From positions 186,001-250,000 of the forward strand of contig UGYN01000002.1 in NCBI GenBank assembly GCA_900457075.1: a DNA stretch of 64,000 bases, written 5' to 3'. The translations under genes were made by a program, and so were the position numbers. The DNA comes from Serratia quinivorans (lineage in GTDB: Bacteria; Pseudomonadota; Gammaproteobacteria; Enterobacterales; Enterobacteriaceae). The notes under the pieces are model-generated. The model saw only the letters and a program-made list of their open reading frames with translations. It was not told where the DNA came from and did no database searches. This document shows, one piece after another, positions 1 through 64,000 of the stretch (position 1 is its first letter; every line of letters begins with the position of its first letter).

Positions 1-407
<407 letters not shown>

Positions 408-464
408 TCATGGCGCTTTGGCCCTGCCAAAATCCTTTCGTTACCCTTACCCCTGGAGACGACT

Positions 465-842
465 ATGAGCCTGTATGCAACCCTGGAAGATGCTATTGAA
501 GCGGCGCGCGAGGAGTTTATTGAATCCGCCGAGAGCGGTAGCGACGATCAGCCGCCGGCAGTGCAACAATTCAATCTGCAAAAATACGTGATGCTGGATG
601 GTGATACCATGTGGCAGGCCGAGTTTTTTGAACAAGAAGGTGAGTCGGTCGAATGCCTGACACTACGCAGCGGTGCGGCGGCCCAGGCTATTTTTGACGG
701 TGATTATGACGAAATCGAAATTAGTGCCGAATGGATAGAAGAAAACACGCTGCACGAGTGGGAAGAAGGTGATTTCCAACTCGATCCGCCGTTGGATACC
801 GAAGAGGGCCAGACCGCCGCCGACGAGTGGGATGAACGTTGA
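465..842 (+). CDS. msyB: Acidic protein MsyB
   Basis: A 125-residue, strongly acidic protein close to the E. coli MsyB length of 124. Recognisable blocks are MSLYATLEDAIEAAREEF near the start, VQQFNLQKYV, IFDGDYDEIEI, and the end PPLDTEEGQTAADEWDER. MsyB is known as a multicopy suppressor of secY and secA export defects; its exact role is unclear. A GGAGA ribosome site precedes the ATG. It lies near yceK and mdoGH as in E. coli. Confidence 0.93.
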   Translation: MSLYATLEDAIEAAREEFIESAESGSDDQPPAVQQFNLQKYVMLDGDTMWQAEFFEQEGESVECLTLRSGAAAQAIFDGDYDEIEISAEWIEENTLHEWEEGDFQLDPPLDTEEGQTAADEWDER

Positions 843-907
843 ATAATAGCGGGCGGGAGCGAGTAAAATCCCGCCCATAAACCCCCCATAATTTTCAGAG
901 AGGCAGC

Positions 908-1468
908 ATGATTATCCGCCAGGCGCAACCCGAAGATTACCCCGCTATTTTGCAACTGCAAACAGAAAATACCCCCGCAAATTTAAGCGATAGCCAAAAG
1001 CGTCAGGGTTTTATTGTTTCGAGCATGAACGATGCGCAGTTGGCCCACATTAACCAGGGTCTCGGTATTCTGGTGGCGGTTGAAGACCAAACGTTGGCCG
1101 GCTTTGTTTGCCTGATGACCCCGGACGCACAGCCGCGCCCGCCGGTAGTGGATGCGATGCTGGAAAAACTGGCCGGCGAGTCATTCAACGGACGGCCTTT
1201 GAGTGAACAACGGGTATTTATGTACGGGCCGGTGTGCCTGGATCCCGCCTGGCGCGGTAAAGGCGTACTGAAGCAGTTGTTCGCCGCCGTCAAAGCGCAC
1301 ACCCGGGAGAAATTCGACGTTGGCGCCCTGTTTATTGACGACAACAACCCGCATTCACTGGCTGCCCACCAGCAAGGATTAAAGATGACGGTGCTGGCGC
1401 CCTTCCACTGCGGCCCACATGGCTACCAGCTGCTGGTGTTTACCACTCGGGAACAGACTTATTCGTAA
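908..1468 (+). CDS. GNAT family N-acetyltransferase
   Basis: A 186-residue protein that begins MIIRQAQPEDYPAIL, a typical GNAT N-terminal strand, and carries the acetyl-CoA binding motif A around residues 109-125 (VCLDPAWRGKGVLKQLF, with RGKG). The substrate cannot be told from the sequence. An AGAGAGGCAGC ribosome site precedes the ATG. It lies 65 bp downstream of msyB on the same strand and its last codons overlap the convergent yceK end by 10 bp. Confidence 0.85.
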   Translation: MIIRQAQPEDYPAILQLQTENTPANLSDSQKRQGFIVSSMNDAQLAHINQGLGILVAVEDQTLAGFVCLMTPDAQPRPPVVDAMLEKLAGESFNGRPLSEQRVFMYGPVCLDPAWRGKGVLKQLFAAVKAHTREKFDVGALFIDDNNPHSLAAHQQGLKMTVLAPFHCGPHGYQLLVFTTREQTYS

Positions 1469-1707
1469 GGCCCGTGCTGTGCATCAAACGGCAGCATAAA
1501 AGTATCCACCACCATCGACAGCGGCACATCGATCACCGTGACATAGCGCCAGGGAGTATCGCGCAGATCCCATTGCACACCCGGGTAATATTGATGGCCG
1601 TGCCCGGCGCCTGGCACTGTGCGGCTGATAATACTGCCGCAGCCGGTTAACAGCGCCACGCCTGTTGCCAATAATGCCAGCCGAAGAAAAGAAGAGAGAT
1701 TCACCAA
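1459..1707 (-). CDS. yceK: YceK-family lipoprotein (DUF1375)
   Basis: An 82-residue protein with a lipoprotein signal peptide whose lipobox LLTGC puts the lipidated cysteine at position 23. The mature part contains the family motif GVQWDLRDTPW and ends VPLSMVVDTFMLPFD, typical of YceK/YidQ-type outer-membrane lipoproteins of unknown function. In E. coli yceK also sits between mdoH and msyB, which supports the name. An in-frame extension is possible but would place residues before the signal peptide. Confidence 0.85.
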   Translation of the reverse strand: MVNLSSFLRLALLATGVALLTGCGSIISRTVPGAGHGHQYYPGVQWDLRDTPWRYVTVIDVPLSMVVDTFMLPFDAQHGPYE

Positions 1708-1810
1708 ATTGACTCTTAGCCCTGGTTGTTCTGAAAGTAAACAACGCCCGGCGCGAATGTTAACATAGTTTTTTCCTTGCAGATCGTCAGCATTGCGTCA
1801 GCGAAGAGCC

Positions 1811-1846
1811 AAAAAAAAACGGGGAACACGCTGTGCGCATTCCCCG
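1811..1846 (-). terminator. Rho-independent terminator after mdoH
   Basis: On the minus strand CGGGGAA and TTCCCCG form a 7-bp stem (1820-1826 with 1840-1846), followed by nine U residues (1811-1819). It lies 22 bp past the mdoH stop codon and closes the mdoGH operon. Confidence 0.85.
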
Positions 1847-1867
1847 TTTGGGCTACCCGGTCAACGC

Positions 1868-4429
1868 TTAGCGCTGACCTTGCGGATGAGCCCGTTCATT
1901 GTGTGGCAATTGCTGGTAATGCTCACGCCAGGCGGCACCTTCCGGCAACAACCAGACACGTTGATGCAGGCGCGACAAGGCAACGGGATCGCTCAACAGT
2001 TCCAGGCGTTTGCCCTTCACCAATTTCTCCGGCCCCAGTTGCAACGCCTCATTCACCCGCTCTTCACGATTGCGCTCGATAGCACCACGCAGATGGTGAC
2101 GCGCAGTTGCCAGCGCAGCCGCCAAAGCATTGAACGACGGGTTAACCACGGCGTGCATAAAGCCATTGGCCAGTGCACGTTCACGGTTAAGCTGCAGATA
2201 CTCTTCGGTCGCCAGCAGTTCACGCGGAGGAGAATACTCTTCCGGGATCAGGAACAGTTTGGCGCGCTTGCTCTTGATCCCCAGCGTCGCACGGCTCGAC
2301 AGAGACGAAACGATCGGTGACAGGATCAGTGAGAAGACGATTGGCGACAACCACCACAGGAAGCGCAGATCCAACCAGGCCATACCCCCCGCCCAGACCA
2401 GACCGAGCAGCATCTGTGAACCATGGCGCTTAAAGGCTTCGCTCCATGGCGTGTCATCATCGTCACGCTGCGGAGAATTCCACACCACTTCCCAACCGAG
2501 GAAGGCGCTGACCACGAACACCGTGTGGAACAACATCCGTACCGGTGCCAACAGCACCGAGAACAGCATTTCCAACAGCATCGACAGGAACAGACGCACA
2601 CCACCGCCGTATTCTTTGGCACCCTTCGCCCAGATCAGCACGATACTGAGCAGCTTGGGCAGGAACAACAGCACCAGAGTGGTAGAGAACAGCGCTATTG
2701 CCAGTTCAGGACGCCACTGCGGCCAGACCGGGAACAGCTGACGTGGCTGCAGGAAGTACTGCGGCTCCATCAGGGTATGCACCACCTGCAACGCGGTGGA
2801 CAGCGCCAGGAACATAAACCACAGCGGCGCCGACAGATAGGACATCACACCGGTCAGGAACACCGCACGGTGCACCGGGTGCATGCCCTTCACCAGGAAC
2901 AGACGGAAGTTCATCAGGTTACCGTGGCACCAGCGACGGTCACGCTTCAGTTCATCCAACAGGTTAGGCGGCAATTCTTCGTAGCTGCCCGGCAGATCAT
3001 AAGCAATCCACACGCCCCAACCGGCACGACGCATCAGTGCGGCTTCCACAAAGTCATGCGACAAGATGGAACCGGCAAAAGAGCCTTCACCCGGCAGCGG
3101 TGCCAGCGCACAGTGCTCGATAAACGGCTTCACGCGGATAATCGCGTTGTGACCCCAGTAGTGCGACTCGCCCAATTGCCAGAAATGCAGGCCAGCGGTA
3201 AACAGCGGCCCGTAGACCCGGGTGGCAAACTGCTGCACACGGGCATACAGCGTATCCATACCCGAAGCTTTCGGCGCAGACTGAATGATGCCGGCGTTCG
3301 GGTTGGCTTCCATCAGGCGCACCAAACCGGTGAGACACTCGCCGCTCATCACGCTATCGGCGTCCAGGATCACCATATAGCTGTACTCGCCACCCCAGCG
3401 ACGGCAGAAGTCGTCGATGTTGCCGCTTTTACGTTTCACGCGGCGACGACGGCGGCGATAGAAGATACGGCCATGGCCATCTACGTCACGGCACAGTTCC
3501 ATCCAGGCCTTCTGTTCCGCCATGCAGATATCCGGGTCGTAGCTGTCGCTCAGCACGTAGATATCGAAATGTTCAAGCTGGCCGGTGGCGGCAACCGACT
3601 CATAGGTCGCGCGCAGGCCGGCGAACACCCGTTCGACGTCTTCGTTACAGATAGGCATGATCAACGCGGTGCGGTGCGCCGGATTAATTGGCTCATCGCC
3701 CTTGATGGTGGAGGAGATACTGTATTTGTCTTTGCCGATCAGCAGTTGCAGGAAGCCCATCAGCGCAGTCCAGAAACCGGCCGATACCCAACAGAACAAA
3801 ATGGCGAACAGGATCAGAATGCCGGTTTGCAAAACGTAAGGCAGCAGTTGCAACACCGACTGCATCAAGTCCTGATCCAGCATCGCCATAGGATCGATCA
3901 GCGCCCAGCCCTGATACGGCAAAATGGTTTTCATGTACCAGGTAGCGATACCGGTCTGCACCAGCATCAGCACCAACAGCACATAACGGCGCATCGAACC
4001 GACCACGCGCCAGCGGTTTTCCGCGGCGGCTTCCTCTTTGGAAGCATGGCGGTTGTGCGGTGAACGCCCCAGCAGAGAATCCCAGAAACGTGCCACCGGA
4101 TTGGTACGCCAGGCTTCAGGGAACATGCTGGTACGTTTAATCGGTGGCGTGGCCTTCAAAATACTGCGGCCTTCCACGTCATTGTCAAAATCGTCGTCGC
4201 TGACCGCATCCGGCCAGGCACTTTCGATACGCGCCTTGACCGAGGCCAACGCCACGTCATCCGCCGACAGCGTATTAACGTTGGCATCGGCGGCACCCAT
4301 CTTGCGATGCAGTGCCTCCAGTGCCTCGGCGTCATCCGCTCCAGGCTGGGGGTTAAGCGCCTCCGACCGCTCAGCGGTCAGAGGCATTGCCGCAAGATAA
4401 TCCTGGGCAAGTTGAGTAGGCTTATTCAT
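1868..4429 (-). CDS. mdoH: Glucans biosynthesis glucosyltransferase H
   Basis: An 853-residue inner-membrane glycosyltransferase family 2 enzyme (E. coli 847). It polymerises UDP-glucose into the beta-1,2-linked backbone of osmoregulated periplasmic glucans and probably moves the chain across the membrane. Visible are N-terminal transmembrane helices, the catalytic domain with [15 protein letters not shown] (DxD) and the RDRRWCHGN acceptor motif, then several C-terminal helices. The start [12 protein letters not shown] was chosen because it matches homologues and gives an 8-bp overlap (ATGAATAA) with the mdoG stop, indicating translational coupling. A longer frame upstream has no family support. 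Confidence 0.95.
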
Positions 4430-6030
4430 TGGCAGGTAGCTGATAGCTCCAGGTTTCCGACAGGGTCTTATCACCATTGACCAGCGCGGCGCGCATTTCT
4501 ACCGGCTTCTTGTCGTCTTTCACTTTCAGACGCAGCGTCAGGCGCCAGCCTTTGGTCACTGGATTATAGCGGACATTGTTTTCTACCATTTCACCGTTAT
4601 CACCGATGCTTACCTGAGCGGCAACCGGCGTAGCACCATCCAGGCCTTTCAGTACCGGCCCGACGAAGTCGACCAGGAATGCCACGCTGCCGTCTGGCTC
4701 GCGGATCAGGTTAGACTGCTTCACGTCACCGGTAGAGCGCATGGTCTGGCTGACGTAGGCAATATCCTGTGAATGCAACTTGTCTTCGTCACGGGTGAAA
4801 TGCAGGCGATAGTTCAGCGCCAGCGGTGTCTTGGCATCCGGCAACACGTCTGGAGTCCAGAAAGCAACGATGTTGTCATTGGTTTCATCCGCCGTTGGGA
4901 TTTCCACCAATTCAACTTTACCTTTGCCCCAGTCGCCACGCGGCTCAATCCAGGCGCTTGGGCGCAGATCGTAACGATCGTCCAGATCTTCGTAATCCTT
5001 GAAGTTACGACCACGCTGCAGCAGACCGAAACCTTTAGGGTTCTCGACCTGATAGGTGCTGACGGACAAATGCTTCGGATTATTCAGCGGACGCCAGATC
5101 CACTCGCCGTTGCCGGCATGGATAGACAGACCGTTGGAATCATGCAACGCCGGACGGTAGTTCAGAGTTGGTGAAGGTTGGTTCGGCCCGAACAGGTACA
5201 TGCTGGTCAGCGGTGCCATGCCCAGTTTGCCGACCTTGTCGCGCAGGAACACTTTAGACTCGACGTCTACCGTGGTATCGCGGCCCGGATAGACCACAAA
5301 ACGGTAAGCCCCGGTAGCGCGCGGTGAATCCAGCAGCGCGTAAATCACCAGGTGCTTGTCGCCCTGCTTCGGACGTTCAACCCAGAATTCGCGGAAACGC
5401 GGGAACTCTTCACCGGATGGCAAGGCGGTATCAATGGCCAGACCACGGGCGGAAATCCCGTAAACCTGCCCTTTACCTACCACGCGGAAATAGCTCGCGC
5501 CCAGCAGGCTCATAATTTCGTCGTTCTTATCCGCACTGTTGATCGGATAAATCACCTTGAAACCGGCGAAGCCGAGGTTTTTTTACCGAATCCGGATCGT
5601 GCTTCACCGAACCAAAGTTGAAGTAGTCCGGGCTGTACTTGATCTGCTTGACGGTGGTCGAGGTGACCTCGTTGATTTTCACCGGCGTGTCGAAGTACAT
5701 CCCCTGATGATAAAACTCAAGCTTGAATGGGGTTTTCAGCTTGCTCCAATAGGCTTTATCGTGATTGAACTGAATTTGCTGATAGTCCGCGAATTTCATC
5801 TCACGGAATTGAGAAGGAAGGTTGCTTTTCGGAGCCTCGAAGCCTTTCCCTGCCAGATCCTGCGCCTGCTTGGCCACATCATCAATAGAAAAAGCCCATG
5901 CTGGCGAAGTCAACAGCGTGAACAATACGGTCGCACCTAACCAACGTACGCTCGCGGCGCGTGGTTTCTTGGATAATATATTAACTAGCACATCCCCCCC
6001 TATTCGTGTGCTCAAATCATTTAAATCCAT
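4422..6030 (-). pseudogene. mdoG: Glucans biosynthesis protein G, frameshifted
   Basis: Periplasmic MdoG/OpgG works with MdoH in making periplasmic glucan. The N-terminal frame (6030 to about 5580) has a Sec signal ending LLTSPAWA and then [17 protein letters not shown]; the rest (from 5578) resumes with [19 protein letters not shown] and ends WSYQLPANE, exactly as in E. coli. The two parts lie in different frames. A run of seven A on the coding strand (5578-5584) where six would give VKNLGFAGF explains this: one extra base. As written the protein stops after about 167 residues. The start is uncertain: 6030 gives a long leader before the signal peptide, and an internal start is possible. A sequencing error is as likely as a mutation. 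Confidence 0.9.
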
Positions 6031-6249
6031 ATTAATGGATTATTCAGCTTTCCGACAACATGATAAATGGATGGTTCATGTTTATGGCTCATTGTTTAAG
6101 CAGCTGACTAAACACCAGCGTAGCAAGCCCCGCAACAAGACGCTATGGAAAAATGTGAAACGCTATAGTAGGGTTTGAGGTTCGATTTAACCATTGCCGA
6201 CTTATTAAGCGTGTTAATGACCATTCGATAAAATCATCAGCGGTAAACT

Positions 6250-7380
6250 ATGACTAAAGGCAGCAACCAACGCGAGTTTTTCCTCGATTCGATCCGGGCT
6301 TATTTGATGCTGCTCGGCATCCCTTTTCATCTGTCCCTGATCTATTCCAGCCATGCCTGGGCGGTGAACAGTGCTACCCCTTCCTTCTCGCTGACAGTGC
6401 TGAACGACTTCATCCATGCCTTCCGCATGCAGGTGTTCTTCGTGATTTCCGGCTACTTCTCATACCTGCTCTATGAGCGTTATGAACGCCATAAGTGGTT
6501 GAAGGTAAGGCTGGAGCGGGTGGCGATCCCACTGCTGAGTTCGATCCCGTTAATAACGGTGCCACAGTTTTTCATGCTGAAATACTTCACCGATAAATTA
6601 AACGGCTGGGAAAATTTTTCGCTCTACCAGAAAATAAATGTAACAGTTTGGGAGCTGGTTTCTCACCTGTGGTTTTTATTAACGCTATCATTACTGACTA
6701 CTCTTTGCTTTTACCTGTTCAAAAAAATCAAGGCCATTAAAAGTAATACCCCGCCCTATCCAATAAATAAAATGACTGGATTAGGAAACATCTCACTGTT
6801 CTTTCTTGTTTATGCTTTATTCTATTCGGCCGGGCACCGTATTATTTTAATTTTTGCGCCGTATTTACTCTCCAATGGCCTGTTCAATTTCGTGGTCATG
6901 GAGACGATGTTCTACCTGCCGTTCTTCATCCTTGGCGCTTACGCCTTCAAGTACGTGTGGTTGAAAGAGATTTTCCTCAAACCCTCTGTCTGGTCACTGC
7001 TCGGTTCACTGCTGCTGTTCATTGCCTACATGCTGAATCAGAAGTATCTGGCCCACAGCAGCTATATGTTTGAACTGGAAGTGCTGATCAAAACTCTGCT
7101 GGGGATCCTGATGGCCAACGTGGTTTTCTCATTTGGACATAGCCTGCTGAATTATCACTCGCCACGAATCACTTATCTGGTCAACGCCTCGCTGTTTATA
7201 TATCTGGTGCACCATCCACTGACCCTGATATATGGTGCGTTTGTGACACCACATATCGACAATAACCTGCTGGGTTTCGCGCTGGGTTTGGTGTTTGTCT
7301 TCTCCTGTGCCTTCGCCTTATATGAGTTGCACAAACGCGTCCCATTGCTCCGCTTCCTGTTCTCCGGAAAACCGCAATAA
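6250..7380 (+). CDS. mdoC: Glucans biosynthesis protein C (acyltransferase 3 family)
   Basis: A 376-residue polytopic membrane protein of the acyltransferase-3 family. MdoC/OpgC transfers succinyl groups from the cytoplasm to periplasmic glucan. It starts MTKGSNQREFFLDSIRAYLM and carries the conserved early His in LGIPFHLSLIYSSHAW plus about ten hydrophobic helices. It is divergent from mdoG across 219 bp, the standard mdoC/mdoGH layout, so both promoters, including the osmosensitive one, should lie at 6031-6249. Confidence 0.93.
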   Translation: MTKGSNQREFFLDSIRAYLMLLGIPFHLSLIYSSHAWAVNSATPSFSLTVLNDFIHAFRMQVFFVISGYFSYLLYERYERHKWLKVRLERVAIPLLSSIPLITVPQFFMLKYFTDKLNGWENFSLYQKINVTVWELVSHLWFLLTLSLLTTLCFYLFKKIKAIKSNTPPYPINKMTGLGNISLFFLVYALFYSAGHRIILIFAPYLLSNGLFNFVVMETMFYLPFFILGAYAFKYVWLKEIFLKPSVWSLLGSLLLFIAYMLNQKYLAHSSYMFELEVLIKTLLGILMANVVFSFGHSLLNYHSPRITYLVNASLFIYLVHHPLTLIYGAFVTPHIDNNLLGFALGLVFVFSCAFALYELHKRVPLLRFLFSGKPQ

Positions 7381-7386
7381 CCGATT

Positions 7387-7411
7387 GGCATCGCCCTCTC
7401 AGGGTGATGCC
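7387..7411 (+). terminator. Hairpin after mdoC
   Basis: GGCATC and GATGCC with an inner CCCT/AGGG form a near-perfect stem just after the mdoC stop. No U-run follows directly, so it may act as a transcript end or processing stop only. Confidence 0.4.
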
Positions 7412-7596
7412 TCATCTCCTGGCGCCAGCAAATTCGTCTTCGTTAACTTTTTGAATGTGTTACGCATCCTCACACATTGAGCATATTCCTAATAATCGTC
7501 CTATTCCCGCCATCACATTGCAAAACGGCAATCGCCTGTTACGCTCATTATGCAGATTTGTAAGTTTTTTTGTTTTTTCTTGGGCTGGGTAATCAT

Positions 7597-8613
7597 ATGA
7601 GAGAAGCATGGGTCGACTATGCGAAGGGAATCGGTATCATTTTAGTGGTCTTTGGCCACGTTAATCGCGGTTTATACAGTGCGGGCATTCACCTTTCAGA
7701 ATCGTTTTACCAACTGACTGACAGCGTTATCTACAGTTTTCATATGCCGTTGTTCTTTTTCCTCTCTGGCTTGTTTTTTGTTCAGTCATTAGAGAGAAAG
7801 GGAAAAGGTCGTTTTATCATCAGTAAAATTGATACCATCGTATACCCCTATATCATTTGGTCATTGCTGCAGGGCACCGTCGAGGTTGTGTTATCACGCT
7901 ATACCAACAACTCGGCCAGTCTGAACGACATGCTGGCGTTGTTTACTCATCCACGGGCACAATTCTGGTTCTTGTATGCCCTGTTTATGGTGTTTGTCCT
8001 TGCGACCCTGCTGTATAACAAAAATAAATTCAACTATATCCTGCCTACGCTGATCGTCATCAGTGCCGGGTTATACGTCTACCAGGACAGTCTTACCAAG
8101 GCTTTCCACTTTGGTTATATCACCAGTTTTATGATTTTCTTCCTGCTTGGTGCTTTGGCCATTCGTTACTCAGCCACTATTGCCAGAATCAGTATCACTT
8201 CCAGCCTGGTAGCCATGTTCGCCTTTGTGCTGCTTGAATGGGTTTTCCATGACTATCTTGGTCTGACCTATACCGATGCAGGTCTGTATTCCATGATCCT
8301 GGCCGTGGTCGCCATCACCTTTATCATTTGCCTATCCGTTTTGTTGGCGAAGGCAGACATAACCTGGCTGAAACGATTGGGTGAGTTAAGCATGGTGATC
8401 TACCTAATGCACATCCTGGCCGCCAGTGGGCTGCGTATAGTGTTGACCAAGTTTCTGCATGTTAATAACTGGTCAGCTCATATTATCGCCGGCACCTTGT
8501 TCGGTCTCATCGCACCGATGGTTGCTTACTATTTTATTCAACGGCTGCACCTCAATTTTCTGCTGGAACGTCCGAGTTTCCACCGGGCACAACCCAAAGA
8601 AAAAACCCTCTGA
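7597..8613 (+). CDS. Acyltransferase 3 family membrane protein
   Basis: A 338-residue protein starting MREAWVDYAKGIGIILVVF and continuing FGHVNRG, the N-terminal signature of OafA/fucose O-acetylase-like membrane acyltransferases with its essential His. About ten transmembrane segments follow. Such enzymes O-acylate surface sugars. The ATG at 7597 was preferred over an upstream TTG because it begins at the conserved WVDYAKG block. It follows mdoC on the same strand after 216 bp but is only distantly similar to it. The acceptor is unknown; surface polysaccharide or glucan are both possible. Confidence 0.85.
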   Translation: MREAWVDYAKGIGIILVVFGHVNRGLYSAGIHLSESFYQLTDSVIYSFHMPLFFFLSGLFFVQSLERKGKGRFIISKIDTIVYPYIIWSLLQGTVEVVLSRYTNNSASLNDMLALFTHPRAQFWFLYALFMVFVLATLLYNKNKFNYILPTLIVISAGLYVYQDSLTKAFHFGYITSFMIFFLLGALAIRYSATIARISITSSLVAMFAFVLLEWVFHDYLGLTYTDAGLYSMILAVVAITFIICLSVLLAKADITWLKRLGELSMVIYLMHILAASGLRIVLTKFLHVNNWSAHIIAGTLFGLIAPMVAYYFIQRLHLNFLLERPSFHRAQPKEKTL

Positions 8614-8931
8614 ACATCCGAGGCGGCTCCGGCCGCCTTCACCTCAGATTTGGCTACCAAAAACACATTTCCGCCGCATGCATAACTGCCGGGCCACAGC
8701 CGCAACACTGGATATAGAGCACACATTGCTCACCCCGCTGGTGAAAGTTAAGGCAAAGTTATGCTGGAGCATATTGCCGCTAGTTGTTATAACTGCAATG
8801 CATAAGTGGAAATCCACATCCCTGCCTTACGGTAGCGATTGGGCTCAATGAACCCTGAGGGACGGCGTTGTCGTTTTCATTGCGGCAATGTTTGCAGTAT
8901 CTCCCTTCCGTCACGACAGAGAGGATTTTTA
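8614..8931 (+). other. Intergenic region with one GC hairpin
   Basis: No gene is convincing here. GGCGGCTCCGGCCGCC (8622-8637) is a perfect 6-bp stem right after the acyltransferase stop and may end its transcript, although no U-run follows. The rest should hold the promoter of the small gene at 8932. Confidence 0.4.
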
Positions 8932-9156
8932 ATGACTGATAAAGACACTTCGGCTCCGGAAGCCGTACCAGAAAATGCCACCCTGCTGAAAATTCTGGGT
9001 CGGTTGCTTTCCGCACTGGATGCATCAATCAGCGGCAAGGACCGCAGCATTCTGGTCACCGAGCTTTCCAGCCTTAACCTTGACGGTATTTCAGAGTCAG
9101 AACGAAAACTGGCTGCCGAGCTGATCAAGCGGGCTTTGCAATCACTCGATCATTAA
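8932..9156 (+). CDS. Small hypothetical protein
   Basis: A 74-residue soluble protein starting MTDKDTSAPEAVPENATLL, with a good AGAGAGGATTTTTA ribosome region. The rest is predicted helical (ILGRLLSALDASISGKD, then two amphipathic helices ending ALQSLDH). The two-helix layout faintly recalls the YmgB/AriR biofilm-regulator family, but this is only a resemblance in pattern. It is a single-gene unit with its own terminator at 9172-9210. Confidence 0.6.
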   Translation: MTDKDTSAPEAVPENATLLKILGRLLSALDASISGKDRSILVTELSSLNLDGISESERKLAAELIKRALQSLDH

Positions 9157-9171
9157 TAACACCACGCCTGC

Positions 9172-9210
9172 AAACCATTAAGCCTCCTCGCGGGGGTTTA
9201 ATGGTTTTTC
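9172..9210 (+). terminator. Rho-independent terminator
   Basis: AAACCATTAA and TTAATGGTTT form a 10-bp stem with an inner CCTC/GGGG region, followed by five T. It ends the transcript of the 74-residue gene. Confidence 0.8.
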
Positions 9211-9443
9211 CTTCTCGCCAGTTTATTGTTCGCATAGAACCACAGTAAGCTGATAACTATAGATAAAAGCGAGAAGTTCATCGTTTTCTCCCCACTTCCT
9301 CACACTTTCTCCCTTAAATGACAATAAATGCCAAACTGTTTTCGAATCACCCTTGGCGTTTTACCTAAAAAACAGGCTATCATCATGGGGTATCTGCGCC
9401 CGCGCGCAACGCCTTTCCCCCCAGCCTGCAGGAGAACGTTATT

Positions 9444-11165
9444 TTGGATGCCAGCACCATTAACAGTTTGTTCATCATCGGTGCCGTGTTGGTGGGAGCA
9501 AGTATTCTTCTCAGTTCATTTTCTTCACGCCTGGGTATTCCCATTCTGGTGATCTTCCTCGCTATCGGCATGCTGGCGGGGGTCGATGGTCCGGGCGGTA
9601 TCGTTTTCAGTAATTACCCGGTGGCCTATCTGGTCAGTAACCTGGCACTGGCCGTGATCCTGCTCGATGGCGGCATGCGCACCCGCGTCAGTTCATTTCG
9701 TGTGGCACTTTGGCCGGCACTTTCCCTCGCCACCGTTGGCGTGGTGATCACCGCCGGGCTGACCGGGCTGGCTGCCGCCTGGTTGTTCAACCTCGATCTG
9801 CTACAGGGTATGCTGATTGGTGCCATTATCGGCTCCACCGACGCCGCAGCGGTATTTTCACTCCTCGGCGGTAAAGGGCTTAACGAACGCGTCAGCGCCA
9901 CGCTGGAAATTGAGTCCGGTAGCAACGATCCGATGGCGGTATTTCTTACCATCACCCTGATTGCGATGATCTCCGCCGGCGAAACCACGCTAAGCTGGAT
10001 GTTCCCCGTCCACCTGTTACAGCAGTTTGGTATGGGCATTGTTTTTGGGCTGGGCGGCGGCTGGCTGCTGCTGACCTTGATCAACCACATCAAACTGGCC
10101 GAAGGTCTCTACCCACTGCTGGCCGTCAGCGGCGGCATTTTGATTTTTGCGCTGACCACTGCGCTGGATGGTAGCGGCATACTGGCGGTGTATCTGTGTG
10201 GGTTGACGCTGGGCAACCGGCCAATCCGTAACCGACACGGCATTGTCCAAACCTTTGACGGTCTGGCCTGGCTGAGCCAGATCGGCATGTTCCTGGTGCT
10301 GGGGTTGCTGCTCAACCCGCACGAGTTGTTACCTATTGCCATCCCTGCCCTGCTGCTGTCGTTATGGATGATCCTGTTCGCCCGGCCGCTTTCCGTGTTT
10401 ATCGGGTTACTGCCGTTTCGCAGTTTTACTCTCCGTGAACGCAGCTTTATTTCCTGGGTCGGTCTGCGCGGCGCCGTACCGGTTATTTTGGCCGTATTCC
10501 CGATGATGGCCGGGTTGCCAAATGCGCAGCTGTTCTTCAACGTGGCCTTTTTTGTGGTGCTGGTTTCACTGTTGTTGCAAGGCACGACACTGTCGTTCGC
10601 CGCGAAGAAAGCCAAGGTTATAGTACCGCCGGCCCTGGCGCCTATTTCACGGGTCGGGTTGGACGTACACCCGGAAAACCAATGGGAACAGTTCGTTTAT
10701 CAGCTCTCGTCGGAAAACTGGTGTGTGGGTGCTGCACTGCGTGAATTGAAAATGCCACCCGGCACGCGTATTGCCGCACTGTTCCGTGGCAAAGAGTTGT
10801 TGCACCCTAGCGGGAGCACGCGGTTGCGCGAAGATGACATTCTGTGCGTTATCGGCCACGAGCATGACCTGCCGGTGCTGGGTAAACTGTTTAGCCAGGC
10901 GCCGGTGGTCACAATGGATGAGCGTTTCTTCGGCGACTTTATCCTGCAGTCGGACGCACGCCTGAGCGATATTTCGCAGGTGTATGGGCTTAACCTGCAA
11001 GAAGGTGTGGACGAACAACAAACACTGGGCCAATTCGTCATTAAACTGATTGGCGGCGAACCCGTGGTAGGCGATCAGGTCGAATGGGATGGCCTGACCT
11101 GGACCATAGCCGAGATGGATGGCAATGCCATCAGTAAAATCGGCGTAAAAATTGTGACTGACTGA
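9444..11165 (+). CDS. nhaP2: Potassium/proton antiporter NhaP2 (CvrA)
   Basis: A 573-residue CPA1 antiporter that exports K+ for H+ and helps cells survive low osmolarity. Residues 1 to about 395 form 12-13 transmembrane helices with [34 protein letters not shown] and the [11 protein letters not shown] motif holding the key acidic pair. A TrkA-C regulatory domain (about 400-480) and a CorC/HlyC-like C-terminal domain follow. The start is TTG at 9444, as in E. coli cvrA, with an AGGAGAA ribosome site 8 bp upstream. Confidence 0.95.
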
Positions 11166-11180
11166 CCCGCCCTCGACACC

Positions 11181-11210
11181 GGTCGCTGTGTGGCAATCCC
11201 CGCAGCGACC
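11181..11210 (+). terminator. Hairpin after nhaP2
   Basis: GGTCGCTG (11181-11188) pairs perfectly with CAGCGACC (11203-11210) 15 bp past the nhaP2 stop. There is no U-run, so intrinsic termination is uncertain. Confidence 0.4.
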
Positions 11211-11327
11211 GCCTCAAAACAGACGGAACTTATAGACCCGGAAAGGTTCTTAAACTCTGTGATTATCAAAACCGGGCGTTTAGCCCCGACGTTTTAACCT
11301 TTACTCTGGGAACGCTGCATAGCGGTG

Positions 11328-11447
11328 ATGGGTATTGATTTGAACAATAAAACTCGATTTCTATCGGCCATGCTGGGGATCGCACTGACGGTCATTGTGC
11401 TGGATCTGGGTATCGCCGATTTGGTCCACAGGCTCTTAATTGGATAA
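11328..11447 (+). CDS. Small single-pass membrane protein, 39 residues
   Basis: ATG at 11328 opens a 39-residue frame starting MGIDLNNKTRFLSAMLGIAL and ending VHRLLIG. One hydrophobic helix (about residues 12-27, interrupted by a single Asp at 26) lies between a basic N-terminus and a basic C-terminal HR. No RBS is strong; GTGATG precedes the start. It ends 7 bp before a second small membrane frame. No known family is recognised. Confidence 0.5.
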   Translation: MGIDLNNKTRFLSAMLGIALTVIVLDLGIADLVHRLLIG

Positions 11448-11454
11448 TTTTAAC

Positions 11455-11568
11455 GTGGCACAGCAGCAGCAAGAAAAAGACATTCTGGGCAAGATACTGA
11501 TTACCGTCTCCGCACTCTGCCTGATTACCGTGGCGGCGTTACTCATTTGGGGTTTTGTGCTGGATTAA
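11455..11568 (+). CDS. Small single-pass membrane protein, 37 residues
   Basis: A GTG-start frame beginning MAQQQQEKDILGKILITVSA and ending LLIWGFVLD, with a hydrophilic Gln/Glu/Lys-rich head and one transmembrane helix. It starts 7 bp after the previous small frame, which suggests translational coupling. A strong bidirectional terminator at 11594-11632 follows at once, consistent with a two-gene transcript. The family is unknown. Confidence 0.5.
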   Translation: MAQQQQEKDILGKILITVSALCLITVAALLIWGFVLD

Positions 11569-11593
11569 CGCCCCGCCTGACGAGCGCAATCTT

Positions 11594-11632
11594 CGCCAAT
11601 AAAAAAACCGCCGCAGCGGTTTTTTTATTGGC
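11594..11632. terminator. Bidirectional rho-independent terminator
   Basis: A near-perfect palindrome: CGCCAATAAAAAAACCGC pairs with its complement around a CGCA loop, giving a GC-rich top and A/T runs on both sides. It can end the rightward small-protein transcript and the leftward 43-residue gene and ylaC. Confidence 0.85.
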
Positions 11633-11640
11633 GATGGCGA

Positions 11641-11772
11641 TCAGATCTTGCAGCCTTCGCAATCTGCCTCATCCTCAAGGATCTCGGGCAGTTCTTTTAC
11701 TTTCTGCGCCGCTTTCTCTTCTGCCTGCGCCAATTCGGCATCGATATCAAAATCGAAAATATCATCACTCAT
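11641..11772 (-). CDS. Small acidic protein with a C-terminal Cys pair
   Basis: A 43-residue frame starting MSDDIFDFDIDAELAQAEEK and ending ADCEGCKI. It is very acidic and ends in a CxxC motif, which could bind metal or respond to redox state. The ATG has a GAGGAATTTACC upstream. It lies 69 bp downstream of ylaC and just before the terminator, so the two may be cotranscribed. No family is recognised. Confidence 0.6.
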   Translation of the reverse strand: MSDDIFDFDIDAELAQAEEKAAQKVKELPEILEDEADCEGCKI

Positions 11773-11841
11773 GGTAAATTCCTCACGCTTAACTGGCTTC
11801 AATGCGTGAGTATAATCGACAACTCTTCAGCCGCAAACCCT

Positions 11842-12345
11842 TCAGTTGAGCACCGCCACCTGTGGCTGTTCATCCTGTGGCTTCTTTGAATACGCCAGAT
11901 CGTAAACGTCATAGAAATCAATTTCGCCTTTATTGGCGATGATTTCCTGCATACGTGTTTTCATCGCTGTCCCAATCGAGGGTTCATCCAACAACGCCTT
12001 CACCGACTGCGGCGACAGTGCGCGAGTGAAATACCACTCGCCGTTATAGCAAACGCGCAGATCAAGCACGCCGATGTCCTCAAAGCGATACACCGGTTTG
12101 ATTTCAATCAGCAGCATGGCGAACATGAACAACACAAAGGCGGTGAAAGCCAGGAAGGAGATGAAGCCCATATAGGGAACCTGATACATCACGGCGATCA
12201 CGGCAAAATAGCCGGCAAACATGGCGAGACACAGATAACGGTGATCGCGGGCAAACTCACTGTTAAAACGCAGTTTACCGTCGCGCCCTTCCTGCCTGTT
12301 GATCCGCTCGATTTCTTTTACCAAGATGCTTTTAATCGCGTCCAT
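11842..12345 (-). CDS. ylaC: YlaC family membrane protein
   Basis: A 167-residue protein with two transmembrane helices in the middle and the C-terminal family motif IGVLDLRVCYNGEWYFTR, close to RVCYNGEWYNTR in E. coli YlaC, followed by KGEIDFYDVYDLA. Its function is unknown. The start at 12345 (MDAIKSILVKEIERIN) was chosen over one 13 codons upstream because an AAGGTTGT ribosome site precedes it and the N-terminus aligns. Confidence 0.85.
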   Translation of the reverse strand: MDAIKSILVKEIERINRQEGRDGKLRFNSEFARDHRYLCLAMFAGYFAVIAVMYQVPYMGFISFLAFTAFVLFMFAMLLIEIKPVYRFEDIGVLDLRVCYNGEWYFTRALSPQSVKALLDEPSIGTAMKTRMQEIIANKGEIDFYDVYDLAYSKKPQDEQPQVAVLN

Positions 12346-12472
12346 CGCTACAACCTTATGCCTGGGGGACATTATTGCCATCAATAATCATTCCTCAAAC
12401 TAACACAAGTACAGTTTGCGCAGGTAGATCAGTTAAGCAATTTTAAATGGGCAACTGTTATACCTCTAATGG

Positions 12473-12772
12473 CTAACGTTGCAGGGAATTTTTACCTTGG
12501 GCAAACATAAACATCCGCTGAGCGATATCGTCAGCCTGTTTGATTTTTTGCTTTTGCGGCTCGTTGCAGCGCTGGATGGCACGAGCATAGGCCAGCTCAT
12601 GCGCCTGGTCGATCATCGCGATAATCTTGTCGCGATCCTGTTTATCCAGATTGCCGAGCATGGTGGTGATAATCGCCTGATAGGCGTTGGAGGCGGCGGT
12701 CAGCGACTTTTCTCTGGCTTCAAGTATCGCTACGCGTTGCATTAATTCCTGCAGTTGATCGGACTCTGACAT
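12473..12772 (-). CDS. Hypothetical protein with N-terminal coiled coil
   Basis: A 99-residue soluble protein. Residues 1-25 (MSESDQLQELMQRVAILEAR) have heptad spacing typical of a short coiled coil; the rest is helical and ends MFMFAQGKNSLQR. An AGGAGATCGCT ribosome site lies upstream. It is well formed and probably real, but I do not recognise the family. Confidence 0.65.
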   Translation of the reverse strand: MSESDQLQELMQRVAILEAREKSLTAASNAYQAIITTMLGNLDKQDRDKIIAMIDQAHELAYARAIQRCNEPQKQKIKQADDIAQRMFMFAQGKNSLQR

Positions 12773-12959
12773 AGCGATCTCCTGTTGCCGGGCAGCATAC
12801 CTGCCTGATTACAGTTTAGCAAAGATCGCTGGAACGGAAGAAAACATAAAGAAAGGAAGATAAACGGTTACGGTAAAGCACACCCGAAAAACCCAATAAG
12901 GAGCCGATAGTGCAAATCAACCCGGGTGCACTTTACGGTAACGGTTCACAAAAGGAAGC

Positions 12960-13054
12960 TGGCGCGCTATGCAGGACTCGAACCCGCGTCTATCAATTTT
13001 GTAGCCAATAAAGCATTTTAAAACCAACCACTCTGCCAACTGAGTTAATAGCGC
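12960..13054 (-). tRNA. Atypical tRNA-like gene or tRNA pseudogene
   Basis: The 95-nt minus-strand sequence has a perfect 7-bp acceptor stem (GCGCTAT with ATAGCGC), discriminator G and encoded CCA, a 4-bp D stem (ACTC/GAGT, loop AGTTGGCA) and a 5-bp T stem around TTCGAGT. The 40 nt between the D and T arms form no standard anticodon stem in any register I tried. It resembles tRNA-Lys in the D and T arms. It may be a decayed tRNA, one with an insertion, or an unusual class II form; the anticodon cannot be assigned. Confidence 0.5.
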
Positions 13055-13308
13055 ATTCCTTTGCTTCGGGATGTCATTATCCATATTAATGTTATGGATT
13101 CAAGTTTTGGTACTATGAACCGCTGCATTTGCAGAGAAATCTTATATTTTTGACTATTTCGCACACAGGTGGGTGATTACTTTCGTTTTGCGATAGTTGA
13201 CCATTGAAACTTTTATTTGGCCGTCTGCGGCATGTTTATTGTTAGTTAATGCGCTGGATGCCACTATAGCGCCTTCTGGGATCATCGTTTTCTGTTACGG
13301 ATAACACT

Positions 13309-14490
13309 ATGAAAGTCACTCCGCGCCGCTTGGCGTTTATCCTGATCGGTGCTCTGCTGGTCATTATTGCCCTGGTGGTATTCTCTTTACAAAGCCCCCC
13401 GCAAGCCGCTTCGGTGACCGCGCCGGTTCGTCTGGGCGATATTGAAAATGCCGTACTGGCCACCGGCAAACTTGATGCGATAGAACGGGTCAACGTCGGG
13501 GCACAGGTCTCCGGCCAGGTCAAATCCCTGAAGGTCAAACTTGGCGACAAGGTCACCAAAGGCCAACCTATTGCCGACATCGACGATCTGCCACAGCGCA
13601 ACGATCTGCGCAACGCCGAAGCGGCGCTGAACGTCGCCAAGGCAGATTTGCAGGCCAAACAGGCACTGTTGAAACAGGCTGAGTCCCGCTTTAAACGCCA
13701 AAAGCGCATGTTGAGTGATGAAGCCGGCTCCCGCGAAGATTTTGAGACGGCAGAGGCCACGCTCGTCGCCACCCGCGCCGAACTGATCGCGTTGAATGCT
13801 CGCATCGTGCAGGCACAGATTGAAGTAGACAAGAAAAAGGTCGACCTGAGTTACACCCGTATTCTGGCGCCGATGGATGGCATCGTTATCGCGGTGATTA
13901 CTCAGCAAGGCCAAACGGTGAATGCCAACCAGAGCGCGCCCACCATCGTCAAACTGGCACAGTTGGACGTAATGACCATTAAGGCGCAGATTTCCGAGGC
14001 CGACATTACCCGCGTTTCTCAGGGGCAAAAGGCCTACTTCACCATTTTCTCCGAACCCGATAAACGTTACGACGCCACGCTGCGCACCGTTGAACTGGCG
14101 CCAGAATCGGTGATGAAAGACGATTCAGTCTCCGGTAGCAGTTCGTCCTCCGGCTCCGGTAGCTCCAATGCTTCGGTGCATTACAACGCCTTGCTGGACG
14201 TCCCAAACCCGGATAACCGGCTACGGATTGCCATGACGGCGCAAGTTTCATTGCTGCTCGGCGAGGCGAAAAACGCACTGTTGGTGCCGATCCAGGCGGT
14301 ACATAAAACCGCAGATAATAAGCAACAGGTACAAGTGCTGACCGGGGACAACCGGTTGGAAATGCGCGAGGTGAAAACCGGCATTACCAATAACGTCGAT
14401 ATTCAAATCCTGTCCGGATTGAAGGCAGGTGAAAACGTGGTGCTGGTACAGGAAAATACCAAACCTGGCGAGGAAGGTCTCTCACTGTGA
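13309..14490 (+). CDS. macA: Efflux periplasmic adaptor, MacA type
   Basis: A 393-residue membrane-fusion protein with an N-terminal transmembrane anchor (residues 8-27), lipoyl/barrel-sandwich halves (VNVGAQVSGQVKSLKVKLGD and YTRILAPMDGIVIAVITQQG) around a long helical hairpin (about 100-180), and a C-terminal beta-barrel. A Ser/Gly-rich stretch near residues 277-289 is unusual. It links the MacB ATPase to an outer-membrane channel to export macrolides, peptides or haem-type substrates. It overlaps macB by 4 bp. Confidence 0.92.
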   Translation: MKVTPRRLAFILIGALLVIIALVVFSLQSPPQAASVTAPVRLGDIENAVLATGKLDAIERVNVGAQVSGQVKSLKVKLGDKVTKGQPIADIDDLPQRNDLRNAEAALNVAKADLQAKQALLKQAESRFKRQKRMLSDEAGSREDFETAEATLVATRAELIALNARIVQAQIEVDKKKVDLSYTRILAPMDGIVIAVITQQGQTVNANQSAPTIVKLAQLDVMTIKAQISEADITRVSQGQKAYFTIFSEPDKRYDATLRTVELAPESVMKDDSVSGSSSSSGSGSSNASVHYNALLDVPNPDNRLRIAMTAQVSLLLGEAKNALLVPIQAVHKTADNKQQVQVLTGDNRLEMREVKTGITNNVDIQILSGLKAGENVVLVQENTKPGEEGLSL

Positions 14491-16427
14491 ACGCTATCAT
14501 TGAGCTGAAAGGCATCGGCCGCACCTACACCAACAGCAGCCAGCCGCTCACCGTCCTGAAAGACATTAACCTCAGCATCGCTGCCGGGGAGTTGGTCGCT
14601 ATCATTGGTGCTTCTGGCTCCGGCAAATCCACACTGATGAACATCATTGGCTGTTTGGACGTGCCGGACCAGGGCGACTATTACATCAACGGCCAAAACG
14701 CGGCTCATCTATCGCCGGACCAACTGGCCAGGCTTCGCCGCGAACACATTGGTTTTATCTTCCAGCGTTATCATTTAATGCCGGATATCAGCGCGCTGGG
14801 CAACGTCGAGATCCCTGCGATTTACGCCAACAGCAAGCGAGACCAACGCCGACTGCGTGCAGCGCAACTATTGGCGCGACTGGGGCTGGAAGGTCGTGAA
14901 CACCATAAACCCGGTCAACTCTCCGGCGGCCAGCAACAGCGCGTCAGTATCGCACGTTCGTTAATCAACGGGGCTGAAATTATCCTGGCGGATGAGCCCA
15001 CCGGCGCCCTGGACACCCGATCGGGTCAGGAAGTGCTGGAGATCCTCAGCGAACTTAATCAGCGCGGCCATACGGTAGTGATCGTCACTCACGATATGAA
15101 GGTGGCGCAGCACGCACAGCGCATTATCGAACTGCAGGACGGCGAGATAGTCGCCGACAGTGGTCGTAAATCGGCACTTCCTCTGCCGATAATGAAAAAG
15201 GCCCCACCGGTTGCTCAAGGCTACTGGCAGAGTCTGCTCGATCGCACCCGCGAATCGTTACAGATGGCGCTGAAGGCCATGAATGCCCATCGCTTGCGTA
15301 CCGCACTGACCATGACCGGCATCATTTTCGGCATTGCTGCGGTGGTGACGGTGGTCGCGCTGGGTGAAGGTGCCAAGCAGCGCACGCTGGAGAGTATAAA
15401 AAGCCTGGGCACCAACGTGGTCAGCATCTACCCCGGCCGTGATTTCTTTGATGATGCCATCGACAGCATCCGCACTCTGGTACCGGCGGATGCCGACGCG
15501 CTGGCCCGCCAAAGCTTTGTCGATAGCGTCAGCCCTGAGGTCACTGCCTCAGACAGTATCCATTTTCGCAGTAAATCAGCCAACGCGTCGATCACTGGTG
15601 TTGGACGCGATTATTTACGCGTTAACGGGCTCACTCTGCTGCAGGGTCGCAATTTCCAGGACGACCGCAACGCTTTACAGGAAGTGATCATTGACGAAAA
15701 CGCACGCCAGTCGTTGTTCGGTGATTTCGGCGTTGAGCCGCTAGGCCAGATCGTGTTTCTTGGCGCAGTACCGGCCCGGGTGATTGGCGTGGTTAAAAGT
15801 AATCAGGACTCTGCCCCCAACCGCATCAGAGTGTGGATGCCCTATACCACCGTCATGTACCGCATGGTGGGCCAAACCAAGTTGAGCAGCATTAGCGTAA
15901 GGTTGAAAGATGACGTTGCCAACGAAGCCGCTGTCACCGCCATTGAGCAGCTGCTGACCCAGCGTCACGGCGTTAAAGACTTTATGTTGTTCAACCTCGA
16001 TAAATTCCGTAAGTCGATCGAACGAACTTCGATGACTCTCAGCCTGCTGATCCTGATGGTGGCCTCAATTTCCCTGATCATCGGCAGCCTCGGCGTGATG
16101 AACATCATGCTGGTCTCAGTGACCGAACGGACGCATGAAATCGGTGTGCGTATGGCCGTCGGCGCTCGTCGCAGCGACATTATGCAGCAATTTATGATCG
16201 AGGCGGTGCTGGTCTGCCTGATCGGTGGCGTACTGGGCATTTTACTGTCTTTCGCCGCCGGCTCGCTGTTCACTCTGCTGGCGGGCGGCATGCTCACCGC
16301 CATCTATTCCTGGCAGGCCGCCGCCGTGGCCTTTTGCTGCTCCACTCTGATCGGCATGATCTTCGGTTATCTCCCGGCCCGCAAAGCGGCGCGGATGGAT
16401 CCGGTCATTTCACTGGCCAGCGAGTAA
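14487..16427 (+). CDS. macB: ABC transporter MacB, ATPase and permease
   Basis: A 646-residue fusion. The N-terminal ATPase has Walker [10 protein letters not shown], signature LSGGQQQR and Walker [14 protein letters not shown] linker, one transmembrane helix, the MacB periplasmic domain and three C-terminal FtsX-like helices follow ([20 protein letters not shown]). MacB uses ATP to drive periplasmic substrates through MacA and an outer-membrane channel. The start is GTG in a GTGA overlap with the macA stop. Confidence 0.94.
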
Positions 16428-16430
16428 CTT

Positions 16431-17795
16431 ATGAAAATTTTATCTCCCCTGACGTTATGCCTCGCAGCCCTGCTCAGCACCGGCTGCGGCAATGCGTTGA
16501 AAAGCGAATATCAATCTCCGAAGGTGGACTATCCGACCCAATGGCAACCCAGTGCCGATGCCGCTACGTCAGTCCCTTTTGCCTGGCACGATTTCCACGA
16601 TCCCCAGCTAGAGCACTGGCTACAACAGGTGATGCTGGCTAATAACGATCTGGCCGCTGCTGCATTGCGTGTCTATCGTGCCCAGTTGGTGGCCCAAAAG
16701 GTCGACATCGGCACCGCTCCCAGCGTAAACGCGACGCTCAATACCGGCGCCAGCACCGCCCTGTCCAATTCGTCCCCGTGGAATAAAAACAGCAGCGCCA
16801 ACCTCGGCGTCAGCTATGAAGTCGATCTGTGGGGCAAACTGGCAAGACAGCGTGATGCCGCAGAATGGGCCAGTCAGGCAACTCAACAAGATTTGCAAAG
16901 TGCGCGTTTGGCATTGCTCGCCAACGCCAGCAAAAATTACTGGCGCCTCGGTTTTATCAATCAAAGGATCGGCGTCAGTCAGCAAAATATCGCTTACTCC
17001 AGGCAGACCTTAGAGTTGGTCAATGCCCGCTACCGTGCCGGCAGCATCTCTTCACTGGACGTGGTGGATGCCGAGCAGAATCTGATCAATCAGGAGAGCA
17101 GCCATCTGGCGCTGTTACGTGAGCGTCAGCAAGCCTTGAACGAACAAACCGTGTTATTGGGTTCACCACCGGGCAAGGCTTTGGTTGAACCCGCCCGTTT
17201 ACCCACCGGCCCGCTGCCGCAAATCAATGCCGGTATCCCGGTCAACGTGCTGCGCCATCGGCCGGATATCAGCGCCAAAGAGTTGCGGCTGCGTGAAGCA
17301 TTGGCCAACGTCGATGTAAAGCGTACCCAGTACTATCCGGCATTTAGCCTGACCGGTTCATTGGGTGCCAGCAGTACCGCCTTGCTGGAATTTTTGCGTA
17401 ATCCGTTGGCCTCGGTGGGGGCTGGGTTGTCATTGCCGTTCCTTGAATGGCGGCAGATGGATGTGGATATCAAAATTGCCCGCAGTGACTACGAGTTGCA
17501 GGTGCTGGAATTCAAACAGGCGCTGTATAAGGCCATGGCCGATGTGGCCGATGCCCTGTCGTTGCGTAGCCAATTGATAGCTCAGGAAAAACACTTACGG
17601 GCTTCGTTAGCCTTGGCGCAAAAATCTGAACGCTTGAATGAGAGCCGCTACCGGCAAGGTGCCGTCCCCATCAGCTTCTGGCTGGATGCGCAAAATCGCC
17701 GCAGGCTGGCAGAACTGGCGCTGGATGAAAACCGTTTCGGCCAATATCAGAACCTGGCGCAACTCTATCAGGAATTTGGCGGCTCAGCTCAATAA
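16431..17795 (+). CDS. Outer-membrane efflux lipoprotein (TolC/NodT family)
   Basis: A 454-residue OprM/NodT-type channel with lipobox LLSTGC (lipidated Cys19) and two outer-membrane-efflux repeats, including the family motif NVLRHRPDISAKELRLREA. It begins 3 bp after macB, so this operon supplies its own channel where E. coli MacAB uses TolC. Expected to form a trimeric outer-membrane tunnel docking on MacA. Confidence 0.9.
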   Translation: MKILSPLTLCLAALLSTGCGNALKSEYQSPKVDYPTQWQPSADAATSVPFAWHDFHDPQLEHWLQQVMLANNDLAAAALRVYRAQLVAQKVDIGTAPSVNATLNTGASTALSNSSPWNKNSSANLGVSYEVDLWGKLARQRDAAEWASQATQQDLQSARLALLANASKNYWRLGFINQRIGVSQQNIAYSRQTLELVNARYRAGSISSLDVVDAEQNLINQESSHLALLRERQQALNEQTVLLGSPPGKALVEPARLPTGPLPQINAGIPVNVLRHRPDISAKELRLREALANVDVKRTQYYPAFSLTGSLGASSTALLEFLRNPLASVGAGLSLPFLEWRQMDVDIKIARSDYELQVLEFKQALYKAMADVADALSLRSQLIAQEKHLRASLALAQKSERLNESRYRQGAVPISFWLDAQNRRRLAELALDENRFGQYQNLAQLYQEFGGSAQ

Positions 17796-17804
17796 CTCTC
17801 TCCG

Positions 17805-17831
17805 GCCTGACGTCTGCGTCAGGCTTTTTTT
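17805..17831 (+). terminator. Rho-independent terminator of the macAB operon
   Basis: GCCTGACG (17805-17812) pairs with CGTCAGGC (17817-17824), followed by seven T. It lies 9 bp after the channel-gene stop. Confidence 0.9.
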
Positions 17832-18199
17832 CAGCCGCAGAACGCATTAATTTTGCCGGTTTTTACCACAATTCTTCCTATACTTAACCCATCCATCACC
17901 AGACAAAAAAACATCAATATGCACAATAGTTAATCTATTTATGCGCTAAATCGGTGCAAATCCATTAGATAAACTGCTAAATTTGATCGCCGCAAGATAT
18001 AACGTTAAGCTATAGATGCAAAATAATTAGTCACCTAAATGACATATTCCCGGTGAAAATTGAAACATTACGTGATTCGCATCACACAAAAAATGGCAAT
18101 GGCCGATCTCTGCGTATAGCGCTTAGATTAACCAAACTGATAACTGGGCAGAAGGATCGCGAATCTACGTACGACTAAAATTGATTAAGGGATGATTAT
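17832..18199 (+). promoter_or_regulatory. proP upstream region with CRP site
   Basis: A 368-bp AT-rich region without a gene. The sequence CGTGA-N6-TCACA at 18071-18086 (full site about 18068-18089) matches the CRP consensus TGTGA-N6-TCACA at nine of ten positions. In E. coli the osmotically induced proP P1 promoter is repressed by CRP and P2 is Fis/RpoS dependent; the position here, 114 bp before the ATG, fits a similar arrangement. I did not fix the promoter boxes. Confidence 0.65.
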
Positions 18200-19702
18200 A
18201 TGAAGTTAAGAAAAAAACGTCATAAGCCGATGCATATTAATGACATCACCATTATCGACGACAGCAAGTTGAAAAAGGCAATAACCGCGGCGGCATTAGG
18301 CAACGCGATGGAGTGGTTCGACTTTGGTGTTTATGGCTTTGTGGCCTACGCCCTCGGACAAGTATTTTTCCCTGGCGCCACGCCCGGCGTACAGATGATT
18401 GCCGCACTGGCAACCTTTTCCGTTCCCTTCCTGGTTCGTCCGTTAGGCGGCATCTTCTTTGGTGCAATGGGCGATAAATTCGGTCGTCAAAAAGTCCTCT
18501 CCATCACCATCATTATCATGGCGGTGAGCACCTTCTGTATCGGGCTGATCCCCTCTTACGCTTCGATCGGTATTTGGGCACCGGTGCTGCTGCTGTTGGC
18601 AAAATTGGCGCAGGGCTTCTCGGTCGGTGGCGAATACTCCGGCGCGGCAATCTTTGTCGCCGAATACTCACCGGACCGCAAGCGTGGCTTTATGGGCAGT
18701 TGGCTTGATTTCGGCTCGATTGCCGGCTTCGTGCTGGGTGCCGGCGTTGTAGTGCTGATTTCCAGCATTGTTGGGGAAGCCAACTTCCTCGACTGGGGCT
18801 GGCGTATTCCGTTCTTCATCGCCGCGCCGTTGGGCCTGATTGGTCTGTACCTGCGACATGCGCTGGAAGAAACTCCGGCATTCCAGCAGCACGTGGAAAA
18901 AATGGAGAAGGAAGACCGCAACGCTATCGAAAACCCGCCAAGAACTTCGTTCAAAGAGATTGCGACCAAGCACTGGAGAAGCCTGTTGGTGTGCGTCGGT
19001 ATCGTGATTTCGACCAACGTGACCTATTACATGTTGCTGACCTACATGCCGAGTTACCTGTCGCATAACCTGCACTACTCGGAAGATCACGGCGTTCTGA
19101 TTATTATCGCCGTCATGATCGGCATGCTGTTCGTACAGCCGGTGATCGGCATGACCAGTGACCGCATTGGCCGTAAGCCCTTTATTATTGGCGGCAGTAT
19201 CGGCCTGCTGGCGCTGGCGATCCCGTGTTTTATTTTGATCAACAGTAATGTGATTGGTTTGATTTTCGTCGGGCTGTTAGTCCTGGCGGTGCTGTTAAAC
19301 TGCTTTACCGGCGTGATGGCTTCGATTCTGCCGGCAATGTTCCCAACGCACATTCGCTACAGCGCATTGGCAATTTCGTTCAATATTTCGGTACTGGTGG
19401 CCGGCGCAACGCCAACGGTGGCCGCCTGGTTGGTCGAGTCGTCCGGAAACCTGTATATGCCGGCTTACTACCTGATGACAGTCGCGGTAATAGGTCTTGC
19501 CACCGGCCTGTACATGAAGGAAACCGCCAATAAACCGCTGCGCGGTGCTACCCCAGCCGCTTCGGACCGCTCGGAAGCCAAAGAGCTGCTGCAGGAGAAC
19601 TACGACAACATCGAACAGAAAGTCGAAGATATCAACGAGCAGATCGCCGAGCTGGAGAAGAAAAAACAGACGTTGGTCGACCAGCATCCAAAACTGGACT
19701 AA
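18200..19702 (+). CDS. proP: Proline/glycine betaine transporter ProP
   Basis: A 500-residue major facilitator, the same length as E. coli ProP, which imports proline, glycine betaine and ectoine with protons on osmotic upshift. It shows NAMEWFDFGVYGFVA in helix 1, the MFS motif GDKFGRQKVL between helices 2 and 3, and SDRIGRKP in the second half. The cytoplasmic C-terminus (about 460-500, ending VEDINEQIAELEKKKQTLVD) keeps heptads of the coiled coil that tunes osmotic sensitivity. A stress-response theme is shared with mdoGH and nhaP2 nearby. Confidence 0.95.
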   Translation: MKLRKKRHKPMHINDITIIDDSKLKKAITAAALGNAMEWFDFGVYGFVAYALGQVFFPGATPGVQMIAALATFSVPFLVRPLGGIFFGAMGDKFGRQKVLSITIIIMAVSTFCIGLIPSYASIGIWAPVLLLLAKLAQGFSVGGEYSGAAIFVAEYSPDRKRGFMGSWLDFGSIAGFVLGAGVVVLISSIVGEANFLDWGWRIPFFIAAPLGLIGLYLRHALEETPAFQQHVEKMEKEDRNAIENPPRTSFKEIATKHWRSLLVCVGIVISTNVTYYMLLTYMPSYLSHNLHYSEDHGVLIIIAVMIGMLFVQPVIGMTSDRIGRKPFIIGGSIGLLALAIPCFILINSNVIGLIFVGLLVLAVLLNCFTGVMASILPAMFPTHIRYSALAISFNISVLVAGATPTVAAWLVESSGNLYMPAYYLMTVAVIGLATGLYMKETANKPLRGATPAASDRSEAKELLQENYDNIEQKVEDINEQIAELEKKKQTLVDQHPKLD

Positions 19703-19720
19703 AACCATGCTCTAGTAAAA

Positions 19721-19749
19721 AGCCACCTCTTGAAGAGGTGGCTTTTTTA
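19721..19749 (+). terminator. Rho-independent terminator of proP
   Basis: AGCCACCTCTT pairs with AAGAGGTGGCT around a very small loop, followed by TTTTTT. It is placed 18 bp after the proP stop and faces the convergent eptB end. Confidence 0.9.
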
Positions 19750-19792
19750 TTGCGGAAAATGTGCTCCTGGTACCCCATCCCTGGCGGTTGGT

Positions 19793-21447
19793 TTAGTTAA
19801 CCTGGCACCAGTTATGCTGTTTCACAATACCGCCATCCGGCGAGGTATAACCAATACAGCCGAGAATACTGTCGAACAGTTTCTCGTGGAAAACCGGGGT
19901 TTTTGCCTTCTGCAGTGCTTTTAGCTGATTAAAGGCCGCCTGATGATCGGGCTGGCTAAGAAACTTGTCAGATGCCCAGACCATAATAGGAATGGTGCGC
20001 TGCGCCTGCGGCGCATGGTCACGCGGGGTACCGTGGAAATGCATATTTTCCGAGATCGACTCGCCGTGATCCGAGGCGTAAAACACGATGGCATTACGAT
20101 CGCGTAACTGATTGAAAACCTGCTCGAGGACATAATCGGTATACAGCAGACTGTTGTCGTAAGAGTTAATCATTGATTGCGTAGAGCAAGTGTCATCAAT
20201 ACCCTGACATTCCGGCTGGTAACGGGCGAAAGCGCGGGGATAGCGCTCGGTGTACATATAGTGCGAGCCTTTGGTATGCAGGATCACCAAATGCTTGCCC
20301 TGCGGGTGGCGGTCTAACGAATCTTTTAGCTCATCAATCAACGCAATATCATCCACGGGTTTGCCGGCATTGCGTTTTTCCGCCTGGATGCTTTCTCTCA
20401 GCGCATAATCATCCGCCTGGGTTTTGTTGTAAAACCAGGCTTCGCTCTGCATTGAAAACAGCTCCGAGGAAAACCCCTGCTTTTTCAGCACGGAAAATAC
20501 GTTCATTTCCTTCAGGGTCCGCTGTGGTTCTTCCGACGCACCGCCTTCTCTCACAAACATGCAACGTAGCGAGAGCTTGGTCGAGGTGTCGCAGGAATAG
20601 CCCTGCAGCACCGCAAGGTTTGGTTTCCTTATCCAGGTTAGGCGTATTGTCGCGCTGGTAGCCGTAAATACCCATATGATCGCGTCTGGCACTCTCACCA
20701 ATCACAAACACCACATACAGATCATTCACGTCTTTTGGCGGTTGATAAGTAAAGTGCGCCGCCGGATCAAACAGATTACGGCTGTCTTCTGCCTGGCTGT
20801 ATGAGCTGTAAGTCAACAATCCCAAGGCCGAGAGCCAGTTGGACGGTGAATAACTGCCGGCCACCACCCCGCCATAGCTGGCCATCATTTGATTATTTTC
20901 CCGATCGTGACGATCCTGTACCTGCCCCCATTAGCTTCAGGGGTAGCCAGCACAGCAGCCCGGCGGTCAGCATCACGCCACCTTTTTTGTACCATGCCAG
21001 ATGGTTAGCGCGCTTATAACTGGCTTCGTGCATCGGCGCCAGCCAAATCAGCAGTAACGGCAACAGACTCACCAGCACCACCCACACGCCAAAATGCCAA
21101 CCCACCGACTCCTTGGAAAGATCGACGTCAGTAGTCATCACCGCCGCCAGAATGCCGTAGCCAATATCAACGTGGAATAACACCATGTAGTAGCTGGCGG
21201 CAACCGAACTCAGCACCAATAACGATGCCAAAACACGGAACAACCTGCGCCCCAAAAAAGAGATCAGTAGCGTGATAAAACACACCAGGCAGAAGGCTGC
21301 GAGCACCTCAATGCCGATCGACAAGGAGTTGTCATAATGAAGTTGCTGATAACGGCGGTAAAATATGGGGATATTGAGCAACACACCGAGATAAAAAGCG
21401 ATAAAGAAAGAGACCTGCAACTGGGTCCAGCGTCGGAACTTCTGCAT
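19793..21447 (-). pseudogene. eptB: Kdo2-lipid A phosphoethanolamine transferase, frameshifted twice
   Basis: EptB adds phosphoethanolamine to the outer Kdo of LPS. Five N-terminal transmembrane helices (21447 to about 20930) are followed by the periplasmic sulfatase-like domain with YVVFVIGESARRDHMGIYG (nucleophile region), STKLSLRCMFVREGG, HTKGSHYMYTERYPRAFA and ASDHGESISENMHFHGTPRD, ending GYTSPDGG. Three frames are needed. One extra G in the run at 20925-20929 and one extra base in the triplet at 20619-20621 (minus-strand AAA) each restore the E. coli EptB reading when removed. As written the product is truncated. The start is uncertain; 21459 and 21468 are also possible. Confidence 0.88.
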
Positions 21448-21631
21448 TATTGATACCATTCTTGCCAAAGTGAATTCATAACCGTTTGCCAGATACAGGT
21501 TATTGTTGAGAGTTTTCTCTCTCCTGCTGCTGGATGGTTATCTGACAGGCAATTTAGGCGGGTGTTGCTACGAAGAAGAAATTTAACTTTGTTATAATGT
21601 AACAATTCATGTGCGAGACCTTTTTCACTCC

Positions 21632-21670
21632 CTTTCTGCGGCGGCAATAACTCAACACCGCCGCAGAAAG
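21632..21670 (-). terminator. Long hairpin after the PTS operon
   Basis: CTTTCTGCGGCGG (21632-21644) pairs perfectly over 13 bp with CCGCCGCAGAAAG (21658-21670). It begins 8 bp past the IIC stop on the minus strand. No U-run follows, so termination is likely but not certain. Confidence 0.55.
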
Positions 21671-21677
21671 TGCACAT

Positions 21678-23041
21678 TTATGGCGTCTGCGGTTGCTCAT
21701 CAGTCACGGCATTTTGTACTGGCATCGCCGCCTGATTTTCTTCGCGGTATTTTTGCTTATCCCAGGCGCGGAAGAACGGATAGTAAATCGCCATTGAAAT
21801 CAGCAAATTGACCACCTGGATCACCGTTCCTGAAATATGGCCGCCGGTTGCCAGATAGCCACTAATGAAAATCGGCGTGGTGAACGGCAAGGCAATGCCA
21901 ACCGGAGGCGTCACCAACCCGGTAGCCATCGCGCTGTAGGTCACAATCACCAGCACCACCGGAGTCAGAATAAACGGCAGGAAGAAGTACGGATTCATCA
22001 CCAACGGGATGCCGAACACCATGGGTTCGCTAATGTTAAACAGACAACCCGGCGCAGCGATTTTCCCCAACTGTTTCATCTGGGCGCTACGGCTGCGCAA
22101 CAGCATAAAGATCACCAGCCCCAGCAGGGCGCCCGTCCCACCGGGCGCAATCCACAAATCGTAAAATTGCTGGGTAATGATGTGCGGGATCGGCTGATTA
22201 CTCTGAACGCCACCAGGTTTTCTGACATATTCGCCAGCCACACCGGTTGAATAAACACCAGCACGATGGCATCGCCATGCAGCCCTAGCGTCCACAGCAA
22301 GCCGATCAGGATCACCGAGAAAATCATCCCCGGAAGTGTCCCACCCACGTGATGCATCGGGATACCGATAAGCGTAGCGATCATGGTGTTGATATCGCCA
22401 AACGGCGTAGCCTCAACAATCAAACGCAGCAGCAAAATCACTGCCAGCACGCAGAACCCCGGGATCAGGGCCAGGAAGGATTTGGCTACCGCCGGCGGCA
22501 CCCCTTCCGGCATGTTGATCACCAGATTGCGGTTATGCACGAAACGGTAGATTTCCGTCGATAACAGCGCCACTACAATCGCCACAAACAGCCCCTGACT
22601 GCCGATAAAATTCATCGGCAGCACGCCTTTAACAATTTGCTCTGCGGCCCCTTTCACCGGTGTAAACAGCGTATGCTGGGGAATGGTCATGATAAACGCC
22701 ACCAGCGAAACCGCACCGGTACTGAGCGGATCCATTCCACGGTATTTCTCCGCCAGCCGGTAGGCAATGCCAAAGCTGGAGATTATCGCCATGATGTCGT
22801 AGGTCGCCTTGACCGGGTACAACAATTTATCCCGCCACGCCGCACCAAACACCTCGCCCATCAGATTGGCGTAGCTGGGGATCGGTAAGTAAGCGAAGAT
22901 CAGGAAAAATGACCCGATTAACATAAACGGCATGTTGAGAATTATGCCGTCCCGCACCGACAGAATATGTTTTTGCCCGGCAATTTTTAACGCCGTCGGC
23001 AACACGTAACGTTCCAGAATGCTATTTAAACCCGCCATCAT
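21678..23041 (-). pseudogene. PTS lactose/cellobiose-family IIC permease, frameshifted
   Basis: A ChbC/CelB-type membrane permease for beta-glucosides or chitobiose. The N-terminal part (23041 to about 22210) shows PFMLIGSFFLIFAYLPIP and LGLHGDAIVLVFIQPVW; the C-terminal part resumes as QSNQPIPHIITQQFYDLWI, then GGTGALLG and helices to the end. One missing base at about 22205-22208 (GTTCAG where GTTCCAG would keep frame) separates them. It is the last gene of a IIB-IIA-glucosidase-IIC operon on the minus strand. Confidence 0.85.
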
Positions 23042-23093
23042 CCCCCCTGCCCGGCAAAGCCGGCCGTCGTGATTGTTATTATGGAATATCGAC

Positions 23094-24395
23094 TTAATTA
23101 AACTGCGGCAGATAGGCCTGGTTCAGGCTCAGTACCTCATCGAGCAAGGGCTGCGCAATGCCGACACCGCCAATCAGCGGGTTCACCACCAGCGCCAACA
23201 GCGCACTCTGACGATCGCCATGCACCGCCGCCTCTATGGTCAGGCGTTCAAAATCTTTAACCTGTTGAGTCAGCCCGTTCATGGCCAGTGGCAGCGGGCC
23301 GAAACTCAGCGGATGCGCCCCCTGTGCATCGATCACACAGTTGGTTTCAATCACCGCATCATCGGGCAAGCCCTGAATGGCACCGTTATTGCGAGTATTC
23401 ACCACCAGCACCTTGCCGCTGTTATTGTGAATGGCGCGGATCAATTCGACCGCCACCTCAGAATAGAAGGCACCACCGCGGAAACTCAGTTGCTCCGGTT
23501 TTTTATCCAGCGTCGGATCGGCATATAAGGCAAATAACTCCGCTTCTACCTTCATCACCTGCTCGGCACGGGTTCCCTGCGAGGTAGCCGCTTCCAGCTC
23601 TTCTTCCAGCATGCCGGCGGTCTGATAAAAATAGCGGTGATACGGACAAGGGATTGCCCCCAGCGCTTGCAGAAATGCCGGAGGCCACGGCAGGTCTTTG
23701 ATGTTGTTCATCGACAACGTTTCGCCATTGCTTAACATTTCCAGCACTTTGGCGGTCACATCCTTACCGCTTTGTGTCACCTGATGCACCCACACCATAT
23801 GGTTCAGCCCGGCAAACCGCAGGTCTACCTGATCGTGTGGCGCTTTCAGCATATCGGCGATCATGTGATGCATGGTGATCGGCACGTTGCACAACCCAAT
23901 AATCTTCGCCTTGCTGTAACGCGAAACCGCTTCGGTAACGATCCCTGCCGGGTTAGTAAAGTTGATAATCCAGGCATCCGGCGCCACCGCCTCCACCACA
24001 CGAGCCACCTCCAGCATCACCGGAATGGTGCGTAACGCCTTGGCAAAACCGCCGACACCGGTGGTTTCCTGACCCAGACGCTGGTATTTCAGCCCCAGAC
24101 GCTCATCGGCCGCGCGGGCGGCCAGTTGCCCCACTCGCAGCTGAGTCAGCACAAAGCTGGCACCGCGAATGGCCGGCTCCAGAGTGAAATGCACCGAAAC
24201 CACTACCTGCTCCAGCCCATTGCGCTTGAGCATTCTTTTGGTCAATTCGGCAATGATGCTCACTTTCTCACGGCCGGACTCCACATCGACCAGTGCCAGC
24301 TCGGTTAATGGAACGTCCTGATAATGCGCAATCAATCCTTCGACCAACTCCGGCGTGTAGCTGCTGCCCCCGCCGATTACGGTGATTTTAGTCAT
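23094..24395 (-). CDS. 6-phospho-beta-glucosidase, GH4 family
   Basis: A 433-residue glycoside hydrolase family 4 enzyme related to ChbF/CelF, which uses NAD+ and a divalent metal to cleave the phosphorylated disaccharide brought in by the PTS. It has the N-terminal Rossmann motif [16 protein letters not shown], the metal-site motif ...[12 protein letters not shown] and the GLNHMVWV block. Its start overlaps the IIA stop by 8 bp (ATGACTAA), so the two are coupled. Confidence 0.92.
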
Positions 24396-24711
24396 TGCCT
24401 GCCCCCTGGGGTAAACGACGATAAAGTTCGATCATGTCAGTAGCCAGATCCTGGATCAGCATCGCATTCATCAAATGATCCTGCGCGTGCACCAGAATTA
24501 AACTGACCGGTACCTTTCCACAGCCTTCATCCATACCAATCAGCTCCGTCTGCATACCATGTGCCCGGCCAATACCGGCCTTCGCCTCTTCCAGCCTGGC
24601 ACTGGCGGCTTCAAATTCACCGCGACGCGCCAACTGCAATGCAGAAAGCAGCGAGCTGCGCGCGCTACCGGCATGAACCAGCAATTCCATCACGCTCGTT
24701 TCCAAATCCAT
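24388..24711 (-). CDS. PTS lactose/cellobiose-family IIA component
   Basis: A 107-residue three-helix phosphocarrier of the Lac/Chb family. The active-site His lies in LILVHAQDHLMNAML. It passes phosphate from HPr to the IIB protein. The start chosen follows a GGGGGAGGTC ribosome site; an ATG one codon earlier (24714) is equally good. It lies between the IIB gene and the glucosidase. Confidence 0.9.
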   Translation of the reverse strand: MDLETSVMELLVHAGSARSSLLSALQLARRGEFEAASARLEEAKAGIGRAHGMQTELIGMDEGCGKVPVSLILVHAQDHLMNAMLIQDLATDMIELYRRLPQGAGND

Positions 24712-24751
24712 CATGACCTCCCCCGGTCTGGTTCCAGACACGGCGATCCCA

Positions 24752-24777
24752 CCGCGGGTTAATGAAATAACCCGTGG
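24752..24777 (-). repeat. Intercistronic hairpin between IIB and IIA
   Basis: CCGCGGGTTAT-type arms (24752-24762 with 24767-24777, one mismatch) form a stable stem in the 114-bp gap between the IIB and IIA genes. It may protect the upstream message or limit readthrough; no U-run is present. Confidence 0.5.
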
Positions 24778-24825
24778 TAATTCAATAAATAAAGGAATAT
24801 GGGGAACTGCGTCCCCAGAGTGTTA

Positions 24826-25131
24826 TCAGGCCAGCAGGCTAAGCGCCTTGTCCAGCACCTTATCGCCGCGCATGGTGCCGTAATCCATCATGTCGATAAC
24901 CGCCACGGCTTTTCCCAATGGTGCGGCCAGTTCGGCCAGCCGCGCATGTTCATATTTCACCTGCGGCCCCAGCAGGACAATGTCTGCCCGCCCCAGGATG
25001 CGTTCAAAATCTGCCACCGGAACGGCTTCGATCTCGATATCCAGCGCCCGTTTTTGCGCTTCGTTTTTCATTTTTTGTACCAACATGCTGGTCGACATTC
25101 CTGCGGCGCAGCATAAGACGATTGTTTGCAT
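24826..25131 (-). CDS. PTS lactose/cellobiose-family IIB component
   Basis: A 101-residue protein starting MQTIVLCCAAGMSTSMLVQK; the phosphorylated Cys is in the CAAGMSTS loop. The ADIVLLGPQV motif is also conserved in ChbB. It is the first gene of the operon and transfers phosphate from IIA to the sugar bound in IIC. Confidence 0.92.
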   Translation of the reverse strand: MQTIVLCCAAGMSTSMLVQKMKNEAQKRALDIEIEAVPVADFERILGRADIVLLGPQVKYEHARLAELAAPLGKAVAVIDMMDYGTMRGDKVLDKALSLLA

Positions 25132-25534
25132 TTTTCAGTGTCCCGGTTGTTAGCCACCACGGCTGTTCAAATATAAAACAGCTCTGTAACACACTTGTAA
25201 ATACCCTTAAACCATACGATTTGATTATGCTTTTTACTTAATCATTCAAAAACAATCAGTTAACATAAAATTATCATGAAAATTTTTTTCAACACTGTGA
25301 TCGGCGATCTAATTCCTGGTCTGCCAATAACAGGAATATTTTAAAATCCTTTAAAAACAAAAAGATAAAAACACAACGAATAAACACCGTGGTGAGTATC
25401 GTGTTTTACAACCGAGCGAATTGAAAATTATTTTCATTGGTTTATTATGCCGGTCAGGGCTTTATAGCGTGCGAAAAACAGGCTAGTTTGAAGCACCGGG
25501 CATCGGTTGGCATAACAGAAGGGACACTGCAGTT
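25132..25534. promoter_or_regulatory. Divergent promoter region of the PTS operon and its regulator
   Basis: A 403-bp AT-rich region between the minus-strand PTS genes and the plus-strand RpiR-type gene. It must carry both promoters and probably operators for the regulator, but I could not define a clear palindrome or promoter box. Confidence 0.45.
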
Positions 25535-26677
25535 ATGGATCTCGTTTACCACATTCAATTCCGTCAGGATCCGTTCAACCGGCAGGAGGCAAAAATTGCC
25601 CGAACCATCCTGGACAATCCCGGATTCACTTCAACCGCGACTATTGAACAGTTGGCTGAACGGGCCGGCGTCAGTACCGAGATCGTCGCCCATTTTGCCC
25701 AGTCTCTTGGTTGTCAGGATCTTAACGACTTTATCTCGTTGATGCGCACTCAGCCTGTGCCGGTAAACCCGCCGGCAGCCGTGGCGCAACCGGTACTGGG
25801 CGGCATGGATATCGCCTTCGCCTCCGCCGCCGGTATCGGCAAACTGCCCGGTGTCAGCCCCACGACTTTGAGTCGCTTCGCCAAATCCATCGGTTGTGAA
25901 GATATTGGCGACATCGTCTATCAAATCCGCGCGCGGCAAAACCAACTCAGTCAGCAGGAAGCCAAGGTTGCACAGACCATTTTGGACGATATCGCCTTTG
26001 CCTCTTCCGCTACCATAGAGCTGCTGGCCAGTCAGGCAGGGGTCAGCCCGGCGACCATCACCCGTTTCGCCAAAACCATAGGTTGTGATGATATTCGCGA
26101 TCTGCGCATGAAGCTGGCACAGGCCAGCGTCAGTGGATCACGCTATTTGACTGCCCAAACGACGCCCAATGGGCCACCTCGTTTGTGGCTGCAACGCGTC
26201 AACGACGTGGAAACCACACTGCATCAACAGCTGCAACAGGTAGAACATTCGACATTAATCGACGCCAGCCAACAGGTAAGCCAGTGCAAAAGCGTGCATA
26301 TTTTTGGCGTAAACAGCATGGGGTTGTACGTCAACGAGCTGCAACAACGCCTGGTGGGTTTGGGCTACCCCGCTTTTGCCTGCCAGGATGCGGCACTGAT
26401 GCGCATGACGGCCTCCACCCTGAGTACGCAACAGTGTGTGATACTGCTCTCGCTGAGTGGGGAAAATACCGACTTGCTCAATGCCGCCAGGCTGGCCGGC
26501 GCCACTGGCGCTTATCGCATCGCGTTGGCCCCAGCAGGCAGCAATCTGGCATCACTGGCCGATAAGGTCTTGCCCCTGAGTGGTGGGAGTACCGCACGCT
26601 ACGGGCTGATGCTGACGCTGGACCTATTGCTGGCGCAGTTGCTGCCAGAAAGCCTCGGTGCGCAAGCGGAAGATTAA
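25535..26677 (+). CDS. MurR/RpiR family regulator with repeated HTH domains
   Basis: A 380-residue regulator, about 100 residues longer than normal RpiR/HexR proteins. The HTH unit recurs: residues 18-60 (QEAKIARTILDN to AHFAQSLGC), a part copy at 91-121 (GVSPTTLSRFAKSIGC) and 141-184 (QEAKVAQTILDD to GVSPATITRFAKTIGC). A SIS sugar-phosphate domain follows (about 225-370, with HIFGVNSMGLYV and ILLSLSGENTDLLNAA). Divergent from the PTS operon, it most likely controls it in response to a phosphosugar. Confidence 0.88.
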   Translation: MDLVYHIQFRQDPFNRQEAKIARTILDNPGFTSTATIEQLAERAGVSTEIVAHFAQSLGCQDLNDFISLMRTQPVPVNPPAAVAQPVLGGMDIAFASAAGIGKLPGVSPTTLSRFAKSIGCEDIGDIVYQIRARQNQLSQQEAKVAQTILDDIAFASSATIELLASQAGVSPATITRFAKTIGCDDIRDLRMKLAQASVSGSRYLTAQTTPNGPPRLWLQRVNDVETTLHQQLQQVEHSTLIDASQQVSQCKSVHIFGVNSMGLYVNELQQRLVGLGYPAFACQDAALMRMTASTLSTQQCVILLSLSGENTDLLNAARLAGATGAYRIALAPAGSNLASLADKVLPLSGGSTARYGLMLTLDLLLAQLLPESLGAQAED

Positions 26678-26790
26678 ATCAACAAAACAACCCTTAACTA
26701 GGGCGAACACCTGAGGTTTTTCCTAATTAGCCATCCAGATTGCCACTCCCTATTGATAGGAATATTCTTACTACGTTATCGTTAACATCC

Positions 26791-26812
26791 CACTTAGGTA
26801 GTGACCTAAGTG
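26791..26812. promoter_or_regulatory. Perfect inverted repeat upstream of the ymgB-like gene
   Basis: CACTTAGGT and ACCTAAGTG form a perfect 9-bp dyad with a 4-bp spacer, 82 bp before the ATG at 26894. It could be an operator. A second hairpin, TGCCAGC-TTCG-GCTGGCA (26848-26865), follows in the probable leader. Confidence 0.5.
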
Positions 26813-26893
26813 AAATTTGCACGACTTTAATTTTTATATGGCTTCTCTGCCAGCTTCGGCTGGCACTTTAAATTTCATCAGCGGTAAAATTCC

Positions 26894-27124
26894 ATGATCG
26901 ATTACTCCCTTTACGGTCTCAACGATAAAGATATCGAGACGTACCGTGAACAAATTTACAGCCTGCTCGGCAAGGGCGTTATTCAGGTGCTCTCCGCCAA
27001 CAAGCCCATCAGCAAACAAAGCATTCTCGCTTATCTGATCAAAGAGATCGAAACACAACCCGATGACCATTGCCAAAAGTTGCACAGGGCCGCAATCGAA
27101 GTCATTGGTGTCACTGGCCGCTAA
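26894..27124 (+). CDS. YmgB/AriR-like biofilm regulator
   Basis: A 76-residue protein starting MIDYSLYGLNDKDIETYREQ. The C-terminal half (SKQSILAYLIKEIETQPDDH, then HRAAIEVIGV) follows the hydrophobic pattern of YmgB/AriR, a dimeric helical protein linked to biofilm and acid resistance in E. coli. Similarity is by pattern only. A 31-residue frame follows 8 bp later. Confidence 0.6.
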   Translation: MIDYSLYGLNDKDIETYREQIYSLLGKGVIQVLSANKPISKQSILAYLIKEIETQPDDHCQKLHRAAIEVIGVTGR

Positions 27125-27132
27125 GGAACTGC

Positions 27133-27228
27133 ATGCGAAAATCGGATCTATGCGCCATCATCTCTATCATCGCCGTGGTGGCCCTGATGTGGGTGGCGAA
27201 CTGTAGCGCTGAACCAGGTATTCACTAG
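27133..27228 (+). CDS. Small membrane or secreted peptide, 31 residues
   Basis: ATG at 27133, preceded by AAGGAACTGC, opens a frame starting MRKSDLCAIISIIAVVALMW and ending SAEPGIH. It has a basic start and one hydrophobic helix, so it is a membrane or exported peptide. It sits 8 bp downstream of the ymgB-like gene, probably in one transcript. Family unknown. Confidence 0.5.
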   Translation: MRKSDLCAIISIIAVVALMWVANCSAEPGIH

Positions 27229-27386
27229 TGTGGTAAGGACTTTGAGGAGGAATAGATAAGTACAGCCCCGGCTCAACAGCCGGGTATCCGAATGATTTCC
27301 CAACCGCAAATAGTAGATCCCGTCCAGCCTCACCCACAAAGCAGCGGCCAAACCGCATTAGTATTTGGCTAAATGCCTCAAACAAA

Positions 27387-27408
27387 AACGCCCGCAAATG
27401 CGGGCGTT
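27387..27408 (-). terminator. Rho-independent terminator of the toxin-antitoxin operon
   Basis: On the minus strand AACGCCCGCA and TGCGGGCGTT form a 10-bp stem with a 2-nt loop, followed by TTTTTG. It lies 19 bp past the antitoxin stop. Confidence 0.85.
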
Positions 27409-27426
27409 AATGTGTGATAAATAAAG

Positions 27427-27720
27427 TCACTTAATAGAAAGCGCAGGCAGGACATGCTGGGGATCTCGCTCAATCGCACGCAGCAACGCTTTGGCCGGGC
27501 CGGTAGGTTCCCGTCTGCCCTGCTCCCAATTTTTAAGCGTACCCACGCTGACAGAAATCAGCGCGGCAAAAACAGGCTGGGATAAACCGGTAGCCTGGCG
27601 GATATTTTTTACTTGGACGGCGCTGACATTAAATTCACGGGACGGCACGCGCTCCCCATCAATGATTTCATTCATTTGCGTCATGCTTTCTTTCAAGCGA
27701 TCGAACAGTTTAACGTCCAT
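27427..27720 (-). CDS. HigA/NadS-type antitoxin
   Basis: A 97-residue protein with a C-terminal Xre-type helix-turn-helix (IRQATGLSQPVFAALISVS, then VGTLKNWEQGRREPTGPA), the hallmark of HigA/NadS antitoxins encoded after their toxin. It should bind the toxin and repress the operon. The start at 27720 is 2 bp after the toxin stop. Confidence 0.85.
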   Translation of the reverse strand: MDVKLFDRLKESMTQMNEIIDGERVPSREFNVSAVQVKNIRQATGLSQPVFAALISVSVGTLKNWEQGRREPTGPAKALLRAIERDPQHVLPALSIK

Positions 27721-27722
27721 AG

Positions 27723-28034
27723 TTACCACCTCTCATTCAATGCGCGAAGGGCGCGTTTTTCATCCGCAGACAAATCATCTTTAATGCCCTTTTTGTAGAT
27801 CACCAACAGGCGGATCTGAGATTCGGACAACTTATAATAATAAATGACCCGCACACCGCCACGCTTCCCTTTGCCGCCGCTAGCCCAACGAACCTTGCGT
27901 AATCCGCCGGTTTCTTTGATCACATCACCTGCGGTTGGGTTCTCGGCAAGATGAAGCTGAAACTCTCGATACTCTTCATCACTGAGTAGCGTCAGAACAT
28001 CCTCTGTAAAAATCGGGGTTTCTATAAATATCAT
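27723..28034 (-). CDS. RelE/HigB-type toxin
   Basis: A 103-residue RelE-superfamily protein: MIFIETPIFTEDVLTLLSDE, then TGGLRKVRWASGGKGKRGG and VRVIYYYKLSESQIRLLVIY, the basic beta-sheet core of these ribosome-dependent mRNA nucleases. The start at 28034 was chosen over one 11 codons upstream because it matches the family N-terminus. The pair lies at the host edge of the prophage junction. Confidence 0.85.
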   Translation of the reverse strand: MIFIETPIFTEDVLTLLSDEEYREFQLHLAENPTAGDVIKETGGLRKVRWASGGKGKRGGVRVIYYYKLSESQIRLLVIYKKGIKDDLSADEKRALRALNERW

Positions 28035-28176
28035 CTTATATGCGTCAGTGGCGTATACCGTAAACACATATTATCACCAGTGCGGTGTAAGTCAATGGCG
28101 CATAGTTGGGTGTTGAACCGGGGAAGGACGAAAACCTTTGCTGCCATTTTGCTGCCACTTGGCGTTTTTCAGGCAC

Positions 28177-28198
28177 AAAAAAACCGCCTTCCGGCGGT
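28177..28198 (-). terminator. Rho-independent terminator near the att junction
   Basis: On the minus strand ACCGCC-GGAA-GGCGGT is followed by seven U. It lies between the tRNA-Leu fragment and the toxin gene and would stop transcription coming out of the prophage or the tRNA. Confidence 0.75.
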
Positions 28199-28245
28199 CA
28201 CGACATTACTGCTTATTGCTTTGATTATTCTTGAATTTATTTTCC

Positions 28246-28304
28246 TGGTACCCGGGGCGGGACTTGAACCCGCACAGCCATAAGCCGAGGGATTTTAAAT
28301 CCCT
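28246..28304 (-). other. Prophage attachment junction: 3' fragment of tRNA-Leu
   Basis: The minus strand carries the anticodon arm AGGGATTTAAAATCCCT, variable arm, T arm GCGGGTTCAAGTCCCGC and acceptor end CCCGGGTACCA of a tRNA-Leu(UAA), but the D arm and 5' acceptor strand are missing: beyond 28304 the sequence is unrelated. A truncated tRNA 3' end facing host DNA is the usual remnant at the far end of an element integrated into that tRNA. It implies prophage to the right and an intact tRNA-Leu at the other end, outside the window. Confidence 0.85.
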
Positions 28305-28425
28305 CTTGCAGGTATTAAATATCAGACGGTTACTATACTTTTTCCTAATAAGTCCCAAATTATTGGGCCAGGCACTGCGCGGGATTGCTAATCTATATTA
28401 GGAAAGGAACTGACGAATTAACAAC

Positions 28426-28608
28426 GTGAAGAAAATTTCTGATACTCGCGTTGCACCAGCAAAATCTGGTGCCGGGATTTGTACCCCGAAGGAATTGGCT
28501 GCAATAGACGCGCCAGCGTCTTTTTTATTGCCAGCGCATAGCCACATCCAAATTATGGTGGGGCGTGCAGGGGAGTCGAAAGGCTCGCCGGTTGCCTTTT
28601 CCCGGTAG
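28426..28608 (+). CDS. Ash-like phage/satellite protein
   Basis: A 60-residue GTG-start frame beginning MKKISDTRVAPAKSGAGICT and containing MVGRAGESKGSPVAF near the end, the recurring MVGRAG...G.PV motif of the Ash/Icd-like family in P4-type satellites and lambdoid prophages. In P4 this region is the immunity leader. Only one motif supports the call and no strong ribosome site is present. Confidence 0.45.
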   Translation: MKKISDTRVAPAKSGAGICTPKELAAIDAPASFLLPAHSHIQIMVGRAGESKGSPVAFSR

Positions 28609-28649
28609 TGCAAACCCTGTACGTCTCACCATCTTAAGATTTGCACCTG

Positions 28650-28877
28650 ATGGTGGTGATAATCCAAAATGAGCAGAACCATAAGCGCAATTTCGCTCGC
28701 TTCGAACACGGCAAGCGAGCAGGTGATGGCATCGGAAAACTTACACTTAATGAACTGCAGGAAATGGTCACACAGACGCGAAAAACACGAGAACACTGGC
28801 TGAGGCAATATCAGGATTTGATGAGAGGTCAGAGTCGCAGCAAATGCTTTACCAAAAATACAAAATTAAACAAATAA
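28650..28877 (+). CDS. Small hypothetical phage protein
   Basis: A 75-residue frame with the core FARFEHGKRAGDGIGKLTLN, then ELQEMVTQTRKTREHWLRQY. The hydrophilic helical composition looks coding. Its final codons (KLNK, stop) coincide with the repeated CAAAATTAAACA box, so the C-terminus lies inside a repeat. Start uncertain; a TTG at 28641 is also in frame. Confidence 0.4.
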   Translation: MVVIIQNEQNHKRNFARFEHGKRAGDGIGKLTLNELQEMVTQTRKTREHWLRQYQDLMRGQSRSKCFTKNTKLNK

Positions 28878-29106
28878 ATACGTGAAATAATCTCCGAAAG
28901 GTTTTATATATTTAGTAAGCAAGTTTGTGGCTTGCTAAGCCTATGTAGAGTACCAACCCAAGTGCGATATACTTACGCCTCATGAAGTCATAGTTTGTTC
29001 CTACCCCTTCCGGCTTACGTCTCCGTAAGCCGGCTTTTTTTAAAGACAAAAATTTAGACTTATCTCCGAGTAGAATTACCTAACTGCGCAGATCCAAAAT
29101 TAAACA
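28861..29106 (+). repeat. Box-bounded module, copy A
   Basis: Bounded by two copies of CAAAATTAAACA (28861 and 29095, 234 bp apart). Inside, GTGAAATAATC and AAAGGTTT near the left box and CAACCCAAG in the middle are shared with the module at 37560-37785. A stem AGCAAG/CTTGCT (28917-28937) and a terminator (29010-29041) are present. No gene fits inside. Confidence 0.6.
29010..29041 (+). terminator. Rho-independent terminator inside module A
   Basis: CCGGCTTACG pairs perfectly with CGTAAGCCGG across a 4-nt loop, followed by a C and seven T. Confidence 0.9.
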
Positions 29107-29186
29107 CAAAAAAAGCTGAAATCCCCCCCCCAAAAAAACTATTGTGTTGTTACACAAACTCTTCTTACTTAGGAACTTTTTCGAAT

Positions 29187-29321
29187 TATGGCAGAGTGAG
29201 GTTTCCGGGACATGGACGTACAATAGCACCCGAGCTTCACCACCTCACTCTGCCGCCATACAATGACGAATGCATCACGGAGAACAACACAGGCATGAAC
29301 GGGCCGTGTTATTTTCGTCAC
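29187..29321 (+). ncRNA. Structured repeat element, copy 1
   Basis: Two successive hairpins. The first has a perfect 12-bp stem GGCAGAGTGAGG (29190-29201) with CCTCACTCTGCC (29243-29254). The second pairs TGACGAA...CACGG (29264-29280) with CCGTG...TTCGTCA (29304-29320). The same order of motifs recurs at 29509 and 31821. The third hairpin of those copies is absent here. Function unknown; a small RNA or a DNA site is possible. Confidence 0.55.
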
Positions 29322-29356
29322 ACAATTAAAAGGTTATTACGAAATAATGAGGAATC

Positions 29357-29452
29357 ATGACTTATCGCTGTAAGGTTTGGTTAATTGTTTTTGGAGCATG
29401 CTTCCTTTTTTGGGCAGATATGGTAACTATAATTTCTTCGGGATGGGGATAA
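29357..29452 (+). CDS. Small membrane protein, 31 residues
   Basis: ATG at 29357 with a good TGAGGAATC ribosome site opens a frame starting MTYRCKVWLIVFGACFLFWA and ending SSGWG, one transmembrane helix. It lies between structured element copies 1 and 2. Family unknown. Confidence 0.5.
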   Translation: MTYRCKVWLIVFGACFLFWADMVTIISSGWG

Positions 29453-29508
29453 AAAAGAGCTTGCTGTATTTTTCACCCTCAACTCTCACAGGGTAGCTTT
29501 TCTCAAAT

Positions 29509-29696
29509 TATGGTAGAGCGAGGTTCACGCGCGAGAAAATGGTTGCAGCGCTCTGTTTTTCACTTTCGACCTCACCTTGCCTCTACACGATGACGATGGC
29601 ATTACGTAACCGAAGGTATCATAAGACTGTTTTTCCTTCGTCACCTAAATATGGCGGGGTGGCTTTTCAGGGAGTGAATATTCCAGCACCCCGCCT
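29509..29696 (+). ncRNA. Structured repeat element, copy 2
   Basis: Follows a terminator-like ACCCT/AGGGT stem. It repeats AATTATGGTAGAGCGAGGT, then ACCTCACCTTGCC, CGATGACGATGGCATTACG and CCTTCGTCA, matching copies 1 and 3. A third hairpin has a perfect 9-bp stem GGCGGGGTG (29653-29661) with CACCCCGCC (29687-29695). The first stem is weaker than in the other copies. Confidence 0.5.
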
Positions 29697-29748
29697 TCAC
29701 CAGGCTTAAAGGGCATATCCCCTCAGAATGGGGATTGATAATTACAGA

Positions 29749-29919
29749 TTACAACACCAGTATCACAGAATGCAGTCCGGGGGCGTTTCTACACCATCGC
29801 ACCAAGCAACCTACTGTCGCGTCCTCACTTTGTATAGATTGCAGGTAAGCAATCGTAACGAGTGTGTAAGAACGACAATACATCCGGACACATAAAAAAG
29901 CTGGCCCCATAAAAATCAT
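29749..29919 (-). CDS. Small hypothetical protein, 56 residues
   Basis: ATG at 29919 has a very good ribosome site (ACAGGAGGGGGC). The frame starts MIFMGPAFLCVRMYCRSYTL, mildly hydrophobic, and ends LHSVILVL. It follows the 48-residue membrane protein on the same strand. Its position after a paralogue pair member mirrors that of the 98-residue frame at 30090-30386. Coding is plausible because of the ribosome site, not the composition. Confidence 0.35.
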   Translation of the reverse strand: MIFMGPAFLCVRMYCRSYTLVTIAYLQSIQSEDATVGCLVRWCRNAPGLHSVILVL

Positions 29920-29968
29920 GCCCCCTCCTGTAATCTGAAAGTGATCCTGAACGCCAGCCCAAAATTTT

Positions 29969-30115
29969 TCACTCCCCTCCCCAAAAATCACCAATAGCAA
30001 TGAGTGCAGCGGTCGCTATTACCACCAATAACAACACTAGCGCTATCGGAACTGAAAGCGGGACGAAATCGTGAAACCATACTGCAAGGTCATCCCACAT
30101 ATTTTCTGTATGCAT
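29969..30115 (-). CDS. Small membrane protein, 48 residues, paralogue 1
   Basis: ATG at 30115 after GGAGGATAT. The frame starts MHTENMWDDLAVWFHDFVPL; a long helix ending VVIATAALIAIGDFW follows. It is clearly homologous to the protein at 30399-30533, sharing MWD, the VVIATAALI helix and the GD-hydrophobic-WG end. A single-pass phage membrane protein; a role in lysis, exclusion or signalling cannot be told. Confidence 0.65.
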   Translation of the reverse strand: MHTENMWDDLAVWFHDFVPLSVPIALVLLLVVIATAALIAIGDFWGGE

Positions 30116-30386
30116 ATATCCTCCTTTTATGGCCATAACAGAACAATCCCCAAGAGTGGGGATTGCTGCACCTCACTAATATCTGCTTTTTAAGATTCAG
30201 CATCTCCATAGACTTCTGGATTAACTCTTCCACTTTCGCTAAACAACCGCCTCTATTGGGTATTGTGAAGCCTACTAATCTCAATGCATACCAAACCAAG
30301 ATAGCGATAGCTACGACCGCAGAGAGGACTAAAAAACTAATTACCGTGATCAGCCTGATCCCAAACAACAAAAAACCATGAAACAA
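30090..30386 (-). CDS. Hypothetical membrane protein with TTG start
   Basis: A 98-residue frame starting at TTG with AGGAGG about 8 bp upstream: MFHGFLLFGIRLITVISFLV, a second hydrophobic stretch to VWYALRLVGF, then a polar tail. It starts 12 bp after the 44-residue paralogue stop and overlaps the 48-residue gene by 26 bp. The polar tail past residue 70 looks unusual, and the true gene may be shorter. Confidence 0.4.
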   Translation of the reverse strand: MFHGFLLFGIRLITVISFLVLSAVVAIAILVWYALRLVGFTIPNRGGCLAKVEELIQKSMEMLNLKKQILVRCSNPHSWGLFCYGHKRRIYAYRKYVG

Positions 30387-30398
30387 AAGTCACACCTC

Positions 30399-30533
30399 CT
30401 AATCATCACTCCCCCATAAATCACCAACGACAATGAGTGCGGCGGTCGCTATTACCACCAGCAACACCACCAGCGCCACAGGGACTATGAACGGGGTAAG
30501 ATCGTAAAGCCATTCTGTAACTTCATCCCACAT
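30399..30533 (-). CDS. Small membrane protein, 44 residues, paralogue 2
   Basis: ATG at 30533 after GGAGGGGAAAGC. The frame starts MWDEVTEWLYDLTPFIVPVA; the helix ends VVIATAALIVVGDLWG. It is a paralogue of the 48-residue protein at 29969-30115; the DNA over the helix is also very similar, so the duplication is recent or conserved by selection. Confidence 0.65.
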   Translation of the reverse strand: MWDEVTEWLYDLTPFIVPVALVVLLVVIATAALIVVGDLWGSDD

Positions 30534-30785
30534 GCTTTCCCCTCCAGTTAATTTTTTCACCTACGGAGCAATGAATAAGGGTGTAGCTATTCATGTCAGA
30601 AACATCGCCCCCCTGCCAACATAACCTGTAAGCAACACCGGAAAAATTGGCATCAATTTAATTTTCTCAACCTGCATCCTTTGCACCATAAAAAATCAAT
30701 GAGGCCTCCCTTATAGACCGATAGATTTTCATTGCGCAATGATGTCGTGATTCAAAATTAAACTATTAAAGGGGTGCAAAAGAAA

Positions 30786-30805
30786 AAGCCCGGCATGCCG
30801 GGCTT
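30786..30805 (-). terminator. Rho-independent terminator
   Basis: AAGCCCGGCA and TGCCGGGCTT form a perfect 20-bp palindrome; on the minus strand TTTTTC follows. It ends the 31034-30825 gene. Confidence 0.8.
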
Positions 30806-30824
30806 AGTGAGAGGATGTTTGCGG

Positions 30825-31034
30825 TTACTGCATGTGACTTTCTTTACTTGGTTCTACTGTCGATACCTCTGAGTCGCTGTCGAAACTTTCCTCTTCTATT
30901 TTCCACTCCTTCTGAGTGATAATTTCTATTATCTCGCTAATGATTTCACTGATTGCATAAGCTGTTATGAAGAAAAGAAAATATAAACCTATCGCCAGCC
31001 ACACCATCCAGAATACGATCACGCCTATTTCCAT
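30825..31034 (-). CDS. Small membrane protein with acidic tail
   Basis: A 69-residue protein: MEIGVIVFWMVWLAIGLYFL begins a long transmembrane helix or hairpin, followed by an Ile/Glu-rich amphipathic helix and a Ser/Glu-rich tail ending PSKESHMQ. The start at 31034 has GAGGGCGTCAATA upstream. It follows the 31351-31076 gene on the same strand and is closed by the terminator at 30786. Confidence 0.55.
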   Translation of the reverse strand: MEIGVIVFWMVWLAIGLYFLFFITAYAISEIISEIIEIITQKEWKIEEESFDSDSEVSTVEPSKESHMQ

Positions 31035-31075
31035 TATTGACGCCCTCGATAATGAGCCCCTTATGGAGCAGATTG

Positions 31076-31351
31076 TTACTTCCAGGCATTCCTGGTCGAA
31101 ATCTGGGCCTGGAACCAACTTGCCGTCACCTCATTGCTTGACCTCTCAATCAAGGTTTTGAGTATCACTTTACGTATATTTGGACTTCTCAGCTCGCTGT
31201 AGCTGAACACCTCTTCCACAAATGTATCGTCAACTTGAAGAATAAAGACCAGCATGTCTCGCCCCCGCGGTTTGATGAGATACCCCATATCCATGGCCGT
31301 AATAATTAGCCTGGATAACGTTAAACGCTTATACCAAAAACGATTATTCAT
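31076..31351 (-). CDS. Hypothetical protein
   Basis: A 91-residue soluble, basic protein starting MNNRFWYKRLTLSRLIITAM with a beta-rich centre (MLVFILQVDDTFVEEVFSYS). Not recognised. Its ATG (31349-31351) abuts the GTG of a divergent frame, so at least one of the two starts must be wrong or the two are expressed from distant promoters. Confidence 0.45.
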   Translation of the reverse strand: MNNRFWYKRLTLSRLIITAMDMGYLIKPRGRDMLVFILQVDDTFVEEVFSYSELRSPNIRKVILKTLIERSSNEVTASWFQAQISTRNAWK

Positions 31352-31726
31352 GTGATTAAGTCTTTTGATTTGAATCAATGCAAGCTTTATAGAACGGTGC
31401 TCATTTATTGTGCAAGCCGCACGTTATTCAGAATTAAATTATCGGAACGATACGAAAGAATAAGCCCGGTGATGCAGGCTAGATGGGCGGACTACCTGCG
31501 TTTTCTTCCAGAGGGTCAGCAGATAGAACTGGGCCATCTCTATTTTGTCAGTTCCTGTTGTAGCAGTCCGATCAGCTCCATGAGGTTTGTCCATAGCGAA
31601 ATATTGGAAGCAACGCAAATATCTAATAAGTATTATCTTGCCATAAATCAGGTAGTCGCACTCGCATCATCCCTTTCACACAAAAATCCAGAATTAAACA
31701 AAAAAATAGCTGAAATCCGCTCATGA
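31352..31726 (+). CDS. Hypothetical protein
   Basis: An open frame of 124 codons from GTG at 31352. The part from about residue 31 (LSERYERISPVMQARWADYL) onwards looks coding; ATG at 31472 is an alternative start. It ends NPELNKKIAEIRS, a stretch that coincides with the repeated box (31689-31700), and degenerate versions of this ending are seen at the other boxes (29095, 37774). Function unknown. Confidence 0.4.
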   Translation: MIKSFDLNQCKLYRTVLIYCASRTLFRIKLSERYERISPVMQARWADYLRFLPEGQQIELGHLYFVSSCCSSPISSMRFVHSEILEATQISNKYYLAINQVVALASSLSHKNPELNKKIAEIRS

Positions 31727-31820
31727 ACAAATTATTGTGGCTCTGCATAATCCCTAGCGTGTATATATAATTTTTAATCTCCGTTTTCGCCCTTGGCCTA
31801 CGCAGGGCGCTTTTCCGAAT

Positions 31821-32020
31821 TATGGCGGGGTGAGGTTTGAGCGGGAACATGGATGCGACTCATGAGGCCGAGGTCGTGATCTATGTTCGTCCTCACCCTG
31901 CCACCCACACAATGACGAAAGCATCACGGTAAAGCGGCTATGGCATGAACGAGACCGTGTTGCCTTCGTCCCCCATATGGCGGGTAGCTTTTCAGGAAGT
32001 GAATATTCCAACACCCCGCC
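31821..32020 (+). ncRNA. Structured repeat element, copy 3
   Basis: Stem 1: GGCGGGGTGAGG (31824-31835) with CCTCACCCTGCC (31891-31902); compared with copy 1 one A-U pair has become G-C by changes on both sides and another is a G-U wobble. Stem 2: TGACGAA...CACGG (31913-31929) with CCGTG...TTCGTC (31955-31970). Stem 3: around 31979-32020 with CACCCCGCC. It ends 4 bp before the stop of the collagen-like fibre gene on the other strand. Confidence 0.55.
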
Positions 32021-32023
32021 TTC

Positions 32024-33535
32024 TCACTCCGTTTCCTGATACGGCTTAATCTCACCGTACATCCCTGCCCTGGCGTTCCAATAAATAATCGGCCCATACG
32101 AGGTACGGTCTGATGCCATCGCAGTAAATGGATGCCACTGGCCATTGACCAATATCTCGCAATCAAAAGCTGCCGTTACGCCCGGATAGCAATACTTGCA
32201 ATTTCGCACATGCGTGCCCAGCCTGGCGCTCTCAAGCATTGCCGTTGGTGTCAGTAAGGTAGTGCCGTCTGTACGGGCCATCACTGTGACCGTCGTTGCC
32301 GATTGCTCCGCTGATGCCAGAACACCCCATACCGCCCAGGTGCCTGAAGCTAAATTGGACGCCACCATCACGGTGCCATCAGACAACAACCCCGCATACG
32401 CAAGCTTAGAACCGGATACCGCGCTATCAGGGGCTGCCGTATAGGTGCCGTTGGTAACCTGCATCAGCGCTGTAGAGCCCGGCCCTCCTGCCAGAGGAAG
32501 ACCAACAGCACCATCATTGCCTTGCGGAATGCCAAAATTAATCATTTGGTTGGGAGCGTCACCAGTGATCTCTACGGTGGCATCCTCCCCTGGCCCCAGC
32601 GTGCTCACCGTACCAACCGTCAGTGTGTTAGGTGGTGCACCAGAGGAACCTTGAGGTCCGGTCTCCCCCTGAATTCCCTGCTCTCCCTGCGGCCCTGGAG
32701 GACCTTCCGGCCCGGTATCACCTTTAGGTCCCTGTGCACCAGTGTCACCTTTCGGACCTCGTGGTCCCATCTCACCCTGCAGACCGGTCTGATAGTCATC
32801 TTCCGTCCCCGCGTTCCCTGCATCCAGCCATACCTGATACGCCGTGGCCCCGCTATCGCCCTTCGGCCCCTGAGGGCCGGTGTCACCCTGAGGACCGGCT
32901 GACCCCTGTGGTCCCGTTTCCCCTTGCGGTCCGGTACTGCCGGTCTCTCCTTTGGGGCCCTGCGGTCCGGTGTCACCCTGGGTGCCACGCTCACCATCAG
33001 CCCCTGCCGAGATAAACAGCTGCCATGGCACCGCCGGCGGCTCGACGCCCTCCACGTCCTCCGTGGCCAGGTATTCACTGCCGGTATATTCGACCAGGTC
33101 ATTTTTCTGGTAAGACATATCGGCGCGGAATGCACCGCGGGGAATGAGTGCATATTCCGCCGCCATTTTCGCTGACTCCCTCGCGCTGGCCGCCGCCAGC
33201 TCAGCTTCCAGCAGCAACAACTGCATCTCGCGCAGCGCTTCCGGTGTCGCATCGTCCGGATTGAATTCCGCCAGGTACTGATTAAGCGTGCCATCCGGGC
33301 TGTCTGCGTAAACCTGGATAATACCCAGGTAGTCCGGGGCATTGTTTATTGTGGCGGTGACCGCATAAACGCCCGGCATCACCGGCATGGCATAGCTTCC
33401 GTCCGTCGCCGTCACCGCAGCCGCATTTGTACCGGTAATGCTTACTGACATGGTTTTTCTTGCCGTCAACTGGATGACCACATCCGGCATCGGCATACCA
33501 AACGGATCGTTAAAAATTCCCGTGATAATGGCCAT
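32024..33535 (-). CDS. Phage fibre with collagen-like repeats
   Basis: A 503-residue protein. Residues 1 to about 125 form a prophage tail-fibre N-terminal domain ([20 protein letters not shown]). Two Gly-X-Y blocks (about 178-230 and 254-298, units such as [13 protein letters not shown]) should form a trimeric collagen-like rod, split by a short [13 protein letters not shown] insert that is also common in such fibres. A beta-rich C-terminus without obvious family follows. It directly follows the gpD gene, stop and start adjacent. Confidence 0.85.
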
Positions 33536-34576
33536 TCACTCGAGCTCCACACTGATAATCAATCCTTTCGACTGCAGCCGGAATTCAACACGGCTGATTT
33601 TCCAGTCCCGATCTTCAACACGGCCAAATCCTTCCGTGGTAATTTTCCCCTCCGCTGTCATCCCCATCAGCGCCGGGGTCCCCGTCAGGGTCAGGGACAT
33701 GCCCCTGAGCTTTTTCTCCACATGTTTGGTGCTGCCGCCGGCAACATACTGTGCATCCTTCAATGAAGGCTGCGGAGTGGGATAATGAAAGACAGGCTCT
33801 CCACTTCCCACCGTCAACATTTTCTGCTTCCCTCCATCGGCACTATCGATGTACGGGATGATCATGGTGCCGCTCCCCTTCGCGCTGACATCAGGGTGAT
33901 CACTGTTGTCGTGATAGCGCCATTGCTCACACAGGTCGGGGGTGAGGGTTCGGACCGGCAAGGGGTTGCCACTGACGGTGGTGTCTGAGTCCCGGGGGGA
34001 CAATACCCAGTAGTCGTGGGTGATTTTACTGACGGCGCCACATTCACCGGCAATGCGCGTAACAAGGTTCATATCACTCTCACCCAGCTGATCGATATGC
34101 ACCACCGGGACATTCACCAGCCGGCTGTCGACCCGCGCCGTCAGTCCGTGCTCAGAGGCAACGGTGAGCATGAAATCGCCCAGGGTGATATCGGAAAACG
34201 AGCGGGTTTTCTGCGACTGCAGCGTGCTGTGCCCGCGTTCGTTGGTCTTCGAAAATGCCCTGGCGGTGATTTCCACAATACGTTGTCCGCCGGACGCCTG
34301 CCCGGAGCTGCGCGCGTCCACCACGAATGTCCCCTTGTTCACCAGCTCACCACCAAATCCCAGCGCCACTGAAATCTTGACGCCTTTAGCCGGCAACTTC
34401 AGGGTGGCAGAGACCACGCTGAAAGTGATTTCATCACTTTTTTTCGAGCCGGCACCGTGATCCTTCAGGGTCAGGTTGACCAGGTTCTCACGCACGATGT
34501 CGGTAATATCCTCGCCTTCGACAGACAGGGAGAAGTTGGGTTGCCAGGGCATATTGCCGGAATCGATATAGGCCAT
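33536..34576 (-). CDS. Late control / tail protein, P2 gpD family
   Basis: A 346-residue homologue of P2 gpD, the tail-tip hub/spike-base protein (gp27-like). It contains PWQPNFSLSVEGEDITDIVR near the start and the family region GESDMNLVTRIAGECGAVSK. It lies between gpX and the fibre gene; in P2 it is also at the distal end of the tail operon. Confidence 0.9.
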   Translation of the reverse strand: MAYIDSGNMPWQPNFSLSVEGEDITDIVRENLVNLTLKDHGAGSKKSDEITFSVVSATLKLPAKGVKISVALGFGGELVNKGTFVVDARSSGQASGGQRIVEITARAFSKTNERGHSTLQSQKTRSFSDITLGDFMLTVASEHGLTARVDSRLVNVPVVHIDQLGESDMNLVTRIAGECGAVSKITHDYWVLSPRDSDTTVSGNPLPVRTLTPDLCEQWRYHDNSDHPDVSAKGSGTMIIPYIDSADGGKQKMLTVGSGEPVFHYPTPQPSLKDAQYVAGGSTKHVEKKLRGMSLTLTGTPALMGMTAEGKITTEGFGRVEDRDWKISRVEFRLQSKGLIISVELE

Positions 34577-34579
34577 GAC

Positions 34580-34787
34580 CTACTCCCAGAGTGAGTATTC
34601 GTTTTTTTTTCTGCTGCGGCTTAACCGCAGGCAGCGTGAATGTCACGCCGGCGTCAAACACTTCCGTCGTGGCCAGATCGTAATTCTGAGGGTCATAGAG
34701 CACAGCTTCGACAGTGTTGTTTACCGTGCCGTAATGGCGAACGCAGAGGGTATCCAGGCGGTCGCCGTCTTTGGTTGTGTATTGCAT
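34580..34787 (-). CDS. Tail protein, P2 gpX family, terminal frameshift
   Basis: A LysM-like small tail protein: MQYTTKDGDRLDTLCVRHYG, then DLATTEVFDAGVTFTLP. With one base removed from the run of nine A (34611-34619) it would end QQKKNEYSLWE and stop at 34580-34582 just before gpD, the normal layout. As written it reads on into gpD in another frame to 34488. The extra A is probably a sequence error. Confidence 0.8.
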
Positions 34788-34885
34788 TCGGTCACCATTT
34801 AAATTTAAATCAACTTCTGCTTATTTCACTATCACGACAGGCTGTATATTGCACAGTCCATTCCAAATAATACAGGGATTGTGAA

Positions 34886-35125
34886 ATGTCAGGGTACTAA
34901 ATTTTAGGTTGGTTTGTAGGCATATATATCTGGCTTTTTGCCAACCCCATCATTGCGCTAGTTCTCTACCTGCTTCCTATTATTATTGCCTTCATCAGGC
35001 TGCACAGAAACCTGCCAATAATAATTATTATCAGCCTCTTGTTTGGTTGGATATTTCTTCTGTGGCTTATTCTTGTTATATGGGCTGCATTTGGTGGACA
35101 GGATGACATCCGCAGTCCGCAATAA
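34886..35125 (+). pseudogene. Superinfection immunity protein (Imm family), start region broken
   Basis: The frame reads GWFVGIYIWLFANPIIALVL, then YLLPIIIAFIRLHRN and a second helix ending VIWAAFGGQDD, the two-helix layout of T4 Imm-type proteins that block DNA entry of related phages. From ATG 34886 a TAA (34898-34900) interrupts codon 5. Alternatively GTG at 34881 would be in frame if the T-run at 34902-34905 were one base longer. It lies opposite to the tail genes between T and X, where P2 has U, so it is an inserted cargo gene. Confidence 0.65.
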
Positions 35126-35132
35126 CTCCAGA

Positions 35133-36947
35133 TTAGGGGGCCATGATATTTGCGGAGTCAAAAGTATCGGATGATCCGCCAGTATCACCAGTGAGTGTTT
35201 TAAATTTGTCGTACAACGCCTGAGCTCCAGCCTCTGAAGCCCCGCCATCGATTACAATATTGAAATGATATTGATTGTTATGTGTGTTATTGACATTAGC
35301 ATTGCCAAGTCTTGAAAACACAGGAACAACTTCACCGTCAGACATTGGTTGGTTATCCGCTTTTTCTCCATTCAGTGTGTTGCGATAATAATCAAGTCGA
35401 TTTTCAAACCCTTCATTGTCATCATAAAAAAAACCTTTCGATGCAACATAGGTATTTATTAGCTTGGTCTGTAATTCTTTATTTCCCTTTACATTCTTTT
35501 TAAACCAATCATCAAGACCTTCATTATGGGCGGTTTCCTGGGCCAACGCCATCGAGCCTTTTTGTGCCAGCTCCTGAAGCACTCGCCGCTGCCGCGCTTC
35601 GTCTGAATTGTCAGGTAAAAACCAGCCAATCATATTTGAAACAGCTGAAACCACCCGGCCAAAATTCTCCAGGCTATCAACGACACGTTTAGGCCCACCG
35701 CCGTCCACCCAGTCGACGATCGTATTGGTGATCATTGCCTTGTTGTTCTTCACCCACGTCTCGAACTGCCCTTCCCACTCTTTCAATTGGGGCCGTAGCG
35801 CGTAACCAATATCGCCGGCGACACCGGCCAGCGCTGTTTCTGCCGACGTCCACATATTGCTGAGCATTTGGCTGGTCTCCAGCGCCGCGCGCGCCTCATC
35901 CTCTGTAATGTTGTTCAGTTCGGAAGCGTTTTTCATCACCTCCTTATAGGTTAGCCTTGTGCTGATAATGTAAGTCATCAGCTTGTTAGCTTCCCCGCCC
36001 ATCAGTTGGTCAGCGAGCGACTCTCCCTGTTGAGCCGTCAGTTTTCCACTCTTCACCTTTTCACTGATAGTCTGCATCACCTTATCGAATTGCTGCTGTT
36101 TGGTGCCTTTCATCAGGTGTTTGTTCAGCCCAATCATGGCCAGCATCGGGTTTACGGTTTTATCGTTGCCTTCCTCGCCAAGCTTGTTGCTAAGCTCTTC
36201 CGTCAGGTCGCCGTAATTCTCCCCATTCAGACCCGCCTGTTCGGCCATAATACTGCCGGCTTTATAATGCCTGTAGGACATGCCGTATTGCTTTGCACGT
36301 CGGTATTCTTCGGCAGTTTTGCGGTTGAGGGCCAGTACACCACCGCCCAATGCTGCACCGGCGCCAGCAAGAGCAACAGGTGCCATGATGGCCGCTCTCG
36401 CTGCAGCAAACGGCAACCCGCCAGCCATACGCAATCCTGACGCCATCATGTTGCCCGGCACCGCCTTCGTTTTCGCCCAGGCGTTGCGCGGTGAAGAAAG
36501 AAACGCATCTTTGTAACGGCCGCGGCGTGCTTCGCTTTGTTGCTGCTTGTGAGCCAGTTTCGTTTCCCGTTCTTGCTGGGCGTTCAGCCGCTCCAGCCCC
36601 TTACGCGCACGCTCGATGCCGACGCCGACCTTCTTATAATCCTCAACAAGAAAAGCCATACCGGCATGGCCAGACTTCACGCCATCCCGGATTTCCTTCT
36701 CCAGCGCCTCCTGCTTGTTAATGAGTGCCTGTGTCGCGCGCTCCATGTGCTTTATCTGATTGACCGTGCTGGCTGAGCCTGACTTCATCTGGCGCTGCCA
36801 CGCCGTCTGGGTCTTCATAACCTGCGCGGTTTCGGTACCAATGCGATCGATGCCCGTCGTCATGCGGTTCAACGTGCGGGTCATCGATGGGTCCACTGAT
36901 GCCCCGAAGTTGATCGAGGCGTTGTATTTTTGGGATTTACCTGCCAT
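35133..36947 (-). CDS. Tail tape-measure protein, P2 gpT family
   Basis: A 604-residue protein starting MAGKSQKYNASINFGASVDP, with a long helical N-terminal half, a Gly/Ala-rich hydrophobic segment (about residues 180-215, PVALAGAGAALGGGV) and a helical C-terminal half. It sets tail length and is shorter than P2 gpT (815). It overlaps the end of the E-E' frame by 11 bp. Confidence 0.9.
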   Translation of the reverse strand: MAGKSQKYNASINFGASVDPSMTRTLNRMTTGIDRIGTETAQVMKTQTAWQRQMKSGSASTVNQIKHMERATQALINKQEALEKEIRDGVKSGHAGMAFLVEDYKKVGVGIERARKGLERLNAQQERETKLAHKQQQSEARRGRYKDAFLSSPRNAWAKTKAVPGNMMASGLRMAGGLPFAAARAAIMAPVALAGAGAALGGGVLALNRKTAEEYRRAKQYGMSYRHYKAGSIMAEQAGLNGENYGDLTEELSNKLGEEGNDKTVNPMLAMIGLNKHLMKGTKQQQFDKVMQTISEKVKSGKLTAQQGESLADQLMGGEANKLMTYIISTRLTYKEVMKNASELNNITEDEARAALETSQMLSNMWTSAETALAGVAGDIGYALRPQLKEWEGQFETWVKNNKAMITNTIVDWVDGGGPKRVVDSLENFGRVVSAVSNMIGWFLPDNSDEARQRRVLQELAQKGSMALAQETAHNEGLDDWFKKNVKGNKELQTKLINTYVASKGFFYDDNEGFENRLDYYRNTLNGEKADNQPMSDGEVVPVFSRLGNANVNNTHNNQYHFNIVIDGGASEAGAQALYDKFKTLTGDTGGSSDTFDSANIMAP

Positions 36948-37352
36948 TGGTTTTCCTGCCCTGGTCCAGTGCGCGTTTAAAATAATGCCGCCAGGTGCTC
37001 AGCGGCAGCATCAACTGCTCACTGAAGGTCAGGCGGCACCAGTGGGTAATGCCTGGCTGGTTATTCAGGAACTGCTCTTCGGACGGTCCACCGGCGGTAA
37101 CAAAAAACGGTTAAACGCCCCTACCAGCTGGTCGTAATCGTACGCCGGCAACAACAACAAATCGGCCTGATTCACCCCGCACAGGCTCGCAATCATGAGT
37201 GATTCCTTTTCCATCGTGCCCCCCGCTGACTTCTCGTACATCAGCTTGTCGCGTACGGTCGGTTCACGCAGGGTGATTTCGGTGACCGTTTTCCCATTAA
37301 TCGTGAATGGGCGTGACAGGGTGACCACGGTGGTATTGGCTGGATAATCCAT
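36937..37352 (-). CDS. Tail assembly protein E and frameshift extension E-E'
   Basis: The zero-frame product E (37352-37065, 95 residues) starts MDYPANTTVVTLSRPFTING and ends PPVDRPKSSS. Near its end the coding strand has T TTT TTG (37101-37107), the same slippery heptamer used in P2 gene E. A -1 shift there continues through VTAGGPSEEQFLNNQ to NGR and stops at 36937, giving the chaperone-type E-E' fusion needed for tail assembly. This is the G/GT-like programmed frameshift of tailed phages. Confidence 0.88.
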
Positions 37353-37371
37353 CTTATTTTCCTCATATAAA

Positions 37372-37394
37372 AATGGCGCCACATGGGCGCCATT
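37372..37394 (-). terminator. Terminator upstream of gene E
   Basis: AATGGCGCC pairs perfectly with GGCGCCATT; on the minus strand TTTTATATG follows. It separates the insert at 37.4-38.2 kb from gene E. Confidence 0.7.
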
Positions 37395-37432
37395 TGCGTA
37401 AAACAGAATTCGTAGTTATTGCATGGAAGGTC

Positions 37433-37555
37433 ATGAGCAAACTGACAATCGCCGAAACCGTTCAGCTCTGGATAAATACAAAAGCAGTATCTGATAAATA
37501 TCCCACCCTGATTTTGAAAATACCCTCAGTGCGCGCTAAAACACGCGGAGCATAA
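37433..37555 (+). CDS. Possible small protein, 40 residues
   Basis: ATG at 37433 after GGAAGGTC opens MSKLTIAETVQLWINTKAVS and ends RAKTRGA, just before the left box of module B. Basic and helical. The ribosome site is the main support. Confidence 0.3.
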   Translation: MSKLTIAETVQLWINTKAVSDKYPTLILKIPSVRAKTRGA

Positions 37556-37559
37556 CATC

Positions 37560-37785
37560 CAAAATTAAACAAATTAGCAAGTGAAATAATCACACTAAAG
37601 GTTTATTGTTATTTTCGACGGACATGAGCACATTCGTCAACCCAAGTCTGGTGTTTTACAAGCACAAGATGCTTGTAATTTTGTTCGTAGTTCCTTAGTC
37701 TTACGCCTCAATCTCCGTGAGGCGTTTTTTTTCAGCAGGACATCTATTTCACCCTGCGACAACCGCATAAATCCAAAATTAAACA
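37560..37785 (+). repeat. Box-bounded module, copy B
   Basis: Bounded by CAAAATTAAACA at 37560 and 37774 (214 bp apart), with GTGAAATAATC, AAAGGTTT and CAACCCAAG shared with copy A. Contains the hairpin ACAAGCA/TGCTTGT (37658-37676) and a terminator with stem ACGCCTCA/TGAGGCGT and eight T (37703-37732). Confidence 0.6.
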
Positions 37786-37901
37786 CAAAATAATTGAAAC
37801 ACCCCCTTGGAAAACTCGAGTATTACTGCGCAACACTCGAGTTTCACATAATGACCTAAAATACTATGCATTTGAACGAAAGCCATTTTTTGAATTGATG
37901 A

Positions 37902-38036
37902 ATGATTATGGGAGGAGCTTCTGATGCGGCGTCTCTTATCTTGGGCTTTTTTATTGTAATCTCTCTCTTCATTCAACTTTGTTTTATCTTTCGCTTTTTT
38001 ATTGCCATAGTCAAACACTTGGAAAAAAAGTGTTAA
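37902..38036 (+). CDS. Small membrane protein, 44 residues
   Basis: The frame starts MIMGGASDAASLILGFFIVI and ends AIVKHLEKKC: a hydrophobic hairpin or single long helix with a basic tail. It lies in the insert between FII and E, opposite to the tail genes. A 104-codon minus-strand frame over the same bases is rejected because this frame explains the composition better. Two still shorter frames (19 and 12 codons) follow but are not supported. Confidence 0.45.
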   Translation: MIMGGASDAASLILGFFIVISLFIQLCFIFRFFIAIVKHLEKKC

Positions 38037-38207
38037 CATGGTGCCAACACTAGGGAATTCGCTTGTCTTTCCTCTGTTCTTTATGATAACCATCTGATTT
38101 CATGTTTATTCTTTGGCTAATTAAGAAACTGGTTGTTTAGGTGATTAATATTCAGTGTATTGGTCAGCGGTGTCGCTACAGTCCTGACACAACGTTTGCT
38201 TCAAATT

Positions 38208-38242
38208 AAAGCCCCGGCCCGCCACTAATGGCCGGGCTTTTT
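38208..38242. terminator. Terminator between FII and the insert
   Basis: AAAGCCCCGGCC pairs with GGCCGGGCTTT with one bulge; T-rich tracts follow on both strands. It lies 22 bp past the FII stop. Confidence 0.75.
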
Positions 38243-38263
38243 GTTTTATTGTCCGGTACCGAT

Positions 38264-38776
38264 TCAGTCCAGCAACAGCGCATCCCTCACGCTGGCCATC
38301 TCGTCGACGCCGTTGATGATGCGTTTGCAGTTCAGCGTGTCGATTTCGTACATCACGTTGTCATCGACCGTCAGCTTGTAGTAACTGAGGTTCACCACCA
38401 CCGCCATGCCCACCGACTCCTGCCCACTGTTGCCATGCTCGTCAGGCGTGATACTGCCGACAATCCCTTCCAGTTCATCCACCCACACCGACTCCGTCGT
38501 ATCTGCGTTCAGGTACACCCGACGGATTTGCGCTCGCACCTTGCGCCCCTGGCCAAAACCAAACATGGCCAGCACATCAACATCCGCCCCCACCTTAAAA
38601 TCCGCCTGCATAGCCTCCATGCCGGTATCCACCGGTGCCGGCGCATCCATCCAGGTCGTGCGATAATTGCCGACCGTCACCACCACCGCCGGCGGCGTCA
38701 TCGACATGACATTGGCCACACGGATGTTGTTCTGCACCCACAGGGCTGACTTTGCGTAAATAAAACCGGTATTCAT
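38264..38776 (-). CDS. Major tail tube protein, P2 FII family
   Basis: A 170-residue tube protein: NTGFIYAKSALWVQ near the start, VDTGMEAMQADFKVGADVDV, and the C-terminal VNLSYYKLTVDDNVMYEIDT followed by KRIINGVD, all characteristic of FII. It forms the inner tube of the contractile tail. Located right after the sheath gene. Confidence 0.92.
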   Translation of the reverse strand: MNTGFIYAKSALWVQNNIRVANVMSMTPPAVVVTVGNYRTTWMDAPAPVDTGMEAMQADFKVGADVDVLAMFGFGQGRKVRAQIRRVYLNADTTESVWVDELEGIVGSITPDEHGNSGQESVGMAVVVNLSYYKLTVDDNVMYEIDTLNCKRIINGVDEMASVRDALLLD

Positions 38777-38787
38777 GTGCGCTCCTG

Positions 38788-40275
38788 TCAGGCGGCCAAA
38801 GAGACCTGCCCGGTGTTTTTGTTGATGGCGTATTTAATGACTATCTGCTCTGCCGGGGATTTCGGCGTCACGGCGACGTTGATATACACAACCCCCGCCG
38901 CCAGCGACGCGACCGTATTTAGCTCGTCATCCAGCCAGGCGCTGCCGCCGATTATCACGCCGCCGGTCATCTGTTGGCGCAGATAGCTGTTGATGGAGCT
39001 CAGCATCGAGACCCCCAGCGATTTACTGATCGGCGCGTCAAGGTACTCTTTTGTCATCGACAGCTGGATAGAGTCTTCTATCGCGTCCATCGTGCGACGC
39101 ACCGCCTCAAAACGCCATTGTGGATCATCGGTGCACAGGCGGTTCCCCCAGTGCCGAAATCCGTCCAACTGCACAAGGGTGCTGACATTTGCCTGATTGA
39201 GCTGGTTGGCCACGCAGGTCTCATCACCTATCATGAAGCTATCAACCTGCTCAAGGCTGCTGAAGCCCAGCACCACCTGGTTGGACTTCGACCACCAATA
39301 CCCCTTGGTGCTGTCGATGCGGACCCGGTGACCTGCCGCCGCCGCAGAATAAGGACGCCCACGTGTCTTGCCAGTCAGGTCGCTGACCACGTTGATGCGC
39401 GGGCGTAGCAGCTCCACGCGGGCACCATACCTCTGCCCGCGGCGCACCACCTCTGCCGGCGTGGCCATCGAGGGAGAGTCAAGGTAGGCGATGGCCCGGC
39501 AGCGCGCCGCCATGCTCTCCAACGCCTTGCCGACACCGTCGTCCGTGCTCCATTCCGGAGCAATCAGGATCCGCGGCTGATAATTGAGGGTCGACGGCCC
39601 CAGTTGCAACGATTCAATCCCCTGCAAGATGTTGGCGCGCTGCGCCTCTTCGTCCTCGTCGGTATCCACACGCACCACGATGACCTGGGCGCCAACCTGG
39701 TTCAGAATGTCGTTCATGTCGTCATACAGCGTGCCGCTGTACCCCAGTTTTTTGGCCTGGTTACGACTGCCGGCAATCAGTGCCGGGGTATACAGCGGAA
39801 AAGGGTCATCCTCGCCGCCCTGCAATGCCATCAGACTAAAAGGCGCCGCCACGCCGTCCCCTACCATGCCATCGGGTAACGCGGCGTCGATCCCCATGTC
39901 TTCGGTGTCGAACATCAACGCGTTGACCGCCGCCACGACATCGGCCGCACTGACGTCCACGACGCCTTCGGCATCGGTACCGAGCGTGATGGTCAGTGCG
40001 CCATCCTCAAAATCGGCACCGGTCTCGGCGCCGGCAGACGAATCAGCCTCGCCGGCAACCGCGCGGACCTGCAGTTGATTGCCGGCAGTGCCGGCAGCGG
40101 TGGCCGTGAAAACAATCTGGTTGTCGAGCAGACTGCTGCCCGTCGACAACGTTGCCGCCGTCCCCGACGCCGCGTCGGGCGCCGTGCCGACCAGGCCAAT
40201 GACCGACATATTAACGGTGGTTATCTGTTTGGGTGCGCTGTCGTCCTCAAGGGTACGAACGCCGTGAAGTTCCAT
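38788..40275 (-). CDS. Tail sheath protein, P2 FI family
   Basis: A 495-residue sheath subunit. The N-terminus MELHGVRTLEDDSAPKQITT, PALIAGSRNQAKKLGYSGTL and the conserved C-terminal domain region (GFRHWGNRLCTDDPQWRFEA, then RTMDAIEDSIQ) match P2-type sheaths. It contracts around the tube on infection. About 100 residues longer than P2 FI (396) because of an inserted domain near residues 45-155. Confidence 0.93.
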   Translation of the reverse strand: MELHGVRTLEDDSAPKQITTVNMSVIGLVGTAPDAASGTAATLSTGSSLLDNQIVFTATAAGTAGNQLQVRAVAGEADSSAGAETGADFEDGALTITLGTDAEGVVDVSAADVVAAVNALMFDTEDMGIDAALPDGMVGDGVAAPFSLMALQGGEDDPFPLYTPALIAGSRNQAKKLGYSGTLYDDMNDILNQVGAQVIVVRVDTDEDEEAQRANILQGIESLQLGPSTLNYQPRILIAPEWSTDDGVGKALESMAARCRAIAYLDSPSMATPAEVVRRGQRYGARVELLRPRINVVSDLTGKTRGRPYSAAAAGHRVRIDSTKGYWWSKSNQVVLGFSSLEQVDSFMIGDETCVANQLNQANVSTLVQLDGFRHWGNRLCTDDPQWRFEAVRRTMDAIEDSIQLSMTKEYLDAPISKSLGVSMLSSINSYLRQQMTGGVIIGGSAWLDDELNTVASLAAGVVYINVAVTPKSPAEQIVIKYAINKNTGQVSLAA

Positions 40276-40335
40276 AAGGGTCTCCGGATATAGAAAAACC
40301 GCACAGTGGCGGGCAGGGATGATGAGAGGGGGACG

Positions 40336-40500
40336 TTATTTCGAGACGGGCTGGATGTTACAGATGCTGTCGCGCTTGAGGGCCTTGTCGCTGCTGCACT
40401 GGACAGACTCGTCGTGCCGGATGTACGTCAGGACGTTGGAGCAGGCGGCAATACCGGCACTCAGCACCAGCGCCCCCAGGATAAAAGCCGCTCTTTTCAT
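40336..40500 (-). CDS. Small phage lipoprotein, 54 residues
   Basis: Starts MKRAAFILGALVLSAGIAAC, a lipoprotein signal with Cys20 in the lipobox, then SNVLTYIRHDESVQC; five Cys overall. It overlaps the previous lipoprotein stop by 4 bp (ATGA). Together the two resemble outer-membrane spanin (Rz1-type) subunits or a lipoprotein pair of the lysis cassette. Confidence 0.6.
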   Translation of the reverse strand: MKRAAFILGALVLSAGIAACSNVLTYIRHDESVQCSSDKALKRDSICNIQPVSK

Positions 40501-40667
40501 TCACCGGCCACCTTGCATGCCGTGCTGTCTGTCACCGTGACGCCACTGCCGAGACTCCGTACGCTGACCACCGGTGGACAAACGTTGCCGTTGTCCGACC
40601 GGTAGCTGACCAGGGTGGCACTGCAGCCAGTGAGCAACGCAATAATCAGAGGGATTGCATATTTCAT
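40497..40667 (-). CDS. Small phage lipoprotein, Rz1-like
   Basis: A 56-residue protein MKYAIPLIIALLTGCSATLV with lipobox LLTGC (Cys15), then VSYRSDNGNVCPPVVSVRSL. The start at 40667 has GGTGGGGAAT upstream; an ATG four codons earlier is possible. Its place after the holin-like gene suggests a spanin outer-membrane subunit, though no inner-membrane Rz partner is seen. Confidence 0.65.
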   Translation of the reverse strand: MKYAIPLIIALLTGCSATLVSYRSDNGNVCPPVVSVRSLGSGVTVTDSTACKVAGE

Positions 40668-40696
40668 ATTCCCCACCATAGAACCTGTCCAACGAA

Positions 40697-40768
40697 TTAT
40701 CCAACAGAGAGGATGAGTAACACGGACCAGATGAGCAGAAACTTCCAGTTGGGTAATGTTTCAGCCAT
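40697..40768 (-). CDS. Tiny membrane protein, 23 residues
   Basis: ATG at 40768 opens MAETLPNWKFLLIWSVLLIL ending SVG, one transmembrane helix. GAGTTGCGAGAG lies upstream. It sits between the holin-like and lipoprotein genes, so a lysis accessory role is possible. Confidence 0.4.
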   Translation of the reverse strand: MAETLPNWKFLLIWSVLLILSVG

Positions 40769-40792
40769 CTCTCGCAACTCCTGTATACGCTA

Positions 40793-40945
40793 TTATTTAA
40801 GCGCGTCTATCAGTGGGGTTACCGCTGTAATGAGTTGGGCGACGCCGTAAAGCACCACACATACAGCTACAGCACGTAACCCCCAGCCAACGACACTGGA
40901 CATCTCTTTCGTGACGGGTGCGTCTAACGTTAAGCCATTTTTCAT
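40793..40945 (-). CDS. Holin-like small membrane protein
   Basis: A 50-residue protein starting MKNGLTLDAPVTKEMSSVVG with one transmembrane helix (AVAVCVVLYGVAQLI). The start at 40945 follows GAGGTTGACC. It lies directly downstream of the endolysin terminator and before the lipoprotein genes, where a holin or antiholin is expected. Confidence 0.55.
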   Translation of the reverse strand: MKNGLTLDAPVTKEMSSVVGWGLRAVAVCVVLYGVAQLITAVTPLIDALK

Positions 40946-41006
40946 GGTCAACCTCATGAGTATTCGTTTATAATTTCTCACGCAATAACACTTCCCTTGC
41001 TGCAAT

Positions 41007-41041
41007 AAAAAAACCCGCACTGCTCCAACAGTCGGGTTTTT
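41007..41041 (-). terminator. Terminator after the endolysin gene
   Basis: AAAAACCCG and CGGGTTTTT with inner CTG/CAG form a long stem; A and T runs on both sides make it potentially bidirectional. It lies 29 bp past the endolysin stop. Confidence 0.7.
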
Positions 41042-41069
41042 GCGTTTTTTGTATCTCTGAGGTGGATTA

Positions 41070-41849
41070 TCAGTTGATACCATAAATCTCCCGGTCGAGT
41101 ACCGCCCACGTCTGCGCCCCGCACATGCCGTCAGCATCGAGGCCATGTCGCCGCTGAAAGTCGGTCAGCGCAGCAATGGTCGCATTGCCGGCCACTCCGT
41201 CGGCGTCGCAATCCAGCATCAGCTGCAGCTCCCGCACGTCGTCACCCTGGCTGCCCATCTGCACCAGGCTACGGACGATGCCTTCTCCGTGGGCAAGCCG
41301 CAGCGCCGCTTCAGCATCTTCGGCATAAACCGCGATAGTCTGTGCCTTGTCGGTGCCGTTGATGATGCGCCGGGCGTTGACGTAATCGGTCTGGGTATCG
41401 GTCAAGTAGTCAGCGAGCTTCTTGCCGGTAAACCAGCCGTTGGCCATGCCGTTAATCGCCACCTGCGCCGCTACCCACGGTGCCAGTGCGAGGTCAGGCT
41501 GCTGCACCAGCGGAACGTCATTCGCCAGCGTGTTGAGGTTGACCACCACATCCTGGGCCTTTTCGTAATTATCCCGCCAGGTCAGTTGTACGTAGCCCCG
41601 TCCGTAATAGGTCTGCCCCGTTTCCGGGTCCGGCTCGCCGTAGGAGTGCCCCACGCCCTTGCCGTACTCTTCGATGGGCTGCATTGTGAAGGCGGTCTCG
41701 TGGTACGTGGTGGCCAACACATACGCCAGCCAGCTCACCGGGATGTGGCGGCCGAGCACCGCATTGTAAACCGCGTATGCTGCAGTGAATCCGGCCAGAC
41801 AGTCAGTCTGTGCATGATTGATTTTGCCACTGAACCACACGGCACTCAT
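41070..41849 (-). CDS. Endolysin: GH19-like domain plus peptidoglycan-binding domain
   Basis: About 259 residues. The N-terminal glycoside hydrolase 19-type lysozyme domain shows LATTYHETAFTMQPIEEYGK (catalytic Glu region) and YYGRGYVQLTWRDNYEKAQ. The C-terminal 60 residues form a PG_binding_1 domain (GSQGDDVRELQLMLDCDADG, then LTDFQRRHGLDADG). It lacks a signal peptide, so it needs the holin. The start is uncertain; GTG at 41867 adds six residues and neither has a strong ribosome site. Confidence 0.9.
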   Translation of the reverse strand: MSAVWFSGKINHAQTDCLAGFTAAYAVYNAVLGRHIPVSWLAYVLATTYHETAFTMQPIEEYGKGVGHSYGEPDPETGQTYYGRGYVQLTWRDNYEKAQDVVVNLNTLANDVPLVQQPDLALAPWVAAQVAINGMANGWFTGKKLADYLTDTQTDYVNARRIINGTDKAQTIAVYAEDAEAALRLAHGEGIVRSLVQMGSQGDDVRELQLMLDCDADGVAGNATIAALTDFQRRHGLDADGMCGAQTWAVLDREIYGIN

Positions 41850-41869
41850 ACGCGTACGGAATGCCACAC

Positions 41870-42239
41870 CAGAAAAAATGTTTTCCCCTATTTTGACGTT
41901 GATTACAGCTATACATAGGCACTCTCCACAAAGTTGGCTTATTTGTAAAAGACCTTCAACACCCTACAAATATGTTTTTTAAACACAAACAAGTATCACA
42001 CCCGTCCCTGCCGCCCCCATTAATTAATATACCCTCACAAAAAAAAGATATAAAAACACACCTGGAAATATAATTATAAACCACAAAAACAACCACACTA
42101 AATAAAATCACTCACAATGAAACACAAACCACCAGCCATACACAGCAAGGATTTAAATAACACATTACAAAAACATTAAAATATCATTTGGCCCACTTTT
42201 CATTTCAGCATCAAAAAAACACAAATAAAAAACTAAGAT
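41870..42239. other. AT-rich gap without genes
   Basis: About 370 bp, strongly A-rich on the plus strand and free of convincing frames, between Tfa and the endolysin gene. It probably contains the lysis-gene promoter and marks where the lysis cassette was joined to the tail module. Confidence 0.5.
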
Positions 42240-42689
42240 TTATGCGTCCTCCTGAAGAGAAAGAGCCGCCAGCGGCGTTGGCCAGGTAACCGGTGACTGC
42301 GTTAAATCAACTGCCAGCAGGTCAACAGCGTATTGTTGCCATTCTGCCAGCGTTTGCTTTTGTTCTTCGCTCGCGATGCCCAGGTCTACGGCTGACTGCA
42401 GCGGAAAAGCCGCATCTGTCGCAATACCAAGGCGTCGAGTGTATTCGAGCGTGTTTTTTTCAGTGGTTTTTGCCCGTGTTGGTGCGGGAGGGGGAACATA
42501 AGCCGCGACATCGCCGAACTCACCTGCAACAGCACGATTATAAATATCAGGTCCGTAATCCGTGAAGGTGTCATCAGGTGAGGCCGTAAACGGAATATCG
42601 CCAAAATCAACATGCAGCACCATGCAATTGATTACGGTTCCCTCTGCATTGGCATACACAGGAAACGACACATGGATGATTTTATTCAT
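42240..42689 (-). CDS. Tail fibre assembly protein
   Basis: A 149-residue Tfa/P2 gpG-type chaperone: the C-terminal half RLGIATDAAFPLQSAVDLGI and EWQQYAVDLLAVDLTQSPVT, with PVTWPTPL near the end, is the family signature. It lies 8 bp after the fibre gene, as is usual. Confidence 0.88.
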   Translation of the reverse strand: MNKIIHVSFPVYANAEGTVINCMVLHVDFGDIPFTASPDDTFTDYGPDIYNRAVAGEFGDVAAYVPPPAPTRAKTTEKNTLEYTRRLGIATDAAFPLQSAVDLGIASEEQKQTLAEWQQYAVDLLAVDLTQSPVTWPTPLAALSLQEDA

Positions 42690-42697
42690 GATTATCC

Positions 42698-43870
42698 TTA
42701 GGCGATGCGAATATATAAGGTTGAAAACATATTGACGTCGTCACGATGCCGGGAGACCCCCAGGCAACGCCAGGTGCCTGACGGTATCCAGCCATCATTG
42801 ATATACGTCCCTGTATTGGACATTGCCTGCCACACAGGAACCATAATCCCTGCCGGACGCAAATTCCCGCCAGGAACGTCCGTGCCAACACCGTGGTCAT
42901 CTGTCCAACTGATGTTGGCCATGTACATCACACTGTGCACAACGCCAGGGGTTGTCAGTTCTGATGAGCGTAAATAGGGGGTTAAATCGATGGGCTGAGG
43001 ATTATTCGCGCTATACACCCGCTGTCCGGCCTCATTGATAACGTCGGCATTCATCGTGCCGTTGACCTGCTGGGAGACGCTGCCGTCGGCAATGTTTCGC
43101 CAGAGCGATACCAGCCATCCCTGCGTGTCGGCATAATCGAGCTTTTGATGGGTGCCATCTGAAAATGCAGACATCGACACATCATTAACGGCAGAGTCCT
43201 GCACATCCAGCGACAGCGTCTTGCCCGTCGTGGCATTGCGCACGGCAAGCCATGTCGCCGTCAGCGCCCCTGTCGCGTTGCCCCCGGTGAGGGGGATAAA
43301 ATCCCCGGTGCTTGCCGTGGCGGCCGACCCCAGCCCAAGGTTGTCACGCGCCGCCTGCTGCGCGGTATCCCCCATCTCCGCAATTTCACCCAGATTCTTA
43401 TCCTGCCGCAGGTAGAGTGTATCGGCCTGCTTTTCTGTCAGATAAGCCGTATCCGTCACCACCAGCATGACATCCGTGGTAGCCGAAAGCGCCAGCATGA
43501 CCAGGATCTCCAGCGACACCGCAAAACCGCTGTCCGGCGCGGGTTTATCTTGGGCGGCATAATTCCCCACCGCATAAAGCGTCCCGTCTGACGTATAAAT
43601 TGCCACGCCGCGGAGAGTGTAGCCGCCACTGTCCGCCGGGATGATGCACTGGGCAACAATCTCCGACGGGTCGTCAGCGCTGACATCCAGCGCGCTGATC
43701 GGGCCGCGGTACACTTCATTCGCAAAAGCGGTCAGCGCCGGATCCGGCGTAAAATCGACGCCGCCATCACACACACCAAATTCGGACAGTTCAACCGACT
43801 CGCCTGCGGCATGTGCCGCCGCCTCCAACTTCGCGCCGGCATCGCTCAGCAGGACATAATAATCACTCAT
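42698..43870 (-). CDS. Tail fibre protein, P2 gpH family
   Basis: A 390-residue fibre. The N-terminal DUF3751 domain (YYVLLSDAGAKLEAAAHAAG) attaches to the baseplate; NLGLGSAATASTGDF is a typical shaft repeat, and the C-terminus (GTWRCLGVSRHRDDVNMFST) resembles receptor-binding tips. It overlaps gpI by 8 bp. Confidence 0.88.
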   Translation of the reverse strand: MSDYYVLLSDAGAKLEAAAHAAGESVELSEFGVCDGGVDFTPDPALTAFANEVYRGPISALDVSADDPSEIVAQCIIPADSGGYTLRGVAIYTSDGTLYAVGNYAAQDKPAPDSGFAVSLEILVMLALSATTDVMLVVTDTAYLTEKQADTLYLRQDKNLGEIAEMGDTAQQAARDNLGLGSAATASTGDFIPLTGGNATGALTATWLAVRNATTGKTLSLDVQDSAVNDVSMSAFSDGTHQKLDYADTQGWLVSLWRNIADGSVSQQVNGTMNADVINEAGQRVYSANNPQPIDLTPYLRSSELTTPGVVHSVMYMANISWTDDHGVGTDVPGGNLRPAGIMVPVWQAMSNTGTYINDGWIPSGTWRCLGVSRHRDDVNMFSTLYIRIA

Positions 43871-44408
43871 CGCGTCTCTTCGCCTTTATCGTGACAGACT
43901 GGCGGGTAACCATGCCCCCGCCGATATAGCACTTGCCGTACACCTTTTCCGGGGTCACCCGGATATCGCGCAGGAAACTTCGGGCGTTCTTGGCATCGCT
44001 GATGTGGCTGAATATCTTCTGCAGCTCGTCGGTACTGACGCTGTTGCCGTGAACCACCGCCCGAAAGGTGTACGGTTCGCCCTGCGGGGTGTCCCTGAAC
44101 CACTCGATGACATCAATCAGCCGATCGACAGACGCCAGCGCCTGTTTGACCGCGCCCGGGGTTCCACGTTTTTTATTGACCGCGGCGGCACTTTTGATGA
44201 CATCGCGTTTCTGCTGCGCCGTCCACGCATCATCCCACCAGGTAACACCGAACTCCCATGCCAGCCAGGGCAGCAGCGCTACCGGGCAGGCGTCGGGATT
44301 TTTCACATCACGGACATCAAACAACACATCCCCGACATGCCGCATGGCCCCCTCCAGCGCCCGCGCCTGCTGCGAGGCGTTCGGCGGCAATAATGACCGG
44401 TATGTCAT
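43863..44408 (-). CDS. Tail protein, P2 gpI family
   Basis: A 181-residue baseplate protein: MTYRSLLPPNASQQARALEG, then LLPWLAWEFGVTWWDDAWT and NKKRGTPGAVKQAL, the P2 gpI signature. The start at 44408 gives an ATGA overlap with gpJ; an upstream extension reads gpJ codons in another frame. Confidence 0.92.
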   Translation of the reverse strand: MTYRSLLPPNASQQARALEGAMRHVGDVLFDVRDVKNPDACPVALLPWLAWEFGVTWWDDAWTAQQKRDVIKSAAAVNKKRGTPGAVKQALASVDRLIDVIEWFRDTPQGEPYTFRAVVHGNSVSTDELQKIFSHISDAKNARSFLRDIRVTPEKVYGKCYIGGGMVTRQSVTIKAKRRDE

Positions 44409-45337
44409 AACCCCTCCGGCGGCGCGCCCTGCGTCGACGCGGTGGACGTCGTCAGGGTAATGGCGGTGCAATAGGTCGCCTCACCGGTTCCGGCATAGAG
44501 GGTCTCCCGCGGCGCCGTCAACGTCACATCCTCAACACCCGGCTGCTTCAGGGCTTTATAGACCCCGGCTATCGACAGCGGCACGCCAATCCGGTGAACG
44601 CTGTCGGCATAATGCTGCATGGCCTTCTTCGCCGCCGTCATCACTGTTTGCGCATCCGGTCCGCTGCCGAACATCAGTGTCGCCGTCACGGCATACTCAA
44701 TGAGGGTGGCCGCCTTCACCACGACATAATCCGTCAGTGGACGGATAAAATCGGCGTTGAGCGCGGCATCAACGGTATCAAGCAGCGCCTGGGGGGGTAC
44801 CCCGCCACCGTCATTACTCAGCACATACACCTCGACGTGACCGGGGGAAATCGCATCCTCTTCCTGTGGCCCGTAGGCTTTTGCATCGCGCACCGCGCCG
44901 TCGGCAGACAGCGCAAAATACTCATAGGCCTGTATCGAGCCTGCCGTATTTCGTGCGTACCAGCTGAGCCGGATACGCAGGCGAAACGCATCGTCCCCTT
45001 CCATCACCGCATCGGTAGGCGGGACAGGGGTATCATCCGCCGGGGTGATCACCAGCCGGTAAACGTCAAAATTGGCGCCCAGTTGGTCGAGGTCTGCGCC
45101 CCTGGCATAGGCCAGCAGCGTAGCCAGCACCCCGGCGTTCGTGCGGGCAACATTGACCATCTCGCGATAGCAGCTGATTTGCAGCAGCTTGACCGCCGGG
45201 TCACTGTCCAGCAGCGCAGTAAAGACCGGGTCAAGGGCCTGCAGCTCGGCCAGCCGCTGTGCCAGCAGGTCCTCGAAGGCCGGCATAGCGATGACGGAAG
45301 GCGGCGGTAATTGACTCAGATCGATAACATCACTCAT
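44405..45337 (-). CDS. Baseplate assembly protein, P2 gpJ family
   Basis: A 310-residue wedge protein starting MSDVIDLSQLPPPSVIAMPA, with YREMVNVARTNAGVLATLLA and ARGADLDQLGANFDVYRLV. Overlaps gpW by 4 bp. Confidence 0.93.
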   Translation of the reverse strand: MSDVIDLSQLPPPSVIAMPAFEDLLAQRLAELQALDPVFTALLDSDPAVKLLQISCYREMVNVARTNAGVLATLLAYARGADLDQLGANFDVYRLVITPADDTPVPPTDAVMEGDDAFRLRIRLSWYARNTAGSIQAYEYFALSADGAVRDAKAYGPQEEDAISPGHVEVYVLSNDGGGVPPQALLDTVDAALNADFIRPLTDYVVVKAATLIEYAVTATLMFGSGPDAQTVMTAAKKAMQHYADSVHRIGVPLSIAGVYKALKQPGVEDVTLTAPRETLYAGTGEATYCTAITLTTSTASTQGAPPEGL

Positions 45338-45669
45338 AGTTCGATATTCTCCAGCAAAACGGCACGCTGAGTTTCAACATCCGTGGCATGAATGCTGAGC
45401 CGGATGACCCCATTGCCGACCTGCAGCACCTCAATGCTGTTAATCGCAATACGTGGTTCCCAGCGGGCCAGCGCGCCGGCGGCGGCCATCACGACCCGAA
45501 TGGTGGTGGTGCGATCGGCAGGATGGTCAACCAGGTAAATCAGGTTGCTGCCGTAGCCGGGTCGCATCACACGGGTGCCGACGGGCGTGCTCAGAATGTC
45601 CTGGACGGACTGGCGGATATGGTCGAGACCGGACAGTGGTTTGCCGGTCACCCGGCTCATTCCCTGCAT
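45334..45669 (-). CDS. Baseplate protein, P2 gpW (gp25-like)
   Basis: A 111-residue gp25-like protein: MSRVTGKPLSGLDHIRQSVQ, then DILSTPVGTRVMRPGYGSNL, the highly conserved sheath-initiating loop. An internal ATG 3 codons in is also possible. Downstream of gpV across a terminator. Confidence 0.92.
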   Translation of the reverse strand: MQGMSRVTGKPLSGLDHIRQSVQDILSTPVGTRVMRPGYGSNLIYLVDHPADRTTTIRVVMAAAGALARWEPRIAINSIEVLQVGNGVIRLSIHATDVETQRAVLLENIEL

Positions 45670-45681
45670 AACATCACCATT

Positions 45682-45707
45682 AAAAAGCCCGGCTCACGGG
45701 CCGGGCT
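45682..45707 (-). terminator. Terminator between gpV and gpW
   Basis: AGCCCGGC pairs with GCCGGGCT around a 6-nt loop and five U follow. The stem overlaps the last gpV codons, so part of the tail transcripts should end here. Confidence 0.75.
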
Positions 45708-46269
45708 CCTCCTCTGACTGCATTTTCTGGTTCGGCGGATCGGTAACGCCGCCACCGTCGCCGTTTTCATTGTGGGAGTGTCCGTTGTGGGTGTCGCGGA
45801 TCTGCTGCAGGGTGCCGGTTTTATCACTCACCTCGCCGGTCACTTCCAGATCGCCGGTCAGCACCAGCCTGCCGCCCTCGGGCAGGCTGACGTTCAGGGT
45901 ATTGGCCCCCGTGCTGTACCCGACCGCGGCGCCGTTGCCGAAACGGACAAGATAATCGCCGGGGTTGTCCGATGGCGGCACCCGATCGTCGGTAAAACCA
46001 GCCGGAAACACCAGACCGGCACGTGTTTCGCCGCCAGGGCTCAGCACCAGCACCGAGGCCCCCACCGCCGGCAGCGCCCAGACGCTGACCCCGTCATCGG
46101 CCAGGCCGGCCAGCCGCAGCCAGCCGCTTTGATGAACCTGACCGGACACCGGGTCGCTGCCGAATGTCACCCGGCAACGCGGCGGGCTGACCTGCACCGC
46201 CACCACATTGCCGAACCGGATCATGCGCGCCACGCGCTGTGATAAATCTGCCAGTACATAATCAGCCAT
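45694..46269 (-). CDS. Baseplate spike protein, P2 gpV family
   Basis: A 191-residue protein with the N-terminal OB-fold region ARMIRFGNVVAVQVSPPRCR and the motif GVSVWALPAVGASVLVLSPG. The C-terminus has HNGHSHNENGDGGG, which includes the HxH-type motif that binds iron in phage spike tips. It punctures the outer membrane. Confidence 0.93.
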   Translation of the reverse strand: MADYVLADLSQRVARMIRFGNVVAVQVSPPRCRVTFGSDPVSGQVHQSGWLRLAGLADDGVSVWALPAVGASVLVLSPGGETRAGLVFPAGFTDDRVPPSDNPGDYLVRFGNGAAVGYSTGANTLNVSLPEGGRLVLTGDLEVTGEVSDKTGTLQQIRDTHNGHSHNENGDGGGVTDPPNQKMQSEEEPGP

Positions 46270-46885
46270 CGAACACCCCGCCGATCACCTTTTTCATCGT
46301 CTCCAAAGCCTCACTGAGTCTGGTGTCCTTGTCCCTGAACCCCAGTGACAGGGTGTCCGGTACGGTCTGCCCGTCCGCCAGCCTTTCACCGTAATACTGC
46401 AGGCTCAGGGTGATGGTCTGGTGCTTCGCCTGGCTGTTCGGGCGAAACTCATCCATTACCTGGCTGAGCTCTGTCATGACCCAAAACCCCATCACCTTGC
46501 CCGTGCCCGCCACCAGCATCAGCGGAGTTTTCATGCTCGCCTGCAGGCGCAGCTGCTCGACCGGATCATCGGAAACGTCGTTAATCAGTCCGTATTTTGT
46601 CAGCGCCATCGTCAACAATGAGGGGTTGATCAGTGTCGCGTAGAGCTCGCAGTCGAATTTGAGCGTCGGCCTTTTTTTACCGGTGTATTGCAGCAGATCG
46701 GGCTTGCCGATACGCCCCTGGGCCGCCCAGGTCCACACATCGCTCAGGCTCAGCTTGCTGTAAGCCAGGGTGCTGAGCTGGAAAATAAAGTCGCCCCACA
46801 TCATCAGCGGCGGCAGCTGATCCAGATAGTTTTCGACCTGCTCGCGGGCGTTCGCCCTGAGCACGGACAGCACATTCGTGTTCAT
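46262..46885 (-). CDS. Phage tail protein, gpU-like
   Basis: A 207-residue protein. PPLMMWGDFIFQLSTLAY and TPLMLVAGTGKVMGFWVM followed by KHQTITLSLQYYGER match the P2 GpU family, the tail terminator/completion protein. In P2 U lies between T and X; here it is upstream of V. Overlaps neighbours by 4-8 bp. Confidence 0.75.
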   Translation of the reverse strand: MNTNVLSVLRANAREQVENYLDQLPPLMMWGDFIFQLSTLAYSKLSLSDVWTWAAQGRIGKPDLLQYTGKKRPTLKFDCELYATLINPSLLTMALTKYGLINDVSDDPVEQLRLQASMKTPLMLVAGTGKVMGFWVMTELSQVMDEFRPNSQAKHQTITLSLQYYGERLADGQTVPDTLSLGFRDKDTRLSEALETMKKVIGGVFDG

Positions 46886-47388
46886 AATATAAGGCTCGTC
46901 ACGTCATCAGGGATGTTCAGCACGTTAATGCCCATGATTTTTCGCAGTCCGAGGAGTGGGTTTATCTCAAGCAGCGGCATGATACCGTCCGCCGCCACCC
47001 GGTAGTAGTTCACCGTGACCGTCATGGTGTGCCCCGTATCGGCCTTGTTATCCGTGCCCGAGTCATCCGGGCGGAGGGTGTCGATGTACCCTTCGACCTC
47101 ATCCTCAAGGTAATCAATGCCCCCGTCCCCCTGGTACGCCCGGCGGACGGTCAGCCTGGCCTTGATACCAGGAATAAAGCCGAAAAATAAAAAGGACGAG
47201 TAACCGTGCCCGACAAACTTGTAGGTAGCTGTCATCGGTTTGGTGCCGCGGTCTATCCCTATCGGGGCATTCATGGCACCCGTTTTAAACCATGTTCGCG
47301 CGATCGCGATTTCAGGCGGGGTATAGGTCACCGTATCGGACAGCGCAATGCCATTCATAAAGAGACTGCAGCCACGATAAATCGACAT
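46882..47388 (-). CDS. Second tail-tube-like protein (FII family)
   Basis: A 168-residue protein whose C-terminus (TMTVTVNYYRVAADGIMPLL, then EINPLLGLRKIMGINVLNI) follows the same pattern as the FII tube at 38264-38776, and whose N-terminus MSIYRGCSLFMNGIALSDTV fits a tube fold. It may be a tail-tube initiator or a head-proximal tube ring. It lies in the head-tail junction cluster. Confidence 0.6.
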   Translation of the reverse strand: MSIYRGCSLFMNGIALSDTVTYTPPEIAIARTWFKTGAMNAPIGIDRGTKPMTATYKFVGHGYSSFLFFGFIPGIKARLTVRRAYQGDGGIDYLEDEVEGYIDTLRPDDSGTDNKADTGHTMTVTVNYYRVAADGIMPLLEINPLLGLRKIMGINVLNIPDDVTSLIL

Positions 47389-47940
47389 TTAAGCCTCCTC
47401 GTCAGGCCCGCGCCGGGCCAGCAGGGTGTAATCATCCTTATGGGTGGCCCCCACGTCAGGGGAGATACCCATCCATACTTCTTTCAGCGTTGGTGCACCG
47501 GTATCATCAAACGGATCCATACCGACAGCCACGCACTGCTCAATCGTCACACACCAGGCGTGATGTGACGCCAGCGCCTTTTCATCCAGATAGATATTGC
47601 CGCTTTCCGCCGAGACGAACTGCGCCGGCCCCGTTCCCGGGCCGAACTGCCGTTGATGGATCCAGCCGGTAAACAGCAGTGCCGCATTTCTGATTTTTCG
47701 GTTGTAGCCCTCTGCGGCCAGTTCCCGGACAATGTAAAAATTGCAGGCCAGGTTCACCGTGAGATTTCCCCCCAGGCAGGCCTCGCTTTCCTCCCAGCGC
47801 TCAATATCAAAAAACACCGCCGGGGTCTCATAACCATCGCCCATCTCGCTGTAGATCCCGACCGTTTTAAAGATATCCAGACTCCGGAGCGCAGCCTCTA
47901 CGGCCGATAAGTAGCCTTCAAAATTCAATAATCCGTTCAT
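47389..47940 (-). CDS. Tail completion / head-tail connector protein
   Basis: A 183-residue protein with MNGLLNFEGYLSAVEAALRS and ETPAVFFDIERWEESEACLG. Its place after the Z-like gene corresponds to lambda gpU (tail terminator). Family recognised only by position and general pattern. ATGA overlap with the Z-like gene. Confidence 0.55.
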   Translation of the reverse strand: MNGLLNFEGYLSAVEAALRSLDIFKTVGIYSEMGDGYETPAVFFDIERWEESEACLGGNLTVNLACNFYIVRELAAEGYNRKIRNAALLFTGWIHQRQFGPGTGPAQFVSAESGNIYLDEKALASHHAWCVTIEQCVAVGMDPFDDTGAPTLKEVWMGISPDVGATHKDDYTLLARRGPDEEA

Positions 47941-48597
47941 CTGCGCCTCCCGGTCTTCAGATCAAAGTGAACATTGCTCGCCACGCGCCCATTAAGATCC
48001 TGTTCGAAGTAGCGCCAGAAGACCGGCCCGATAGTGTTAAAAATGTGGTCGTCGATGGCATCTTCCATTCCTTCCGCCACCGGGATGCGGGCTTCCCTGA
48101 TGCGTCCGTCGTCACCGCGGATCCAGACACTGCGATAACCGTAACGTTTCCCGATAAAAGCCCTGTCGAATGTCGTGGGGGTCAGCCCTTTTCCGGTAGG
48201 GAGAAAGGTGACTTTCCCGGTGTTTTGGGCCGCCCCCTTGTTTTTCCGCCGGCTGTCGCCCGTACCGCTGATTTTGCCCTTCAGTTCATGGAGTCGGAAC
48301 GGGTTCAGCCCGTACCAGATTTTTGCCCCCCGGATCTGCAGACCAGAAAGGCTGCGCCCCTCCCGGCCGGCGTTGCGTTGTTTTTTTAAACTGCCTGACG
48401 CGCCGCCGGGCGATGGATTTTTTCCTGACCCCGGCCTGCTCCATCATCAGCATGACAGAATCGCGATACAGCTTGCTGACCGTCCGGGTCAGCGCGCGGT
48501 TATAAGCGCCAACGTACTGGGCCTGGGTGGCATTCAGGGCCTGCTTGAGACTTTCCATGGCCGAAACATCGATATCGAAAACCTGGGCATTGACCAT
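47937..48597 (-). pseudogene. Minor tail protein, lambda gpZ-like, frameshifted
   Basis: The N-terminal frame starts MVNAQVFDIDVSAMESLKQA and reaches RVRQFKK. One A removed from the run of seven (48381-48387) lets it continue QRNAGREGRSLSGLQIRGAK to IWYGLNPFRLHELKG and then to a stop at 47937 overlapping the next start. As written it stops at 48286. gpZ-like proteins act at the head-tail joint. Probably a sequence error because both halves are well conserved. Confidence 0.75.
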
Positions 48598-48617
48598 GAC
48601 ACCTCCCTCAGGCCCAT

Positions 48618-48998
48618 TCAGTAAACGCTGTACGCGTTATTATCGCGGCCGGTGACCGGATCGAGATAAATCACCAGTAGTCCTGCCCCATCCGGCTGAA
48701 CCTCCCTGACAGAAAAATCCGTCCAGTCGTCCCACGTGATAGCGCCGTCCGGCGCCAGCGCCTTACTTCGCGGCACGCTAACGACATCGCGCGAAGACAA
48801 GCCGACGGCGTCAGCGGCCATGAGCGTCAGGGTTATCACCTTGCCCTGCACAAAGCCGCCATCGGGCAGATCCGTACGAGAGTACGGTTCGTCAAACACG
48901 GCAAGAACGAGATCATCTCCCTGTGGCAGTCTGATCGGCTGGCCGAACGTCGCTATCATCTGCCTGTCACAGTGCGCCAAGTCATCGTCATAGCTCAT
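48618..48998 (-). CDS. Head-tail joining protein, lambda FII-like
   Basis: A 126-residue protein: MSYDDDLAHCDRQMIATFGQ, later DVVSVPRSKALAPDG. Length and place between capsid and Z match lambda gpFII and Gifsy-2-type head-tail adaptors. Confidence 0.65.
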   Translation of the reverse strand: MSYDDDLAHCDRQMIATFGQPIRLPQGDDLVLAVFDEPYSRTDLPDGGFVQGKVITLTLMAADAVGLSSRDVVSVPRSKALAPDGAITWDDWTDFSVREVQPDGAGLLVIYLDPVTGRDNNAYSVY

Positions 48999-49408
48999 AC
49001 CACTACTGCCCGATGTTCAGCTATCTGCAACTCAGCCTCTTCTCTGTCTACTACAATGGCATTGCCAGCAGACACAATCTCACGCACACGTTCTGTTTTA
49101 TTTGGGGCTCTTTTATTCACACTTTTCTTGTAATGCCAGATATCAAGGGTTGCAGACAAACGGATGCATTGCTGCTCAGTGTCCAACCTAATATCGATAG
49201 GTAGAGAAGACATTTGCTGTTGACTGCATACCACACGATTATCCATCTCTCCTGGCGTTTCATCGCCCCCTTCCTTCAGTAGCTCCAGCTCGGCTCTCGC
49301 CTCTTCCAATCTCGCCTGGAGTTCAGTATTGTTTCCTTCAGTACTTAGGACACGACCAAGCTGGCCACTTAATATGTTAAGGGCAGTAATTAATTCATAT
49401 TTATTCAT
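48995..49408 (-). CDS. Hypothetical phage protein, FI position
   Basis: A 137-residue protein with an N-terminal helical part (MNKYELITALNILSGQLGRV, then ELQARLEEARAELELLKEGG, a coiled coil) and a basic C-terminal half. It overlaps the FII-like gene by 4 bp. Lambda has FI, a packaging accessory protein, at this place; sequence similarity is not evident. Confidence 0.5.
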   Translation of the reverse strand: MNKYELITALNILSGQLGRVLSTEGNNTELQARLEEARAELELLKEGGDETPGEMDNRVVCSQQQMSSLPIDIRLDTEQQCIRLSATLDIWHYKKSVNKRAPNKTERVREIVSAGNAIVVDREEAELQIAEHRAVVV

Positions 49409-49551
49409 ATCAACCTCAGACAAAAACAATTAATCGGGAACAATTAACAACAGCAACATCTCACCAACTAATTACCCCAAAACCCTTACCACCATTAAAA
49501 ACACAACGAAAGTAACCACCACAACTGTTGACATAAATCGTAATATGGGAA

Positions 49552-49899
49552 TCACACCTCCTCCTTCCCTTCAGCCAGGTATGTATCTTCTTTTATTGCT
49601 ACCGAGAGTAATTCACGGCATTTCGCATAAGCATCTGCCACCTCATTATTTTTATATCTTCGATTAATATCCTCATTAGCGTCTAACTCTAACCATACAC
49701 CAACCATATTAGAACGAATACACTCTCTAATTCGGTATTCTTTTGCAATGACAGAAGCTCGCTTACCTGCCAATTCTTCTAAATAATCCGCTTGCAACTT
49801 AAAATGACGTCGTTCTACATATAAAAAAAACACTGTAGCCAATAGCAATATCATTAATATATACATACTCAGTATCCTCGCCATCGCGAAATACGTCAT
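49552..49899 (-). CDS. Hypothetical membrane-anchored protein
   Basis: About 115 residues: MTYFAMARILSMYILMILLL is a transmembrane anchor; the rest is a charged helical domain (RRHFKLQADYLEELAGKRAS) ending AEGKEEV. Its A/T-rich codons differ from the GC-rich head genes on both sides, which suggests an inserted cargo gene. Start uncertain (TTG 49926 or ATG 49884). Confidence 0.5.
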   Translation of the reverse strand: MTYFAMARILSMYILMILLLATVFFLYVERRHFKLQADYLEELAGKRASVIAKEYRIRECIRSNMVGVWLELDANEDINRRYKNNEVADAYAKCRELLSVAIKEDTYLAEGKEEV

Positions 49900-50033
49900 A
49901 TATAGCGATATTTTTTCATGGTGCAATGGTTTTAATGTTTATAATTAAACCAAGAGTCTTGCATACGACCAAGCCCGGCGCACCGGGCAGGGAGACACAC
50001 CTGTTTAGATCAACAGACTTTGTCCACAACAGG

Positions 50034-51085
50034 CTATGCCAGTTGTACAATAACAAACGCATCGGGATCCGGCAGGAACATCGCCGGCGCAGATTGCGTC
50101 ATGGTCATGGTGACACCCGGGTCGCCAGTGATGGTCCAGGTTTTGGGAAAGCGTGTCCTTCCACCAGCCCCTCACGGATAGCGTCTTCATCAATGATGGC
50201 GCCATAGGTACGTAACCCTCGGGTCAGTGTATTGCCCATCACCAGGGTGTTTTCCGGCATAAAGCGCGTTTTCTCGCCGGTATCCGGATCGATGTACTGC
50301 CCCTTGTAAACGACAATCATCACGTCGCCATAAAACCCCTTGTAGCTGACCACATCCCCCAAATCCTTCAGGGCTGTCTCGAGGCGACTCCTGGAGCCGC
50401 GACGCGTATCCAGTTTCTCGCGAAACCGCTTAAAGCCGTTGAGGGTTTTCCAGGCCAAACCGTCCAGCACAATAATATCGACGGCGCCCGACGCATTGTC
50501 GGCATACCGGTCGATATCGTCCGTTGGATCGAACGTGTCCGGATCCTGCGCGGACCACGCGGTACCGCCGGACTGGATGATGTTGTTTTCCGGGCTGCGC
50601 TGCATATCGATTTCCTGCGTCGGGAACCGATCGCTGGTCAGCGTATACTTGCCATACAGCACCGCCTGCACCCCCTGGTACTCCTCGAGCTGCAAGATGG
50701 ACATCTCTTCATCTCTGAGGTTCTGCGCAATGATGGCGGCGCGGCGCTCTGTCAGCGACAGCGGCTGCGACGGATCTTCACCCGGGCGGCGCTTGATGCT
50801 CTGGCCGGAATTAACCGTATGTTTGGATTTGACATACCCCGGCTTGAAGCTGCTGGTTGTCGACCCCCGGGAGTGATCGACCTTGCCCGTCACCATCGGT
50901 GCGCAATACACCGCCATCGGCACTTCGCCCGGGATTTTATCCAGGTAGACTTCCTCGGTCTGAAAGGTGAAGGTGTCAGGGAAAAACAGCTCGAGAAAAA
51001 GCTGCCTGAATTTGAATTTCTGAGTCACCGCGCCCAGCAACTCACGCATGGTGTAGTAGGAGGTTACTGCTGTATTTTCGGACAT
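50034..51085 (-). CDS. Major capsid protein, lambda gpE family, C-terminal frameshift
   Basis: Starts MSENTAVTSYYTMRELLGAV after a CAGGAATTTTGT ribosome site; MVTGKVDHSRGSTTSSFKPG and VLGNT-type turns fit the gpE family. In the run of A near 50141-50144 one base is missing: with it the end reads FPKTWTITGDPGVTMTMTQS to DAFVIVQLA and stops at 50034-50036, as in lambda. As written it ends at 50105 with a 10-residue out-of-frame tail. Confidence 0.88.
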
Positions 51086-51100
51086 ACAAAATTCCTGTAT

Positions 51101-51122
51101 AAAAACCGCCACAGGGGCGGTT
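51101..51122 (-). terminator. Terminator between decoration and capsid genes
   Basis: AACCGCC pairs with GGCGGTT and the minus strand continues TTTTTATA. It may reduce readthrough from D into E or act as a processing site. Confidence 0.65.
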
Positions 51123-51165
51123 GGAGTCGTTGACACGTGCCGGCCGGGGCCGTGACGTCTACTGC

Positions 51166-51507
51166 TCAGCCAATGCTGATGGCCGTACCGACAAACGCGG
51201 TCTGTTTCTGGCCTTCCGTCAGATCCTCCGGCCAGTTAATGGCCGTAGAACGAAAAGAGCCCTTGTTGTAGTAGCTGAACCCTTTCACACCCAGCGTGCT
51301 GCTCTCGGCAAAACAGGTCAGCCCCACGGCAGTGCCGGGGGTACCGTCCCACGCCACGAACTCATCCCCTGAGGAGCCCGAGGAATCCACCATCACCGGC
51401 GTCAGGCGAGGAACATCCGCTCCCTGCGCCAGCGTACCCATCACCGACAAGGGCAGGTCGGGGCCGAGGATAAAATCATCCTGTTCAAACGTTTCTGTCT
51501 GGCTCAT
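51166..51507 (-). CDS. Head decoration protein, lambda gpD family
   Basis: A 113-residue protein, close to lambda gpD (110), with DFILGPDLPLSVMGTLAQGA and VGLTCFAESSTLGVKGFSYY. It trimerises on the capsid surface and stabilises packed heads. Confidence 0.92.
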   Translation of the reverse strand: MSQTETFEQDDFILGPDLPLSVMGTLAQGADVPRLTPVMVDSSGSSGDEFVAWDGTPGTAVGLTCFAESSTLGVKGFSYYNKGSFRSTAINWPEDLTEGQKQTAFVGTAISIG

Positions 51508-51509
51508 GC

Positions 51510-52817
51510 TTATTCTCCGGTTAAACGCTCAACGGCGGCATTGAGCACGCCCATACGCGTATCGGCGTCAGTTTTTTTCGGCTCCCCGCCGCTGACCGCA
51601 TCGGGGGACTCTTTTTCCATTAGCGCATCGAGCGCCGTTTCGGTTCTCGCCTGAGCGCTGAGTGGCGAGGCTGACAGCACGGCCTTTGCTGCATCCAGCG
51701 TCATCCCCGGTACTTTTGCCAGCGCTTTAGCCTGCGCCTCACGCCCCAGAGCCTCATCACATTCCAGAATGGACATGATGCGGGTCATTTCTTCCGTGGC
51801 CGTAGCCATGGCAATCGCGCCGGTATCAGGCAAAGTGCCTGCCTTCGGCTGATTCACTGCAGCAGGCTCTGTCGTCGTATTTTCCGGCGTCTGCGCCGTT
51901 GCTTTCGTAGTCATGTAGACTCCTTTAGGTTTAACCGCATCCGCCATGACTGACACGGCATCCGCATAATTCACAATCTGACCGGCGAGACCGGCTTTAA
52001 TGGCGTCATCGCCCTCATACACGTTCGCCTCAGTCGACAGGACCGCCTTTTTTGGCAATCCGGTGTATTCCGCCACCTTCACGGCAAACATCTCGCGGCT
52101 CTCATCCACCCGCGTCTGAATGTCCGCCCGCACGTCGTCGGGTAACTGCTGATACGGATTGCCGTCGACCTTGTGGGCGCCGGCGTAAATCAGCGTGATA
52201 TCCACACCAGCCTGCTCCAGCGCCCTTTCCAAACTGCGGTGCGCCACGACGACGCCTATCGAGCCCACCACGCCGGTCTGGGTGATCAGCCGTTGACTGC
52301 AGGCGGAGGCCAGCAGGTACCCCGCCGAGCAGGCCATGTCATTGGCCAGCGACCAGACCGGCTTTTTATCCCGTGCCCGGGCAATCAGGTCGGCGGTATC
52401 AAACGCCCCCGCCACCTCACCGCCCGGTGAGTCAATGTCCAGCAGGATCCCTTTCACCGCCGGATCATCCAACGCCAACTGCAGGCGGGTAATGATGCCG
52501 TCATACCCCGTCATGCCGGAAAACGGCTGCACATACCCAAATTTGTGCACCAGCGTTCCCGTGACAGGCAGTACAGCGATACCGTTTTCCACCCGGTACG
52601 ATTTGGTGCGGCGCCCGCCTTCATCGTCATCCCAGCCGAACGCCAGTTTTTTCAGCGCGTCGCCGGCATAAGCCTGCCCGGTGACGGCATCCACCAGCCG
52701 GCTGGCACCAAGACGCTCGCCGAGCACCGAAAAGAAAACCCGCGCATAGGCGGGTTCAAGTAACAGTGGCTGATTGAAGACTCTGGCGGCCAGATGTTGG
52801 TAGCTAGGCCATTGCAT
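51510..52817 (-). CDS. Capsid protease/scaffold, S49 family (lambda gpC)
   Basis: A 435-residue protein. The N-terminal S49 peptidase has ILLDIDSPGGEVAGAFD and the catalytic Ser in MACSAGYLLASAC, with a Lys further on. The C-terminal part after residue 320 is the scaffold (Nu3-like) with helical EEMTRIMSILECDEALGREA; an internal start could give a separate scaffold. The start at 52817 (MQWPSYQHLAARVFNQPLLL) follows GGGAGAACAAC and overlaps the portal gene by 14 bp. Confidence 0.92.
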   Translation of the reverse strand: MQWPSYQHLAARVFNQPLLLEPAYARVFFSVLGERLGASRLVDAVTGQAYAGDALKKLAFGWDDDEGGRRTKSYRVENGIAVLPVTGTLVHKFGYVQPFSGMTGYDGIITRLQLALDDPAVKGILLDIDSPGGEVAGAFDTADLIARARDKKPVWSLANDMACSAGYLLASACSQRLITQTGVVGSIGVVVAHRSLERALEQAGVDITLIYAGAHKVDGNPYQQLPDDVRADIQTRVDESREMFAVKVAEYTGLPKKAVLSTEANVYEGDDAIKAGLAGQIVNYADAVSVMADAVKPKGVYMTTKATAQTPENTTTEPAAVNQPKAGTLPDTGAIAMATATEEMTRIMSILECDEALGREAQAKALAKVPGMTLDAAKAVLSASPLSAQARTETALDALMEKESPDAVSGGEPKKTDADTRMGVLNAAVERLTGE

Positions 52818-54378
52818 GTTGTTCTCCCGGTTTATCATCCGTTTGTGACGGCAGCCTGACAGCCCAGTCCGGATCGGCCAGCCCCGATTCGCGCCGGCGT
52901 TCAATCTCAAACTGCTGCTGTTCGAATACGTCTTCGTAGTCCATCCCCTGCAGCGCCAGTTCATGCTGGTAGGTGCTGAGACCGGTGGTGATGCGCATCG
53001 CGCTCTCCTGCACCTCCTTCAGTCCGTCAATGGCCATACGCCCGGCACCAATCCACAGGGCATGGGTCCAGGAATTACGCGCTTCGTAAAAACCATACCG
53101 GGCCCTGGCCGGCAACGTGATAACGCCGCGCGCCAGCGCCTCTTCAAACCAGCAGCCAAACATCAGTGACGCCTGGCGGCCGGCAATAAAGCGGCGACGG
53201 CCCATGTAGTAGCGCCAGCTGACGTTCGCGCTGGCCCGTGCGCTGGAATAGCTGGTTTTGCTGTAGTCCCGCGACAGCTCCTCATACGACACGCCGGATC
53301 CGGCAGCAACGTTGCGGATAATGGAGCTTTCCAGCTCGGCAAAACCGTTGTCCGCATTCTGCGCCGTCTGCAAATCCAACTCATCCCCCAGCATCAGATG
53401 GGGGATTTTGACCCCGCCCAGCTTGATATTGGCCCCCTGGTAATAATCAATGATGGTCTTCATCATCACACTGATGGGGTTATCCTCACCCACCTGTCCG
53501 CCCGCCAAATATTCAAACGCTTTTTCGGAATCCAGCGGCGAACGAATGGTGGCGGCATACATCGCCCTGACGATAACCGACTGCAGCTGCGTCTGCTGCA
53601 GCGTATCAAGCATCTTCATGCGCTCCATGATGGAATAAAAAACGTTATCGCCGCGGGTCTGCCCATCCTCCAGAGACTCAAAGACATGGATAAATGCCTC
53701 CCGGCCGCTGCTGAGGGTGGCGGGAATACGCCGGGCCCGGCTTTCACCCTGGTTGGGATAAGGGTCATCCACCACCCAATACGCGACGGCAGCGCCCTGA
53801 CTGTCAATCTCCACCCCGGCGCGGCGACTCGGGGTATCCGGGGCATTACCCGGATTTTTGATGCGCTTCGGGCTTATCATCTTGAAGCGTGTACGAAAGA
53901 CAGAGCCCGGGGAAGTGTCCCAGACGGGTTGCACGCAAATTTCACCGTTAAAAGCATGCGTCGCCACCCCCTCGCGGATCATCATGGTGAAGGTACGCTT
54001 GCGCTCGATGTCAATGACACAATGGGGATCTTCGGCGTACTCCGTCCAGGCCGCTTCGATATCACGGGCCAGAGACCGGGCATCTTCGCGGCTGATCCCC
54101 AGATGCCGATAGTTGGGGCGATAGCTGAGCTTGAACAGGTTGCCGACGATATTGTCCTTGTGCAGCTCAACAATATTGGTGCCCAGCGGATTATTGCGAA
54201 CCAGATCGTCCGCACGGGCGTTACCGCGGTAAAATGTCGGCAAAAGCGCGGCATCGACACTCTGTTGCGGGGCATGCCAGTCCGCCAGCTGTCCGCCAAA
54301 ACCCGCCCCCGCCCCCTGGTAGCCCGCATACTGTCGCAGCGGCGTCACGCCGTCCGGAGCCAGTAAACCTGTGCTCAT
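52804..54378 (-). CDS. Portal protein, lambda gpB family
   Basis: A 524-residue portal with NARADDLVRNNPLGTNIVEL, GDNVFYSIMERMKMLDTLQQ and SYEELSRDYSKTSYSSARAS, the lambda-portal signature. It forms the dodecameric DNA entry ring. Overlaps gpW by 4 bp. Confidence 0.95.
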   Translation of the reverse strand: MSTGLLAPDGVTPLRQYAGYQGAGAGFGGQLADWHAPQQSVDAALLPTFYRGNARADDLVRNNPLGTNIVELHKDNIVGNLFKLSYRPNYRHLGISREDARSLARDIEAAWTEYAEDPHCVIDIERKRTFTMMIREGVATHAFNGEICVQPVWDTSPGSVFRTRFKMISPKRIKNPGNAPDTPSRRAGVEIDSQGAAVAYWVVDDPYPNQGESRARRIPATLSSGREAFIHVFESLEDGQTRGDNVFYSIMERMKMLDTLQQTQLQSVIVRAMYAATIRSPLDSEKAFEYLAGGQVGEDNPISVMMKTIIDYYQGANIKLGGVKIPHLMLGDELDLQTAQNADNGFAELESSIIRNVAAGSGVSYEELSRDYSKTSYSSARASANVSWRYYMGRRRFIAGRQASLMFGCWFEEALARGVITLPARARYGFYEARNSWTHALWIGAGRMAIDGLKEVQESAMRITTGLSTYQHELALQGMDYEDVFEQQQFEIERRRESGLADPDWAVRLPSQTDDKPGEQHAMA

Positions 54379-54611
54379 GCTCTGACTCCTGCCGGTGGGA
54401 GGCGACCACGGCCAAGACCCAGCCGGCCTTTAAGATCGACAATATAAGCTTTCAGCATGTCAATATTGGCCTGCGAATACTGATAGGTGCGGCTGTTGCC
54501 GGCAGAATCACTGCGGGAAATGGAGACGACCGACTTGCCGATCATTAACTGATGTAGCGCGACCTCGGCCTCCAGCAGCTGGGCCAGCAAAATCTCTTTC
54601 TTCATCTGCAT
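54375..54611 (-). CDS. Head-tail joining protein, lambda gpW family
   Basis: A 78-residue protein: KKEILLAQLLEAEVALHQLM, then YQYSQANIDMLKAYIVDLKG. An AGGAGGTTGAT ribosome site precedes the ATG. Located between terminase and portal exactly as in lambda. Confidence 0.92.
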   Translation of the reverse strand: MQMKKEILLAQLLEAEVALHQLMIGKSVVSISRSDSAGNSRTYQYSQANIDMLKAYIVDLKGRLGLGRGRLPPAGVRA

Positions 54612-54612
54612 A

Positions 54613-56526
54613 TCAACCTCCTAATGCACGGCCCATCTCTGCCATGGAAACCAGCTTCTCTTTCTTGCCGTCCAGCGCATCCGTCAGCAGCTCCAGGTCT
54701 ATCTGGAAACGACTGATGCTCAGACGCAGGGCAGCCAGCCCGTAAACCAGACAGTCCAGCGTCTCGTTACGCCGCTTCTGGTTGTCCCAGCGGTACACGA
54801 TTTTGCCGTTGGTCAGCTTGGGGATGAGCACTTCTGACACAAGCTGCTTTGCTTCCGTCTCGGCAAAAATGTCATCGTCATCGGGGAAATGAAAGGCACC
54901 GGCCACCGAGGTGTCACCCCGAGACTCCAGTTTCAGACGCCCGTAGATCAAATCCTTGGCCGTATCCGTGCCCACGAGGGTAAGAAATACCTTCTGTTTA
55001 TTACGCACGCGCGGCATGTCGGCAATGCTGCCGCCGTACACGTTGGCTCCCTTGATCGGGATAACCCACAGGGCGCCAAGTTTCAGTGAGCGCTGATAGA
55101 CAATGTGCGGATCAATACCGCCGATATCCCACGCCCAGCGGCTGACGCCCATCCGGGTGCCGTCGGAGCGCGTATACTGTTTCCGGATGACATCATCCAC
55201 ACGCTGCAGGGTCTCTTCTGCATCATAGCGTCCGAGTACGATCACCTTGTCTATCAGCCAGCACTCTTCGCCGGCGCCCCATCCCCAGACATAGCACTCA
55301 TAACGCCCGCTGGTCTGGGAGTCGATCCCGCCCGTCAGGTACACCACACGCCCGGGAACCTGCGCCGGGTATTTTTCACGGCGCTGCAGCAGCACATCGT
55401 GATCAAGCTGCTCACCCACCTCTTCCGCCCAGGTATCGCCCAGCGTGGTGTTCCAGAACCCCTTAAGCCCGTGCGGGTCTTTTTTCGCGTTCAGGTAATC
55501 GCGGATGATTTGTTCCCAGGTGGTGAAGGGACTGTAGGCCGTCCAGATGTGGTATGACACGGCGCGCGGCACCGTCACCTCTTCCCCTTCGGCGTCATTC
55601 CAGACCAGTCCGTCCCGGGTCCGGATCCCCGTCAACTCGCACACCCACTCTCCCACAGACTGATCCAGTTCAGGCTGGCGAATGACACAACCGTTGTGCT
55701 CGCAGAGGTAATACACCGTCGCCAGCTTGCCTTCTTCCCACTTCAGACCAAACGCCGTATCGTCGTCACCAAACTTAAGATACTGGTATTCACCACAATG
55801 CGGGCACGGAATGTGAAAGCGCAGCATATGATCGGACTCACTCGCCGCCTTTTCTATCTGGCATTGCCCGCGGATCTTGGGGGTGGAGCCACGGATAGAC
55901 TTTGGCCAGACTGAACCTTCGATACGTTTATCACCAAGCTGCGTCGGCGGCCCTTCCTTTTCGATATCGGGGTCGAACGCCGACAGCTCGTCGTACATCA
56001 CCACGTCGACCGATTTTTCGCGGTAATTTTTGGCGGCTTTCCCGCCCAGGCACCACAGCCCGAGACCGTGCGAAAAGCGCTTCATGCTGAGGGTATTGTC
56101 ACGGTGCTTTTTGCCATACCAGGGGGCCAACTGCTTCAATACCGGAACCTCACGGATGGTCGGCTCCACATGCGATTTCATAAAATTTTCAGCGTCAGCA
56201 TCAGTCGGCTGGAACATCAGGCAGTTGCGGGTCTTGTGCTCAATGAAGTAGGCCATGACCGCCAGCAGCATTTTGGTATATCCAACGCGGGCAGATTTAA
56301 TGAGATTGACGGTGCGAATAGCATCGTTGCCCATGCTGTTCATCACGGCCACCTGAAACGGCAGCGTGACCCATTCCCCGGTATGGTAGCTGGACTCTTT
56401 CGGCAGATAATAGTGTTCGTTCGCCCACTCCACTGCCGTCATGGGTAACGGACGGAGGAGTCCGGACAATCCAATCCGTGCAGCATTGACCATGTTTTTA
56501 ATCTGCGCTGCTGAGATATTCATCAA
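54613..56526 (-). CDS. Terminase large subunit, lambda gpA family
   Basis: A 637-residue packaging motor and nuclease: LIKSARVGYTKMLLAVMAYF (ATPase P-loop variant), VVMYDELSAFDPDIEKEGPP (Walker B) and VYLTGGIDSQTSGRYECYVW (start of the nuclease domain). It cuts at cos and drives DNA into the head. Its start overlaps the small subunit by 29 bp. Confidence 0.95.
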   Translation of the reverse strand: MMNISAAQIKNMVNAARIGLSGLLRPLPMTAVEWANEHYYLPKESSYHTGEWVTLPFQVAVMNSMGNDAIRTVNLIKSARVGYTKMLLAVMAYFIEHKTRNCLMFQPTDADAENFMKSHVEPTIREVPVLKQLAPWYGKKHRDNTLSMKRFSHGLGLWCLGGKAAKNYREKSVDVVMYDELSAFDPDIEKEGPPTQLGDKRIEGSVWPKSIRGSTPKIRGQCQIEKAASESDHMLRFHIPCPHCGEYQYLKFGDDDTAFGLKWEEGKLATVYYLCEHNGCVIRQPELDQSVGEWVCELTGIRTRDGLVWNDAEGEEVTVPRAVSYHIWTAYSPFTTWEQIIRDYLNAKKDPHGLKGFWNTTLGDTWAEEVGEQLDHDVLLQRREKYPAQVPGRVVYLTGGIDSQTSGRYECYVWGWGAGEECWLIDKVIVLGRYDAEETLQRVDDVIRKQYTRSDGTRMGVSRWAWDIGGIDPHIVYQRSLKLGALWVIPIKGANVYGGSIADMPRVRNKQKVFLTLVGTDTAKDLIYGRLKLESRGDTSVAGAFHFPDDDDIFAETEAKQLVSEVLIPKLTNGKIVYRWDNQKRRNETLDCLVYGLAALRLSISRFQIDLELLTDALDGKKEKLVSMAEMGRALGG

Positions 56527-57010
56527 GCATTTCCGGTATTTTTTCGCTGGTTTTAACTGCGGTGTTCATAGCTTTCGCGATCTGGATTTTAAGAAAGTCC
56601 AGCTGTACCTCACTCATATCAGTAAAACGACGCTGCATTGCCAACGGCACTCCGTCCAGAATTGCCGCAATATCGTTAGCCAGTCTGGAAAGCGCGAAGG
56701 AGCAAAAGGCAGTGTCCACGACCATCTGATCATCTTTGAGATTCTTAAGTTCCTGCGCATAAGCCTGCGCTTCAGTCAGTCTGATTTTTGCCTTTTGTAA
56801 CTGGATATCCCGGTTAGCCTCTTTACCATCTACAGTTTCTTCCTGAACACTTTTAACGGCTCTGAGGTAGTTGATGTAATACACTCGCCAAGCATCAAGA
56901 TCATAATCACCCTTACGTTTTGGAACCGGAGCGCCTGGTTGTTTTTGCAGGTTTCTGAGCTGCCGATCCGTCAGATCCAGATGAACAGCCACCTCAGCCT
57001 GCGTAGCCAT
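56498..57010 (-). CDS. Terminase small subunit, Nu1-like
   Basis: A 170-residue protein with an N-terminal winged HTH (TQAEVAVHLDLTDRQLRNLQ) that should bind the R repeats found just upstream (57025-57128), then a long helix for oligomerisation and contact with the large subunit. Confidence 0.88.
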   Translation of the reverse strand: MATQAEVAVHLDLTDRQLRNLQKQPGAPVPKRKGDYDLDAWRVYYINYLRAVKSVQEETVDGKEANRDIQLQKAKIRLTEAQAYAQELKNLKDDQMVVDTAFCSFALSRLANDIAAILDGVPLAMQRRFTDMSEVQLDFLKIQIAKAMNTAVKTSEKIPEMLDEYLSSAD

Positions 57011-57024
57011 GCGTACTCCTTACC

Positions 57025-57128
57025 AACCGGAAATGGCCTTACCTCTAAACAGGAGGGCATTTCCGGTTTATTTTTCTTTCATATTCATAAAAAACAATAA
57101 GTAAGCATCAGCCGGAACCGGAAATGCC
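57025..57128. repeat. Terminase binding repeats (cosB, R-type sites)
   Basis: Three copies of AACCGGAAATG(G)CC: 57025-57038 and 57116-57128 in one orientation and 57056-57068 inverted. They lie between the predicted cos cut and the small terminase gene, the place of lambda R1-R3, and are the likely targets of the Nu1-like protein. Confidence 0.75.
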
Positions 57129-57140
57129 TTCCCGGAAATT

Positions 57141-57176
57141 TTTCATAAATAGCGAGAATGTGCGCGTCGTCCGCCC
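57141..57176 (-). other. Predicted lambda-type cos site (cosN)
   Basis: On the minus strand CGCTATTTATGAAAA is identical to the lambda sequence next to cosN. Exactly as in lambda, 10 nt separate it from a GGGCGG 12-mer, here GGGCGGACGACG (57165-57176; lambda GGGCGGCGACCT). The 12-mer is the predicted cohesive end. Cut position is inferred from this alignment. Confidence 0.75.
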
Positions 57177-57277
57177 GGCAGGCTTTTGGGGGCTGGAAAG
57201 GACCCGTGAATAAAAACGAGAATAAATATCATTTGCCAGACAAGACAGAATGAGAATCGATATCGGTTGACACCAAC

Positions 57278-57300
57278 AAAAAACCCACCGATTGGTGGGC
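57278..57300 (-). terminator. Terminator after the lipoprotein gene
   Basis: GCCCACC-AATC-GGTGGGT with TTTTTTG following on the minus strand, 6 bp past the stop. Confidence 0.8.
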
Positions 57301-57305
57301 TTGAC

Positions 57306-57659
57306 TCAGTGCTTTGAAGTGGCTTCCATTATTTTCTGATCGGTTTTCTCTCTCAACCTTTTGGACTCGGCAATCACTTCATCTACTGTTTTACCGTCCA
57401 CAATCTTTAGATACATGTTCTCCGCTTCTTTTTCCGCTTCGCGCCCTGGTCCGATTTCCATGCCAGTAACAACATGGGCGTACCGCTGAATATCCGCCGC
57501 GGCCTGATTTAACTCCGCTTTCTTCTCATCAGGCAATGAAGCAACAATGTCTTCACCAGAGTACAACAGCGCTCCCCTGCTGGAGCCATCAAATTTTGGT
57601 GACTGATCACAACCTGCAAGTGATAGTACGACAACCATCGGTAATAAATAACGTTTCAT
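57306..57659 (-). CDS. Phage-associated lipoprotein
   Basis: A 117-residue protein with signal MKRYLLPMVVVLSLAGCDQS; lipobox LAGC gives Cys17. The mature part is a helical, charged domain (DEKKAELNQAAADIQRYAHV). It resembles the DUF6694-type lipoproteins found in prophages. It sits at the right end of the phage map next to cos, where lambda has the lipoprotein bor, so a lysogenic-conversion role is possible. Confidence 0.7.
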   Translation of the reverse strand: MKRYLLPMVVVLSLAGCDQSPKFDGSSRGALLYSGEDIVASLPDEKKAELNQAAADIQRYAHVVTGMEIGPGREAEKEAENMYLKIVDGKTVDEVIAESKRLREKTDQKIMEATSKH

Positions 57660-57818
57660 TTCGCCTCCTGCTCATTCAATACTACGCACTGTAACAGTGC
57701 TTTCCATTATCTGTAATGCCAATAGCGTTAGCAATCCGCATCCGGCCGATCCACCGCGCGCCAGGCCCACATGCAAGCTTCCTGCAAAGGACCTGTGAAA
57801 TCAAAATGGCCATCGATA

Positions 57819-58427
57819 TCATTTGACCGGTACACCTGGATGCAGTCGCCAGGCCACCCGGCGTTCGCGCCGCAGCGTGTTATTCCATGGGCGCTCGACC
57901 GACACTCCGTCCTGGTGCTCCACCAAAGACCAGCAGGGGTAAACCACCATACCGCCGTACGCATCACCCACCGCGTAATCAGCAGCCTTGTGTTTCTCCC
58001 AGCGACCGGGCATCGCCTGCAGGCAAGCAGGCGGCACGCTGTAACACACTCCATGGAGCAGGCGCGGCAGCAGGATGTGATCGGCATGATGTTTGTCAGC
58101 ATCGATAAGCTTCTGGGCTATCTGCAGTTGATACTGCGGTGGGCGGCCGGTGCCGAGATAAAAGCTCACCAGCTGTTCAGGGGATCGCTCAAGCCATTCA
58201 GGGACCAGACTGGTGAACCCGGCCACCGGCAGCGCGTCATCTTCAACGACAACGACACGTTTATCCTGCTGTGCTGCCCATTGCATGGCGCGGTGGTGGT
58301 TCCAGTTGCTGCCGTGGTCACCGTCATCCATTAGCAGATGGGCATCAAGCGCATACGCTAGGACTTCGGCCTGTGCGCGGCGTTTATGATGCCCGACTAC
58401 AACAAAGGCTACTTGTGTCGCCACCAT
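57819..58427 (-). CDS. Glycosyltransferase-like protein, GT25-type motif
   Basis: A 202-residue protein starting MVATQVAFVVVGHHKRRAQA with NHHRAMQWAAQQDKRVVVVE then EDDALP, the acidic metal-binding motif in the context seen in family 25-like sugar transferases. It overlaps the preceding glycosyltransferase gene by 19 bp. A coding-looking continuation in another frame (DCIQVYRSNDIDGHFDFTG to a stop at 57728) suggests one base is missing near 57849-57851 and the true gene is 57728-58427. Confidence 0.6.
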   Translation of the reverse strand: MVATQVAFVVVGHHKRRAQAEVLAYALDAHLLMDDGDHGSNWNHHRAMQWAAQQDKRVVVVEDDALPVAGFTSLVPEWLERSPEQLVSFYLGTGRPPQYQLQIAQKLIDADKHHADHILLPRLLHGVCYSVPPACLQAMPGRWEKHKAADYAVGDAYGGMVVYPCWSLVEHQDGVSVERPWNNTLRRERRVAWRLHPGVPVK

Positions 58428-59866
58428 GCCAGCTCCTTTCCTGTTCCATTTGATTTAAAGACGGTATGCACCTGCGGGCCTGTCACAACACGCTCACCGA
58501 ACGTCCTCGCCACGATGCCGAACGCCAGCATGTCTCCGACGGCGCTGGTGGCCTGTTCCATTTTCCAGAACCGATAGCTCTCAATGCGGTAATACAGCCG
58601 CATGATACCGTGAGCGAATGCCATGACATCCTCACGGCTGCCGCCCAACAGCCCGGCATTGAGCATCACATCGTTACGGTGGGTGCTGATAAAGTCCTGA
58701 TAGACCTTTTCAGGATGGTTTCTGGCAGCCCAAATATCAGCATACAGCGTTGGCTCTGACCCCACGTAAACCTTGCCGACCTCCATATTCGCCCACGGCT
58801 CCCGCAGCATTTCAACGTCGGTGCCATCGGTGCACCAAACGTGGGTGTATTCCGGGTAGTCGCGCAGACAGTGATAGATATGCAGCCAGCGCCGGAAATA
58901 GACGTTCATCGCCACATCAGGAACCTGCACCCGCGTGGCGCCGGCAGGCGCCGCTTTCAACTCATCGGCCAGCACCACCGCCTCAGCGCCGCGAATGGAA
59001 GCCGCCCACGCCAGCAGCAATGACGGGTCAGGCTTCAGCCGCTGGCCGCGCTGAGGGTCTTTCTGGCTGGTCAGCAATGTAGTCAGCACCAGATTTTTAC
59101 GTGACCGGTAGTCAGCCCACCCGGTGTATCCAGCATCACGTCGCTGGTTATGAATCACGACGTTGCGCCTCACCTGCTGCACTCTGTCAGGCGGTGAAAC
59201 CGAACGCTCAACGGCCTCGTGCTCGTCCAGGGAGTAAATTAGCCTGTCTGAGCCCCTTACGTCCGCAAACGCCCATGTCGTCAGTCCCGCATTGTGGATA
59301 CGCATCGCCAGGTCGCTGTGCTCGTACATCCCGAGCCCGTAAACCAGGTCAAAGCCCCCCACCGTCTCGATAGCGTCACGCTGGTAGTACAGCATCACGC
59401 CACGCTGCCCGGTGTACGCCACATGGCGCTCATCACGATACAATACGGCCAGATCTTTGAGCTTTCTCGGGCCCGCCAGGTCAAGAAACTGATACGCCAG
59501 GTGAGGCTCGGGTGAATCGATGTAAGGCTGGTGCCAGTCATCGGCAATCGGCCAGGCATCATCGTCCCACAAAAAAAGATGTTCGCAGCCGGCGTTCATC
59601 AGCACCTGCAGGCTGGCATTTTTCGCCGCCACTATCCCCAGAGACTGTTCATGACGAATAACCTGCACACCGGCCGGAACAACCGCTGCCGGTATCGAAC
59701 CGTCATCAACCACCACCAGCAGTGCGCCGGCAGGCAGATGTTTCACATGCTGCTCAAGCGTGTTTTTTAATACCTTTGCGCGGCGATGTGTGGAAACAGC
59801 AATGCCGATTTTGGCTGATGCTCCACGCGCCGGCGCGTACGGGACACCATCAATAGTCACCTGCAT
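58409..59866 (-). CDS. Two-domain glycosyltransferase (GT2 N-terminal)
   Basis: A 485-residue protein. Residues about 20-240 are a GT2 domain (IGIAVSTHRRAKVLKNTLEQ, HLFLWDDDAWPI with the DDD metal site, and GGFDLVYGLGMYEHSDLAMR). The second part (about 270-485) has VWCTDGTDVEML, another DxD-type site. The start at 59866 follows AAGAGGTG. No membrane anchor, so it acts in the cytoplasm. With the neighbouring GT25-like protein it could glycosylate a virion or surface component. Confidence 0.8.
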   Translation of the reverse strand: MQVTIDGVPYAPARGASAKIGIAVSTHRRAKVLKNTLEQHVKHLPAGALLVVVDDGSIPAAVVPAGVQVIRHEQSLGIVAAKNASLQVLMNAGCEHLFLWDDDAWPIADDWHQPYIDSPEPHLAYQFLDLAGPRKLKDLAVLYRDERHVAYTGQRGVMLYYQRDAIETVGGFDLVYGLGMYEHSDLAMRIHNAGLTTWAFADVRGSDRLIYSLDEHEAVERSVSPPDRVQQVRRNVVIHNQRRDAGYTGWADYRSRKNLVLTTLLTSQKDPQRGQRLKPDPSLLLAWAASIRGAEAVVLADELKAAPAGATRVQVPDVAMNVYFRRWLHIYHCLRDYPEYTHVWCTDGTDVEMLREPWANMEVGKVYVGSEPTLYADIWAARNHPEKVYQDFISTHRNDVMLNAGLLGGSREDVMAFAHGIMRLYYRIESYRFWKMEQATSAVGDMLAFGIVARTFGERVVTGPQVHTVFKSNGTGKELAWWRHK

Positions 59867-59966
59867 ACCCAAACACCTCTTGTGCGGGTTGGAAAATGGC
59901 GTTCTGGCAAACCGATATACCGTTACGTGCCACCCGCAACTGAAATTTTATCCGCCAGAAGACAAA

Positions 59967-59990
59967 AGCCCCGGCGGTTAGCCAGGGCTT
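59967..59990 (-). terminator. Terminator after the Ig-like repeat gene
   Basis: On the minus strand AAGCCCTGGC pairs with GCCGGGGCTT (one G-U) around TAACC and TTTGTC follows. Confidence 0.65.
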
Positions 59991-60105
59991 CTTATGGGTG
60001 CCTTCCTTTCTAAACGGCCCGCAGAGAACGAGCTCACATCATCAACTGAGAAAATGGCCCCCCTGCCTCACCACGTCCAGGGGATTAATGCATAAAGACA
60101 TTCAA

Positions 60106-63100
60106 TTATTCCTGATAATACGACACATTGCCCTGCAAAGCCTCCGGGATATTAGCCATTTTACCGGCATCGCCCCCTCCCCAGACGACCACAGTATTGT
60201 CAGATTTCAGTGCACAAAAAGCCGCGTCACAACCATAAACGGCCACAATATCGGTTAACAGCGGCTGTATCTCTGCCGGGATAGATCCTCCTTTCGCACT
60301 GTCTCCCCATGCCACCCCCCCTCCGGAAGCCGTCAGCGCAGCAAAGGCATAATCAGTACTGGCCAGCGCAATCAGGTCAGTCCGGGTGCCTATTTCCGTC
60401 GGCACGGTACTACCGTAACTGCCGTTCCCCCAGGCAACAACACCGCCAGAGGCCGTCAGTGCAGCAAAAGCCTTGCCGTTTCCTGCCATGGCGACCAGGT
60501 CCGTGCGGGTGGCGATGGCCGTCGGAACATTCCCCCCAAAATCACTATTTCCCCAGGCCACCACACCGCCGGCTTTCGTCAGTGCGGCAAAAGCACGTAT
60601 ATTACTGCTTAATTCGACCAGGTCAGTGCGGGTGGCAATCTCGGTAGGTACATTACCACCGTCACTGCCGCTGCCCCATGCCACCACGCCACCGGACGCA
60701 GTCAGTGCGCCAAAGGCAAAATCAGTGCCGGTCAGCGTCACCAGATCGGTACGTGTCGCAATCGCGGACGGAACACTCCCGCCGTTAGTGTTGTTCCCCC
60801 ACGCCACCGCGCCGCCGGCCTGGGTCAGCGCAGCAAACGCACTGCCAGTGCTACTCAGTGCGACCAGATCGGTTCGTGTCGCAATGGCCGTTGGGAGACT
60901 CCCCCCCTCGTCGCCATTTCCCCACGCAACGGCTCCGCCGGAAGCGGTCAGTGCGGCAAAAGCGGCATCCGTGCTTGCCAGCATGGCCAAATCGGTACGT
61001 GTGGCAATCGCGGATGACACACTCCCGCCGTTAGTGGCGTTTCCCCAGGTGACCACACCACCCGCACGGGTCAGAACGGCGTACGCAGACGCGGTGCACT
61101 CCGGTACGCTCAGGTCGGTCCGGGTCGCAATCGCTGACGGTACGGCGCCCCCGCTTGCCGCACTTCCCCATGCCTGGACACCCCCCGTCTCCGTCACGAC
61201 AGCGAACGCATCGCCGGCAGGATCCATCGGAAAACCGGCCACGTTCAGCGGGGTGAGCACAATACCTTGCTGTCCCGTAGCACTGACGACCTGGAGTGGT
61301 TTCTCCGGTTGGGGATCAGCAAAACGCACCGCGGTCACAGAGGCCTCGTCACCCTCATATTGCCAGCGGGCCGTGACCGGCTGTCCGGTGAGCACATCTA
61401 TCGCGACAAGCCAGGACAAGCTGTCCCGGCCGGTCCCATGGCGTCGGCGTCCACCCCGAACAGCCAGAGTGACCGGTCCCTGGAGCGTGACGGGATACGT
61501 TTTTTCTTCACCGCTGTTCAGCGCTGCGGTCACCGTCGCCGTACCGGTATCTCCGGTGTCACTGAGCTGCGTCACGGCCTCGCCACGTTCATCGGTGACC
61601 GATGTCGCTGGCGTCACCGTTCCCCTGTCCGTTGACCAGGACACCGCAGCCCCGGACACGACATTGCCCGTGTCACTGTCAATGACCGTCGCCGTCAGCG
61701 TGGCGATGTCCGTTCCGTCGTTGACGATGCTCTCCTTGTCACTGACCAGCGAATCAATCACAAACGTCGCGCTTTCATCGGTAAAACTGACCACCGCTGT
61801 TTCAGCGCTGTCGTTAATGCTCGCCGTCACCGTGCTCCCCCCTGCCGTGGTACTCGTCAGCGTCGTCGTCGCTTTCCCTGTCGTGTCCGTGACCGCCGGA
61901 CTTTGGATTACCGCACCGTTGTCCGCCTCAAAACGCACGCGTTGTCCGTCCAGCGGATTGCCCCCTCCGTCCGTCACCGTCGCCGTGACTTCATTGCTCT
62001 CCACGCCATCCGCACGGGCATTGTCCTTCGACACGGTCACCGTTTCTATCTCCGCCGACGGGTCATTGCCACCGCCTTCCGTAAAGTTGACCGTCACGCT
62101 ATCCGTGCTCTCATTGATGCTCGCCGTCACCTGACATGCCCCTGCCGTCAGATTGCTCAGCGACACGATGGCCTTGCCATACTCATCCGTCAGCACCGGG
62201 TTGGCCTGAATGACCGCACCGTTATCTGCCTCAAAGTGTACGCTCTGGTTCGCCAGCAACCGGTTATCGCCATCCACCACCTCGGCCGCCACCGTGTTGA
62301 CGGCCACGCCATCCGCCACCGCATTGTTCATCTCAATATAAACCCCGGCTATCACCGCATCCGGGTTGGTGCTGCCCCCTTCAATAAAGGTGACATCGGT
62401 ACTGCGGGCACTCACATTGATGACTGCCGTCACCTTCACGGTACCCTCGCTGGTGCTGGTCAGCGTCGTCGTCGCCTTGCCGCCCGCATCTGTCAGTACC
62501 GGGCTGACTATCTCCGCATCGTTTGTTGCCAGGAACGTCACGCTCTGGTTTGCCAGCAGAACATGATTGCTGTCAGCCACTTCAGCCATGACCCGGTTGG
62601 TCGCCTGCCCGTCAGCGGCGGCCTGGTCATCCAGCGTGCGCAAGGCGATAACCTCGGCTGTCGGGTCATTGCCCGTCGCCTCGGTGAATATCACGTTCAC
62701 CGACGCTTTACTGCTGTTTATCAGCGCGGTCACGATGGAGATGCCCGGCGTCAGGCTGGTCAGCGTCGCCACCGCCTTCCCATACTCGTCCGTGACGACC
62801 AGCTCATCAATCTCCGCCCCGTTGGTGGCCGTAAAATTAACCCCCTGTCCGGCCAGCAACCGGCCATCGCCACTCACCACCTCCGCGACCACCTCATTGG
62901 TGTGGCGTCCATCCGCCACGGCGGTATTTTTAGACACCGTCAACGCACTGATATACGCCGTCGGGTCATTCGAGCCGTCCTCAACAAACTGCACTTCCGT
63001 CTCCAGGCTGGAGTCGTTAATACTGGCGGTGACGGTTACCTTGCCGGGCGTCAGGCTGGTCAGGGTTACCGTGGTTTTCCCCGACGCATCGGTGAGCCCC

Positions 63101-63882
63101 GGGCTGACAATCTCGGCGCCATTATCCGCCGTGAACGTCACGCGCTGGTTCGCCAGCAGTTTTCCGCTTTCCCCCGCCACCTCTGCAGTGACCTTGTTCA
63201 TGGCCGTGCCGTCAGCCACGGCGAAATTGTCGGTGGTCTGCAGCAGGACGAGAAACGCCGTCGGGTCATTGCCGTCGCTTTCATCAAACACCACCGCCAC
63301 GTCGCTGCTGCTGGCGTTTATGGTGGCCGTCACGGTGACCTCCCCCGCGTCGGTGCTGGTCAGCGTCGCGATAGCCCTGCCCAGCTCATCGGTCAGGACC
63401 GGGCTCTGGATGAGGGCCCCATTATCCGCCTCAAACGTCACGCTTTGGTTCACCAGCAGCCCGCCGCTCCCGTTGGTGACTTCAGCTGTCACTTCGTTGG
63501 TTGACGTGCCATCGGCCTGGGCATTGTTCTGGGAGACGTACACATCCTCAATCACCGCATTCGGGTTGTTATCATCGACAGGGGCAAAGGTTGAATCCAC
63601 CGTCATCTGGCTTTTATTGATGCTGGCGGTGACCGTGTAAACCCCCGCCGTCGTACTGGTCAGGGTCGCAACGGCAATTCCCTGCGCGTTACTTTCTGCC
63701 TGGCCTTGAATACTGGCGCCCTCTTCAATTTCAAAGGTCACCGTCTGACCGGCCAGAGGCACCGTATCACCGTCATTCACCTGAGCAACAACGGAATTGG
63801 TCGTCTGGCCGTCAGCGGGGGAGTTATCCTCTGTAATCAGCAATGAGTGAATGGTGGCGTTAGGATTATTAATCGTAGGCAT
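60106..63882 (-). CDS. Giant Ig-like (Big_1) and RCC1-like repeat protein
   Basis: A 1258-residue protein. After MPTINNPNATIHSLLITEDN come eight Ig-like domains of about 100 residues (to about 805), each with an ADG..TN..VAEV strand and a VTLTS-type edge, as in invasin/intimin Big_1 domains. A linker follows and then nine 41-45-residue repeats from about 890 of the form AFAALTASGGVVAWGN and IATRTDLV, an RCC1/propeller-like pattern. No signal peptide or anchor is present, so it is probably a virion surface or released protein. The start follows CAGGAGTG; an earlier start 17 codons upstream lacks support. Confidence 0.85.
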   Translation of the reverse strand: MPTINNPNATIHSLLITEDNSPADGQTTNSVVAQVNDGDTVPLAGQTVTFEIEEGASIQGQAESNAQGIAVATLTSTTAGVYTVTASINKSQMTVDSTFAPVDDNNPNAVIEDVYVSQNNAQADGTSTNEVTAEVTNGSGGLLVNQSVTFEADNGALIQSPVLTDELGRAIATLTSTDAGEVTVTATINASSSDVAVVFDESDGNDPTAFLVLLQTTDNFAVADGTAMNKVTAEVAGESGKLLANQRVTFTADNGAEIVSPGLTDASGKTTVTLTSLTPGKVTVTASINDSSLETEVQFVEDGSNDPTAYISALTVSKNTAVADGRHTNEVVAEVVSGDGRLLAGQGVNFTATNGAEIDELVVTDEYGKAVATLTSLTPGISIVTALINSSKASVNVIFTEATGNDPTAEVIALRTLDDQAAADGQATNRVMAEVADSNHVLLANQSVTFLATNDAEIVSPVLTDAGGKATTTLTSTSEGTVKVTAVINVSARSTDVTFIEGGSTNPDAVIAGVYIEMNNAVADGVAVNTVAAEVVDGDNRLLANQSVHFEADNGAVIQANPVLTDEYGKAIVSLSNLTAGACQVTASINESTDSVTVNFTEGGGNDPSAEIETVTVSKDNARADGVESNEVTATVTDGGGNPLDGQRVRFEADNGAVIQSPAVTDTTGKATTTLTSTTAGGSTVTASINDSAETAVVSFTDESATFVIDSLVSDKESIVNDGTDIATLTATVIDSDTGNVVSGAAVSWSTDRGTVTPATSVTDERGEAVTQLSDTGDTGTATVTAALNSGEEKTYPVTLQGPVTLAVRGGRRRHGTGRDSLSWLVAIDVLTGQPVTARWQYEGDEASVTAVRFADPQPEKPLQVVSATGQQGIVLTPLNVAGFPMDPAGDAFAVVTETGGVQAWGSAASGGAVPSAIATRTDLSVPECTASAYAVLTRAGGVVTWGNATNGGSVSSAIATRTDLAMLASTDAAFAALTASGGAVAWGNGDEGGSLPTAIATRTDLVALSSTGSAFAALTQAGGAVAWGNNTNGGSVPSAIATRTDLVTLTGTDFAFGALTASGGVVAWGSGSDGGNVPTEIATRTDLVELSSNIRAFAALTKAGGVVAWGNSDFGGNVPTAIATRTDLVAMAGNGKAFAALTASGGVVAWGNGSYGSTVPTEIGTRTDLIALASTDYAFAALTASGGGVAWGDSAKGGSIPAEIQPLLTDIVAVYGCDAAFCALKSDNTVVVWGGGDAGKMANIPEALQGNVSYYQE

Positions 63883-64000
63883 AGTCGCACTCCTGACATA
63901 TTGTTTTATTCGACACGTGATAAAAACCAGCAATAATGCTAATGATGGTCAACGCAGTAAATAAAACGTAGCTCACCCCCCCTATTTGGCAACACTATTC
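63883..64000. other. Window end, no gene seen
   Basis: The last 118 bp contain the leader of the repeat-protein gene and AT-rich sequence. No complete frame or clear promoter is visible before the window edge. Confidence 0.4.

Follow-up and report, generated by a model that had tools for sequence, protein, structure and literature searches.

RNase P cuts C4 antisense RNA at the GG that forms the 5’ end of the P1 stem, according to PMC5320573, which cites Hartmann 1995. For isrK, another small phage RNA, PMC4825925 describes read-through that feeds a downstream antirepressor gene. Both RNAs lie next to each other in the window, i.e. the whole stretch of 64,000 nucleotides that was analyzed, with C4 about 550 bp upstream of a hairpin-rich repeat element present in three copies:

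28453..28526, + strand: isrK small RNA with terminator (Rfam RF01394, 72.2 bits, gathering threshold 50)
28551..28636, + strand: C4 antisense RNA (Rfam RF01695, 71.4 bits, gathering threshold 45), starting with AATTATGG like the copies
28641..28877, + strand: ORF with the C-terminal remnant of an ORF6N antirepressor-like gene (BLASTP to L011:4581-5213, 29/46 identical, E 3e-17)
29184..29320, + strand: copy 1, consisting of AATTATGG, stem 1 (29190-29202 with 29242-29254), GCCA and stem 2 (29264-29320)
29506..29696, + strand: copy 2, with a weaker stem 1 (10/12 pairs), stem 2 and stem 3 (CACCCCGCC at 29687-29695)
31818..32020, + strand: copy 3, with stem 1 (31824-31835 with 31891-31902), ACCC, stem 2 and stem 3

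A preliminary description had noted the three copies, and all were found again close to where it had placed them. On the plus strand of the window AATTATGG occurs only four times (0.6 expected), at C4 and at the three copies. Stem 1 of copy 1 is a perfect helix of 13 bp. As had been described, all 12 pairs persist in copy 3, where a double change turned one A-U pair into G-C and another A-U pair became G-U. Predicted RNA folds of copies 1 and 3 are more stable than dinucleotide shuffles (z -3.53 and -3.61); copy 2 is not clearly more stable (z -1.11), with 25 of 200 shuffles folding equally well.

The element set comprises 11 copies from two genomes. Stem-1 statistics were calculated on alignment A5, which holds nine rows from two genomes and leaves out L10A (stem identical to copy 3), L066s (found later, nearly identical to L10s) and the partial or decayed copies L11a, L11b and L089. 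Alignments A2 and A3 contain seven rows each and A4 five. The structures of A4 and A5 were drawn from their own members, so that the covariation of the A units described below and the stem-1 statistics lean towards them. In the nine rows 90.7% of the stem-1 cells pair, compared to 43.5–57.4% after sliding by one to three columns. Since the rows are related, the following shuffle counts are not probabilities: changes on both sides affect 3 of the 12 pairs, a number that 45 of 500 shuffles reached (their mean was 1.4). Of 500 shuffles each, 2 reached the five cells with a both-side change, 59 the level of further pair types and none the covariation score. L10s and L066s, representing one sequence type, differ in their letters yet retain 11 of 12 pairs. 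Mismatches are found in copy 2 (10 of 12 pairs in the register used for copies 1 and 3) as well as in L12 and L12b (9 of 12 each), which counts against the reading that we prefer below.

Selection on structure had been proposed from the changes in stem 1. The nine rows support the view that stem 1 is an RNA structure under selection, two of the five measures being weak. Stem 2 shows almost no variation across the copies that could be tested. A third stem is indeed present in copies 2 and 3, but its pairing is poorer in copy 3 and is not supported by covariation. In copy B of locus L010 one arm has changed, and in the lowest-energy fold of copy 3 the 3’ arm of stem 3 pairs with the 5’ arm of stem 1 instead. 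That stem 3 is a conserved helix is not supported.

The preliminary description knew of no named RNA family with this layout. This is right at the level of Rfam, where 28551-28636 alone scores as C4 in the window and the copies are unlisted even at E≤5, but it missed the tag and foot of stem 1 that are common to C4. The GG is preceded by T in 10 of 11 copies and in all seven known C4s at these loci, and RCC stands behind stem 1 in 8 of the 11 copies, a number of which are near-identical, and in 6 of 7 C4s. Like C4, the copies have a long basal stem with a GG foot at its 5’ side, and these sequence features would fit RNase P cleavage at the GG. A scan for 12-bp stems behind AATWATGG gives 10–12 of 12 pairs for the copies and C4s listed, except for two L012 copies with 9; at least 11 pairs were reached by 33 of 3000 random places. 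Unrelated AATWATGG sites, e.g. three on the minus strand of the window, reach 9–10 pairs, which counts against the preferred reading. The covariance model R1, trained without C4, gave a single match at E≤5 in ten loci (121,691 bases), a C4 gene (L073 10257-10399, E 0.33), and also touched the window C4 (E 0.57). These E-values are not significant alone and 5 of the 7 known C4s were unlisted, which again counts against it.

The likeness does not extend to the interior. In place of the two internal hairpins with a’/b’ loops, the copies have either a single long stem or a loose loop inside, judging from folds and alignments. Antisense targets (a1/b1, a2/b2) were found for none of the 10 of 11 copies tested, apart from a terminator match in three near-identical copies, compared to target matches at characteristic offsets for all six C4s tested (of the seven known here); match scores alone are within the shuffle null for copies and C4s alike. 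With no Rfam hit, no a’/b’ hairpins and no consistently placed targets, C4 antisense RNA fails as the identity of the copies. The sole tRNA match in the window at gathering threshold is at 12963-13054, away from the copies.

The copies might instead be decaying C4 genes that descend from duplicated isrK-C4-antirepressor modules. The shared tag and foot would agree with such an origin, as would the isrK-C4 unit nearby and four more in tandem about 40 kb further on (L073). Furthermore, antirepressor remnants precede the A-type units at 28855 and, weaker, at 37554 (E 3e-4), the protein at L011:4581-5213 matching PF10543, and copy 2, L12 and L12b look partly worn. We nevertheless consider this improbable: the interiors of the copies fall into a few recurring types, none of them C4-like, stem 2 is almost invariant, and decay would break stems first, whereas L10s and L066s hold 11 of 12 pairs under changed sequence.

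The preliminary description also mentioned a CAAAATTAAAC box, which is real: the window contains five exact copies, all on the plus strand, compared to 0.009 expected per strand from base composition. We found two families of RNA-like units, A and B, that both start with this box and share the prophage gaps with the copies. No box was found upstream of copy 2. In the window the units are:

28855..29046, + strand: A-type box RNA (R3 163.8 bits, model member), terminator at 29010-29033 by terminator scan
29089..29183, + strand: shortened B-type box RNA upstream of copy 1 (R2 77.1 bits, model member)
31683..31817, + strand: B-type box RNA upstream of copy 3 (R2 132.1 bits, model member), ending in the hairpin GCCCTTGGCCTACGCAGGGC and a T tract
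37554..37737, + strand: second A-type box RNA in another late-region gap (R3 181.9 bits, model member)
37770..37893, + strand: B-like box RNA that lacks stem 1 (R2 44.7 bits, without being a model member), 5’ of a 44-aa ORF (37902-38036)

The two families appear in each other’s searches. R3 was built on A units and detects nine B units as well (E 1e-5 to 0.0073); the units at 29089..29183 (26.6 bits, E 0.0073) and 31683..31817 (37.6 bits, E 7.1e-5) are not members of R3. R2 matches the second A unit at 37556-37686 with 27.6 bits. Pairing in the A family covaries, in a structure drawn from its own members. A-unit terminators lie on the same strand at 29010-29033, L010 6844-6820 and L011 5382-5406, whereas the B-unit terminators (hairpin plus T tract) were read from sequence and alignment and are unlisted by the scanner. 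As in a moron, an accessory gene with a promoter and terminator of its own, there is a same-strand terminator, located upstream of the ORF. Stem 1 stands behind a B unit in 7 of 11 copies, and in 8 of 11 a T tract ends 0–4 nt ahead of the tag. Near the tag of L12b, L10s and L066s there is no T tract, a further point against the preferred reading. No conserved sigma-70-like promoter was detected at the boxes, which likewise counts against it: promoter-like sites numbered 6, 4 and 11 in three regions (shuffle means 7.4, 2.7 and 7.3), and a single weak site (9 of 12) has its end within an L010 box.

Two genes next to the copies bear on their possible role:

29357..29452, + strand: 31-aa hydrophobic ORF behind copy 1 (no PHROG match)
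32024..33535, - strand: tail fibre gene that contains collagen-like repeats and converges on copy 3 (PF08400, PF01391)

The 31-aa ORF has a counterpart of 28 aa behind the partial copy L11b of genome G016 (17/25 identical, E 2e-11). The earlier suggestion of a leader element suits copy 1 and two partial or decayed copies in G016, located before a glycosyltransferase gene and the 28-aa ORF. Copy 3 directly adjoins the convergent fibre gene at its 3’ end; the plus strand behind copy 3 and its near twins holds no known ORF, which counts against the preferred reading. That the copies are decayed fibre coding sequence, a possibility raised before, is not supported: copy 3 ends 3 nt from the fibre stop codon, and in the window, L010 and L011 the element ends 3–4 nt outside it. 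A tblastn search with the tail fibre against phages matched 950 records, none covering 80% of the query.

The fibre gene also raises the possibility of an antisense RNA directed against the convergent fibre message or the terminated B RNA. Copy 3, L10A and L11c adjoin the 3’ end of a convergent fibre gene and L10B that of a fibre fragment, and in three near-identical copies the loop of stem 1 is complementary to the hairpin of the B terminator. This pairing is lost in L11c and L12 and is within shuffle range, and copy 1 is not beside a fibre gene, making such a function very improbable.

The arrangement of the cargo suggests a different alternative, in which the A-B-stem units serve mainly as patches where accessory cassettes undergo homologous recombination, both at the end of the prophage and in gaps of the late region; the hairpins would be incidental or terminators only. 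Between like flanks the two genomes carry different cargo: G016 has a glycosyltransferase and the 28-aa ORF, the window has the 31-aa ORF and small ORFs on the minus strand. In L010 a 3’-end fragment of the fibre gene (166/181 positions, 91.7%) lies beside a second copy. In addition, copy 3 and L10A are 99.5% identical over stems 1–3 and 74.3% over the adjoining B unit, indicating that the element can part from the B unit, which also counts against the preferred reading. Recombination patches have no need for stem-1 pairing to be kept under sequence change, however, and tag and foot match C4, an RNA. We regard this explanation as unlikely, though it deserves consideration, and a DNA recombination site, as suggested earlier, is conceivable.

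The covariance-model (Infernal) search proposed at the outset was run on 392 genomes of the family with strict filters and 6–8 candidates scored per genome, so that weak relatives can be missed; two genomes, G000 and G016, were clearly positive. These two were positive with all three models. R1 (E≤0.01) additionally gave G021 (E 0.01, judged chance), R2 a weak match in G124 and one in G228, and R3 a weak match in G321. The G228 match, upstream of a gene read as arnB-like, was rejected as it shows no convincing hairpins. By blastn, 2 of 198 family genomes were positive, and within the genus only the window’s own genome of 30 by blastn, R3 and R1. Copy 3 had no blastn match in phages or E. coli genomes, nor had L010:6400-7000 (A to stem 3) in phages or plasmids. 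A pattern search of genome contigs gave 39 matches in unrelated taxa, judged chance from these taxa and the pattern length. In viral contigs a pattern search found L013 (identical to the window) and L014 (identical to L011 over 5551 bases), as well as L015, in which no hairpin unit was seen and which was judged chance. A further viral-contig pattern yielded 4 candidate matches and another at least 120 stretches; among the 80 scanned with R3 only L108, the window’s phage, scored high, the others having E 0.08 or worse.

Taken together, the original observation is confirmed and its first interpretation partly supported. As a tentative but quite plausible explanation we propose that the copies are hairpins of C4 type, probably cleavable by RNase P, that would sit in the leaders of phage accessory transcripts and be transcribed when a small-RNA terminator is read through. 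The copies would act as RNA elements on the plus strand of the prophage. Their usual layout is a B RNA, stem 1 within 0–4 nt of its T tract, the near-invariant stem 2 and then the cargo, which is either a small accessory ORF or the end of a tail-fibre gene in convergent orientation. Most transcripts of the box region would end at the terminator and form small RNAs, while read-through RNA would bear stems 1 and 2 as a leader. We infer that RNase P may cleave this read-through RNA where stem 1 has its foot, separating the U from the GG, just as it is reported to do in precursors of C4. This cut would free the small RNA and give the accessory mRNA a new structured 5’ end, which could tune its stability and translation.

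More speculatively, and rather doubtfully, the foot of C4 that RNase P cleaves may have become a portable leader in a phage: a hairpin like a tRNA acceptor, without antisense function, placed behind a terminated small RNA that it would cut from the mRNA of any accessory gene that follows. One transcript could then yield a regulatory RNA and a processed message at several sites of one prophage. If true, a C4-type scaffold would have been reused without antisense function, and the leader would provide a signature for finding phage accessory genes together with their small RNAs.

Among described systems, the convergent sRNAs at moron sites of lambdoid prophages such as AgvB are likewise small RNA genes at accessory sites and convergent with phage genes; in the portion of PMC4104026 concerned, they are short, Hfq-bound and located behind PR’, and a C4-type hairpin is not described. 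As proposed for the copies, the Gifsy-1 type isrK locus has a terminated RNA, and transcription that passes its end continues into a structured leader and ORFs (PMC4825925). The window A and B units are unlisted by its Rfam model (RF01394), however, have no Rfam match, and differ in boxes and hairpins; they add two box-to-terminator RNA families that Rfam does not list here. Compared to C4 (RF01695), the copies score below threshold, lack the P2/P3 hairpins bearing a’/b’ loops and consistently placed targets, continue from stem 1 to stem 2, and mostly (8 of 11) follow the T tract by 0–4 nt, whereas C4 lies 19–28 nt past the isrK end at these loci. With C4 they share the AATTATGG-like 5’ tag, the foot GG...CC followed by RCC, an upstream terminator in most cases and a downstream ORF in some. 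Judged by these features, the element looks like a variant of a known phage RNA design, the C4 type.

The copies of the hairpin element lie at one end of a contractile-tail prophage that is partly inside the window (PHROG matches to tail sheath and baseplate hub; collagen-type tail fibre). This end is bordered by isrK/C4 (small RNA family RF01394, with terminator, and antisense RNA family RF01695) and by a tail-fibre gene:

Features of the prophage end bearing the copies (window coordinates)
28453-28636, + strand, isrK/C4, one border
29184-29320, + strand, copy 1, perfect 13-bp stem 1
29357-29452, 31-aa ORF behind copy 1
29506-29696, + strand, copy 2, 10 of 12 stem-1 pairs
31818-32020, + strand, copy 3, 12 of 12 stem-1 pairs kept
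32024-33535, minus strand, tail-fibre gene, other border

All three copies named in the preliminary description are thus present, and stem 1 is intact in copies 1 and 3 as it had stated. Its assertion that no named RNA family has this layout holds at the level of Rfam, where no family matched the window copies even at E<=5. The minus strand between copies 2 and 3 has two similar ORFs of 53-55 aa, one at 29969-30136 and one at 30399-30560 (77% DNA identity over 128 nt); they are membrane-protein-like by eye and have no Pfam match.

The covariance-model search suggested at that stage (stem-element model R1) did recover further homologues, but only 2 of 392 genomes of the family were clearly positive: the window's own, which was also the single positive among 30 genomes of the genus, and G016, from another genus. 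A second prophage of the window's genome (L010, minus strand) carries two full copies, both adjoining fibre 3'-end sequence; the window's genome also has L10s. G016 contributes L11c, which adjoins a fibre gene, L12, L12b, L065 and L066s, besides the partial or decayed L11a, L11b and L089. Eleven copies had a stem 1 intact enough to be listed. At L065 (7001-7275), which is separated from the fibre-side copies by about 42 kb, a B unit (see below) and stem 1 lie near a 2216-aa ORF, putatively NRPS/PKS-like by reading.

Most of the copies follow a recurrent RNA-like unit. In 8 of the 11, the tag preceding stem 1 lies 0-4 nt behind a T tract: the gap is 0 nt in L065, 1 nt in L12, 2 nt in both copy 1 and L11c, 4 nt in copy 2, and 3 nt in copy 3, L10A and L10B. 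L12b, L10s and L066s have no such tract near the tag. A clear G+C-rich hairpin precedes the tract in copy 3, L10A, L10B, L11c, L12 and L065. Upstream of seven copies (all except copy 2, L12b, L10s and L066s) lies the B unit, which begins with a box, AATCCAAAATTAAAC or a close variant of it; the exact box occurs five times within the window, always on the + strand. In the A family the same box is followed by three helices and a terminator. Over five rows 89.4% of its cells pair, and both-sided changes occur in 6 of 21 pairs (shuffle mean 2.0; value reached by 1 of 500). We take A and B to be paralogues because the A model (R3) also picks up B units, nine of them with E-values between 1e-5 and 0.0073, with weaker matches at window 37768 (E 0.015) and L066 855 (E 0.4). 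A precedes B at window 28855/29089 and 37554/37770 and in L010, L011 and L066.

Box RNAs also occur elsewhere. One of A type (L226 8436-8630, minus strand; 61.8 bits) lies on contig C3 of the window's genome (137,674 bases), perhaps a plasmid, behind sequence that by eye resembles a decayed antirepressor end. Another box RNA in G016 (L227 4465-4607, minus strand; R3 43.2 bits) is directly followed by an ORF that reads as PAPS-reductase-like and then by a ParB-like one, presumably IbrA/IbrB-like; Rfam matches nearby (2310-7798) are STAXI twice, EFASI and isrC.

Pairing of stem 1 is maintained across the copies: 90.7% of cells pair over nine rows versus 43.5-57.4% when slid. In L10s and L066s (GGCGGTGaCAGA with TCTGcCACCGCC) the letters have changed and 11 of 12 pairs are kept. 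Both-sided change affects 3 of 12 pairs, a measure weak alone since 45 of 500 shuffles reach it; the covariation score was reached by none of 500.

Cargo exchange by homologous recombination at these units is a plausible rival reading, and is compatible with an RNA role. Copy 3 and L10A (window 31684-32022, L010 6425-6762) are 99.5% identical across stems 1-3 but 74.3% in the B unit next to them, and in L010 a fibre 3'-end fragment (91.7% identity over 181 positions) adjoins a second copy. Judged from these alignments, the element also marks breakpoints.

As an RNA, the element is proposed to be a processed leader of an accessory gene, because RNase P cuts C4, some isrK transcripts read through and the order at copy 1 is alike. 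RNA reading through from the B unit would carry stems 1 and 2 into an accessory ORF, and RNase P would cut this leader at stem 1. The 31-aa ORF has a 28-aa counterpart behind L11b (17/25 identical, E 2e-11), and a glycosyltransferase gene (PF00535) lies behind the decayed L11a. Promoter scans of three regions with boxes found no conserved sigma-70-like promoter. Titles and abstract openings in the part of the literature covered contain no description of the element.

On sequence grounds stem 1 is C4-like. The window's + strand has four AATTATGG sites, one at C4 and one at each of the three copies; the minus strand has one, at a position unrelated to these. C4 and the copies have the tag and the GG foot in common. 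T stands before the foot in 7 of 7 C4s and in 10 of 11 copies; the 3' arm is followed by RCC in 6 of 7 C4s and in 8 of 11 copies, several of which are near-identical. The R1 model, for which no C4 was used, had one match at E<=5 in ten loci (121,691 bases), one of four C4 genes of L073, and also matched the window's C4 (E 0.57), E-values not significant alone; the other five C4s were unlisted at E<=5. L073 (7752-10496, minus strand; about 256.7-259.5 kb of contig C2 of the window's genome) holds four tandem isrK-C4 units, and the one neighbouring ORF scanned matches Ash (PF10554) and Rha (PF09669). In G016, two isrK-C4 units (L011 3196-4527 and 14593-14960) each precede one of two similar ORFs, one matching ORF6N; L011 also has three sRNA-Xcc1 matches.

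The copies are nevertheless not C4 antisense RNAs. They lack the C4 internal hairpins with a' and b', and none of ten copies tested had consistent flanking antisense targets, whereas six C4s had matches at the usual offsets with the same script. Position served as the criterion because raw scores lay within the shuffle null in both sets.

PMC5320573 (citing Hartmann 1995) places the RNase P cut of C4 precursors at the GG that begins the P1 stem on its 5' side; C4 is among the RNase P substrates listed in PMC11143913, and PMC12710915 ties a 3' RCCA motif to RNase P cleavage of a model substrate. In Gifsy-1, according to PMC4825925, some transcripts from the isrK promoter pass the isrK terminator and continue into orf45 and the gene for the antirepressor. 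Copy 1 has an order comparable with this locus, the B unit being followed by stems 1 and 2 and then the ORF.
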